A DNA stretch of 44,536 nt, taken from assembly GCA_902767725.1 (NCBI GenBank), contig CACXIM010000054.1:1-44536 (forward strand), given 5' to 3'. The translations under genes and the position numbers were made by a program. The stretch's first letter is position 1; every line of letters begins with the position of its first letter. Shown here piece by piece: positions 1 through 44,536 of the stretch. The notes below the pieces were generated by a model, which saw nothing but the letters and a program-made list of their open reading frames with translations, did no database searches and was not told the DNA's origin. Origin of the DNA: an uncultured Bacteroidia bacterium. Lineage in GTDB: Bacteria > Bacteroidota > Bacteroidia > Bacteroidales > F082.

Positions 1-89
1 CCATGATAAGCATGCTTTCTCTTCAGCTTGCCGCTACCCGTTACTTGGAAACGCTTCTTGGCAGCGGACTTTGTCTTCATTTTCGGCAT
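1..89 (-). CDS. rpmI: 50S ribosomal protein L35 (partial, 3' end outside window)
   Basis: The reverse strand from 89 reads [18 protein letters not shown] and continues with a lysine/arginine-rich stretch, which is the conserved N-terminus of bacterial ribosomal protein L35, a small protein of the large ribosomal subunit. Only the first 29 codons are inside the window. It lies downstream of thrS and infC on the same strand, the usual thrS-infC-rpmI-(rplT) order, so it is probably co-transcribed with them; rplT would be expected just beyond the left edge. The gap to infC is 112 bases, long enough to hold a regulatory leader. Confidence 0.93.
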
Positions 90-156
90 TTTACAATTAG
101 TTTAAAGGTATTAAATTATTATTCTATTTCTCTTTTTTAGCTTTAAGCTTTAAGCC

Positions 157-189
157 ATAAGCTGTTAGCTTTGTCGCTACCGAGCTTAT
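157..189 (-). promoter_or_regulatory. Hairpin in the infC-rpmI gap, possible L20-type leader
   Basis: The 112-base gap between infC and rpmI holds many AGCTT/AAGCT words. A 7-base inverted repeat (157-163 with 183-189, loop 19) could fold in the transcript. In other bacteria the leader of rpmI-rplT binds L20 to shut down translation. Here that role is only an inference from position; the fold is weak. Confidence 0.25.
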
Positions 190-201
190 CGCTTACAGCT
201 T

Positions 202-771
202 TTATTTCTTCGTTGACTTAGGAGCTATCATCATCTGCATGCGCTTGCCCTCAAGTTTAGGCATCATCTCCACCTTTCCGAACTCTTCCAACTCCTGCGC
301 AAACTTCAGCAACATAATCTCACCTTGTTCCTTGTAGACGATGGAACGACCTCTGAAAAAGACCTCCACCTTGACCTTTGAGCCTTCCTGCAGGAAGCGT
401 TTGGCGTGATTCAGCTTGAACTCGAAGTCGTGGTCGTCGGTTTGGGGTCCGAGGCGGATTTCCTTGATGACGACCTTGGTGGCCTTGGCTTTCTGTTCCT
501 TCAAGCGCTTCTTCTGGTCGAAGACGAACTTCTTGTAGTCCATGGCCTTGCAGACCGGCGGGTTGGCATCAGGCTGGATCTCGACGAGGTCGACACCCAA
601 TTCTTCTACGATTCTCAAGGCTTCGCGCAAAGGATAGATGTTGGGTTCCACCCCCTCGCCCACCAAACGTACCATCGGGGCTTTCACTTGCTCGTTGATG
701 CGGTGGTTGAATCCGTCCTTGTCTTTGTTCGGCTTTTGTCCAGGCCTACCTTTTTGTGGAATCTGTGCTAT
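202..771 (-). CDS. infC: Translation initiation factor IF-3, probable AUA start
   Basis: IF-3 binds the 30S subunit and checks start-codon/initiator tRNA pairing. The C-terminal two thirds carry typical IF-3 blocks ([19 protein letters not shown], then [16 protein letters not shown] and VFFRGR). A GTG at 687 would give a 161-residue protein lacking the conserved FNHRINEQ segment of the N-terminal domain. Reading upstream in frame recovers IPQKGRPGQ... FNHRINEQ, and the best start is an ATA at 771-769 (MAQIPQK...), preceded by GGAG at 784-781 with a 9-base spacer. No ATG, GTG or TTG is available at that place. A rare start is a known autoregulatory feature of infC (AUU in E. coli), because IF-3 discriminates against such codons. 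The resulting 189-residue length suits the family. Second gene of the thrS operon, 42 bases after thrS. Confidence 0.93.
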
Positions 772-813
772 AGTTGTAGTCTCCTATATTAAGTTTATAT
801 TCAGTTAGTTAGT

Positions 814-2754
814 TTATCTCTTGTTCTGTTCCTCTTCAACTTGCTTTCTAATCATAGCGGCGAAATCATCGGTAGGCATCGTGCCCAAATCCACTTGACC
901 GTGCTTACGCACAGACACCTGATTCTCAGCTTCTTCCTTCTCGCCCACGATGAGCATGTAAGGATACTTCTTCATCTCGGCGTCGCGAATCTTACGGCCA
1001 ATCTTCTCGTTACGCTCGTCAATGAGGGCGCGAATATCGGACTTTTTCAGATACGATTGCAAATTTTTCGCAAAATCGAGATATTTTTCGCTCACAGGGA
1101 GGATAATCACCTGGTCGGGAGCCAGCCACAGCGGGAACTCGCCGGCGCAGTGCTCAAGCAACACGGCCACAAAACGCTCCATCGAACCGAAAGGTGCGCG
1201 GTGCACCATCACAGGACGGTGTTTCTCGTTGTCGGCGCCAATGTAAGTCAAGTCGAAACGCTCGGGCAGGTTGTAGTCCACCTGGATGGTACCCAGCTGC
1301 CACTTACGGCCGAGGGCGTCCTTCACCATGAAGTCGAGCTTGGGGCCGTAGAAAGCGGCTTCACCGTATTCCACATGGGCGGGCAGACCCTTCTCGGCGC
1401 AGGCCTCCTGGATGGCGGCCTCAGCCTTGGCCCAGTTCTCGTCAGTACCCACATACTTCTCGTGGTCGTTGGGGTCGCGGAGCGATATCTGTGCTTCAAA
1501 GTTCTTGAAGTCAAGAGCCTTGAAAATGATTTCAATGATTTCCATCACGCGGATGAACTCTTCCTTCACCTGGTCGGGACGGCAGAAGATGTGGGCATCG
1601 TCTTGGGTAAACGAACGCACACGGGTCAGACCGTGGAGCTCGCCACTCTGCTCATAGCGATACACTGTGCCAAACTCAGCGCAGCGGAAAGGCAGGTCCT
1701 TATAAGAACGTGGCTTCCACTTAAAGATCATGCAGTGGTGAGGGCAGTTCATCGGCTTCAGCAGGTACTCCTCGCCTTCCTCAGGCGTAGTGATCGGGCG
1801 GAAGCTGTCTTCGCCGTAATGATCCCAGTGACCCGAGGTCACATAGAGTTGCTTGCCACCGATATGGGGCGTAATAACTTGTTCATAACCATACTCCTTC
1901 TGGATCTTGGTCAGGTACTCCTGCAGGCGTAGGCGCAGTTCGGTGCCTTTGGGCAGCCAGATCGGCAGACCCTTACCCACGGTATCGCTGAACATGAAGA
2001 GCTCGAGCTCACGACCCAGCTTGCGGTGGTCGCGCTTCTTGGCTTCTTCGAGCAGCACGAGGTACTCTTCCAGTTCCTTCTGCTTCGGGAAGGTGATACC
2101 GTAGACGCGAGTCAGCTGTTTGCGCTTCTCGTCGCCACGCCAATAGGCACCTGCCAACGAGGTCAGCTTCACAGCCTTGATGAAGCTCGTGTTCGGGATA
2201 TGGGGACCGCGACAGAGGTCGGTAAAGGCGCCATTTTTATAATAGGTGATGGTACCGTCTTCCAGCTCACTGATCAGTTCCTCCTTATATTCATCGCCTT
2301 TGTCAGTGAAGTACTTCAAGGCTTCGGCCTTGCTCACGTCAACGCGCTCGAAGGTCTGCTTCTCGCGGGCCAGTTCGAGCATCTTTTTCTCGATGGCGAC
2401 GAGGTCGGCTTCAGTAAGGGTGATGTCACCCGTATCGATGTCGTAATAGAAACCAGCATCCACTGCGGGGCCGATGCCGAACTTCACGCCTTTATAAAGG
2501 GCCTCGATGGCTTCGGCCATGAGGTGGGCCGACGAGTGCCAGAAAGTAGCCTTACCTTCGGGGTCATCCCAAGTAAAGAGTTGGATGGTGGCGTCCTCGT
2601 TGACGGGGCGCATGGCATCCCACATCACACCGTTCACTTTGGCTACCAGCACGTTACGTGCCAAGCCCTCGCTCAAGCTCTTGGCGATATCCAGCGGCGT
2701 GACACCGGCTTCATATTGTCTGACACTATTGTCAGGGAAGGTTATGTTAATCAT
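814..2754 (-). CDS. thrS: Threonine--tRNA ligase
   Basis: Charges tRNA-Thr with threonine in the cytoplasm. Domains in order: TGS (residues ~1-62), editing domain with the [10 protein letters not shown] zinc motif near residue 80 and CRGPHIP, class II catalytic core with motif 1 ([13 protein letters not shown]), the zinc-ligand region [11 protein letters not shown], motif 2 ([14 protein letters not shown]), motif 3 ([11 protein letters not shown]), and a C-terminal anticodon-binding domain ([12 protein letters not shown] onward). The 646-residue length is normal. The ATG at 2754 ([10 protein letters not shown]) is chosen; a TTG at 2784 lies inside the -7 promoter element and cannot be the start. 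First gene of the thrS-infC-rpmI operon. Confidence 0.97.
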
Positions 2755-2781
2755 AGAAATAGGTCTTTTTGAAAGCGGCTG

Positions 2782-2789
2782 CAAAAGTA
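2782..2789 (-). promoter_or_regulatory. -7 promoter element of thrS
   Basis: On the minus strand TACTTTTG matches the Bacteroidota -7 consensus TAnnTTTG. Transcription starting some 5-8 bases downstream would leave a leader of roughly 15-25 bases before the thrS ATG at 2754. A TTTG lies 15 bases upstream, closer than the usual ~20, so the -33 element is uncertain. Confidence 0.6.
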
Positions 2790-2905
2790 CAAAAAAATCT
2801 CATTCAAAAGACTATTTTTCACGAAATTATTTCAAGGATGGTTTTACGTTTACATACGCAATGAATAATTTCATCGGATTGCGATGACAAATCGACCAAA
2901 AACAC

Positions 2906-2913
2906 TATTTTTG
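2906..2913 (+). promoter_or_regulatory. -7 promoter element of the FG-GAP-like lipoprotein gene
   Basis: TATTTTTG followed by C fits TAnnTTTG. A TTG occurs 24 bases upstream (2879-2881), a rather long spacing. It is divergent from the thrS promoter about 120 bases away. Confidence 0.5.
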
Positions 2914-2964
2914 CGGCATACTAAATGTAGTTGTGTAACAATTAAAACAAATTGAATAATCACT

Positions 2965-3702
2965 ATGAAAAAAACAGCGTTAATCCTTTCATTTTCCGCG
3001 CTTGCATTAGGTCTGTTCGCGATTATGTCATGCAATTCTTCCAATTGCCAAAGGCAGCAATACCCAACAGAACAGCCTGCCGAAGAACCTCAAACAACGC
3101 TTTTCAAAGTTGTTGCCTCGGAGAGCGATGTCTTCCCTGCTAACTGCGACACGATGAGCATCGGGTGGGGCGACCTCAACCAGGACGGTATCAATGATGT
3201 GGTCGTTGTGGCCACGCCGCGTCATGCTGAAAACATGCAGGTCCGCGACGATGGTTACGAATACAATTTCAACAGCCCTGTGATGGGCATCTATTTCGGC
3301 ACAAAGGACGGGAAGCTCAATCTATTTAAGGAATACGAGAACACCATCCCGGGCACCGAAGATGACTTTTGTTTCGTTGAGTTGGGGACGGACATCTCCG
3401 ACAAGGGTGTATTGTCGTTCATCATCGAGTATTTCTACACCGCAGGCTCCACGAATACCAATTTCGACACATTCCGGTACAGATATCAGGACGACGATTT
3501 CTATCTCATCGGTGCCGACGCCGGAGCGTTGTCGCGTTATTCGGGCGAAAACGAGGTAGTAAGCATCAACTATCTCACGCATAAGAAACAGACCATCGTC
3601 TCAGACGTTTTCGACGAAAGCGTGGAACCCCAAGAGACCTGGGAGACAATTCCAGAAGAGCCGCTTGAGAAACTGGGTGTCAGGTTGTTGAATGATATTT
3701 AG
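2965..3702 (+). CDS. Exported lipoprotein with an FG-GAP-like motif
   Basis: The 245-residue product begins with a lipoprotein signal (MKKTALILSFSALALGLF then AIMSC, lipid-modified Cys at 23). Residues ~70-77 read DLNQDGINDVVVV, the calcium-binding-like loop of FG-GAP/VCBS beta-propeller repeats; a related acidic region follows. Only one clear repeat is visible, so a full propeller is not supported. It has its own promoter and is divergent from thrS. Function is not recognised; it probably sits in the outer or inner membrane facing the periplasm or cell surface. Confidence 0.8.
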   Translation: MKKTALILSFSALALGLFAIMSCNSSNCQRQQYPTEQPAEEPQTTLFKVVASESDVFPANCDTMSIGWGDLNQDGINDVVVVATPRHAENMQVRDDGYEYNFNSPVMGIYFGTKDGKLNLFKEYENTIPGTEDDFCFVELGTDISDKGVLSFIIEYFYTAGSTNTNFDTFRYRYQDDDFYLIGADAGALSRYSGENEVVSINYLTHKKQTIVSDVFDESVEPQETWETIPEEPLEKLGVRLLNDI

Positions 3703-3799
3703 ACATTTTGAAAGTCCTTACGAGGGCACATCTTTACCATATTATGATTTCAGTCGTACACAAAAGGGTGCACTTGAAACAATAAAAGAACAACTTTGA
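3692..3799 (+). CDS. Possible 35-residue small ORF overlapping the lipoprotein stop
   Basis: An ATG at 3692 opens a frame of 35 codons ending at TGA 3797-3799, overlapping the preceding lipoprotein gene by 11 bases. The peptide (MIFRHFESPYEGTSLPYY then DFSRTQKGALETIKEQL) has a balanced, protein-like composition, with a charged helix-like tail. It could be a small protein made by translational coupling, the remnant of a lost gene, or chance. No homologue is recognised. Confidence 0.2.
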   Translation: MIFRHFESPYEGTSLPYYDFSRTQKGALETIKEQL

Positions 3800-3820
3800 G
3801 ACCAATTGTCCTTAGGAAAC

Positions 3821-3853
3821 TTTGATTTATTATTCCAATATACTTTATTTTTG
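3821..3853 (+). promoter_or_regulatory. Promoter of the GDSL esterase gene
   Basis: A -33 TTTG (3821-3824) and a -7 TATTTTTG (3846-3853) are separated by 21 bases, a good Bacteroidota promoter 17 bases ahead of the ATG at 3871. Confidence 0.65.
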
Positions 3854-3870
3854 CGCTTAAACTTCATCCC

Positions 3871-4548
3871 ATGAAGAAATCCATCTTCATCATTCTATTA
3901 GCAACCATGTCATTCTTCGGCTATTCTCAAGATTGGTTCGGCTTCAATCGCTATCAAGCCGACAATCAACGTATTATCTCCAGTGGGAATTATCCCGATG
4001 TGGTCTTTATGGGCAACTCCATCACCGACAACTGGGCTTATTTCCATCCCGATTTCTTCAGCCGCAACAACTATTGCGGTAGAGGCATCGGTGGCCAAAC
4101 CTCGGCGCAGATGCTGGTGCGGTTTAAGGCCGACGTCATCGACCTCCATCCCAAGGCTGTGGTCATCATGGCTGGCACCAACGACGTGGCCCACAACGAC
4201 TTTTGGGTGTCGCCCGAAAAGGTGGTTGAGAACATCGTCGCCATGTGTGACATCGCCCGTGCCAACGGCATCGTGCCCATCATCAGCTCCATTCCACCTA
4301 GCAATGTGTTTTTTTGGAGCGAAGAGATTGTTGGCGCCGGTAAAACCATCGTTGTGATCAACAACAAACTGAAAGCCTACGCCGATGCAAACGACATCGT
4401 GTATGTCGACTATCACACTGCACTCACCGACAAAGACCTTGGATTCCAAAAAGCGCTCAGCAAGGATGGCTGCCATCCCGATCCTGACACTTATTTCATC
4501 ATGGAAGACATAGTATTGGAAGCCATCAGGGCGGTATTGAAAAAATAG
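3871..4548 (+). CDS. Secreted GDSL/SGNH-family hydrolase (esterase)
   Basis: A 225-residue protein with a signal peptide ending near FGYSQ (residue 20). All SGNH blocks are present: GNSITD with nucleophile Ser50, the GIGG turn with oxyanion Gly near 74, AGTND with Asn104, and DGCHPD with Asp199 and His202 of the catalytic triad. These enzymes cleave ester bonds, and relatives in Bacteroidota remove acetyl groups from carbohydrates; the substrate here cannot be read from sequence. It has its own promoter and is followed by a 248-base spacer with an inverted repeat. Confidence 0.9.
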   Translation: MKKSIFIILLATMSFFGYSQDWFGFNRYQADNQRIISSGNYPDVVFMGNSITDNWAYFHPDFFSRNNYCGRGIGGQTSAQMLVRFKADVIDLHPKAVVIMAGTNDVAHNDFWVSPEKVVENIVAMCDIARANGIVPIISSIPPSNVFFWSEEIVGAGKTIVVINNKLKAYADANDIVYVDYHTALTDKDLGFQKALSKDGCHPDPDTYFIMEDIVLEAIRAVLKK

Positions 4549-4615
4549 CATCGGGGCGTTATATGGGCATACTTAGTTTACATATTGGACATAAGACTAC
4601 GGGGACTATGGCTTA

Positions 4616-4690
4616 TGACTATGACAATGACCACTTTCGCCAAGAGCTGAAACCTCAGCATCTCATTGAAAGAGGTCATTGTCATGGTCA
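4616..4690. repeat. Inverted repeat with tandem ATGGTCA words
   Basis: Between the GDSL gene and the C10 protease gene, 4621-4632 is perfectly complementary to 4674-4685, and the stem extends four more pairs (4616-4619 with 4687-4690) across one U-G position, giving about 17 pairs around a 41-base loop. The right arm runs into repeated ATGGTCA words (to ~4703). It could be a transcript hairpin or a degenerate mobile repeat; no poly-T tract follows, so it is not a classical terminator. Confidence 0.55.
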
Positions 4691-4769
4691 ATGGTCATGG
4701 TCAATAAGTCCCGAAGTCAAAAGATATTGTAGTTTAGTTTCGAACACTTACTTATTAAAACAACTTTAC

Positions 4770-4777
4770 TAATTTTG
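4770..4777 (+). promoter_or_regulatory. -7 promoter element of the C10 protease gene
   Basis: TAATTTTG followed by C matches TAnnTTTG and lies 19 bases ahead of the ATG at 4797. No good -33 word is visible at the normal distance. Confidence 0.5.
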
Positions 4778-4796
4778 CGATCAAATTCTTCAACCA

Positions 4797-7448
4797 ATGA
4801 AAAAACTATCACTCGTCCTAACACTGCTTTTTGTAACTGGATTTTACACTTTCGCACAAACCTCAATGCAGGTCAATGAAACACAGGCATATCAAATGGC
4901 ACAAGCCTTCGCCAACACCAAAACTGCCTTCAAGAGCCAAGACCTAAGTTTGGTTCCAGCCGATGATTTGTTTATCTACAACATTGGCAACCAAGGCTTT
5001 GTCATTATTTCGGGCAACACCGTCCTACCCCCTGTTTTGGGCTGGTCCGACCAAGGCAATTTCCCCAATTTGACCGATGCACCAGAGAACCTTCGCTCTT
5101 GGATCGAGCATTATGGCGAGATGATTCGTTTCGCCGCCGCAAACGGGATCCCCTCTGAAGCCAAGATACAACGGCAATGGGGCGAAGCCGCACAAGGCAT
5201 CTTCGGAAGCCGTAATACCGCATCAGTTGACCCTTTGGTCAGCACACACTGGAACCAAGACTGCTACTACAACGAATATTGCCCAGAGACCGATGGTGGC
5301 TGGTGGTGGGGCGGCCCTTGCGGACACTGCTATGCGGGCTGCGTGGCGACCGCCATGGCCCAGGTGATGAAATACTGGGATTATCCCACAACAGGCTTTG
5401 GCTCACATAGTTATATCCACAGCGAATACGGCGAACAGAGCGCCAACTTTGCCGCCACTACATACCATTGGGACCAGATGCCCAACGAGATTTGGGGAAA
5501 CAACGATGCTGTGGCAACTTTGTTGTACCATTGTGGCGTGAGTGTCAACATGAACTATGGAGCAAGCTCTAGCGGTGCACAGAGCACCGAAGTAGAGACC
5601 GCACTCCGCTCCTATTTCGGCTATTGCGGTGCCAAGTACCGCCAAAAGAGTGGCTATCAGGAAGAGGCTTGGATTGCCATGCTCAAGGCAGAGCTCGACC
5701 TCTCGCATCCCATGTATTACTCAGGCTCCAATGGCGATAGCGGCCATGCTTTCGTGTGCGACGGTTACGACAACAACGACCTCATGCACTTCAACTTCGG
5801 CTGGAGCGGCAGCGGCGATGCGTTCTATTCCACCTACGACGTGAACGGCTTCAACCAAGGACAAGCTGTGGTGACCAACATCTATCCGGTTAGCATCCAA
5901 GCTGACGAAAACGGCATCATCTATGTCAGCGAAAATGGCACGGGCGATGGCTCATCATGGGACAACGCCACCAACAAACTCCAATTCGCTACAGCCTTGT
6001 CAAGCGGCGCCGGAACTACGATTTGGGTGAAGACCGGCACTTACTATGGCGACACGACCGACATGGAAGGAGCGTTCTACATCACCAAAAGCAACCGTGT
6101 CTATGGCGGCTTTGAAGGTAATGAAACTCCCGATTTCGATCTTTCGCAACGCGATTTCGACAAGAACCCCACCATTCTTGATGGCCAAAGTGCAAGGCGC
6201 GTTTTGATGCAAGACCAAGCCTTCGCCTCGACTTCAATGGCCGTCTGGGATGGCTTCATCATCCGAAACGGCCACAACGGCAGCGGTGCAGGAGCTTACC
6301 TTAACAATTATGTTACGTTGTCGAACTGCCAAATCCTGAACAACGAAGCCAGCATGTATGGCGGCGGCATCTACATCAACTCGACAGGTGGCACGGCACA
6401 TGTAACCCTCAACAACTGCCGCATCATTGACAACAGCGCTTCGATGGGCGGCGGCCTGTGCGACCGCATTGGAGCCGACTACAACAAATGCCGTATCAGC
6501 AACAACACAGCCACCACCAAAGGCGGAGGTATTTATCTCTATAACAATACTGAGCCTACGTTCAAAAACTGCATCATCAGCAACAACACGGCAAAGAACG
6601 CTGGAGGCATGTACGCCCGCGGCAAATTCACCGCATACAACTGCGACATCGTGATGAACCTTGCCACTGAGAGCATTGGCGGCGTCTACAACGAAGAGCA
6701 CCACAATAAATACTATAACTGCATCCTTTGGGGTAACCTGGCCAATGGCCAACCCAGCCAAGTGGACGGCCTCAGCGACTACGAGTATTGTGCCGTTCAA
6801 GGTGGCATCGATGGCAATGAAAACATCGTCCTGACAGCTGAGAATAGTGTCCAAGAGCCTGGCGCTTCCGTTCGCTTCAACCATCCTGCACAAGGTGCGG
6901 GAGCCACCTACCACAATGAGGACTGGAGTCTGAAACCGCGCAGCATCTGTCTCAATGCTGGCAAACCCAACACTACGGGATTGGGCACAACCGACATCGC
7001 TGGCAACCCACGCATCCAAAAAGGCCGGGTGGAGATTGGAGCTTACGAGAGTTGCGCCTCGCTCACCTTGATTGAAGATGCTCTATATGAAAGCGATACT
7101 CCGTATTGGTTCTTCAATCGTCCCTTGACCGAGCCAGGCTACTACACCCACGTGCTCGAAGGACCTGACTGCGACAGCGTCATTGGGCTTACCTTGATGG
7201 TGTTGGAAGGCATAACAGAAACTTCCGATAATGCCATACAGGTATGGCCGAATCCCACAAAAGACCTGTTGCACATAGAGTTGGAAGACTTCGACAAACT
7301 GGAAATCCGCAATCTTTTGTGGCAGTTGGTCTTGGAAGCAAAACAAACTGAAATCCTCAGCCTTGAAGGATTAGAAAAAGGCGTTTATCTCTTGATTGCC
7401 AGTAATAAAAACGGAACAAAGACCGTTACAAAGGTAATTAAGGAGTAA
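4797..7448 (+). CDS. Secreted C10 (streptopain-like) cysteine protease with beta-helix and T9SS domain
   Basis: An 883-residue protein with, in order: signal peptide (to FAQ, residue 21); a Spi-type propeptide (~25-110) as in streptopain precursors; the C10 catalytic domain (~140-360) with GCVATAMAQVMKYW (nucleophile Cys182), GHAFVCDGYD (His317) and FNFGWSGSGD (Asn/Trp); a long right-handed beta-helix (~370-760) with repeated N-N-C-x-I and GGG turns such as NNCRIIDNSASMGGG; and a type A T9SS sorting domain (~812-883, VWPNPTKD... ending KVIKE). The enzyme is expected to be secreted by T9SS, activated by removal of the propeptide, and held at the surface. The beta-helix may bind polysaccharide or protein. 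The next gene starts 4 bases after the stop. Confidence 0.93.
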   Translation: MKKLSLVLTLLFVTGFYTFAQTSMQVNETQAYQMAQAFANTKTAFKSQDLSLVPADDLFIYNIGNQGFVIISGNTVLPPVLGWSDQGNFPNLTDAPENLRSWIEHYGEMIRFAAANGIPSEAKIQRQWGEAAQGIFGSRNTASVDPLVSTHWNQDCYYNEYCPETDGGWWWGGPCGHCYAGCVATAMAQVMKYWDYPTTGFGSHSYIHSEYGEQSANFAATTYHWDQMPNEIWGNNDAVATLLYHCGVSVNMNYGASSSGAQSTEVETALRSYFGYCGAKYRQKSGYQEEAWIAMLKAELDLSHPMYYSGSNGDSGHAFVCDGYDNNDLMHFNFGWSGSGDAFYSTYDVNGFNQGQAVVTNIYPVSIQADENGIIYVSENGTGDGSSWDNATNKLQFATALSSGAGTTIWVKTGTYYGDTTDMEGAFYITKSNRVYGGFEGNETPDFDLSQRDFDKNPTILDGQSARRVLMQDQAFASTSMAVWDGFIIRNGHNGSGAGAYLNNYVTLSNCQILNNEASMYGGGIYINSTGGTAHVTLNNCRIIDNSASMGGGLCDRIGADYNKCRISNNTATTKGGGIYLYNNTEPTFKNCIISNNTAKNAGGMYARGKFTAYNCDIVMNLATESIGGVYNEEHHNKYYNCILWGNLANGQPSQVDGLSDYEYCAVQGGIDGNENIVLTAENSVQEPGASVRFNHPAQGAGATYHNEDWSLKPRSICLNAGKPNTTGLGTTDIAGNPRIQKGRVEIGAYESCASLTLIEDALYESDTPYWFFNRPLTEPGYYTHVLEGPDCDSVIGLTLMVLEGITETSDNAIQVWPNPTKDLLHIELEDFDKLEIRNLLWQLVLEAKQTEILSLEGLEKGVYLLIASNKNGTKTVTKVIKE

Positions 7449-7452
7449 AACC

Positions 7453-8091
7453 ATGAAAAGTCTTGAGCTCGTATTTTCCACTGTTCTTATTGCCTTTGCT
7501 TCATGCAATAGTACCGACAATTACATCATCCCTGTGGATTACGAAAAGTATTACGAGGGTATCACCAGTCTAACCGAAAAGCAAGGCCAAGAGCTCAGCC
7601 AAAGGATTTATATGGATTGGTACAACAATACGATGGGAAAGGAAATCCCCGACCTCAACGTGAAAGACCTCAATGGGAAAACCGTCAAACTCAAGAAATG
7701 GCTTAAAAGAGAAACCATCCTCGTTTTCACCGACACGCATTGTGGATTTGGGAAGGAAGAGGTTGAAAAAGAGTTGCCTATGACCATCAGCATCATGAAG
7801 GATGAACTTGTCGGCATTGACATACTGTGCCTCATTGAAGACGCTGAGATTTCAGCACCTGGAGAAGCGCTAAATTATGCCAAAAGTCTTCAAGGCAGTT
7901 ACAACAATCTATTCATCATCGATCAACAAGATGCCTTACGGATGAACCTCACTGGCAGTCCTTCAAAATTTTACATTGACAAAGACCAAATTGTAAGACA
8001 AGTCCACATTGGTTTTGCTATGAATCAAGAACAGCGTGAGGAAAGTATCCGCCAAGGAATCTCTCTAATGAAAAAGGAAAAACAAAAATGA
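7453..8091 (+). CDS. Thioredoxin-like lipoprotein with a single-cysteine site
   Basis: A 212-residue protein with an N-terminal export signal and likely lipid-modified Cys18 (FASC). From ~63 it follows the TlpA/redoxin pattern: IPDLNVKDLNGKTVKL, then ILVFTDTHCGFGKEE where a WCxxC active site would be, and the cis-proline strand GSPSKFYIDKD. Only one cysteine (Cys97) remains at the active site, so it cannot form the usual CxxC disulfide and would act, if at all, as a peroxiredoxin-like or mixed-disulfide protein. It follows the C10 protease by 4 bases and overlaps msrA by 4 (ATGA), so it is probably translated with both. Confidence 0.82.
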   Translation: MKSLELVFSTVLIAFASCNSTDNYIIPVDYEKYYEGITSLTEKQGQELSQRIYMDWYNNTMGKEIPDLNVKDLNGKTVKLKKWLKRETILVFTDTHCGFGKEEVEKELPMTISIMKDELVGIDILCLIEDAEISAPGEALNYAKSLQGSYNNLFIIDQQDALRMNLTGSPSKFYIDKDQIVRQVHIGFAMNQEQREESIRQGISLMKKEKQK

Positions 8092-8567
8092 AAAAAGCAT
8101 ATTTCTCAGCAGGTTGCTTCTGGGGCGTGGAGTATTACTTCAAGCGTCTCAAGGGCGTGACAAAGACCGTCGTCGGATTCATGGGCGGCGACATGGAAAA
8201 CCCGAGTTACAAACAAGTCAAGACGGGCACCACGGGACATTTGGAAACCATCGAAGTGGAATACGATCCCGAACTGGTTTCCTACGATGCCTTGGTGCGC
8301 TATTTCTTTGAGATCCACAACTTTGAACAAGTCGATGGCCAAGGCATCGACATTGGAACGCAGTATCTTTCCGCCATCTGGTTCAACGACATCACGGAGC
8401 GCGACACGGCCATTAAGGTCTTTGGCGAACTGATGCAGATGGGCTATCATCCCGCTACGCAGATCCGGCAATCCATGGCCTTCTACCCTGCCGAGGATTA
8501 CCATCAAAATTACCTAGACGAAAGGCAAGAAACACCGGAATGCCACGTCTATACGAAGATTTTCTGA
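8088..8567 (+). CDS. msrA: Peptide-methionine (S)-S-oxide reductase MsrA
   Basis: Repairs oxidised methionine (S-sulfoxide) in proteins. The catalytic motif GCFWG carries nucleophile Cys10, and GTQYLSAIWF and the YHQNYL segment near the C-terminus are typical. At 159 residues it is a compact single-domain form, without an MsrB fusion or signal peptide, so it should be cytoplasmic. The 4-base overlap with the thioredoxin-like lipoprotein gene indicates coupled translation, though the two products are predicted to be in different compartments. Confidence 0.96.
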   Translation: MKKAYFSAGCFWGVEYYFKRLKGVTKTVVGFMGGDMENPSYKQVKTGTTGHLETIEVEYDPELVSYDALVRYFFEIHNFEQVDGQGIDIGTQYLSAIWFNDITERDTAIKVFGELMQMGYHPATQIRQSMAFYPAEDYHQNYLDERQETPECHVYTKIF

Positions 8568-8573
8568 AAAACA

Positions 8574-8644
8574 TGTAGGGCTGTCATATTATGGCAGCCG
8601 CACTCGGATGATTAGCGCGGCTGCCACGGTGTGACAGCCCTACA
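8574..8644. repeat. Two-part palindromic element between convergent genes, possible terminator
   Basis: A 13-base perfect outer stem (8574-8586 with 8632-8644, TGTAGGGCTGTCA) encloses a second 9-base stem (8593-8601 with 8617-8625) and a 15-base loop. It starts 6 bases after the msrA stop and sits between msrA and a convergent gene, so it may end transcription from both sides, although no long T run follows. The TGTAG...CTACA ends resemble the palindrome at 13038-13067, which suggests a dispersed REP-like family. Confidence 0.7.
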
Positions 8645-8659
8645 AACCTATTTTTGGGT

Positions 8660-11335
8660 TTATTTCACCAGGAATTTTTGTGTGACACCATCAATGGCAA
8701 TGAAATACATGCCTTGAGGCAGGTTGGTCACATCAATTTGCTGGGTTTCTCCTGTGATTTGACCTGTCATCAGGATTTGACCCATGGTGTTGGTGATGTG
8801 GAATTTGGTTTCCCCTGGTAGAGACGTGGCGCGGCGCGTTTTTACAAACAAAATACCATTGGTAGGATTTGGATAAACATTAAATGTCCCTGAGTCGTTC
8901 TCTTCCACACTATCGGTATGCGCTGTAACAAAATCATGGATGCCGTCAGCAGCCATGGCAGGTGCCGATTCGCAATCTCCGCCAACGATAATGTTGATAG
9001 CCGTCACCTGATAATAATAGGTCTCGGCATTTGAATCGTTATCATCGAAGTGCATGTCCGTACCCGTTGCAATGCCAATCAAATCATAGTTTTGGCCATC
9101 CGTGGAACGATAAACATAATAGCCATATGTCGTGCTCGTGGTGCCTGCCCATACCACATTAGTGACCGTGATGTTGTCAATCACCAAAGAATAGTTCGAC
9201 ACATGGGTGAAATGGCGGAAACCAAGGTAAACCTCCTGACCTTCGTAAGCCGAGAGGTCGACAGAATAGGCATGATATGGGTTGCTGGAATCCCACTCGG
9301 CAATGGTGGTGATGTTCAGTCCGTCACTCGAAGCTACGGCCACTCCAAAGTGTTCCGTCGGATATGAGGGATCATAGCCAGCCACATAGAAGTTCATTGA
9401 CGCATTTTCCATCACCTTGACTTTGGGCATGAAAGCATAGTTGTCGGGCTGAAGCGCTCCCAAACCGTTCATATAGGAGAACGAGCTCAAAGAGGCGTTG
9501 GTGTTGGTCGTGTTCACCGAACCATCCGAGTTCATGCCGCCACCATTATAAATGCCAAAGATTTGTCCGTCGCCATCGGCATCGAGGAAAGTCCAGCCTT
9601 GTGGGTCTTCTTCAAAACCAGTGTAAATCTCGCGTTCCCACGAAATCCTCACTTTATCACCCAAATTCTCTGCCTTGAGGTTTTTGGGAGCGACACAATC
9701 CAACTCAGCTTCAGCACATTGCGAAGCAGCAAGAGCATAATAGTCACCTGTCTCGCGACTACCCTCTTGGATGATACGGATGCAATAATTAGAGGTGTAG
9801 CGGTTCACTTCATGCGTGAACGAAGTCTCCCCATGATTGAGCGTGGCAATCAACTCATTATCAGCATAAACCAATGCACCTATGGCAGGACGCGTCACAT
9901 CAGCCTCAACGCCAGTCACTTTGATGTCGTCGACGCAGAGGAAATAAGTCTCTCCCGTCGTGTTGAAGTGGCGGATGGCGACATAAATCTGCTGTCCGGC
10001 GTAGGCCGAAAGGTCGGCGGAATATTCGGTGTAGTTTCCCGTGCTGTTCCACTCTTGAATCATGGTAAAATCAGAAGGATTGGTGTTGCCTGTTGTGGAA
10101 ACAGCCACGCCAAAATGCTCTGGATCGGGGGCAATGCCAGGCATGTCGGCATCGCAAGCCATGAAGGTGATGCGACCATTGGCGGTCGGAGTCAATCGTG
10201 GCGTGACGATGAAATTGTCGGGGTTGAGTTCATCCAATCCAGCCATCCATGACCATGAACGCAGGCCGATGCCTCCATTGTAACCGCCGTATGGATACAC
10301 ACGGAAGTTCTGTCCATCGTTATTGGCATCGATGAGGGTGAGGTCCATCAAGGTGCTGTCGGCAAAGTCGTAATAGAGTTCCTCCACGGGAAACGGCACA
10401 TTCATCTCAGGCAATGTCCAAGAGAGTTGCACTTGGTTACCATCGCTTTCGGCGTGAAGTCCGTTGGGCGAGCCTTGGAAATGGTCGGGCGTGCGATAGG
10501 TCCAAGAGTATTCGTTCTCAATCATTGCGCCATTCTCATAATAAGCGCGAATGGTGGTTGTATGAGTCGAGCCGTCCGCAAAACCGTTGGTATTCAGCAG
10601 GTAACTATTACCAAATTGATGCTCAGCCACTGTCTGGCCATCAAGAACAATGTCGCTACCGATAAAGAAACCGGCGTTATCGTTTCCGACGAAAACATTG
10701 TCAATGCAAATGGCGAACTTGTCAGTGCAGTTGAAATGGCGGATGGCAAGATAAACCTCCTGACCAGCGTATGCGGAAAGGTCAACGGAGTACACGTGCC
10801 AGTTGCCTTGACGGGTTGCATTGTCTTTCGCGGTCAAATTCCATTCCTGAAGCATCGTGAATGCCGAGGGGTTGTCGTTGACCGTCGTCGAAATGGCCAC
10901 GCCGAAATGCTCGGCGGGATACGCCTCGTCCATAGCGCTGGCGTGGAAAAGCATTTCACCGTTTTCAGGAACAATCAAGCGGGGCGAAACCATGAAATTG
11001 TTGGGGGTAAGCGGCGAAGTAGTGGCATTGTCGTAAGAATACGATACTAACATACCATCGAAGCCGCCAAATCCCATGCCGCCAGTTGAAGGCAGTTGCC
11101 AGTTGTGGCCGTCACCATCAGCATCGATAAGGGTCCAGTCGAGAATGCGGCCTTCCTCAAAGTCCTCCTCAAAATCCCAATAATAAGCTCCATCGGGAGA
11201 ATAAACGCCTGGTGCGTGATAAAGCACATAGCCCGAGGCCGATACATAGTTTACAATGCCCTGTTGGGCTTTCGCTCCAAAAGGAGCTACCATCAGTAGT
11301 GCCATTGCGAGGAATGGCAGGATGTGTTTTCGCAT
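8660..11335 (-). CDS. T9SS-secreted protein with three cleaved-adhesin (choice-of-anchor J) domains
   Basis: From the ATG at 11335 the product has 891 residues: signal peptide (MRKHILPFLAMALLMVAPF...KAQ, ~24), then three ~160-residue jelly-roll domains starting near residues 54, 316 and 571. Each has the pattern of Phe-Glu/Asp, W/L-TLIDADGDG, ...NFMVSPRL and HFGVAxS...DLSAYAGQEVYLAIRHF seen in gingipain haemagglutinin and choice-of-anchor J domains. Fibronectin-III-like linkers (APKNLKAENLGDKVRISW) separate them. A type A sorting domain (VYPNPTNG, ~820-891) directs T9SS export. An upstream TTG at 11401 is rejected because it lies ahead of the promoter's -7 box. The likely role is adhesion to protein or glycan ligands. 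Confidence 0.92.
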   Translation of the reverse strand: MRKHILPFLAMALLMVAPFGAKAQQGIVNYVSASGYVLYHAPGVYSPDGAYYWDFEEDFEEGRILDWTLIDADGDGHNWQLPSTGGMGFGGFDGMLVSYSYDNATTSPLTPNNFMVSPRLIVPENGEMLFHASAMDEAYPAEHFGVAISTTVNDNPSAFTMLQEWNLTAKDNATRQGNWHVYSVDLSAYAGQEVYLAIRHFNCTDKFAICIDNVFVGNDNAGFFIGSDIVLDGQTVAEHQFGNSYLLNTNGFADGSTHTTTIRAYYENGAMIENEYSWTYRTPDHFQGSPNGLHAESDGNQVQLSWTLPEMNVPFPVEELYYDFADSTLMDLTLIDANNDGQNFRVYPYGGYNGGIGLRSWSWMAGLDELNPDNFIVTPRLTPTANGRITFMACDADMPGIAPDPEHFGVAVSTTGNTNPSDFTMIQEWNSTGNYTEYSADLSAYAGQQIYVAIRHFNTTGETYFLCVDDIKVTGVEADVTRPAIGALVYADNELIATLNHGETSFTHEVNRYTSNYCIRIIQEGSRETGDYYALAASQCAEAELDCVAPKNLKAENLGDKVRISWEREIYTGFEEDPQGWTFLDADGDGQIFGIYNGGGMNSDGSVNTTNTNASLSSFSYMNGLGALQPDNYAFMPKVKVMENASMNFYVAGYDPSYPTEHFGVAVASSDGLNITTIAEWDSSNPYHAYSVDLSAYEGQEVYLGFRHFTHVSNYSLVIDNITVTNVVWAGTTSTTYGYYVYRSTDGQNYDLIGIATGTDMHFDDNDSNAETYYYQVTAINIIVGGDCESAPAMAADGIHDFVTAHTDSVEENDSGTFNVYPNPTNGILFVKTRRATSLPGETKFHITNTMGQILMTGQITGETQQIDVTNLPQGMYFIAIDGVTQKFLVK

Positions 11336-11370
11336 AAAAATAAGATTAATGTGGGTTTGAAATTGGGCTG

Positions 11371-11402
11371 CAAAGGTAGGATTTTTATCCTGACAATCCA
11401 AA
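11371..11402 (-). promoter_or_regulatory. Promoter of the cleaved-adhesin gene
   Basis: On the minus strand a -33 TTTG (11402-11399) and a -7 TACCTTTG (11378-11371) are exactly 20 bases apart, an excellent match, 35 bases ahead of the ATG at 11335. Confidence 0.72.
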
Positions 11403-11439
11403 ATCTTGATGCAAAACCAAATTAAAACACCCTTTCCTC

Positions 11440-11469
11440 TTTGACAAATAGAAATAATCGCTACCTTTG
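11440..11469 (+). promoter_or_regulatory. Promoter of pckA
   Basis: TTTG (11440-11443) and TACCTTTG (11462-11469) are 18 bases apart, 27 bases ahead of the pckA ATG. It is divergent from the adhesin promoter, with the two -33 boxes only about 38 bases apart. A TTG read as a start at 11467 is part of this -7 box. Confidence 0.7.
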
Positions 11470-11496
11470 CACATCATTTCAACTAAACTAACAATT

Positions 11497-13028
11497 ATGG
11501 CAAAAAACATCGAAGAAATCAGAGCCGCGTTGGCCGAATACGGCATCACCGGCGCAAAAGAAATTTACTATAACCCGAGCTACGAAAAGCTCTTCAAGGA
11601 CGAAATGGATCCCGCCCTGACCGGCTACGACAAAGGCGTGTTGACCGAACTCGACTCCGTCAACGTGATGACCGGCATCTACACCGGACGTTCGCCCAAG
11701 GACAAATACATCGTCATGGATGCCAAGTCGAAGGACACCGTGTGGTGGACCACCGATGGCTACAAGAACGACAACCACCCGATGAGCGAAGAAGTCTGGG
11801 CACAGGTGAAAGACCTCGCCAAGAAACAGCTCAGCGGCAAGAACCTGTATGTGGTCGACGCATTCTGCGGCGCCAACAAGGACACCCGCATGGCCGTCCG
11901 TTTCATCATGGAGGTGGCATGGCAAGCCCATTTCGTGCTCAACATGTTCATCAAGCCCACGCCTGAGGAACTGGCCGACTTCAAGCCCAACTTTACCGTT
12001 TATACCGCCTCTAAAGCCAAGGTCGACAACTACAAGGAACTCGGCCTCAACAGCGACACTTGCGTTGCCTTCAATGTCAGCAGCCGCGAACAAGTGATTC
12101 TCAACACCTGGTATGGTGGCGAGATGAAGAAAGGCATGTTCTCGATGATGAACTACTACCTGCCGCTGCAAGGCATCGCCGCCATGCACTGCTCCGCCAA
12201 CACCGACATGAAGGGCGAAAACAAGGCGTCTTCAACTTCGAAGGCGGCTGCTATGCCAAAGTCATCAACCTCGACAAGGAGAGTGAGCCTGACATCTACA
12301 ACGCCATCAAGCGCAATGCCCTGTTGGAAAACGTCACTGTCGATGCCAATGGCAAGATCGACTTCAAGGACAAGAGCGTGACCGAGAACACCCGTGTCTC
12401 CTACCCCATCGAGCACATTGAGAAAATCGTGAAGAACGTGCGTCCTATCTCGGCTGGTCCTGCTGCCAAAAACGTCATCTTCCTCAGCGCCGACGCCTTT
12501 GGCGTGCTGCCTCCCGTCAGCATCCTGACGCCGGAGCAGTGCAAGTACTACTTCCTGAGTGGTTTCACCGCCAAGTTGGCCGGCACCGAGCGCGGCATCA
12601 CCGAGCCTACACCTACCTTCAGCGCCTGCTTCGGCCAAGCCTTCCTTGAATTGCACCCAACCAAGTATGCCGAGGAACTTGTGAAGCGCATGGAACAAAG
12701 CGGTGCCAAGGCTTACTTGGTGAACACCGGCTGGAACGGTACGGGCAAACGTATCTCCATTAAGGACACGCGCGGCATCATCGACGCCATCCTTGACGGT
12801 AGCATCGAGAAAGCCCCGACCAAGATGATCCCGTATTTCAACTTTGAAGTGCCGACCGCATTGCCGGGCGTCGATCCAAACATCCTTGACCCGCGCGACA
12901 CCTATGCTGACAAGAACGTCTGGGAAGAGAAAGCCAAAGACCTCTCCTCGCGCTTCATCAAGAACTTCGAGAAGTTCACGACGAATGACGCTGGCAAGGC
13001 TCTGGTGGCTGCTGGCCCGAAACTGTAA
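11497..13028 (+). pseudogene. pckA: Phosphoenolpyruvate carboxykinase (ATP), P-loop segment deleted and frame shifted
   Basis: PckA interconverts oxaloacetate plus ATP and PEP plus CO2. The N-terminal part ([17 protein letters not shown]..., [39 protein letters not shown]) is intact in one frame to about 12225; that frame stops at 12381. The C-terminal part resumes in another frame at [16 protein letters not shown] (from 12225) and is intact to 13028, with [18 protein letters not shown] and [17 protein letters not shown]. Family knowledge places the Walker A loop (GLSGTGKTTLSTDP) and the LIGDDEHGW metal/nucleotide motif exactly at the junction; both are absent. About 33-36 residues are lost, with a deletion length of 1 modulo 3. 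As read it cannot bind ATP. A real deletion or an assembly error cannot be told apart here. Confidence 0.9.
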
Positions 13029-13037
13029 ACGCAAAAT

Positions 13038-13067
13038 TGTAGAGACGGTGTGCACACCGTCTCTACA
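13038..13067. repeat. 30-base perfect palindrome
   Basis: The sequence TGTAGAGACGGTGTG followed by its exact reverse complement has no loop bases. It lies 9 bases after the pckA stop. It shares TGTAG...CTACA ends and position just behind a coding region with the element at 8574-8644. Confidence 0.85.
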
Positions 13068-13079
13068 TAGACACACGAT

Positions 13080-13108
13080 GAGCCGTTCCGATTGGGGCGG
13101 CTCGTTTT
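13080..13108 (+). terminator. Likely intrinsic terminator after pckA, within repeat copy 1
   Basis: GAGCCG (13080-13085) pairs with CGGCTC (13098-13103) around a 12-base loop with two further C-G pairs, followed by GTTTT. It forms the head of the 54-base repeat that recurs at 14852-14905. Confidence 0.6.
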
Positions 13109-13133
13109 GTGTTATCCTTGCGCATTGTCAAAA
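13080..13133 (+). repeat. 54-base direct repeat, copy 1
   Basis: Matches 14852-14905 at 51 of 54 positions in the same orientation. The two copies bracket the AT-rich YD-repeat gene. The last part (TTGCGCATTGTCAAA) is shared with further partial copies at 13234 and 13267. Confidence 0.85.
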
Positions 13134-13309
13134 ATGGAATGAAAAAAGCCGACATTGCTGTTGCCGTTTCTTTGGTACACCTTTTTGTGGACCACCAATT
13201 GGTGTACCAAATTGTTGCAAAACGTCATTATCCCTGCGCATTGTCAAAGATTTTGGAGGTCTATGGTTGCGCATTGTCAAAAACGGCATAAAAAAAGCCG
13301 ACATTGCTG
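13118..13309 (+). repeat. Pair of 43-base direct repeats
   Basis: 13118-13160 and 13267-13309 are identical except for changes in a 7-base middle part. Both end in AAAAAAGCCGACATTGCTG. In the second copy the end is part of a minus-strand terminator hairpin. Confidence 0.8.
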
Positions 13310-13315
13310 CCGGCT
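13290..13315 (-). terminator. Intrinsic terminator of the YD-repeat gene (minus strand)
   Basis: On the minus strand AGCCG (13315-13311) pairs with CGGCT (13300-13296), followed by six or more T residues (13295-13290). It lies 78 bases past the stop of the gene at 13393. Confidence 0.6.
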
Positions 13316-13392
13316 AATTTATAATCGTCCATTTTTTTAGTGGACACTAGTGAGGGACATTAATGATCCAACAAATTAGACCATCCAATTTG

Positions 13393-14367
13393 TTAGTTTA
13401 CATTAATGACTGGGTAGTTAGAGTATGCTTTATTCATTATTGAATCTAATTCCCTTGTAGAATTATAATATTCTATTTGCCTTTTTTCTATATAATACTT
13501 TTTCTCTCCATTTGATATTATACGATAGATCCAATTTCCTTTATCATCATATTTATAATCTTCATAGACCGCCGCAATACCCTTTTTTGAGGCTACGCCT
13601 TTATTAACTGTTGAAACATATCTTTCTATAATATCGCCGTGTTCATTATAAACACTTTCATAAATTCTTGGCATACTATCTTTTTGCTCTTGATAAGATA
13701 CTAATTGCCCCTTGTTATTATATTTATAAGTACCTGCATGAGGAATCTCAATTTCAGACTTCCAAGCACGGATTCGATTATACTCTCTTTCGTTATCCAC
13801 CATGGTTAGCTGTCCTTTTGAGTTATATGTTTCAATATACTCCAAAGCCGTATTCCCATCAGCTCCATACAACTTGCATTCGTATGTACCATTTCCAATA
13901 GGGTTTGCCGTTTTTCTATGTTTTAATCTACCAAATTCGTATATATCATATTTTGTAACAATATTGTAAGAATTATATGTAATTTCTCTATAATTAAAAA
14001 AATTATTACCGCTAACAAAGTCTTTAGATGTATAGTTCTCAAGTTCCTCAATTTCCGCGCGTGAATAATGTTCTAACATACCTGCGATAGCATTATTGCC
14101 CTTTTGATTGTATTGCACCCAAAAATATAGATTATTTTCACCATAATTAAAAAAAACAGCACGTCCAAGGCTATCATAATAACATTCTCTCATAAACCTT
14201 TGTTTACCTTCCTTTGGCTCTCCAAAATTTTCAGAATATTCATAATTCGTATAGATTACGCGATACACTTTGCCTTTTAAGTTCTCTTCTTTTAGTGTTG
14301 GTGGAGTCTGGCTAAATGCCATAGCAGAGATAAATAATGCCGCTAAGGTTGTTACTATTTTCTTCAT
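13393..14367 (-). CDS. Exported YD-repeat-like protein, AT-rich
   Basis: A 324-residue protein with a signal peptide (MKKIVTTLAALFISAMAFSQ). It carries several short YD/RHS-like units: YYDSLGRAVFF, YGADGNTALEY, YNSKGQLTMV, YNNKGQLVSY, YNEHGDIIERY and YDDKGNWIYR, spaced 20-50 residues apart, which normally form beta-sheet shells or fibres. No toxin domain, T9SS domain or lipobox is seen. The gene is much richer in A and T than its neighbours and is bracketed by 54-base direct repeats, both signs of acquisition. Function is unknown; a cell-surface or periplasmic structural role is possible. Confidence 0.85.
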   Translation of the reverse strand: MKKIVTTLAALFISAMAFSQTPPTLKEENLKGKVYRVIYTNYEYSENFGEPKEGKQRFMRECYYDSLGRAVFFNYGENNLYFWVQYNQKGNNAIAGMLEHYSRAEIEELENYTSKDFVSGNNFFNYREITYNSYNIVTKYDIYEFGRLKHRKTANPIGNGTYECKLYGADGNTALEYIETYNSKGQLTMVDNEREYNRIRAWKSEIEIPHAGTYKYNNKGQLVSYQEQKDSMPRIYESVYNEHGDIIERYVSTVNKGVASKKGIAAVYEDYKYDDKGNWIYRIISNGEKKYYIEKRQIEYYNSTRELDSIMNKAYSNYPVINVN

Positions 14368-14469
14368 AATACTATTCCCTTAATCCGTGTCGGGCACAAC
14401 TTCTTTCGCCTATAGCTTCCTCGATTCGGCTGGTTTACAGATTCGTGCATAAGAAGGCTAGGAAACTTG

Positions 14470-14650
14470 AATTGCACCTATTTTCAGTAAGCAGGCTCTG
14501 GAAAAACCTTTGAAGTAAAATAGATACGTTTACCTAGCCTGTATGTATCAACAGATTAACTGGTTGAATACAAATTAGGCTGGCAAGCTCGCATCTTGTA
14601 TCCACTTCAAAATTTTCCAGATTTTGCTTACTGGGATACAAGCACAAATT
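14470..14650. repeat. Long imperfect inverted repeat (cruciform or structured RNA)
   Basis: Nested arms pair in order towards a centre near 14556: 14485-14493 with 14625-14633 (9 of 9), 14497-14505 with 14613-14621 (9 of 9), 14509-14516 with 14604-14611 (8 of 8), 14523-14527 with 14598-14602, and 14536-14540 with 14577-14581. Weaker pairing extends outward to ~14470/14650. The helices are separated by short internal loops. It could be a small non-coding RNA, a MITE-like element, or the remnant of a mobile element. Confidence 0.65.
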
Positions 14651-14812
14651 GCCTTCAACCGTTCGGATGTGACTTCGTCGAATGCGAAGCTTTTCTCCCC
14701 GAACAATCAGCGGCAAATATACGAAGAATTTGGAATTGCTATGATTTTTGAAAGATTTTTATCTGATTTTGAAAGATTTCTTTGCGAAGCAAATTCCATG
14801 ACAATTCATCTT

Positions 14813-14836
14813 TACTGCTTCGTACCTCGCAGTGAC
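14813..14836 (-). repeat. Dispersed-repeat motif of the CGTCA-TGCGAGG-ACGAAGCA type
   Basis: On the minus strand 14836-14813 reads CGTCACTGCGAGGTACGAAG and then CAGT. This matches the general form of dispersed palindromic repeats seen in many bacterial genomes, which also give the false peptide RHCEVRSS. It is assigned by memory of the motif, not by search. Confidence 0.5.
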
Positions 14837-14851
14837 GCAAAGCGGCAACAA

Positions 14852-14905
14852 GAGCCGCTCCGATTGGGGCGGCTCGTTTTGCATTATCCTTGCGCATTGT
14901 CAAAA
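14852..14905 (+). repeat. 54-base direct repeat, copy 2 (contains a terminator-like hairpin)
   Basis: 51 of 54 positions match 13080-13133. Its first part forms GAGCCGC (14852-14858) pairing with GCGGCTC (14869-14875) followed by GTTTT, so it could insulate the promoter at 14942. Confidence 0.85.
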
Positions 14906-14941
14906 CCAACATCTTTTCCCTCCACATTGTTATTATTTTTG

Positions 14942-14949
14942 TAATTTTG
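14942..14949 (+). promoter_or_regulatory. -7 promoter element of the small T9SS protein gene
   Basis: TAATTTTG followed by C, 51 bases ahead of the ATG at 15001. No clear -33 word at the usual distance. Confidence 0.5.
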
Positions 14950-15000
14950 CACCTTTAATTAATAAACCCTCATACTAACCCTACTAAAACAACAACTACA

Positions 15001-15624
15001 ATGAAAAAAGTTTTCACTCTTATCGCTGCTATCGTATTGTGTTTCAACCTAAACGCACAAAATCCATTCGACGGTGAGCAAGTCATCGTAACCCCTGAAT
15101 TCCTACATTTCTACTTCCATGGCTGTTCGCCTCATGGAGGTCAGGTGACCATCACAAATTATACCTCCGAGGACTTGGTCGTCAACCGTTGCTATGCCGA
15201 AAACTTTAAAGTGGAATGCCTTTACGAAGGCAGGAACATCGCTGAAACCGGCATGTTTGTTTCCATTGGTGAGACCGTCATCCTCGATACATACGCCGTC
15301 CCTACAGCTAAAGACGTACATGGGACTTTGTGCATCGACACCGATTTTGGCCTGTTCACCATTGACATTTATTATGAGACCACTTATGATGTTGATGAAA
15401 TCATCCCGACATTCAGCCTTAGCCCCAATCCAGCCAATGGATTTGTCACCATAAAGGGTGAAAATCTGGGTTCAGTAAGTATCTTCAACATGCTTGGACA
15501 AAAGATTGAAAATCATTTCGTTGAAGGCAAGGAACTCGTCATTTCCACCGCCCATTATCCGAATGGCATTTATTTTGCTAAAACCGCCCAAGGCAAAACC
15601 CAACGCTTTGTCATCGCACATTAA
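15001..15624 (+). CDS. Small secreted protein with T9SS type A sorting domain
   Basis: A 207-residue protein: signal peptide (MKKVFTLIAAIVLCFNLNAQ), a beta-sandwich-like region (~25-130; VTITNYTSEDLVVNRC then GETVILDTYAVPTAK, like Ig-fold domains that follow abnormal-spindle/HYDIN-type patterns), and a C-terminal sorting domain (FSLSPNPANGFVTIKG... IYFAKTAQGKTQRFVIAH). It should be exported by T9SS and attached or released at the surface. It is followed after 32 bases by another exported protein gene, so the two may form an operon. Specific function is unknown. Confidence 0.85.
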   Translation: MKKVFTLIAAIVLCFNLNAQNPFDGEQVIVTPEFLHFYFHGCSPHGGQVTITNYTSEDLVVNRCYAENFKVECLYEGRNIAETGMFVSIGETVILDTYAVPTAKDVHGTLCIDTDFGLFTIDIYYETTYDVDEIIPTFSLSPNPANGFVTIKGENLGSVSIFNMLGQKIENHFVEGKELVISTAHYPNGIYFAKTAQGKTQRFVIAH

Positions 15625-15656
15625 AACAATCAATTGATAAACAAAACTTAGAAAAA

Positions 15657-16448
15657 ATGAAGAAAACCCTTAAAAGATTTGCCCCTGTGGCTCTCATCTT
15701 CGTTGCATTGGCAACACTCTCTTTCATGGCTAAAATCAGCATCTCGCTTCGTCTCCGTCCCGAGCAAGGAAAGACTCTGACCATCTCCTCAAAAGCCAAC
15801 ATGATGACGATGATGGAAGTACAAGGCCAATCCATGAGCATGTCGCAATCGATGGAAACCAGACAATTATTCACCGCAAAGAATGTCACTGATACCCAAA
15901 GCGATATTGAGACACAGGTAGAAGCCATCAAGATGACCATCTCACAAATGGGTATGAAACTTGAGTATGACTCCGAACATCCTGAAAAGACCAGTCCCAT
16001 GATTGCTGGCCAGACAAAGGAATTTGAACAAAGTTTGAAAAAACCCGTCACCGTTACATACGATGCTTTAGGTCACCTTGTTGGCGACACCATCGACCTT
16101 GGCATGAACCAACTTTCCAACATCATTATCGAGCTTCCTGACATGATTCTTTCTGAAGGCAGCAAATGGAATAGCACCAAGACCCAAAACGTCAACGGAA
16201 CGGAATTCAAAGTGAACATGGAATACACCGTCACCAACCTCTCCAGAAAAAGCGTCGACGTGAGTTTCACCGGAAACATTGAATCCACCGAGGTCACTGG
16301 CACCTATAATGGCACGGCAAGCATCAACCCAAATACAGGTTTGACGACAAACAGCACCACGAAGTCCAACATCTCCATGACTCTCAACGAGCAAGGCATG
16401 AGCATACCGGTCACCATCGTGGGAAACACGACTGTTGATGTCAAGTGA
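15657..16448 (+). CDS. Exported protein of unknown function, DUF6263-like
   Basis: A 263-residue protein with an N-terminal hydrophobic segment (~9-24) that could be a signal peptide or anchor. The pattern LRLRPEQGKTLTISSKANM..., a long region rich in Met, Ser and Thr, then SGxKWNSTKTQNVNGTEFKVNMEYTVTN-type strands and a final repeated-strand section resemble Bacteroidota proteins grouped as DUF6263, which I recall rather than tested. No catalytic motif is visible. It lies 32 bases downstream of the small T9SS protein and ends ahead of a strong bidirectional terminator. Confidence 0.75.
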   Translation: MKKTLKRFAPVALIFVALATLSFMAKISISLRLRPEQGKTLTISSKANMMTMMEVQGQSMSMSQSMETRQLFTAKNVTDTQSDIETQVEAIKMTISQMGMKLEYDSEHPEKTSPMIAGQTKEFEQSLKKPVTVTYDALGHLVGDTIDLGMNQLSNIIIELPDMILSEGSKWNSTKTQNVNGTEFKVNMEYTVTNLSRKSVDVSFTGNIESTEVTGTYNGTASINPNTGLTTNSTTKSNISMTLNEQGMSIPVTIVGNTTVDVK

Positions 16449-16504
16449 TTGTCTCACGCAAAACTCGCAGAAATCTTTGATACGACGAAGTCAATTATAG
16501 GAAT

Positions 16505-16538
16505 TAAAAAAACCAGCGGAAATCTCCGCTGGTTTTTT
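16505..16538. terminator. Bidirectional intrinsic terminator
   Basis: AACCAGCGGA (16511-16520) pairs perfectly with TCCGCTGGTT (16525-16534) around a 4-base loop, with an A run on the left and a T run on the right. It separates the convergent 15657-16448 gene and dnaN and can serve both. Confidence 0.9.
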
Positions 16539-16560
16539 CATAATAGCCTTTACCTATCGC

Positions 16561-17685
16561 TTAGTTCAGCATGACCGGCATGAGCAGCATGAGCAGGTCT
16601 TCGGCCTCGTTCTCGTTTTCGACGGGCGTGATGATACCGGCACGGTTGGGAGCCGACATCTCAATCTTCACCGTCTCGGAGTCGAAGTTGCTCAGCATCT
16701 CTTGCAGGAAGCGCGAGTTGAAACCGATTTCCATGTCATCGCCTTCGTAGCTGCACGTCAGGCGTTCCTTAGCTTCGTTGTAGAAGTCGATATCCTCGGC
16801 GGTCAAGGTGAGCTCTTGTCCCGCAATGCGGAAACGCACCTGGTGTGTGGCCTTGCTGGAGAACACAGCCACACGACGGATGGCCGAGAGGAAGGTCTGA
16901 CGGTCGATAGTTAGCTGGTTGGGGTTCTGCTTCGGGATGACCGCGTCGTAGTTGGGATAGCGGCCTTCGATAAGGCGGCAGATCAACTGATAGTCGCCAA
17001 ACGTAAACGAAGCATTGGTCTTGTTGAACTCGATGCGAACCGGCTCGTCGGCCAAGGTAGCCAAGATGCTCTTCAGTTGGTTGATGGGCTTCTTCGGCAT
17101 GATGAACGAGGCCACCACGTCCGACTTCACATCCATCCTTCTGTAGCGCACCAACTTGTGGGCATCGGTTGCGACGAAGGTCAGGAAGTCTGCTGTCATC
17201 TCCATCAACACGCCCGACATGATGGGACGAATCTCGTCCATACCCGTGGCGAAGACGGTCTTCTCGAAGCCCTTGGCCAGCACATCGGCAGGAATCTCCC
17301 AAACCGAAGTATCAGCCATGGCAGGCAGCTGCGGGAACTCGTCGCTCTTGTGACCAGCGAGTTTGTAGCGGCCTTCACCGGCAATCAGTTCTACAGCCAA
17401 AGTGTTGTTGTCAACCGAGACCGTAATCGGCACATCAGGGAAGTTCTTCATGATTTCCAAGAGTAGACGAGCGGGAATCGTCACTTCACCCGTACCATCA
17501 ACCATGTCAGGAGTGATGCATACGGTCATGGTCACATCAAGGTCGGAGGAAGTGATTTTCAGCTGTTTCTCGTCCAGATGGAACAGGAAGTCGTCCAAGA
17601 TGGGCAAGGTGTTCTTAGAGCCAATGACACCGCTAAGGGCTTGCAGGCTCTTTAATAATTTAAGGCTAGATACTATGAATTTCAT
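16561..17685 (-). CDS. dnaN: DNA polymerase III subunit beta (sliding clamp)
   Basis: The clamp encircles DNA as a dimer and tethers the polymerase. The 374-residue length and the N-terminal MKFIVSSLKLLKSLQALSGVIGSKNTLPILDDFLF, then SSDLDVTMTV, and the C-terminal LLMPVMLN are characteristic, with three clamp folds of about 120 residues. The ATG at 17685 overlaps the TGA of the upstream 1569-residue gene (ATGA), so dnaN translation may depend on that gene. No dnaA or recF is adjacent, which is common in Bacteroidota. A bidirectional terminator follows. Confidence 0.97.
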   Translation of the reverse strand: MKFIVSSLKLLKSLQALSGVIGSKNTLPILDDFLFHLDEKQLKITSSDLDVTMTVCITPDMVDGTGEVTIPARLLLEIMKNFPDVPITVSVDNNTLAVELIAGEGRYKLAGHKSDEFPQLPAMADTSVWEIPADVLAKGFEKTVFATGMDEIRPIMSGVLMEMTADFLTFVATDAHKLVRYRRMDVKSDVVASFIMPKKPINQLKSILATLADEPVRIEFNKTNASFTFGDYQLICRLIEGRYPNYDAVIPKQNPNQLTIDRQTFLSAIRRVAVFSSKATHQVRFRIAGQELTLTAEDIDFYNEAKERLTCSYEGDDMEIGFNSRFLQEMLSNFDSETVKIEMSAPNRAGIITPVENENEAEDLLMLLMPVMLN

Positions 17686-20600
17686 TGCGTTATATGTTTT
17701 TTATTCATTCTATTTTGAAGTGGTAAAAGTACAAATAATTGGAATATGAAGGACATTTTATCGAAAACGACATACTGGAATTGTTTATCATCTTTGGTAC
17801 GGGTACGGTTCTTCTCCTTCGTGTCAGACAACCGCTGGTTGATGTCGGAGAAGGTGCAATGCACCTGGAACTGCCCGTCGCCCGAGTTGTAGTTGAGATA
17901 AGCCTGGAACATGTCGTCTTGGAAATAATAGGTGATGTTGCCCAAACGGCGGTCAAACACGACACAACCCGTGACGTATTTGTTGACGACATGGCTGCCG
18001 AAGTTGCCCAAACCGATCTTGCCTACCGAAACAAAGGCGTGCATCTTGTCATTCCATACCATCTTCAAGTCTGGAATCACGATGGTATTGCAATAGAAAT
18101 CAGAAGAAGATTCTATTTGCGGATAACCGCCAGCCAGTTCAATGTTCATACGCAATTCTTCCACCTTTTCCTCTGAAGTCTCCGAACGATAATAAGGCAG
18201 GAAATTGGTCTGTGTCAAGTCGATGGACTCGCCAGAGATGTTGGCAAACACCTCAGCCATGGCTTGCATTGCTGCATCATCGAAAACGGGTGCATTGAAC
18301 ACATTGATGCCCTTCAAAGTGAGACTGTCGTTGGGATATTGCGTGTAGTCGCCATGGACGATAAAGGAGGCCAAAGGCGTATCGAAACCCAAGTCTGTGG
18401 TACCATGCCCATTGATGACACCACGAGAATCAAGTTCAAGTTGGGTGTCGTATTTTGTTTCGTCCGTAACCACAAAACGCAGGCTGTCGGCATCAAACCA
18501 CAAAACACCATTCATAGGTTCGGTATCATCAAGGTCTTTCCGTCCTTCTTTAGGCGTTAGGAACGAGCCGAAGTAGCCACCGTCGATAGCCAACTCATAA
18601 TAGAGACCGTTGGTCATCCTCTCATCCGATTCGCGTATCCGTTCCACGTCAATTGGTATGCGAATTGAGGTGGGATCGATACGTGTGGCCGAAACGAACC
18701 AATGGTTGAGGGCGGCGATGGTATCTTGGGCAAAAGGCTCTGTCGCTGGGTTGAAGTCATCTTCGACTATAGGCATTTCCATATCAGTGGTGTCTCTCAG
18801 AGCCTCGTCCGTCTCGACAAGTAGGGAGTCTTCAACATGCTCCACGACAACCACCTGAGGCTCTTCAAACGCCAATAAAGCAAACTTTCCATCGTAATAA
18901 CCCAACTCCTCTGAAGCATCCAAAGTCAATCTACCTTGGAAACCAAACTGCGTGTTCAGCTTGAAGTCAGCGGTATCCGCAATGTGGGCATAACCATGCG
19001 TGACGCCTCCAACAGGAATGATGGTGTCCATCCGAATAGGTGTACTGGCACCATCGGCATTCACATAGTCCCAAGTGCCTTGCGCATCGTAGTAGTTGCG
19101 GCTGTGGATGTTCACCACGGCATCCTTATAAAGGTGGAAGAGATTCAGTGTGTCGGCCAGCAGGTCGCCATTCACTGGTTCCAACTTCGATTCCGCATTG
19201 ATGTCGACATCATGCATATAGGGAAACACCGCAGCATCGGCCACACGGATGATCTTCACATCGTGGGCATGGATGACATAGTTGGACATGTCATATTCCG
19301 CACTCATGCTATAGAACTGCAATGAATCTTGCTCGGGCACCAGGGAGATAAACTTTGAAGCGTTGTTGTGCACGGCAAGCAACTCTTCGTGGGTAGTGGC
19401 AGTAGCATAGTCACCAAATGATTCCACAGGATTATATAGATGCAGGCTGTTGGTGGCCATGTCCCATTCGGCTTCCTTCAAGGAACAAATGTATTGGTTC
19501 ATGGGGAAGTCAAGGCTACTATTTTGATCAAGGTAGTCGTATTTCACCTTTTGTGCGTCAAAGTCGACATTAGCGCGGTAATTGGTCGCTGAGAAAGCGA
19601 TATTCGACGTATCGGCGGAATACAAGAGGAAGTTAGCTGAGTCAGCCACAAAGGTTTTGGAATCCAATGCGAAATGGTCGGAATCGAACTCGGTCAAGCC
19701 GAAACGCATCTTACCGTCAGCCTCATAGCCATCGGGCGATAGTATGGTCTTTCCCGAGAAATATGTGTCGCCATACATGCAGATGGGCTTGTCTATAGTC
19801 TCCGTGGTCAGCTCTGGCAACCGGATATCCCATTTCAGCCGCAAGGCATCAGCCGAGGCCATAGGAAAGCCAGTGCCATCTTCGCGTGGCACCATCTTAA
19901 ACTGGTTGGTGATAGCCGTGACTGAATCCAAGTAGAACATGAATTGGTCAGAGTTGAAAGCGGAAGTCTGATAGTCAAGCTGGCCTTCACCAAAGAATCC
20001 AGTCCTTGAGAGGAAAACCTTATTGTGAAAACGACCCAAGTCACCGTACAAAGGATAGGAAGCCGTTTCGTCATCACCTATCTGATGCACAAATCCCAAG
20101 GAGAAGTCTTCCATAACCACCAAGGGCTGAACGATGTTGGGCATGATGCCACCCGACACCAGCTCACCATCGAAACTCACTTTTCGCATCGAAAGGTCGT
20201 TCAAGCTATCGACCACAAAAGGATAAACACTGTAGTAAAACTTTCCATCCAAGTCCTCGGCTGTCATAACCGAATCAACGTTGCCTGGATGGAACACCCC
20301 ACCATTGATTTTCCTATAAAACTTGAAACCTTCGGCTTCGCTGTGGAAAATAGGATAATCTGGCGTCTCATACCGGCTCGACTTGTTATCACCATGGTCT
20401 ATATCCAGACGGCCTTTCAGTTTCTCCAAAGTGCCATCGACAGGAATGATGTGATTATCGTAACGGGCATAGAAACGCAACGAGTCCACTTTCTTCATAT
20501 TAATGGAGAAATCTTCATAGTTGAACTCGCTATCTTTGGTGAAAAACTCGAACATTCCCGCAAGAATGCCACCCGAAAACTTGAAATTCTGGTGTCCCGT

Positions 20601-22391
20601 GAAGGTGATACGTCCGAAGTCGGGAACGATGACCACACGTTTGCGGTCGCTCAATGAAATAGCCGAGCCATTCACGCCTTCAATTTGGCTTGTAATGCCA
20701 AACACCAACAAGTCGTTGGTATACAAATCAAGACTGAGATTAGGCTGACGGTTGGTAGTGCGGGTATGCAGTTTGATGACATCGAAGTCAATGGCCTCGC
20801 GGAAGGAGTCAACCACGTCGAAGAAACGTGGCAATGCCGTAGCCCATTTCGTCTCCGAATCATATTCCACATAGCCCTCTGCCTGCAAACGAAGCAACAA
20901 AGCAATGACCTGCTCGATAGGATAACCCAAATAGGAAGCCAAGTCGCCCACGGCAAACTTCACCTGACGGTCCACATTGTCGAAGCCCTGCAAGAATTTC
21001 TCGATACGAATCATGGGATGCGCATGATCCATGCCTTGCAGACGCTTGAAATCGTCGTGACGGAAATAATTCACCGAAACCACATCGCCCTCACTCACTG
21101 GGTTGACACCTTCTAACCTCCTAAAATACACTTGGTTGTCATCAATGTTCCAATACATGGATTCGAGGAAGATGTCTACGCCATGGAAATAGTCATGGAA
21201 GGGGCCATCCCCGAAGTCTTTTTCGGAACGGAAAGCCGTCATTTTCCTAGTCTTATTGTCATATCGGAATCCAATGTCGTTGTGATAAAGAGAATCCATC
21301 TCAAGGCCAGTGACCGAGTCAGCTAAATAAACGCGCAAGGCAACATTATCCGAAACCAACAATTCGTCCATCGACATCAGAAAACGTTGGGCTTGCACCC
21401 TCATGACTTCCCGACCCTCCTGACGGAAATGAAAAACTGCCTTTTTGTTGACACCGCCAAACACATCCACCTGGTTGCCCATCATGCCAATACCGCCCTC
21501 AAAGTCGATATTACGCATTAAGTTAGATATGGCAAAATCAGAACGGTAGGATTTCACACGCGGGAACATTGACTTCTCGTTGGGTGCATTCACCAACACC
21601 TTATCCTCATAACGACACAAAATGTCCTGGTTGAAGTGACGGCGTTCGTGAAAAACGACTGAGTCAATGGCATATTCGGAGCGACTGAGATCGAGCTCAT
21701 AGAAATCAGGCAGGGTGACATACACAATCTCGGGCGATATGTCGAAACGCGACCAATCCGCCCGTCCCCCCATGCCTTCCCAACGGTTGTCATCAAGATA
21801 ATACACGCCCTTGGTGTTCTTGAGCAGCGATTCATCCTTTTGCGATACCAAAGCCAAGGTCCCATCGATGGACAGCTCAAACTTTTCCTTCGACGGAAAA
21901 CTCCACAAGGCTTCTCGAAGGGTCCATTTGGAGTTGCCTTTGGCCGACAAGACCTTGTCGACAAAGATGTCACGGCAAGAGGCAAGGTATTTATCCACAC
22001 CGTTCAACGACTTCTGCGTCTTGGCATCGGTGTAGCAGAGCCAGTTATTCACGTCCTTGTGGGTAAATCCAGCAGTTGGAATCGTCTGAACAACCTCAAC
22101 GAAATTAAAGATGTTAGCGTATATTTTTCCGCCCGATCGGGCATGCAAGAGCTCGCAAAGACGCATAATCATTTCGGCCTCCTGATTGTCGTAGTAGCTG
22201 TCCCAAGACCCTTTGAACGACTGCATTATGGCAGCAGCCTCATCACGGTCCTTTTTCACGGTAGAGGAGTTCAGATATGATGAAAGCTTGTCATAGAAAG
22301 CGTCTTTTTCGGTTGGGAAAAACGTCTGCGCAAACGACGGGACAAAGCTCACGAAAAGTGCAAAAACGACAATCAGGATTCCTTTCTTCAT
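17682..22391 (-). CDS. Giant exported protein of unknown function, coupled to dnaN
   Basis: A ~1569-residue protein, starting at either of two adjacent ATGs (22394/22391), with a signal peptide (MKKGILIVVFALFVSFVPSFAQ). There is no T9SS sorting domain, lipobox or C-terminal barrel signature. The sequence is rich in aromatic and acidic residues with many short beta-strand patterns (DLYTNDLLVFGI, KFYRKINGGVF, NGVLWFDADSLRFVV and similar) from ~450 to 1500, while residues ~25-300 look more helical (YDKLSSYLNSSTVKKDRDEAA). A winged-helix-like patch (VGDLASYLGYPIEQVIALLLRLQ) occurs near 500. I do not recognise a family; it resembles large periplasmic beta-rich proteins of Bacteroidota. It lies 29 bases after prmA and overlaps dnaN by 4 bases. 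Confidence 0.85.
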   Translation of the reverse strand: MKKGILIVVFALFVSFVPSFAQTFFPTEKDAFYDKLSSYLNSSTVKKDRDEAAAIMQSFKGSWDSYYDNQEAEMIMRLCELLHARSGGKIYANIFNFVEVVQTIPTAGFTHKDVNNWLCYTDAKTQKSLNGVDKYLASCRDIFVDKVLSAKGNSKWTLREALWSFPSKEKFELSIDGTLALVSQKDESLLKNTKGVYYLDDNRWEGMGGRADWSRFDISPEIVYVTLPDFYELDLSRSEYAIDSVVFHERRHFNQDILCRYEDKVLVNAPNEKSMFPRVKSYRSDFAISNLMRNIDFEGGIGMMGNQVDVFGGVNKKAVFHFRQEGREVMRVQAQRFLMSMDELLVSDNVALRVYLADSVTGLEMDSLYHNDIGFRYDNKTRKMTAFRSEKDFGDGPFHDYFHGVDIFLESMYWNIDDNQVYFRRLEGVNPVSEGDVVSVNYFRHDDFKRLQGMDHAHPMIRIEKFLQGFDNVDRQVKFAVGDLASYLGYPIEQVIALLLRLQAEGYVEYDSETKWATALPRFFDVVDSFREAIDFDVIKLHTRTTNRQPNLSLDLYTNDLLVFGITSQIEGVNGSAISLSDRKRVVIVPDFGRITFTGHQNFKFSGGILAGMFEFFTKDSEFNYEDFSINMKKVDSLRFYARYDNHIIPVDGTLEKLKGRLDIDHGDNKSSRYETPDYPIFHSEAEGFKFYRKINGGVFHPGNVDSVMTAEDLDGKFYYSVYPFVVDSLNDLSMRKVSFDGELVSGGIMPNIVQPLVVMEDFSLGFVHQIGDDETASYPLYGDLGRFHNKVFLSRTGFFGEGQLDYQTSAFNSDQFMFYLDSVTAITNQFKMVPREDGTGFPMASADALRLKWDIRLPELTTETIDKPICMYGDTYFSGKTILSPDGYEADGKMRFGLTEFDSDHFALDSKTFVADSANFLLYSADTSNIAFSATNYRANVDFDAQKVKYDYLDQNSSLDFPMNQYICSLKEAEWDMATNSLHLYNPVESFGDYATATTHEELLAVHNNASKFISLVPEQDSLQFYSMSAEYDMSNYVIHAHDVKIIRVADAAVFPYMHDVDINAESKLEPVNGDLLADTLNLFHLYKDAVVNIHSRNYYDAQGTWDYVNADGASTPIRMDTIIPVGGVTHGYAHIADTADFKLNTQFGFQGRLTLDASEELGYYDGKFALLAFEEPQVVVVEHVEDSLLVETDEALRDTTDMEMPIVEDDFNPATEPFAQDTIAALNHWFVSATRIDPTSIRIPIDVERIRESDERMTNGLYYELAIDGGYFGSFLTPKEGRKDLDDTEPMNGVLWFDADSLRFVVTDETKYDTQLELDSRGVINGHGTTDLGFDTPLASFIVHGDYTQYPNDSLTLKGINVFNAPVFDDAAMQAMAEVFANISGESIDLTQTNFLPYYRSETSEEKVEELRMNIELAGGYPQIESSSDFYCNTIVIPDLKMVWNDKMHAFVSVGKIGLGNFGSHVVNKYVTGCVVFDRRLGNITYYFQDDMFQAYLNYNSGDGQFQVHCTFSDINQRLSDTKEKNRTRTKDDKQFQYVVFDKMSFIFQLFVLLPLQNRMNKKHITQ

Positions 22392-22423
22392 CAAATTATC
22401 AATTGTAAATTCTAAATTATCAA

Positions 22424-23251
22424 TTACTTAACAAACTCTGCAGCCACCCAGTTATTGCGACTCAGGTGACGACAATAATGCAAGCCGAGACGGTCCGCTT
22501 CTGCCTTAATGCTTTCCAAATCCTCAGTGTAGAAACCGCTGAAGAAGATATGGGCATCGGGGCGCATGGCGTCGACATAATGGTGCATGTCGCGCAACAG
22601 AATATTGCGGTTGATGTTAGCCAACACCACATCATATTGACCTTGAATGGCCAAGGCATCGCCTAGCACAACTTCGATGTCAGAGATGCCATTCAACTCA
22701 CAGTTGGTAAAGGCGTTGCGATAGGCCCATTCATCATTGTCGATAGCTACTGTTCGAGCAGCACCCAGTTTTTTGGCCAAGATGGCCAAAACAGCAGTAC
22801 CGCTGCCCATGTCGAGAACTTCTTTGCCTTGGAAATCCGTCTCCAGCATGAGTTGGATGATTTGTGCCGTCGTCTCATGGTTGGCAGTGCCAAACGACAT
22901 CTTGGGCTCGATGACAAGATCGAATTCAAAGCTTGGGTCAGGCTCGTGGAAAGGTGCGCGCACACGGCAGCGTTCGTTCACCACCACGGGCTGATAAGAG
23001 GCCTCCCAAAGCTCGTTCCAGTCCTTGTCGGGCATCTCCTCCACGTTCAGCAGACGGATGTCAGTGAATGACGGCTCCAGCAAGAGGCTCTCCACAGCCA
23101 TATCATCACGGTAGTCCTCCGAGCAATAGGCCTTCAGGCATCGATCCTCGTCCATAAACGAGTCAAAACCTATTTCGGCCAGCATCGTCACCAGCATATC
23201 GTGCTGAATGTCGGATGAAGGTGCAGTGAAACTATATTCAATTGTTTTCAT
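22424..23251 (-). CDS. prmA: Ribosomal protein L11 methyltransferase
   Basis: SAM-dependent enzyme that methylates L11. The 275-residue product from the ATG at 23251 (MKTIEYSFTAPSSD) has the PrmA N-terminal domain, the substrate loop RAPFHEPDPSFEFDLVIEP then KMSFGTANHETT, SAM motif I VLDMGSGTAVLAILAKKLGA (~145-165) and the LANINRNILLRDM motif. An upstream extension to 23305 uses a non-ATG start and is rejected. It is downstream of tpiA with a REP-like element in the 137-base gap and is 29 bases ahead of the giant exported protein. Confidence 0.95.
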   Translation of the reverse strand: MKTIEYSFTAPSSDIQHDMLVTMLAEIGFDSFMDEDRCLKAYCSEDYRDDMAVESLLLEPSFTDIRLLNVEEMPDKDWNELWEASYQPVVVNERCRVRAPFHEPDPSFEFDLVIEPKMSFGTANHETTAQIIQLMLETDFQGKEVLDMGSGTAVLAILAKKLGAARTVAIDNDEWAYRNAFTNCELNGISDIEVVLGDALAIQGQYDVVLANINRNILLRDMHHYVDAMRPDAHIFFSGFYTEDLESIKAEADRLGLHYCRHLSRNNWVAAEFVK

Positions 23252-23287
23252 TTTCTTTCTTTCAAACAAAACTTTCAAAACCTCCTT

Positions 23288-23344
23288 TAGTGTCGTGGCA
23301 CCCAACCAGAATGCCGCCGGAAAGCTGTCAGTTGGCGCTTTCCG
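23288..23344. repeat. REP-like double-hairpin element, copy A
   Basis: Between prmA and tpiA. It resembles the element at 27992-28048: both have GGCACCCAAC, a GCCGCC/GCC block and a second hairpin (here GGAAAGC 23319-23325 with GCTTTCC 23337-23343). The flanking CAAAACC words are also similar, so the homology is longer than the hairpins. Confidence 0.65.
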
Positions 23345-23388
23345 AATCTTCCCAAAAATGTTTTATCGGTTTGGTCGGTTTTGTGATA

Positions 23389-24168
23389 CTACTCTTCGCC
23401 GATGTGTGAAGCTTGGTCGCAGATGGAGACGAAGTCCTCGGCTTTCAGCGAGGCGCCACCGATGAGTCCGCCATCGACATCGGGTTGAGAGAACAACTCG
23501 GTGGCGTTCTTGGCATTGCAGCTGCCGCCATAAAGGATACGGATATCGTCGGCTGTGGCTTCGTCGTAGTGTTCCTTAATCAGCGAACGGATGTAGGCAT
23601 GCATCTCTTGTGCCTGCTCGGGTGTGGCAGTCTTTCCTGTACCGATGGCCCAAACGGGTTCGTAGGCGATTATGGCATCGTAGATGGCATCGCCGTCCAA
23701 GTGGAACAGGCCTTTCTCCAGTTGTTCCTTGACGACTTCGAAATGACGGCCCGCCTCGCGCTCTTCGAGCACCTCGCCAACACAATAGATGGGCGACATA
23801 TTGTTCTCAATCAGGCGGTTGATCTTCTCGGAAAGGACTTCGTTGGTCTCACCAAAGTATTTTCTTCTCTCGCTGTGACCCACGATGCAATAGTCCACAT
23901 CGATGGATTTCAGCATCTTGGCCGACACCTCGCCAGTGTAGGCGCCCTTGTCGTAGGCGCTGCAGTTTTGTGCGCCCACGTTGAAACGCTGTTCGTCGAA
24001 CTCAAAGTCGGTCAGCAGTTCAAGATAAGGGAATGGCGGGCAGATGATGACTTCACAATTCAGGTCATCCATCTCGTCAAGACGGTCAAGGATGTCATCG
24101 ACCAAGGTTTGTGCCTCATCGAAAGTGAGGTTCATTTTCCAGTTTCCGGCTACGATTTTGCTTCTCAT
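23389..24168 (-). CDS. tpiA: Triosephosphate isomerase
   Basis: Interconverts dihydroxyacetone phosphate and glyceraldehyde 3-phosphate in glycolysis. Conserved residues are all present: GNWKMN with Lys11, the electrophile His98 in VGHSERR, the base Glu170 in AYEPVWAIGTGKTATPEQ (the flexible loop 6), and the phosphate-binding LYGGSCNAKN and GGLIGGASL. At 259 residues it is slightly longer than the ~250 typical size. A -7-like TAATTTTG lies ~100 bases upstream. It leads a minus-strand run with prmA, the giant exported protein and dnaN. Confidence 0.97.
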   Translation of the reverse strand: MRSKIVAGNWKMNLTFDEAQTLVDDILDRLDEMDDLNCEVIICPPFPYLELLTDFEFDEQRFNVGAQNCSAYDKGAYTGEVSAKMLKSIDVDYCIVGHSERRKYFGETNEVLSEKINRLIENNMSPIYCVGEVLEEREAGRHFEVVKEQLEKGLFHLDGDAIYDAIIAYEPVWAIGTGKTATPEQAQEMHAYIRSLIKEHYDEATADDIRILYGGSCNAKNATELFSQPDVDGGLIGGASLKAEDFVSICDQASHIGEE

Positions 24169-24270
24169 AACTATTTCGATTTAAAGATTTAAAATTCAAA
24201 AATTCAAAACTCAAGATATGGACGCGAGACTTCATGATGTTGGGCACGAAAGTCCCGTCTATTAAAGTGC

Positions 24271-24278
24271 CAAAATTA
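24271..24278 (-). promoter_or_regulatory. -7-like promoter element of tpiA
   Basis: On the minus strand TAATTTTG (24278-24271) matches TAnnTTTG, leaving a leader of about 95-100 bases. No clear -33 word is seen. Confidence 0.4.
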
Positions 24279-24308
24279 CGAATTTTTCGATTACTAACTG
24301 ATTTTTTC

Positions 24309-24316
24309 TACCTTTG
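24309..24316 (+). promoter_or_regulatory. -7 promoter element of the outer-membrane barrel gene
   Basis: TACCTTTG followed by C. TTTTCG at 24284-24289 is a degenerate -33 about 19 bases upstream. A TTG start at 24314 lies within this box and is rejected in favour of ATG 24344. Confidence 0.55.
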
Positions 24317-24343
24317 CAAAACAAATCACAAATAGTTGTCAAC

Positions 24344-25102
24344 ATGAAGAAGGCTTTTCTCTTTGTTTTTCTGGTTTTTGCAAGCATGCTGTGCTTCGCC
24401 CAAGACGAACTCCCTACGGTTATCCCTGATCGTCCAGGCTATACTTGGGGCACTGATGTGACACCACACCAAAAACTCATTTGGGACCATGGCTTCGGCT
24501 ATGAAAATACACCTGAAGATGGCAGCACTTTTACACTATGCAGCAGCCTACTCCGTTATGGTCTTTTCGAAAACATGGAACTGCGTGTGGGCACTGACTT
24601 CATGATGTATAATGACGGCGACGCCATGGAGCCCACATTCGGTATCAGCCCACTTGTCATCGGGACAAAGCTGAAAGTCTACGAAGGCTCTGGCATTCTG
24701 CCTTCCATTGGTCTGCTGGCCGAAGTACAATCCTCGCACGTAGGCTCGAAAGACCTGCTTCCCTCCCACCTTGCCCCATCGATGTATCTGGTTTTTGAGA
24801 ATCCCGTGACCGACTGGTTCGGAATATGCTATAATGTTGGTGAACAATGGAATGGGGAAACAGCCAAGCCCACCACTTTTTTAGGGTTGTGCCTCTATTT
24901 CAGTTTCAACGACCAATTTGGCGCTTTTGTGGATTCCTACAACTATTTGAATTCGGAGGAAGGCAACCAATACATGAGCGAGATTGGCTTCACATGGCTC
25001 GTGTCGCGCCGCGTACAGCTCGACATTGAAGGCGACTTCGACCTGCAAAACCTCGGCAAGTATTACGCCATAGGCTGTGGCGTATCCTGGATGATCAACT
25101 AG
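24344..25102 (+). CDS. Outer-membrane beta-barrel, putative transporter (MetA-pathway-like)
   Basis: A 252-residue protein from ATG 24344 with signal peptide (MKKAFLFVFLVFASMLCFAQ). The mature part begins VIPDRPGYTWGTDVTP then QKLIWDHGFGYEN and alternates strands (LLRYGLFENMELRVGTDF, GISPLVIGTKLKV, GLLAEVQSS, LAPSMYLVFEN), ending in GVSWMIN. This is the style of Bacteroidota 'transporter' barrels related to the MetA phenol-pathway family (PF13557 as I recall). The substrate is unknown. Its stop is only 2 bases from the stop of the convergent hydrolase-LysM gene. Confidence 0.8.
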   Translation: MKKAFLFVFLVFASMLCFAQDELPTVIPDRPGYTWGTDVTPHQKLIWDHGFGYENTPEDGSTFTLCSSLLRYGLFENMELRVGTDFMMYNDGDAMEPTFGISPLVIGTKLKVYEGSGILPSIGLLAEVQSSHVGSKDLLPSHLAPSMYLVFENPVTDWFGICYNVGEQWNGETAKPTTFLGLCLYFSFNDQFGAFVDSYNYLNSEEGNQYMSEIGFTWLVSRRVQLDIEGDFDLQNLGKYYAIGCGVSWMIN

Positions 25103-25104
25103 TC

Positions 25105-26067
25105 CTATTTCACCCGAATTTTCCTTCCGGGCCAAAGCTTGACGGTCTTCTTGAAGTTGTTGAGTTTGCATAGGATGGAGACCGTGGTATAGTTTTCCAC
25201 CGCGATCTCAGCCAAGCTCTCACCGCGTTTCACCACATGGTATTTTTTCTTGTCACGAAGCGGAGGATATACCGCTTCCACCACATTGACGACAAAGCCC
25301 CCATCCATATCGTTGAAAGCATCATCAATCAGTTCCGACGACATGGAGTATGACCTGTTGACGGGGCGACCCTTGTCGAGCAGCGAATGTGAAAACAGCC
25401 ATTCGTAGGTTTGTCGTAGGTAAAAGACGCGGGCTAATCGGCCATGATTCTCACCTTTCAAACGGTCATAGATGAGTCGTGTGGTGTCACCGCACGATCG
25501 CATGGAGTCAACCACTCGGTCGGAGCATGAAACTGGTGTCAATTCGTCGGCTGTGCCATGGATAATCCACAGCGGCAACGTAGTCAGACCACAAATGTCG
25601 TTGTGCGGCAACCCGCCACACATGGCCATGGCAGCTGCTATCTTGTGGGGATATTTCGACGCCACATTCAAAGTGCCCCAACCACCCATGCTCATGCCCA
25701 GCACATAGAAGCGATTGGTGTCCACCTTGTAATGGTTGTCAAGCCAGCTATATAGATTCATGACTTTTTCGGGATCCCAAGGCTCCTCAGGTGTCTGTGG
25801 CGCAGCCACAATCGCGTCGATGCGACGACCACGAAACAAGGCATCGATGCAGCCATAACGCAACACCATCTCCAAAGAGTCGCCGCTCAAGCTCTTTCCA
25901 TGAAGGAACATCACCAACGGCAATTCTTCAGCTTTCTCGTAATTGTCGGGCAAATAGAGCCAGAAGTCGTAGCCGTCCTCGATGAAACCGCGACATGCCA
26001 TCAGCTGAGCCTTTGAGGTCAGAGACAGCGTGAACAGCATCAGTATGAGGAACAGCAGCTTCTTCAT
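25105..26067 (-). CDS. Secreted alpha/beta hydrolase fused to a C-terminal LysM domain
   Basis: A 320-residue protein from the ATG at 26067: signal peptide (MKKLLFLILMLFTLSLTSKA), then an esterase/dienelactone-hydrolase-type fold with LVMFLHGKS, nucleophile GMSMGGWG (Ser126), Asp174 in GTADELTP and His208 in GENHGR. A linker follows, then LysM at 276-320 (YHVVKRGESLAEIAVENYTT... LWPGRKIRVK), a peptidoglycan/chitin-type binding module. The combination suggests an esterase held on the cell wall. It follows the acyl-ACP thioesterase by 12 bases, and an upstream TTG at 26079 is rejected. Confidence 0.88.
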   Translation of the reverse strand: MKKLLFLILMLFTLSLTSKAQLMACRGFIEDGYDFWLYLPDNYEKAEELPLVMFLHGKSLSGDSLEMVLRYGCIDALFRGRRIDAIVAAPQTPEEPWDPEKVMNLYSWLDNHYKVDTNRFYVLGMSMGGWGTLNVASKYPHKIAAAMAMCGGLPHNDICGLTTLPLWIIHGTADELTPVSCSDRVVDSMRSCGDTTRLIYDRLKGENHGRLARVFYLRQTYEWLFSHSLLDKGRPVNRSYSMSSELIDDAFNDMDGGFVVNVVEAVYPPLRDKKKYHVVKRGESLAEIAVENYTTVSILCKLNNFKKTVKLWPGRKIRVK

Positions 26068-26079
26068 GGTTGGTCTCAA

Positions 26080-26865
26080 TTAGGTTTGATTGGCAAAAAC
26101 CGCTTTGCAGCGACAGACCTCAACGGACTTGTCGTCGTTAGGTCCCTTCTTTACCAATCTTATACAATATTCATTTTCAGCCGTTTGTTCTCGAAAGCAA
26201 CTAAGTCGATCCCCTTGATGGGCCTCTGCCACGTAGGCTATCTCAAAGCGCCTCAGCCGATGTTCGCGATACCATGCAATGTCCCAAAGATCAAGCACAT
26301 GCTCGATGTATTTCACCGAGTTGACGTGTCCATTGATATCGATGTCGTTGTAATTCACCTCAATAGTGCGCACCAATACGTCGTTTCCCGACATCTTGAC
26401 GCGACCGCCTTTCTCGATGGGGCAAGGCTTGTCGTCCACAATCCAGTCGTTGATGGCACCATTGTCAATGGAATAGATATCGGTGGGTTGGCGCGTCTCC
26501 GTATCAATCATCGCCCAAATGGAGCGGCCGTAACCATAAACCTTTCCTTTGCCGTCCGACACGCAGAAGTTACGGCTGGTGAAGAACTTCATGGCACTCT
26601 CCACCCAGGTTTCTATCGTAAAACGCTCGTACTGCGCAGGCATCTCTTCCATTTCGATGGCCAGGCGCGACAGCACCCACGAGCGCTGAATGGTCATCAG
26701 GTATTTCATGCCGAAGCCACGGTCTGTAGAATGGAAATCGGCGGCATTAAGCATTTGGTTGCCCATATGGCCCAGGAACATCCTTCCCGAGAAATCGCAG
26801 TGAAAGGGCTCTGCAATGAATTCGTATGTGCCTATTTTATTCAAAATCAAATATTTAATATTCAA
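26080..26865 (-). CDS. Acyl-[acyl-carrier-protein] thioesterase
   Basis: Releases free fatty acids from acyl-ACP (FatA/FatB-like, PF01643 family by memory). Two hotdog domains: the first carries LGHMGNQMLNAADFHSTDRGF, GxxW-type VLSRLAIEMEEMP and FTIETWVES; the second has DINGHVNSVKYIEHVLDLWD, the conserved Asp/Asn/His catalytic region. The 261-residue length is typical. The ATG at 26865 is in an AT-rich stretch; the protein may instead begin at the in-frame TTG at 26844, close to the conserved NKIGTYEF. Part of a minus-strand run, 17 bases after the permease and 12 before the hydrolase-LysM gene. Confidence 0.93.
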   Translation of the reverse strand: MNIKYLILNKIGTYEFIAEPFHCDFSGRMFLGHMGNQMLNAADFHSTDRGFGMKYLMTIQRSWVLSRLAIEMEEMPAQYERFTIETWVESAMKFFTSRNFCVSDGKGKVYGYGRSIWAMIDTETRQPTDIYSIDNGAINDWIVDDKPCPIEKGGRVKMSGNDVLVRTIEVNYNDIDINGHVNSVKYIEHVLDLWDIAWYREHRLRRFEIAYVAEAHQGDRLSCFREQTAENEYCIRLVKKGPNDDKSVEVCRCKAVFANQT

Positions 26866-26882
26866 AATTCAATTCCGCATTC

Positions 26883-27950
26883 CTAATTAATCCTCACTCT
26901 CGGGTCAATAATTCCATAAATGATGTCTACCACGATATTCACGATAATCAGCATGACCGCAATCAGAAGCACCGCGCCCATGATGACGGGGAAATCGTAT
27001 TTGTCCAAGGCATCGACCACCACCACACCGATACCTTTCCAGTCGAAGACGTATTCCACGAAAACCGCGCCAGCCAACAATGAGGCAAACCAGCCCGACA
27101 CCGCGGTCACCACGGGATTCAAGGCATTGCGCAAGGCATGGACGCAGATGACACGCCAAGGCTTCAAACCCTTGGCACGAGCAGTGCGCACATAGTCCAT
27201 CGACATGGCTTCAAGCAAGGAAGTACGCGTCAGCTCTGTCACCACGGCCAAAGGGCGCATGCCCAATGTCAAGGCGGGAAGGATGAGGTTGCGCAAACTG
27301 AGGAACTCTCCCCTGCCGTATTCATCAACGGTGTAGAGGCTGCCCGTCATGCTCAAGCCCGTATAGTGTTCGAGCAGGAAGCCAAACACCCATGCCATGA
27401 GAATGGCGGCAAAGAACGAGGGCAACGACATGCCTATGGTGGTGACGAACAAGGTCAACTTATTAATGAATTTTGTGTTGATGACCGCTGCCAAAATGCC
27501 GATAATCAAGCCCAAGACCATGGCAATAGAGATAGACACTGCCGCCAACAGCAAGGTGTTAGGAAAAGCCTCTCCCAAAATATCGGAGACCTTGCGTTTG
27601 CTTTGGTACGACATGCGCAGATAAGGTCCTTTCAGCACGATAGCAGTCGCTCCAATGGTGGCAAGTTTGGCATAGTGTCCGATTTTGTCAAGCTTTTGCG
27701 TTCCTTTGGAGACATTGTAGAACGAAATAGGAACCAAATCATTGAGATAGTCGACATATTGTTTGCCAAGGCTTTGGTTCATGCCGAGTTCCTCGCGGAT
27801 GGCATTCACCGACTCTTGGTCGGCACGTTGACCGAGCATCATCTGGGCAGGGTCGCCGGGAAGGATGTTGAACAGGAAAAACACCAGCGTTGCGACGCCC
27901 CAAAGCACCGCTATACCGTACAGCAACTTCCTTATAATGTAGGCTCCCAT
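26883..27950 (-). CDS. ABC transporter permease, DppB/OppB family
   Basis: A 355-residue inner-membrane protein (start ATG 27950, MGAYIIRKLLYGIAVLWGVA) with about six transmembrane helices and the EAA loop (SMDYVRTARAKGLKPWRVICV then HALRNALNP) that docks on the ATPase. The NILPGDPAQMMLGQ segment near residue 35 is typical of oligopeptide/dipeptide permease B subunits. No partner permease (DppC), ATPase or binding protein is near, so its transport partner must lie elsewhere. It is 17 bases upstream of the thioesterase and downstream of a REP-like element. Confidence 0.92.
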   Translation of the reverse strand: MGAYIIRKLLYGIAVLWGVATLVFFLFNILPGDPAQMMLGQRADQESVNAIREELGMNQSLGKQYVDYLNDLVPISFYNVSKGTQKLDKIGHYAKLATIGATAIVLKGPYLRMSYQSKRKVSDILGEAFPNTLLLAAVSISIAMVLGLIIGILAAVINTKFINKLTLFVTTIGMSLPSFFAAILMAWVFGFLLEHYTGLSMTGSLYTVDEYGRGEFLSLRNLILPALTLGMRPLAVVTELTRTSLLEAMSMDYVRTARAKGLKPWRVICVHALRNALNPVVTAVSGWFASLLAGAVFVEYVFDWKGIGVVVVDALDKYDFPVIMGAVLLIAVMLIIVNIVVDIIYGIIDPRVRIN

Positions 27951-27991
27951 AATGTCACAAAACAATCAAAACCCGCAAAACCTTAAAGCAA

Positions 27992-28048
27992 GGTGTGGCG
28001 GCACCCAACTGGGTTGCCGCCCGAAAGCCTGCCGGTTGGCGGCTTTCG
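27992..28048. repeat. REP-like double-hairpin element, copy B
   Basis: GGCGGCA (27997-28003) with TGCCGCC (28015-28021) forms the first hairpin. CGAAAGCC (28022-28029) with GGCTTTCG (28041-28048) forms the second. It is homologous to copy A at 23288-23344. It lies in the gap between the DoxX and permease genes and may weaken or end transcription there. Confidence 0.7.
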
Positions 28049-28089
28049 TAACTTCTACTTATGTTTTGTTTGTTTTGCAAGTTTTGTGA

Positions 28090-29337
28090 TTAATTAAACA
28101 ACTTCTCCAACTTCTCCCCTTGAGGGAAGTCCACTGAGCTCCACTTGTCCTTCACCAAGCCATTGTCGAGCCAGATGAGTCCAGGATTGCTACGTACTAT
28201 CGGCTTGATTTCCAGCTCGTCGGCGTAATACACTTCATAAAGGAAACTGTACTTCTCGCGCAGTTGTTCCACATATTCCGGCTCATTGGCAACCGTCCAA
28301 ATCACAATAAAGCCATGTTTCTCAGCGGCTTCCGTAATCACTCGAACCTTCTCCCATTCTTTCTCGGTCACCTTGGTCAAGTCGTGCGAGGTGAACATCA
28401 GCAGGTTGTCGGTGGTCAGGATGGATTCCGTGATGTCGTTGCCGGCTTCATCCAAGGCGGAGAAACCGAGGAAATTGGCGCCACCTTCCGTCCTTTGGTC
28501 GACAAACTCCCATTGCGACATCCACACCGAGTCGTTCCATGGATAGTTGGGCGAGATGTATTCCTTGGTCTCACCAGTGGCTTTGTTTCTATAAATCAAA
28601 TAAATCTTGGTCTCTTCAGTGGGTTCAGCTTTCATCTGTTTGCCCACCTTCCAATTCATGAAATCAATGACTGGCAAATGACGGTAGTTGTATATTTCGA
28701 AACCCAAAAACAGCCCTGCAAAAAGGAATCCAACGAAGAGTTGCACTGCAATTCCTATCGGGTTCCTCAATTGCTTGTTGTTCAGAATCAGAGGCACCAA
28801 CACTGCGTCAATGACCAGATTCTTATAGAACGTTTGCCAGTTACTCATCTTGATGGCCGTACCAAAACAGCCACAGTCGGGCACCAGGTCATACAAAGCG
28901 TCGAAGAGCGTAGTGATGGTAAAAAACAGCATCAGCAATGTTGCACCCAAAACTGCAAGTCGTGGTAGTATCTTGGTCATCAAGCAAATGCCGACCAGGA
29001 ACTCTGCCAAGATCATGCCGAAAGCTAACACCAAGGCAAAGTCATTAAGCCAAGTCATGCCGTAGACCGAAAGATAGTCCAGCATTTTGTATTTCGTCCC
29101 CAAGGGGTCAACACCCTTGGTGAAACTGCTGAAGATGAACAAGGCACCTACAAGCAGACGGCAAATGGTTAAAGCAGTTTTGTTGTATTTCTTGCCGTAG
29201 ATGAATGCAATGACAAGGTTAATCAGCAGGATAGCGAGAAACCACAAATGGTAAGCAGGCAGATAATAGATGGCCACCGCAGAGGCCAAAGCCAAAACAA
29301 TACTGATCCAGGGCAGAATAGCTTTTCGTTTCTTCAT
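28090..29337 (-). CDS. DoxX/MauE-like membrane protein with a thioredoxin-like C-terminal domain
   Basis: A 415-residue protein. Residues ~8-215 hold about seven or eight membrane helices with a DoxX/MauE-type core (CRLLVGALFIFSSFTKGVDP) and a DCGCFG motif typical of quinone- or thiol-linked oxidoreductases. After a periplasmic stretch, residues ~230-405 look thioredoxin-like (LLMFTSHDLTKV..., FIVIWTVANEPEY) without a CxxC pair. In Bacteroides the same family lies between DUF1599 and tpiA, and here it directly follows DUF1599 by 8 bases. The likely role is in envelope redox chemistry; the substrate is unknown. Confidence 0.88.
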   Translation of the reverse strand: MKKRKAILPWISIVLALASAVAIYYLPAYHLWFLAILLINLVIAFIYGKKYNKTALTICRLLVGALFIFSSFTKGVDPLGTKYKMLDYLSVYGMTWLNDFALVLAFGMILAEFLVGICLMTKILPRLAVLGATLLMLFFTITTLFDALYDLVPDCGCFGTAIKMSNWQTFYKNLVIDAVLVPLILNNKQLRNPIGIAVQLFVGFLFAGLFLGFEIYNYRHLPVIDFMNWKVGKQMKAEPTEETKIYLIYRNKATGETKEYISPNYPWNDSVWMSQWEFVDQRTEGGANFLGFSALDEAGNDITESILTTDNLLMFTSHDLTKVTEKEWEKVRVITEAAEKHGFIVIWTVANEPEYVEQLREKYSFLYEVYYADELEIKPIVRSNPGLIWLDNGLVKDKWSSVDFPQGEKLEKLFN

Positions 29338-29345
29338 AGTGGAGT

Positions 29346-29900
29346 TTAGTTAGGCGACTGCTCACCCATCAAGATGAGGGCGAACACCGCATAGTTAATC
29401 ATATCGTAATAATTGGCATCAAGTCCTTCAGATACAAGCGTTTTGCCACCGTGGTCCTCAATGCTCTTGGTGCGCAGCACCTTACTCATGATGAGGTCAG
29501 TGATGGAGCTGACACGCATGTCGCGCCAAGCCTCGTCGTAGTCGTGGTTTTTGCGCATCATCAGCTCGTAGGCATCTGTGGTGACCTTATCATATAAGGC
29601 CGTCGCTTCTTCTGTGCTCAAGTCAGGCTGGTCGACAACACCGAGCTGGAGCTGTATGATACCCATCGCCGCATAGTTGACGATGCCGATGAACTCAGGC
29701 TCGATACCTTCGTCCACAAGTTGCTCGGTCGTTGTTTGCAAGGTTCTGATTCTCTTTACCTTGATAAAAATTTGATCGGTTATGGAAGGCGTTCTCAAAA
29801 TGCGCCAAGCCGGACCATAGTCCTTCATCTTGTCCACAAACAACTTGCGGCATTGCGCCAAAACGCTATGAAATTGGGCTTTTGTATCTTTCGTTTGCAT
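29346..29900 (-). CDS. DUF1599 protein (two tandem nucleotide-modification-associated domains)
   Basis: A 184-residue protein made of two tandem copies (~20-85 and ~112-178): the first has KDYGPAWRILRTPSITDQIF, the second HDYDEAWRDMRVSSITDLIM, and each ends in a conserved NYAAM/NYAVF helix. This is the DUF1599 (PF07659) layout. The family is linked to nucleotide-modification by annotation only; its biochemical role is not established. It is divergent from folP, sharing a palindromic promoter core, and starts the run that continues with the DoxX fusion gene. Confidence 0.92.
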   Translation of the reverse strand: MQTKDTKAQFHSVLAQCRKLFVDKMKDYGPAWRILRTPSITDQIFIKVKRIRTLQTTTEQLVDEGIEPEFIGIVNYAAMGIIQLQLGVVDQPDLSTEEATALYDKVTTDAYELMMRKNHDYDEAWRDMRVSSITDLIMSKVLRTKSIEDHGGKTLVSEGLDANYYDMINYAVFALILMGEQSPN

Positions 29901-29908
29901 GAAAAATG

Positions 29909-29924
29909 TATTTTTGCAAAAATA
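29909..29924. promoter_or_regulatory. Palindromic overlapping -7 elements of folP and the DUF1599 gene
   Basis: TATTTTTGCAAAAATA is a 16-base perfect palindrome made of two TAnnTTTG boxes, one for each strand: 29909-29916 (plus, folP-cdaA) and 29924-29917 (minus, DUF1599-DoxX). Only one can be open at a time. A TTG lies 18 bases upstream of the minus box. Confidence 0.55.
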
Positions 29925-29936
29925 AAACTTTTTTCA

Positions 29937-30672
29937 ATGCTGCAACTCAATTCATTGCGAGCGGATGCTTGCTGACGGTGCAGACTTTATTGATATTGGT
30001 GGCTGCTCCACTCGTCCCAACAATGCCATCGCCACAGAACAAGAGGAGACGGAACGCGTCATCCCCATCCTGAAAGCCGTCAAGACGTCCTTCCCTAATG
30101 CCTTGATTTCCATCGACACTTTCCGCAAAAACGTGGCTGAGGCATGCATGGCAGAAGGTGTCCACCTCATCAACGACATCTCAGGCGGACTTTTCGATAA
30201 AGAAATGCTGCCATTCATCGGCAAAAACCATATCCCCTACGTGATGATGCACTGTGTGGGAACGCCAGAGACCATGCACCAGTATGCTCTCGGTGGCGAC
30301 ATCCACCAAACCGTATTGGAGTTTTTCAGGCAGCAATGTGAAGTTTTGGCAGCATACGGCGAGCAGCAAATCATCCTTGATCCAGGCATCGGTTTTGGAA
30401 AGAGCCTTGAAGCCAACTATCAGTTGCTCAACAATTTGAATAGATACCGCTACAATAGTTTCCCAATCCTCATCGGCATTTCGAGGAAGTCGCTGATCAA
30501 CAAGGTACTGCATACCACCCCCGACACTGCCGAGAACGGGACTACGGTCCTAAACACCATCGCCTTGCTCAATGGGGCTGACATCCTGCGCGTCCATGAT
30601 GTGAAAAATGCGCGCGAGGCCATCGAATTGGTCGGTACTTTTTGTAATTTTGCACAAAATTTGGAATCATGA
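29937..30672 (+). pseudogene. folP: Dihydropteroate synthase, 5' segment deleted
   Basis: DHPS makes dihydropteroate from pABA in folate synthesis. The C-terminal ~80 per cent is intact: GADFIDIGGCSTRP, ISIDTFRKNV, INDISGG, DPGIGFGKSLEANYQLL, LIGISRKSLINK and RVHDV. The N-terminal TPDSF-type motif and first strand are absent. A frame opening at ATG 29937 (MLQLNS...), in the expected position behind the promoter, closes after 12 codons; the conserved frame begins ...CERMLADGADF just upstream of ATG 29965. This is best explained by a deletion of ~100-130 bases (length 2 modulo 3). A 235-residue product from 29965 is possible but would lack a pterin-site loop. It overlaps cdaA by 4 bases. Confidence 0.82.
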
Positions 30673-31442
30673 TTGACCTCTTCATACAAGTCCGCGTCTT
30701 CGATATCATCGACATCATCTTGGTGGCCGCCTTGTTCTTCGGGCTTTACCGCTTGCTGAAAGGCACCTCGGCCATGAGCATCTTCATCGGTATCGTGGCG
30801 CTTTTCCTCATCTGGCAGCTGGTCAAATTCCTGCAAATGGAGATGCTCACCGCCATACTTGGGGCTTTCGTTAGCGTAGGCTTCATAGCGCTCATCATCA
30901 TTTTTCAACCCGAGATACGCCGATTCTTGTTCACCATCGGTGCTCAAGCCCAAGAAGGCAAGCTCACCCGAAAGTTCAAATTCCTGAAAGTCAGGAGCAA
31001 CGTGGATTTGGATATTGATGCACTCACCAAGGCTTGCATCAACATGTCGAACATCAAGCAAGGCGCACTTATCCTATTGACGCGCAAGAACAACCTGGAC
31101 GACATCGTCTCGACAGGCGTGGTGGTCAATGCCGACATCAGCAGCCCATTGATTGAGAACATCTTCTTCAAGAACAGCCCTTTGCACGACGGAGCCATGG
31201 TCATCCGTCACAACCGCATCACGGCCGCCCGTTGCATCCTTCCCGTGACGCAAAAGACCAACATCCCTGGACACTACGGTTTGCGCCATCGTGCCGCCAT
31301 CGGTGTGACCGAGGTCAACGACTGTATCGCGTTGGTCGTTTCCGAAGAAACCGGCAACATCAGCATGGTCACAGGCGGAGAAATCCAAACTGTAAAAGCA
31401 TCAGAATTAAAGGAAACGATTGAGAAAGAGATGAAAGTATAA
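30669..31442 (+). CDS. cdaA: Diadenylate cyclase (c-di-AMP synthase)
   Basis: Makes the second messenger c-di-AMP from two ATP molecules. The 257-residue protein has about three N-terminal membrane helices (~12-80) and a DisA_N/DAC domain (~105-235) with the two signature motifs: DGA at 174-176 (PLHDGAMVI) and RHR at 206-208 (GLRHRAAIGVTE). Its ATG overlaps the folP stop (ATGA), a folP-cdaA pairing common in Bacteroidota. There is no cdaR or glmM neighbour. c-di-AMP usually controls potassium and osmolyte balance and wall stress. Confidence 0.96.
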   Translation: MIDLFIQVRVFDIIDIILVAALFFGLYRLLKGTSAMSIFIGIVALFLIWQLVKFLQMEMLTAILGAFVSVGFIALIIIFQPEIRRFLFTIGAQAQEGKLTRKFKFLKVRSNVDLDIDALTKACINMSNIKQGALILLTRKNNLDDIVSTGVVVNADISSPLIENIFFKNSPLHDGAMVIRHNRITAARCILPVTQKTNIPGHYGLRHRAAIGVTEVNDCIALVVSEETGNISMVTGGEIQTVKASELKETIEKEMKV

Positions 31443-31616
31443 GAAACAAATCTTTCGTAAATCCAAAGCTAACCAATTCATCTACTACGACTTACGGCTT
31501 GTTCTAATCGAACTCGCCTTCAAGCGACGAAGTCGCTTTGCGACACACCGACAAGGTGAGGTCGCTAAAGGAATTACAATTATGGAAGATTTTTGGAAGA
31601 TTTGTTTCCTTTTCAA

Positions 31617-32405
31617 TTACTCATTGATTTCAACGAACCCGTCATCCTCCTCTGCATAGCGCAATTGCTTCTTATACGGGTCGTAGCGCAGCATGATCTG
31701 ATAACCATAATTCATTTTCTGCAGCTCCTTACCTACATAACTATTCATCATGTAGTCGTAAGTATAGCCCGCATAAAGCTTACCAAGGTATACAGCATAA
31801 TTATAGACATCCTTAAGTTCAAGAGTGTCAATAGTATAATTATACTCAATCTGATTTTCCCACAAATTGAAATTCGATTTGGAATCGAAGCCATCCATGA
31901 GGTTATGCTCGCAGAAAAGGACAGGTTTCCAGTCGCCGTCGTTCACCTCGAACCATGAGGCCACGTTGACCGTGTTCAGCTGGTGCTTGTAGCTGTATTC
32001 GTCCATGTCGCTGAAGAGATAGTCCTCATATTCCGTAATGCGACCCGAGATTTCCGTCCGTGAGAGCACTACCAGCCAATGCGTGGAGTCAACTGGAACC
32101 TTGTCGATGTCTTCCGGTACATAAACATTGACGCCATAATCACCCAAGCTTTGGGCGTAGGCGTTATACATCACGTCAAGGAACAAATCTTGGTTGAAAT
32201 TGTTCAAGACCTCAGTTTGTTTGCCAAGTTGGGAGTTATACTCCACCTTCACATCCGCCTTTTCGGGGAAATAAACGGCAGCATCGATATTCGGACGCTC
32301 AGCCATGTATTTCTTAGCCAGTTTTTTTTCGGTCTGGCAACTTGTCAGCAGCAATGCAAACAGCAAACCTAAGAATACGACACGGGACTTCGGGAAACTG
32401 AACAT
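31617..32405 (-). CDS. Exported lipoprotein of unknown function
   Basis: From the ATG at 32405 (MFSFPKSRVVFLGLLFALLLTSC) a 262-residue protein with lipid-modified Cys23. Residues ~30-262 contain conserved-looking segments (RPNIDAAVYFPEKADVKVEY, LVVLSRTEISGRITEYEDY, ASWFEVNDGDWKPVLFCEHN, YAGYTYDYMMNSYVGKELQK). I recognise no family. It lies 52 bases after parC on the same strand, so it may be co-transcribed. A start at 32480 would overlap parC and lacks a signal sequence at its front, so it is rejected. Confidence 0.8.
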   Translation of the reverse strand: MFSFPKSRVVFLGLLFALLLTSCQTEKKLAKKYMAERPNIDAAVYFPEKADVKVEYNSQLGKQTEVLNNFNQDLFLDVMYNAYAQSLGDYGVNVYVPEDIDKVPVDSTHWLVVLSRTEISGRITEYEDYLFSDMDEYSYKHQLNTVNVASWFEVNDGDWKPVLFCEHNLMDGFDSKSNFNLWENQIEYNYTIDTLELKDVYNYAVYLGKLYAGYTYDYMMNSYVGKELQKMNYGYQIMLRYDPYKKQLRYAEEDDGFVEINE

Positions 32406-32457
32406 GGGATTACACCTCGTTGTTTCGAGTCTCGCCTCACTTAGCCTCACGTTTCTA

Positions 32458-35241
32458 TTACTTATTAGTTGTTTCATCATTTAACTCATTAAACAAATCC
32501 ATCTGAACACCGTCGCCTTGAGGCTTCACAATTTCCATGGGCACATCGTCAGGATTGACAACAATCTTTTCTTCATCTTGTGGCTCGTCGGGATCCGCAG
32601 GTTCCTCGGGCATATCGGGGCCTTCAGGCATTTCTTCGCTTGGCTCGGGTTGGAATGGCTCCAAGAACTGCCAGCTATCGATCTCCCTGGTAGAGAGGCG
32701 CTTACCCTTGGCTTTATAGCTCTTGATGCCAATGAACTCCTCCACGTTGATTTCGTCGTCGGGGAAGCTGTTGCCCGCATCGCTGACCTTGTAGCTCAGC
32801 AGTAAGCGTGGCAGGTCATCGGTACTCATACCCAAATACTTCGCCTCGGGATGTTCGCCGATGAAGGAGGCACGAGTGTTCAACTTGGTCTCGGCCTCGA
32901 TGCAGAAACGTTTCAAGTAGTGCTTCTGCGTCTCGCCTTCGATGTAAATGACGGAGAAAATTTCCTCCGGGTCAAACTTACGGATGTCCACCATGTCGTC
33001 ATCGAAGTGGGTGTTGAGGTCGAAGCCCGAGATTTTAAAATCGCCGTTGGCAAAGATTTGCAGGATCTTGTCTTCGCCCTCAAAGGCACCAAGGTATTGT
33101 CCGCGTTTGTCAACATTCAGTCGACGCACCGTATCATCAAACCAGATGTCGCGGGCGTTGAGTGTGGATACACCTTCCCCACCCTTCTTGATTTCCTTGA
33201 CCTCATATTTGGTAAGCAGGTTGCCGCGTGTATCACGACCCTTCACAGCAAGGTCGGCAAACTGGTAGTCCACTGTTTTCTGTTTCTTGTTGAACAGCAC
33301 TAAGGTCACTTTGATGACTTCGGCCTCGCCGTTGGGATTCGACGAGAAATAACGCACCTTCGAACCAGGCTTGCCCTGCGTAAGATCGTATTCCTTGTCG
33401 CGGGTTACGCCTTTCACCGCAAAGCGCTTCACATAATGCGGCGCACCACTCTTGCCGTCGCGGTAGACCACATTGTAAGTCGTGCGGTCGTCGTTCTTGT
33501 GGAACACGTCGACATGGATCACTTTCTGCCCCACAAAGAGTTTCGGCTGCAGCTTGACCACGGCATATTTGCCATCCTCGTGGAAAACGATGATGTCGTC
33601 CATGTCGGAGCAGTCGCACACGTATTCGTAAGCCTCTTTGTTTTTCTCACGTTTAAGACCCTCGCCTGTGCAGACGAAGCCCTCGTCACGGTTGACATAC
33701 AGTTTCTCGTTGTTGGCAGCCACGGCCACGGCCGAGATATTATCGAAGTTACGGATTTCGGTCTTGCGCTCACGGCCTTCGCCATATTTCTCCTTGATGT
33801 GCAGGAAATAGTCGATGGTGTAGTCCACGATATGGTCGAGGTTGTACTTGGCCTCTTCCATCTTTTTCTCGATGTCGGCCAACTGCTCGTCAGCTTTCTT
33901 GATATCGAACTTGGAGATTTTTCGGACTGGCTTCTCGCAGAGTTTCTCTACATCCTCGCGCGTGATCTCACGTTTCAGCAGCTTGCGGTACTTGTCGAAA
34001 CGGCGCTCGATGCCTGTGAGTTGGTCGTCCCAAGTCTCATAGTTCTTGTTTTCCAACTCTTTATATATGCCTTTCTCGAAGAAAATCTTCTCCAACGAGA
34101 TCCAATGCCAACTGTTTTCCAGCTCCTCGATGAGAATACGTAGCTCCCAACTGAGCAGTTCCATGGTGCGGTCGGTGCTGAGCTTCAGTATCTCACTCAC
34201 ACCCATAAACGCAGGGTGGTCGTTGACAATGACGCAAGCATTGGGCGAGATGGAAACCTCGCAGTCGGTGAAGGCGTAAAGTGCGTCGATGGTTTGGTCG
34301 GGCGAGACACCAGGATTCAAGTAGATGACGATTTCGCACTGCTCAGCGGTATTGTCGTCGATCTTCTTAATTTTTATCTTGCCCTTGTCGTTGCATTTTA
34401 CGATGCTCTCAATGACGCTGCCTGTGGTGGTTCCGTAGGGTATCTCGCTGATGACCAACGTCTTCTTGTCTTGTTGGCTGATGCGGGCACGAATGCGCAC
34501 CTTGCCGCCACGAAGGCCATCGTTGTAGTTGGTCACGTCCATCAAGCCACCTGTCGGGAAGTCGGGATAGAGCGTGAACGGCTCATCGCGCAGGTATGCG
34601 ATGGAGGCGTCGATAAGCTCATTGAAGTTATGAGGAAGGAACTTGGAGGCCAAGCCCACGGCGATGCCTTCGGTGCCTTGTGCCAGCAGCAGCGGGAATT
34701 TCACCGGAAGCGAAACGGGCTCGGCGTTTCGGTTGTCATAGGAACGTGTCCAGTCGGTGGTCTTATGGTTGAAGACGACTTCCTTGGCGAACTTGGAGAG
34801 ACGCGCCTCAATGTAACGCGGGGCGGCGGCATCGTCACCTGTGAGGATGTTGCCGAAGTTACCTTGAGTGTCGATGAGCAAGTCTTTCTGAGCCAACTGC
34901 ACAAGTGCGTCACCGATGGAGGCGTCGCCGTGCGGGTGGTATTTCATCGTATTACCCACGATGTTGGCTACCTTGTTGAAACGGCCATCATCGAGTTCGT
35001 CCATCGAGTGCAGGATGCGGCGTTGTACAGGCTTCAGGCCGTCCTCGATGGCGGGCACGGCACGTTCCAAGATGACATACGAGGCATAATCGAGAAACCA
35101 GTTCTCGAACATCCCTTTCAACGGTATGACATGGTATTCATCCTCCTGAGCCTGAGCGTCTTCCACACCTTCCAAAGTCTCGTCCATCGGCTGCTCGTCC
35201 AATGCTTCGTTTTCCAATTCAGTCTTGTCTTCGATATCCAT
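32458..35241 (-). CDS. parC: DNA topoisomerase IV subunit A
   Basis: A type IIA topoisomerase subunit of 927 residues that unlinks daughter chromosomes. After an acidic N-terminal extension (~1-35), it has the breakage-reunion core: DYASYVILERAVPAIEDGLKP, ILHSMDELDDG, VGNTMKYHPHGD, GNFGNILTGDDAAAPRYIE with catalytic Tyr143, then EIPYGTTTGSV and the coiled-coil region EKKMEEAKYNLDHIV. A C-terminal blade region and an acidic/proline tail (PEEPADPDEPQDEE) follow. GyrA was considered; the C-terminal layout without clear GyrA-box repeats, and its length, favour ParC. Its partner parE is not in this window. Confidence 0.9.
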   Translation of the reverse strand: MDIEDKTELENEALDEQPMDETLEGVEDAQAQEDEYHVIPLKGMFENWFLDYASYVILERAVPAIEDGLKPVQRRILHSMDELDDGRFNKVANIVGNTMKYHPHGDASIGDALVQLAQKDLLIDTQGNFGNILTGDDAAAPRYIEARLSKFAKEVVFNHKTTDWTRSYDNRNAEPVSLPVKFPLLLAQGTEGIAVGLASKFLPHNFNELIDASIAYLRDEPFTLYPDFPTGGLMDVTNYNDGLRGGKVRIRARISQQDKKTLVISEIPYGTTTGSVIESIVKCNDKGKIKIKKIDDNTAEQCEIVIYLNPGVSPDQTIDALYAFTDCEVSISPNACVIVNDHPAFMGVSEILKLSTDRTMELLSWELRILIEELENSWHWISLEKIFFEKGIYKELENKNYETWDDQLTGIERRFDKYRKLLKREITREDVEKLCEKPVRKISKFDIKKADEQLADIEKKMEEAKYNLDHIVDYTIDYFLHIKEKYGEGRERKTEIRNFDNISAVAVAANNEKLYVNRDEGFVCTGEGLKREKNKEAYEYVCDCSDMDDIIVFHEDGKYAVVKLQPKLFVGQKVIHVDVFHKNDDRTTYNVVYRDGKSGAPHYVKRFAVKGVTRDKEYDLTQGKPGSKVRYFSSNPNGEAEVIKVTLVLFNKKQKTVDYQFADLAVKGRDTRGNLLTKYEVKEIKKGGEGVSTLNARDIWFDDTVRRLNVDKRGQYLGAFEGEDKILQIFANGDFKISGFDLNTHFDDDMVDIRKFDPEEIFSVIYIEGETQKHYLKRFCIEAETKLNTRASFIGEHPEAKYLGMSTDDLPRLLLSYKVSDAGNSFPDDEINVEEFIGIKSYKAKGKRLSTREIDSWQFLEPFQPEPSEEMPEGPDMPEEPADPDEPQDEEKIVVNPDDVPMEIVKPQGDGVQMDLFNELNDETTNK

Positions 35242-35262
35242 TGCGGGGTTGTTCTAAAGTTG

Positions 35263-35270
35263 CAAAGATA
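35263..35270 (-). promoter_or_regulatory. -7 promoter element of parC
   Basis: TATCTTTG on the minus strand, followed by C, 21 bases ahead of the parC ATG at 35241. The -33 region is not clear. Confidence 0.5.
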
Positions 35271-35297
35271 GGAAATTTTTCGATTGCCACGAAGGCT

Positions 35298-35879
35298 TTA
35301 ATAATCAAAATCAACCGTGAAAGGTTGATGGTTTTCTGCTTGGATTGCATACATCACCAACTTGATTTCTTGCTTTGGAGATGTGTCATGGAACAATTGG
35401 CTCAAACCAATACGAGCGACTTCCCTTTCATAAGGCTGGTAAAACACTATGTCATCACCAACTCGTTTAATGTGTATGAAGGCTTGGTGCTTTGAAGGAA
35501 ATCCCAAGAAAACTGAACAAATGGGATAATCCTTACCATTGACGACAAATCTATATACGACATACTCGGTGGCACGGCTGTACTTGAACACAACGGCATC
35601 TGCATGGTTTTCTCCATCCGCCCAAACGCATACTCCCGCCTCATCTCCAACATGCATATTATGAGGTGTAACCCGAAAACTAACATCCAGTTTATCAAGA
35701 TTCTGCTCGACAATTATATGACTTGGGAAAAGCAGGGTGTCATTTTCATCAAGGACGCCACTCGTCAAAGTTTGATGATGTTGGAATGTGTTTGTAGTCG
35801 TTTTGGATGATGAAGCACATGAACAAACCAGTATGGCCACAACTAACAATGGCAAAAGAGTTAAAGCCTTTCTCCACAT
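35298..35879 (-). CDS. Exported lipoprotein of unknown function
   Basis: From ATG 35879 (MWRKALTLLPLLVVAILVCSC), a 193-residue protein with lipid-modified Cys21 and Ser-rich start. The mature part has TLLFPSHIIVEQNLDKLDVSF, then VCVWADGENHADAV, YVVYRFVVNGKDYPIC and FLGFPSKHQAFIHIK, a predicted beta-rich domain. No family is recognised. It has a TATTTTTG -7 box 44 bases upstream. A start at 35900 has no signal-peptide-like beginning and is rejected. Confidence 0.8.
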   Translation of the reverse strand: MWRKALTLLPLLVVAILVCSCASSSKTTTNTFQHHQTLTSGVLDENDTLLFPSHIIVEQNLDKLDVSFRVTPHNMHVGDEAGVCVWADGENHADAVVFKYSRATEYVVYRFVVNGKDYPICSVFLGFPSKHQAFIHIKRVGDDIVFYQPYEREVARIGLSQLFHDTSPKQEIKLVMYAIQAENHQPFTVDFDY

Positions 35880-35922
35880 TATGATTTCCCGTTGATCCAT
35901 AAGTTTGAGTTGTTAATAAGTG

Positions 35923-35930
35923 CAAAAATA
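35923..35930 (-). promoter_or_regulatory. -7 promoter element of the lipoprotein at 35298-35879
   Basis: On the minus strand TATTTTTG (35930-35923) followed by C. Confidence 0.5.
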
Positions 35931-35972
35931 TAAAAAACTCCATAAAGTTGCTTTTCTTTGCAGCAGAAATCA

Positions 35973-37997
35973 TCACTTCCAAAACCTCAACACGGCAATT
36001 TCACCGAGTAACGCAAGCAGAGCTATCAGTGCGAATAATTTCCACTGAGAGGACTGGTGCGCCATGGCCTCCACAAGGTCGGCAGTGGCGAAGTCGGAGG
36101 TATCGAAAACAGCAGCCACGTTGAAGCCAGCCTTCTTGAATTGCGGCTCAATATCGTCACGCTCGGCAAAGGCCATCTTCGACTCGACACGGCTCTCATT
36201 CCAAGCCGTCACACGGTTCAAAGTGTCGTTCACGAGCAGGTTGTAAAAACCTGAAGCCGGCAGGTTGTCGTTCAGATAGAGATACACCTTTCCGTTGCGC
36301 ACCTCGGAAGCAGGCATCAGCTCAAAGCTGCGGTCTTCGTTAGCGAAAAGGATTTGACGGTCACCCTCAAGATTCATGTCGTTCAACACCAACATCTTGT
36401 CCGTCCCTATGGTATAAGACAGACGTCCCATCTTGCCGCCCATGAAGGCCGCCTTGACCATTGTGGGGACGAAGAGGGCGTTATCTGCAAAGTCGCTCCA
36501 CTTGGGGCTTAGTGCCGTGGCCATCACGAAGACCTGCCCCTTCCCCACTGCCTCAGACAGCAGCAACGGGTCGCTGTTTTTCAATGTCAGCAAGGTTGTT
36601 GGGACACCATTGGAGCGCAGCCTCAGATGACGTTTCACCTTGGGCAGGTCAGGGTGTTGGGGCATATCGAGGATAATGTCATTGAAAAAGGCATGATGCA
36701 TGGCCAAGTCCTCCACTGCCGTGGTGTTGGTATCGGCTTCCATCAAGGTAAGGCCAAGCTTCCTATACATAAAGCCATTGCTCTTTGGGTCGTCAATAGA
36801 GGGAAACACCATCAGGCTGGCACCTTCTGAAACGGCATCCAACAAGGTCTGCTGCAAGGTCTCGTTCAGCTTCGCTGTCTCGTTGACGATGAGCAGCTGT
36901 GACTGGGCTATCGTAGCCAAATCGAAGCGTGAGGGCTCCATCAAAGTGTATTTGAATTGCTCGTCATCTTCGAAAATCATGGCACAATTGCTCTTTTCCG
37001 TACCCAACTCCACCACCGAGAGACTCGGCTTCACACTCAAGACGAAGTTGTAGCTATCATCAAAGGTGATGGGATGGTCCATCAAGGAGACGCTGCATTT
37101 CTGCTCGCCGTTGTGTTCCACCACAAACTGCATCGTGAGCTCTGCCGTACCGTTTTTCTCCAAATCGATCGTCGTCGAAGCTGCCATATTGCCGTTCATC
37201 GTGAAGTTGACGGGCAAGCCTTTCACCTCCTTGTCGCCTTGGTTGACGACGCGCACCATCAAATCGTTGGTCAAGCCAGATTGTACGATAGGCGACGCCA
37301 GCCACACCGAGTCGATGTAAAGGTTGGTCTTGAACTCGGGCACCATCGGGACGACGACCACCTGCATGGATGTGTCGGCCTTGGCTGCCGACAAATCATA
37401 GGTATTGGTCTGGAAATCGGAATACACGAACAAGGTAGAAGTCTCAAACCCATGCTGTTTGCCCAGCATCTCGAAACGGTCGATGACCTCACCCATTGGT
37501 GCAGGTGCGCCATCAGGATTCATGCGGTCGAGCTGGTCGAGCATTTCCTCTTGGTTCATCGGGTATTCGTTTTGGATCTCGAAGCTGTTGGTCATCAGCA
37601 GGTAACGGTTAGAAGGGTTGAGTTTGTGCACCAAATCCCGAGCCGACTGCCGCGCATCCTCAATCATAGTAGTACGTTGCGACTGTCCCTTCATGCTCAT
37701 CGAGTTGTCGATGTAGATGCCAATGAGATTATTCTCCGCATTGACATTCAATTGTTTCTCAGGATAATACGGAAAGGCAAAAGCCAACACCAAAGTCGCA
37801 ATAAACAGGCAGCGCAATAGCAAAGTAACGAGATATTTCAGCTTTCGAGTCTTGGCGTTCTCCTGTTGGATGGTTCGCAGCACAGCCGTATTGCTGAAAT
37901 ACACCAACTTATGCCGCCTGAAGTTGAACAGGTGGATGAGGATGGGGATCAGCAAGGCAAGCAAGCCCCAAAGCATATTGGGATAAAGGAAACGCAT
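35973..37997 (-). CDS. BatA/VWA-domain membrane protein
   Basis: A 674-residue protein from ATG 37997. It opens with a BatA-type N-terminal segment (MRFLYPNMLWGLLALLIPIL... HLFNFRRHKLVYFSNTAVLR, then KYLVTLLLRCLFIATLVLAF), followed by a von Willebrand A domain (~92-250) with IDNSMSM at Asp97, a MIDAS-type DxSxS site, and STLFVYSDFQ. A long extracytoplasmic region (~260-640) leads to a C-terminal helix (LFALIALLALLGEIAVLRF). Related proteins in Bacteroidota lie in the Bat (aerotolerance) group; here it stands without other bat or MoxR genes, so only an envelope role is supported. Confidence 0.9.
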   Translation of the reverse strand: MRFLYPNMLWGLLALLIPILIHLFNFRRHKLVYFSNTAVLRTIQQENAKTRKLKYLVTLLLRCLFIATLVLAFAFPYYPEKQLNVNAENNLIGIYIDNSMSMKGQSQRTTMIEDARQSARDLVHKLNPSNRYLLMTNSFEIQNEYPMNQEEMLDQLDRMNPDGAPAPMGEVIDRFEMLGKQHGFETSTLFVYSDFQTNTYDLSAAKADTSMQVVVVPMVPEFKTNLYIDSVWLASPIVQSGLTNDLMVRVVNQGDKEVKGLPVNFTMNGNMAASTTIDLEKNGTAELTMQFVVEHNGEQKCSVSLMDHPITFDDSYNFVLSVKPSLSVVELGTEKSNCAMIFEDDEQFKYTLMEPSRFDLATIAQSQLLIVNETAKLNETLQQTLLDAVSEGASLMVFPSIDDPKSNGFMYRKLGLTLMEADTNTTAVEDLAMHHAFFNDIILDMPQHPDLPKVKRHLRLRSNGVPTTLLTLKNSDPLLLSEAVGKGQVFVMATALSPKWSDFADNALFVPTMVKAAFMGGKMGRLSYTIGTDKMLVLNDMNLEGDRQILFANEDRSFELMPASEVRNGKVYLYLNDNLPASGFYNLLVNDTLNRVTAWNESRVESKMAFAERDDIEPQFKKAGFNVAAVFDTSDFATADLVEAMAHQSSQWKLFALIALLALLGEIAVLRFWK

Positions 37998-38014
37998 GAC
38001 CAAAAAAGTGGCTG

Positions 38015-38022
38015 CAAAGATA
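38015..38022 (-). promoter_or_regulatory. -7 promoter element of the BatA/VWA gene
   Basis: TATCTTTG followed by C on the minus strand, 17 bases ahead of the ATG at 37997. A TTTG occurs about 23 bases upstream. Confidence 0.5.
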
Positions 38023-38033
38023 CAAAATCTTTA

Positions 38034-38855
38034 TCAGTATCCGAACAAATGGCCGCGGTTGTTACGACGGCGACGGTCATTGGAAAAGGTAGCACACGCA
38101 TCTTTCAGTCTTGGTTTCAGCGGTATGGCAATTCCCAAACTGACCTCCAAACCTTGTGGCAAACGATAGCCCGTTATGTGATAAGCATTTACGTTGACAG
38201 CTTCAGCCGTTCCTTCCTTCTCGTATGCTGAATAGCTGTCGAGAAATCCCTGATGGAAGGTCACATTGAGTTTCAACAAAAGATCTTGATAACCGATGGA
38301 AACATTACTCCTTACACCCACCCCAGCAAAGGCTCCCGCATGAATCATTGACATGTTGGCGCTGTCGACAGCCAAGGTCTCGTCAAGCGCAATGGGATCA
38401 GTCCTATCCAAATGGATCTCACCAGCCAGACACATTCCAGCTTCTGCACCCACTGTCACAAAAGGTTGGAAATAGGGTTTCACCTTCCAAACCACCTCCA
38501 AAGGAAGCCGTAAATCCACATTGTGCGTCATAATCGAGTAATGCACCTCCGCTCCCGAAGGCTGATGCACGTAGTTCATGTCTGTGCCACGTTGCACATA
38601 CGCTACCTCGGGCGAAAAAACAAGTGCCTCATTGAGGGGGATATCCAAAAACAAGCCGCCCATCGGTGTAAAGACAAAAGACTGCGGCAACTGCATCAAC
38701 GCAGGATTGTTGAAATATAGCATCCTAGGCATATTCACACCGCCTTTAATGCCCAAGGCAAGTGTCCTATCCATCGGCCTGCTTTGCTCCATTTGGGCAA
38801 AAACGCCTGTTTGACAAGCCAAAAATAATCCTATGATTAAAAAAAACCTCTTCAT
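38034..38855 (-). CDS. PorT-like outer-membrane beta-barrel protein
   Basis: A 273-residue protein from ATG 38855 with signal peptide (MKRFFLIIGLFLACQTGVFAQ). The mature part follows the PorT/OmpA-barrel pattern: LALGIKGGVNMPRM, GGLFLDIPLNEALVFSPEVAYVQRG, NVDLRLPLEVVWKVKPYFQPFVTVGAEAGM and AGVGVRSNVSIGYQDLLLKLNV. It ends with a basic Arg/Asn tail (DRRRRNNRGHLFGY), unusual for a barrel, which normally ends in an aromatic strand; the last two residues, Gly-Tyr, may partly serve. It is the last gene of a 42 kb-38 kb minus-strand run, 14 bases after the lipoprotein gene. Confidence 0.82.
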   Translation of the reverse strand: MKRFFLIIGLFLACQTGVFAQMEQSRPMDRTLALGIKGGVNMPRMLYFNNPALMQLPQSFVFTPMGGLFLDIPLNEALVFSPEVAYVQRGTDMNYVHQPSGAEVHYSIMTHNVDLRLPLEVVWKVKPYFQPFVTVGAEAGMCLAGEIHLDRTDPIALDETLAVDSANMSMIHAGAFAGVGVRSNVSIGYQDLLLKLNVTFHQGFLDSYSAYEKEGTAEAVNVNAYHITGYRLPQGLEVSLGIAIPLKPRLKDACATFSNDRRRRNNRGHLFGY

Positions 38856-38869
38856 TTCTTCTCTTTCTT

Positions 38870-39505
38870 TTATTGCCAAGGCCATTCGCATCGGGCTGCC
38901 AAGCCATCGTTGTCCTTGTAAATGTAATAGGAGCCTCGCGAAGGTGCATTACCCTGCCCTTCTCCATCGACCTTCTTCACAATAAAGGCCATGGTGAAAT
39001 CAACAATTCCTTCGTCACGTATCTTACCGCCAATCATCACACCACGCTCCATCCGATAGTTCATGCCCTCAACCACTTTGTTTTCCAAACAATAAACCGT
39101 AAAGCCTGTCTCGTTTCCCATAACGAATACGGTATCTGTTTTCTGCTCATCGCCGTCATACAAATCCATCACAGCGATGCCATTATGCTGCTCGCTGAAA
39201 CGCACATAAGCATTAGGATAACAGCTAGGCGTTGGTAGATGCTGGTTGTTGCTCACCAACATGTTTGATTCAACGACATACGAGCCTTCTATCTTTGGGG
39301 GAATGGGGCCTTCGGGAATGTCACCGAAAACCGTTATAAACTTCTCCTGTATCGAATCGGGAATCACCGAAAGGAGGCTGTCAATATAGTACTCCGTTCC
39401 AACGAGCGCAATGGTTTTCCCGTTGTTCTCTTTGACGCAGGAGTTCATGATTATGACACTTGCCAACAAAAGGCAAAAGACAAATATGTTTCCTCTGTTT
39501 TTCAT
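38870..39505 (-). CDS. Exported lipoprotein of unknown function
   Basis: A 211-residue protein from ATG 39505 (MKNRGNIFVFCLLLASVIIM then NSC), with a lipobox. The mature part has TIALVGTEYYIDSLLSVIPDSIQEKFI, IEGSYVVESNMLVSN, GIAVMDLYDGDEQKTDTVFVMGN and FTMAFIVKKV, a beta-rich lipocalin-like pattern. No family is recognised. It lies between the big T9SS protein gene (14-base gap upstream) and the PorT-like barrel (14-base gap downstream), so the three are probably one operon. Confidence 0.8.
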   Translation of the reverse strand: MKNRGNIFVFCLLLASVIIMNSCVKENNGKTIALVGTEYYIDSLLSVIPDSIQEKFITVFGDIPEGPIPPKIEGSYVVESNMLVSNNQHLPTPSCYPNAYVRFSEQHNGIAVMDLYDGDEQKTDTVFVMGNETGFTVYCLENKVVEGMNYRMERGVMIGGKIRDEGIVDFTMAFIVKKVDGEGQGNAPSRGSYYIYKDNDGLAARCEWPWQ

Positions 39506-39519
39506 TTTCAAAACAAACC

Positions 39520-42039
39520 TTATTCAATTACCACCTTTTTGGCAAGAATCCCCTCTTTTCCATTGACCACGAAGAAATACATGCCCTTGCGACCGTTGAG
39601 GTTGTACTCTAAGACCTTGTGTTCCGAATCATTATAGGTTTCAAAGCTGTCGACCAAATTACCCGTCACATCATACACCTTGACACTTGCTTTTCCTTCA
39701 AAACCACTGAAAACGAGGGTCATCTGTCCGTTGTTAGGATTGGGCACGATGTCGACCTCATCGGCAAAACGACCGTTCTCTTCGACATCCAAGAAGGAGG
39801 ATTTGAGGTAGATTTTGCACGAATCAACACCGCAACCGTTCTCTATGGTAGCAGTGAGCACAGTATAATCGTCATCGCTGTCGGCCACATAAACTTTGCA
39901 TTTACTGCAATATTTTCCGTTAAGCAATATAGGCTCGGGGTCAAATTCTATAGCCCACGAAGGCTTGCTGATGCTCCAGTTGCAACTTTCCCACACGCAT
40001 TTTTGGTTGGTCTCCTCAACATAAAAGTCGTATTGGAAGGAGAAAAACTCAGTATTTGTGACCACTGCAACAGTGTCTTCTGTAGCACCAGGATTGCCAT
40101 ACACGACAGCTCCAGGACTGGCGCACCTTAATTTGTCAAGGTTGGGCTTATAGTGCATGTCTTCAATATAGAAGGTCTTTTCAAGATAACAGCTGTCTTC
40201 GGTAAGGCCTTGGAAGGTATGTCCGGCGGGTGAAGTGTTATCATAGAAATACACAACTTCATGTCCAGGCCATGGTATGACCGGAACAGAGTCACACGCT
40301 CCACGAATGGTATCGCTTTCAAGAATCGATTGAGTGTTGATGGTGATATCAAGGACGTAGGTACTATCGCACACCTGATCGCCGAAACCGTGAGGAAATG
40401 TCCTTGCGATATGATGGCCTTGGTCCTCTGGGTGGAAAATTTCTCCAGTAAGCGGCCAAGTGTACACGTCGCAAGTGACAACTGGATCTTCCTCATAATA
40501 GAACTCTTGGTGGAATTTAAGGTTCAAGCGATATTTAAACGGACAGCCACCTGCAGGGTCGTCGACGACAACCGAATCGATGGCATTGCCATGGTAGTCT
40601 CTGCCAGCAATATCCCAATGATAGTATGGATCTTGGTCATGGGGAACGCACACATAAACGTTGGGGTTATAGTTGATAGGCGTCTGGAATTCGCCCACAG
40701 AGAGTTCAAGTTTGTAAACTTGCGGGCAGCCATGATTACCAATACTGTCGTAGTAGGCCACATCACCGTCATGATAGTATTTGTTACCATCAAACCAAAC
40801 CAGGGTATCACCTGTGCAGAGATCCCTAGGGTCAAGAAGCATCAGGTTCTCATCCCAAACAGTCAAATTAAGTCTGACGATGCTGTCGCAACCGTGTTGC
40901 GTAGTGTGGTCGGTATATGATGTCTGAATAGAAGAAGTGTAGCTGGTGCCATAGAAGCCGTAGCTCTCGCCAAAACAGATGGCGGTATCAATCGTCGTCT
41001 CGTCGTAAGTAGGATGAACGGTGACGGCAACGCTGACATCCTGCGAGTTGTTCCAATCCACGTCCACAACATGACAATAATAGGTGGTTGTGCCCACATT
41101 AGGTGTCGCCACAGGGTGCTGTGCCGAAGGATTGTCCAAGGTATTGGTTGGAGTCCAACTATAATTGTAATTGCCTGAACCACCAGTGGGCAAGGCATGC
41201 AGTGTGGTTGAGGCTCCTTGGCAAAGGTCGGTCTCGTCAGCAGTAGCCGAGGCTGTCATACTACCCACATAGACCGTGCACTGAGGTGCGCCCACCAGTA
41301 CGAGTTCACGGAAAGAAATGTCATCCAAGCCAAAATCGTTACCGCTACCCCCAGTGTTTTGATTCAGAATGGTGATGGTGGCCGAGGTGGCATTGCCGCT
41401 ATTCCACAACACATAGAACTGCCGCCATTCATTCGTAGAAGGCGGTGCCGAAAAGATATTACCAAGCTGGATGTTGTTGATGCTAAATTGTAGTTGGGCC
41501 ACCTCATGAGCCTGTCCTGCAAGAGTACATACCCAAGTGGAGAACGCATAATTAGTGTTGGGATTCACAGTGATTTGTTCCGTCCAGACGTTGGTGTAGG
41601 GTGTTGTGGAGCCATTCACAATCATGAAATTACCTGAGTCTTCGTGCCCCACTCCATGGAAGTTTTCATGATGCAGGCTGGCATCGTAGTCCACATAATA
41701 GGTTCCTTCGTTCCATAGGTTGGTATTGTATTGATAGGAAGAGGTGAAGCCCATATTACCCTGATTGAAGTCACCGTTGACTACGCTTTCGGCACCTGGC
41801 GCATAACCAGAACAAGTATATGTTGTCGTTACCATCGGCGAAGCTACCGTAACAGGGCCCTCTGTGGCCGAAAGACCCGTGGCTGGCGACCATTGGTAAT
41901 ACATGGCGCCCGATGCCGTCAACGTCACAGATTCACCGGGCTGGATGTTTGCCGACGACGGGGTAATGGTAACGGGTTGGGCAAAGGAACACACAACAGA
42001 CAAAACGAAGAAGAGAACAAACAAGTATCTTTTTCTCAT
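39520..42039 (-). CDS. Large T9SS surface protein with Ig-like, sugar-binding-like and CDS-motif repeats
   Basis: About 839 residues from ATG 42039 (an ATG at 42045 is equally near). In order: signal peptide (MRKRYLFVLFFVLSVVCSFAQ); a PKD/Ig-like domain (~22-85, VTITPSSANIQPGESVTLTA); a galactose-binding-like jelly roll (~88-250; VVNGDFNQGNMGF... WTEQITVNPNTNYAFSTWV... DDISFRELVLVG); a PKD-like domain (~265-350); then several cysteine-containing units (~355-700) with GCDSIVRLNLTV and VCDSTYVLDITI motifs; and a type A sorting domain (~760-839, DIVPNPNNGQMTLVFSG... ILAKKVVIE). A -7 box lies just upstream. The likely role is adhesion or glycan capture at the cell surface. Confidence 0.9.
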   Translation of the reverse strand: MRKRYLFVLFFVLSVVCSFAQPVTITPSSANIQPGESVTLTASGAMYYQWSPATGLSATEGPVTVASPMVTTTYTCSGYAPGAESVVNGDFNQGNMGFTSSYQYNTNLWNEGTYYVDYDASLHHENFHGVGHEDSGNFMIVNGSTTPYTNVWTEQITVNPNTNYAFSTWVCTLAGQAHEVAQLQFSINNIQLGNIFSAPPSTNEWRQFYVLWNSGNATSATITILNQNTGGSGNDFGLDDISFRELVLVGAPQCTVYVGSMTASATADETDLCQGASTTLHALPTGGSGNYNYSWTPTNTLDNPSAQHPVATPNVGTTTYYCHVVDVDWNNSQDVSVAVTVHPTYDETTIDTAICFGESYGFYGTSYTSSIQTSYTDHTTQHGCDSIVRLNLTVWDENLMLLDPRDLCTGDTLVWFDGNKYYHDGDVAYYDSIGNHGCPQVYKLELSVGEFQTPINYNPNVYVCVPHDQDPYYHWDIAGRDYHGNAIDSVVVDDPAGGCPFKYRLNLKFHQEFYYEEDPVVTCDVYTWPLTGEIFHPEDQGHHIARTFPHGFGDQVCDSTYVLDITINTQSILESDTIRGACDSVPVIPWPGHEVVYFYDNTSPAGHTFQGLTEDSCYLEKTFYIEDMHYKPNLDKLRCASPGAVVYGNPGATEDTVAVVTNTEFFSFQYDFYVEETNQKCVWESCNWSISKPSWAIEFDPEPILLNGKYCSKCKVYVADSDDDYTVLTATIENGCGVDSCKIYLKSSFLDVEENGRFADEVDIVPNPNNGQMTLVFSGFEGKASVKVYDVTGNLVDSFETYNDSEHKVLEYNLNGRKGMYFFVVNGKEGILAKKVVIE

Positions 42040-42057
42040 AGCCATCTCACTTTTCTG

Positions 42058-42065
42058 CAAAAATA
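42058..42065 (-). promoter_or_regulatory. -7 promoter element of the T9SS protein operon
   Basis: On the minus strand TATTTTTG (42065-42058) followed by C, about 19 bases ahead of the ATG at 42039; a TTG with a 16-base spacer is a possible short -33 element. Confidence 0.5.
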
Positions 42066-42107
42066 GAGATTTTTTTCTTTACAATCCTCGTTCTGATAAA
42101 AATAGAC

Positions 42108-44536
42108 TTATCGGCACAAAACCAATTGTTTTTTAGCGATGCCATGAACCGTCTTGATTTCAAGCAGATAGACCGAAGGCGAATAGCCATTGAGGTTCAA
42201 CACGACGGTATCGGATCGGCCACATTCCCTTGACTCCAGCACTTGTCCCATCATGTTGGTCAAACGGATACTCTCGATGTCTTCAACCTCGATGGTCACT
42301 TGGTCTTTAGTGGGATTGGGATATATTTTAACTGGAATAGAGGCATTGTCTCCCGTACCAAAAAAGCCCGCATTTATCTCCAAATAGCGATCTGTTTCGC
42401 CACAATCGGGAATCCTAAAACTGGCTGTAAGCGTTGATGAGCCTGGTGTGGTCACAAAGACAAGGCAATAATTCTGCTGCGCCTCCACAATCTGCCAATC
42501 TGTGTTGGAAAGGCTCCAAGTTATACCACCTTCCACCTCGTCGGGATTGATTTCGTAACGATAGATGCCATTGACCAAATTGGATGCCACAAATACATTG
42601 GAATTGCCATTGATATTCCCCATTTGCTCTGAGTCCTTTATCTCAAGACGAATCCTATGGATAATACTGTCACAACCTTGTTGGCTGAAGATGGTGTCTA
42701 AATAAATATAATAAATATCTGGCACGTCATATAAAGAGTCATTTTCGGGACACAGATAAGTGTCGCATTTTGACAAAAACATGGTATTCATCTCAATACT
42801 AGATAGTTTCACATGCTTGATGACTGTGCTATCGCAACGCATGGGAAATTGAAATACATGTTGAATGGTCGTTTCGGGATTGGAATAATCACACACATAG
42901 CCAAACCATTCGAAAGGCTCGCAAGCAACGGTATCAAACTCATTGACAATGTCGTCAAGACGGAAGTTGATAGTAACAATGCTGTCGCAACCCGTTACCA
43001 CTGATTGGAGCGTGTCTGTAAAGGTCTCGTTTTCAGAAAACAGATGAGTGTGCCATAGATAGGGCTCACAACTGACCATATCTACAATAGTATCCATCGG
43101 CTGGATAATCGTGAGAGAATGGAAAACAATACTGTCGCAATGGGTGATTTTTGTCAACAGGGAATCGTAAACGACATCATCTTCATAATAGGGCACGCCG
43201 TGCCACTCAAAGCCGTAGCATTGCGTCAAAGGTTCTCCTTCCACTTCATAATATGACCTTCCGATGGTCATATTAAGACAATACCATGTGGGGCAATCAT
43301 CAGGGGTGGATGCAGGTACGAATACCGAGTCGCGTTGGCTCTCGTAGTAGACCACATCAGGGTTCATGTCCCAAACATACGAGTCACACGCAATCACATC
43401 ATCCAAGTTGATCTTTTCGTATGGACCGAAATCCAACTTCAGGAGAACTGTGCTGTCACAACCAAATCTATTAATCGTATCAAATAATGCATATTGTGTT
43501 TCGTCCGAGTGCTCGAAATGGTGGCCGTGCCAATCAAAATACTCCTGGCATGTGGTCCTTTCTATCTCCTTAAAATCGCTGTGATTGACCAATATTTCGT
43601 GATGAACAACATGAGGGCATGGCAAATCCACCACCTCGTCAATGGTTGTGTTTTCCGTGTAATACACACCATTGAACATGACCGTGTCGCATTCTGGTCC
43701 ATGTTCTATCGTGACATCCTGCTCGTCAATGACCGTCACTTGGACAGGTCCCAAAAACACCGTGTCACATTCATTGCGTGCCATAAAACGAATCCAATGG
43801 CCATCGTGACCCATCTGCATCAGTGTATTCAAATCAAACTGAGCGTAAGGACCTTCAGAATGATCAGCCATCTGCCATGCAGAGATGCCGCTTTGGCTTG
43901 CGTTGCGCCAATCAACAGTCACTTCCGGCAAGTCGAGCGGATTGCCTTCACATGCCTGAAGGGACGACAATTGTCCGTTGATGACAGGTTGGTCGTTGAC
44001 GTGTACCGACAACACATTGCTGAATGTTGAATCGCATTCATTGATGACAGCAAACCGAATGAAATAACTGCCATATTCCAAATGATATGTCTCAGGATCA
44101 AAAGCATGGAAAGGTCCGTCAGCCGAAGTGGCATATTCCCATTGGCGACTTCCTCCCCCACTGTGGTTATACTCAAATTCCGGTTCGGTAACCGCCAACA
44201 AATCGCCGACGCAAATGTCATTCATTTGGATTTCACCCTGAATGGAAGGAGCATGGTGAATGGTCAGGTCAAGAGTGAAAGTACTGTCACAAACTTGTGG
44301 ATCGCCACTGTAGATTATGGTATCATAAACGTTGCTTTCGTAATAAGTACGTTGAGTTTTGGGCCAATAATAGAAACCACAAGTATCCACATATTGAACG
44401 GGCGCAATATAAGCTTCGCCCAAAGTGAAATGCCATGACACCTGAATAGCACAGCCATTAGGCGTAGTGTCATTCACAATATACAGCCCAGTAGTATCAC
44501 AATAATGGCCATGGTAATAAATGGGATCACATGCCG
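42108..44536 (-). CDS. Very large T9SS surface protein with repeated CDS motifs (5' end outside window)
   Basis: The reading frame is open to the right edge, giving at least 809 residues without the N-terminus; a GTG at 44477 is internal, since the frame upstream continues with YHGHYCDTTGLYIVND. It is built of ~60-100-residue units, each containing CDST or CDSI-type turns (VCDSTFTLDL, ECDSTFSNVL, GCDSTVLLKLDF, HCDSIVFHSLTI, GCDSIVTINFRL, RCDSTVIKHVKL, GCDSIIHRIRLEI), with W-G/H-x-Y and C-x-x-F/W patterns between them. A type A sorting domain ends it (VKIYPNPTKDQVTIEVED... IAKKQLVLCR). It is probably a cell-surface adhesin or scaffold. The next gene starts about 69 bases downstream with its own promoter. 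Confidence 0.88.
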   Translation of the reverse strand, partial: ACDPIYYHGHYCDTTGLYIVNDTTPNGCAIQVSWHFTLGEAYIAPVQYVDTCGFYYWPKTQRTYYESNVYDTIIYSGDPQVCDSTFTLDLTIHHAPSIQGEIQMNDICVGDLLAVTEPEFEYNHSGGGSRQWEYATSADGPFHAFDPETYHLEYGSYFIRFAVINECDSTFSNVLSVHVNDQPVINGQLSSLQACEGNPLDLPEVTVDWRNASQSGISAWQMADHSEGPYAQFDLNTLMQMGHDGHWIRFMARNECDTVFLGPVQVTVIDEQDVTIEHGPECDTVMFNGVYYTENTTIDEVVDLPCPHVVHHEILVNHSDFKEIERTTCQEYFDWHGHHFEHSDETQYALFDTINRFGCDSTVLLKLDFGPYEKINLDDVIACDSYVWDMNPDVVYYESQRDSVFVPASTPDDCPTWYCLNMTIGRSYYEVEGEPLTQCYGFEWHGVPYYEDDVVYDSLLTKITHCDSIVFHSLTIIQPMDTIVDMVSCEPYLWHTHLFSENETFTDTLQSVVTGCDSIVTINFRLDDIVNEFDTVACEPFEWFGYVCDYSNPETTIQHVFQFPMRCDSTVIKHVKLSSIEMNTMFLSKCDTYLCPENDSLYDVPDIYYIYLDTIFSQQGCDSIIHRIRLEIKDSEQMGNINGNSNVFVASNLVNGIYRYEINPDEVEGGITWSLSNTDWQIVEAQQNYCLVFVTTPGSSTLTASFRIPDCGETDRYLEINAGFFGTGDNASIPVKIYPNPTKDQVTIEVEDIESIRLTNMMGQVLESRECGRSDTVVLNLNGYSPSVYLLEIKTVHGIAKKQLVLCR

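Follow-up and report, generated by a model that had tools for sequence, protein, structure and literature searches.

Has the organism behind this stretch of DNA lost the ATP-binding loop of its PEP carboxykinase, as the title of an earlier note held, or was the gene broken when its genome was put together? PckA catalyzes the reaction PEP + CO2 -> oxaloacetate, with formation of ATP, and were the loss real, a presumed succinate fermenter would be without its usual PEP-carboxylating step. The window (the whole stretch analysed, 44,536 nucleotides) is contig C54 of a 3.06-Mb draft genome of 153 contigs (completeness 79.61%, contamination 5.76%), which was probably built from mixed-community short reads. 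The window contains no N letters, and no RNA family reaches its gathering threshold there. From comparison of these sequences with those of relatives, we conclude that the broken pckA is very probably an artefact of assembly.

As assembled, pckA occupies positions 11497-13028 on the forward strand and changes frame at 12222-12225, so that a single uninterrupted frame is absent. The 5′ part (11497-12222), in the frame of the ATG at 11497, encodes residues 1-242 and matches positions 2-209 of the 465-position profile of ATP-dependent PEP carboxykinase, PF01293 (E = 6.3e-70, 236.6 bits). The 3′ part (12225-13028) continues in the next frame, coding to 13025 with the stop codon ending at 13028, and matches positions 246-463 (E = 1.1e-98, 331.4 bits); both halves exceed the gathering cut-off of 26.5 bits, and neither contains a stop. 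Alignment to relatives puts the break after base 12222 or 12223 (an ambiguity of 1 base), where the window has 1532 bases of gene against 1632 in intact same-genus copies. The difference is exactly 100 bases (1 modulo 3) and takes away residues 243-276 in intact-protein numbering, including GLSGTGKT, the P-loop, and the LIGDDEHGW motif; both are absent from the assembled window copy. The earlier note had thus read the locus itself accurately: a frame break with a join near 12222-12227, loss of the Walker A loop and LIGDDEHGW, a loss length of 1 modulo 3, and no extra stops in the rest.

A real and very recent 100-base deletion in the pckA of this strain would leave the enzyme dead, with C4 metabolism running through another PEP- or pyruvate-carboxylating enzyme or through cross-feeding. 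Several features of the locus are compatible with such an event: The junction is clean, the contig carries no ambiguity, and neither a second copy nor a stray piece was found in the genome. In the PF01293 search of the window's own genome, only two places exceed the cut-off, and these are the two halves of the window gene, so the second pckA copy that the earlier note proposed for comparison was not found. One candidate, on contig C19, was rejected: It scores 23.9 bits genome-wide (cut-off 26.5), reaches 26.6 bits in a scan of its 59 residues by themselves, and covers only profile positions ~184-239. A genome search with the missing segment and its flanks, taken from G093 (among the matches listed, the intact relative whose pckA matches most strongly, with 92%-94% identity in the gene), finds no segment elsewhere; the flanks match at the pckA site, and the 22 other matches listed span at most 28 bases (E at least 0.12).

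Against a real deletion stands the finding that the loss in pckA has company. We compared the whole window with the syntenic stretches of seven relatives, listing deletions that appeared in comparison with three or more of these, and found three losses private to the window: at 12223 (100 bases, against six of the seven relatives), at 17767 (85-86 bases, five of seven), and at 29952 (113 bases, three of seven). The second (17767-17770, reverse strand), of the same size in all five relatives, removes the final codons and the stop codon of the ORF at 17685-22427 (reverse strand) together with a little spacer. The 3′ end is intact in G093; the ORF as assembled reads 1581 amino acids with a false tail, and it has no Pfam match. 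The third (29952-29953, forward strand) is exactly 113 bases (2 modulo 3) in the three relatives and removes codons ~6-43 of folP, including NVTPDSF; in the other relatives, the upstream spacer is different or lies outside coverage. Here, too, G093 has the intact reading. In the window, folP (29926-30669, forward strand) is frame-broken after ~5 codons, its likely start ATG (~29937) lies in a different frame from the remainder, and PF00809 is matched only from position 26. Slippage between direct repeats was considered as a cause and rejected, the homology at the three window junctions being 0-1 base when judged against the relatives' sequence.

A fourth loss lies on another contig of the same draft. 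Near position 53577 of contig C17 (~13577 of locus L190), 106 bases are missing inside an ORF relative to G093, G111, and G105, and 121 relative to G082; the junction can be placed no better than to within ~11 bases and hence gives no reading on repeat homology. The four losses are thus all of 85-113 bases, and each is private among the relatives compared. Three other 20-kb stretches (on contigs C3, C5, and C7) show no private loss at the level of match tables, by which these and the C17 stretch were judged and in which losses inside a single match escape; of these, the C17 site alone was aligned. The C5 stretch does differ by 100-101 bases from G105 and G111, but since G093 agrees there with the window's genome, we regard the difference as natural variation. 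Its existence between these species is a point for a real deletion in pckA.

Since the draft has other clean losses of about this size, we favor an artefact over a dead gene. A real deletion in pckA would require separate, recent, and nearly equal deletions in folP and in two more ORFs of this draft, and we consider it unlikely. The claim that the organism lost its ATP-binding loop is unsupported, and of the two readings that the earlier note left standing, a dead gene or a wrong assembly, the evidence favors the latter. The note was also right that the loss in pckA takes out exactly the nucleotide site, but the apparent targeting looks coincidental: elsewhere, it is the beginning of folP, the end of an unnamed ORF, and an ORF on a different contig that are affected. 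The four losses could also be read together as biology, in a gut Bacteroidales-type lineage that sheds pckA, folP, and other core genes by ~100-base strain-level deletions and is sustained by the metabolites of its neighbors; this we hold to be distinctly improbable.

A two-species chimaera at the junctions was also considered: Identity to G093 falls from 98%-99% to 85% across both 17767 and 29952, but only from 97% to 93% across pckA. Intergenic stretches of ~120-150 bases at 23267-23387 and 27950-28104 have matches at many sites spread through related genomes, in the manner of a small dispersed repeat. Downstream from pckA, the intergenic stretches 13080-13309 and 14852-14932 carry direct repeats around TATCCTTGCGCATTGTCAAAA.

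The window is richer in such losses than its relatives. When each of the seven relatives was taken as the subject of the same test, the single loss of at least 40 bases was one of 46 bases in the pckA of G030. Losses of equal size in the range of 20-26 bases occur in G019 (24-26 bases) and G082 (20-21 bases); losses whose size varies between relatives occur in G093, G082, G105, and G111, whereas G092 has none. By aligned length, there are three losses of at least 40 bases in ~33 kb of the window and one in ~194 kb of the relatives (P = 0.011), with a 40-base limit that was picked after the list was seen. For losses of at least 20 bases, the counts are three and three, a weaker contrast (P = 0.044).

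What remains of pckA looks fully constrained at the sequence level. Outside the lost part, dN/dS between the window copy and 13 relatives is 0.025-0.048, inside the control range of 0.015-0.081 (median 0.038) given by the 78 pairs among those relatives. Only two residues are private to the window copy against the other 46 aligned copies, and by these measures neither relaxed selection nor further decay is seen in it. A gene that is not drifting is what either an assembly artefact or an event of very recent date would give; the earlier note's qualification that the event must be "recent if real" is borne out, and the invisibility of relaxed selection counts against a real deletion. Strong constraint on both halves would also be expected of a split yet working PckA, or of recoding across the junction. 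Frameshifting, however, is unable to restore residues 243-276 with the P-loop and LIGDDEHGW, and we give this explanation practically no credence.

Relatives of the genus retain the segment almost throughout. The alignment to related PckA that the earlier note had recommended comprises 47 same-genus copies (leaving out the more distant G001, G009, and G027 and partial pieces of G010, G012, and G035), and the segment is whole in 45; the window copy is without its 100 bases and G030 without a different 46. In a DNA search of 99 genus genomes, including the window's own, the matches listed include pckA in 91; in the nearer relatives, the stretches that match bases 1-727 and 727-1532 of the window gene are separated by 100 additional bases. 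Among the matches listed, a pckA match is present in 44 of the 46 genus genomes with completeness of 90% or more and contamination of 5% or less, which again speaks against a real deletion. The same junction appears, among the matches listed from these 99 genomes, only in the window's own, and no other genome of its species was seen there. At the DNA level, 51 records of a plasmid collection match the pckA region, and none covers >80% of the query. Among the public loci with related pckA (L035-L114) are contigs titled Clostridia, Lachnospiraceae, and Eubacterium whose PckA second halves are 83%-90% identical to the window's, perhaps through gene transfer or mislabelled drafts.

The broken copy in G030 (446-2029 of locus L115, contig C33 of that genome) raises the question of whether the P-loop region is a true deletion hotspot in the genus, by which pckA is switched off repeatedly at strain level. 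Its 46-base loss overlaps the window's, has other ends, and also breaks the frame; LSGTGKT and LIGDDEHGW are retained, in the broken frame. Two broken copies out of 47, both in the P-loop region and with differing ends, are what a hotspot might leave. Both, however, belong to drafts of limited completeness (79.6% and 85%), neither shows relaxed selection in the rest of the gene, and the contigs of other drafts also begin or end in this segment, which points instead to difficulty in assembly. We judge a hotspot highly improbable.

The contig ends are informative in their own right. Among 80 public loci with the second half of pckA, 13 have a contig start no more than 3 kb upstream of this half. 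The lost segment contains four of the 13 starts, against 0.44 expected (P = 0.0007); L043, whose contig begins shortly past the segment, is outside this count. Within the genus, contig ends inside bases 727-827 of the intact gene are found in G008 (end at 808), G010 (end at 812), G035 (start at 806), and G100 (start at 795). Others lie outside the segment, in G112 (start at 563), G119 (start at 660), a second contig of G008 (start at 538), and further contigs of G010 (start at 982) and G100 (end at 888). Since contig starts and ends cluster in the lost segment, assemblers evidently stumble there. Sequence common to several community members is weak as a cause: The conservation of the segment is moderate (81st percentile among the gene's 100-base windows), and exact shared words are barely above average.

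An artefact of this kind could arise simply. A short stretch would fail to assemble, the two neighboring contigs would be placed end to end, and the gap of ~100 bases would then be closed or its Ns dropped, in an assembler step that we infer. On this reading, the PckA of the living cell would be ordinary and functional. The case carries a warning, in that drafts of uncultured organisms may contain clean, frame-breaking losses of ~100 bases, as in pckA and folP here, which look like the disappearance of an active site and would lead automated metabolic reconstruction to call both steps absent in error.

In comparison with known systems, the window gene resembles PckA in both its halves, which match the PF01293 profile as given above, and differs from it in the shifted frame and in the residues lacking at the shift. 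The intact protein of G093 aligns with a relative of solved structure, 1YTM, over residues 10-543. In Phocaeicola vulgatus, two predicted PEP carboxykinase genes are reported (PMC11405475), compared with the one pckA found in the window's genome. The closest parallel to the break itself is with the spurious pseudogenes described in PMC11017572, where many pseudogenes in bacterial assemblies are traced to assembly errors. The two cases share genes whose frames are broken by assembly and, on our preferred reading, not by evolution; they differ in that the abstract there concerns frameshifts and internal stops in general, whereas here the losses are clean, of ~100 bases each, and in the draft of an uncultured organism.
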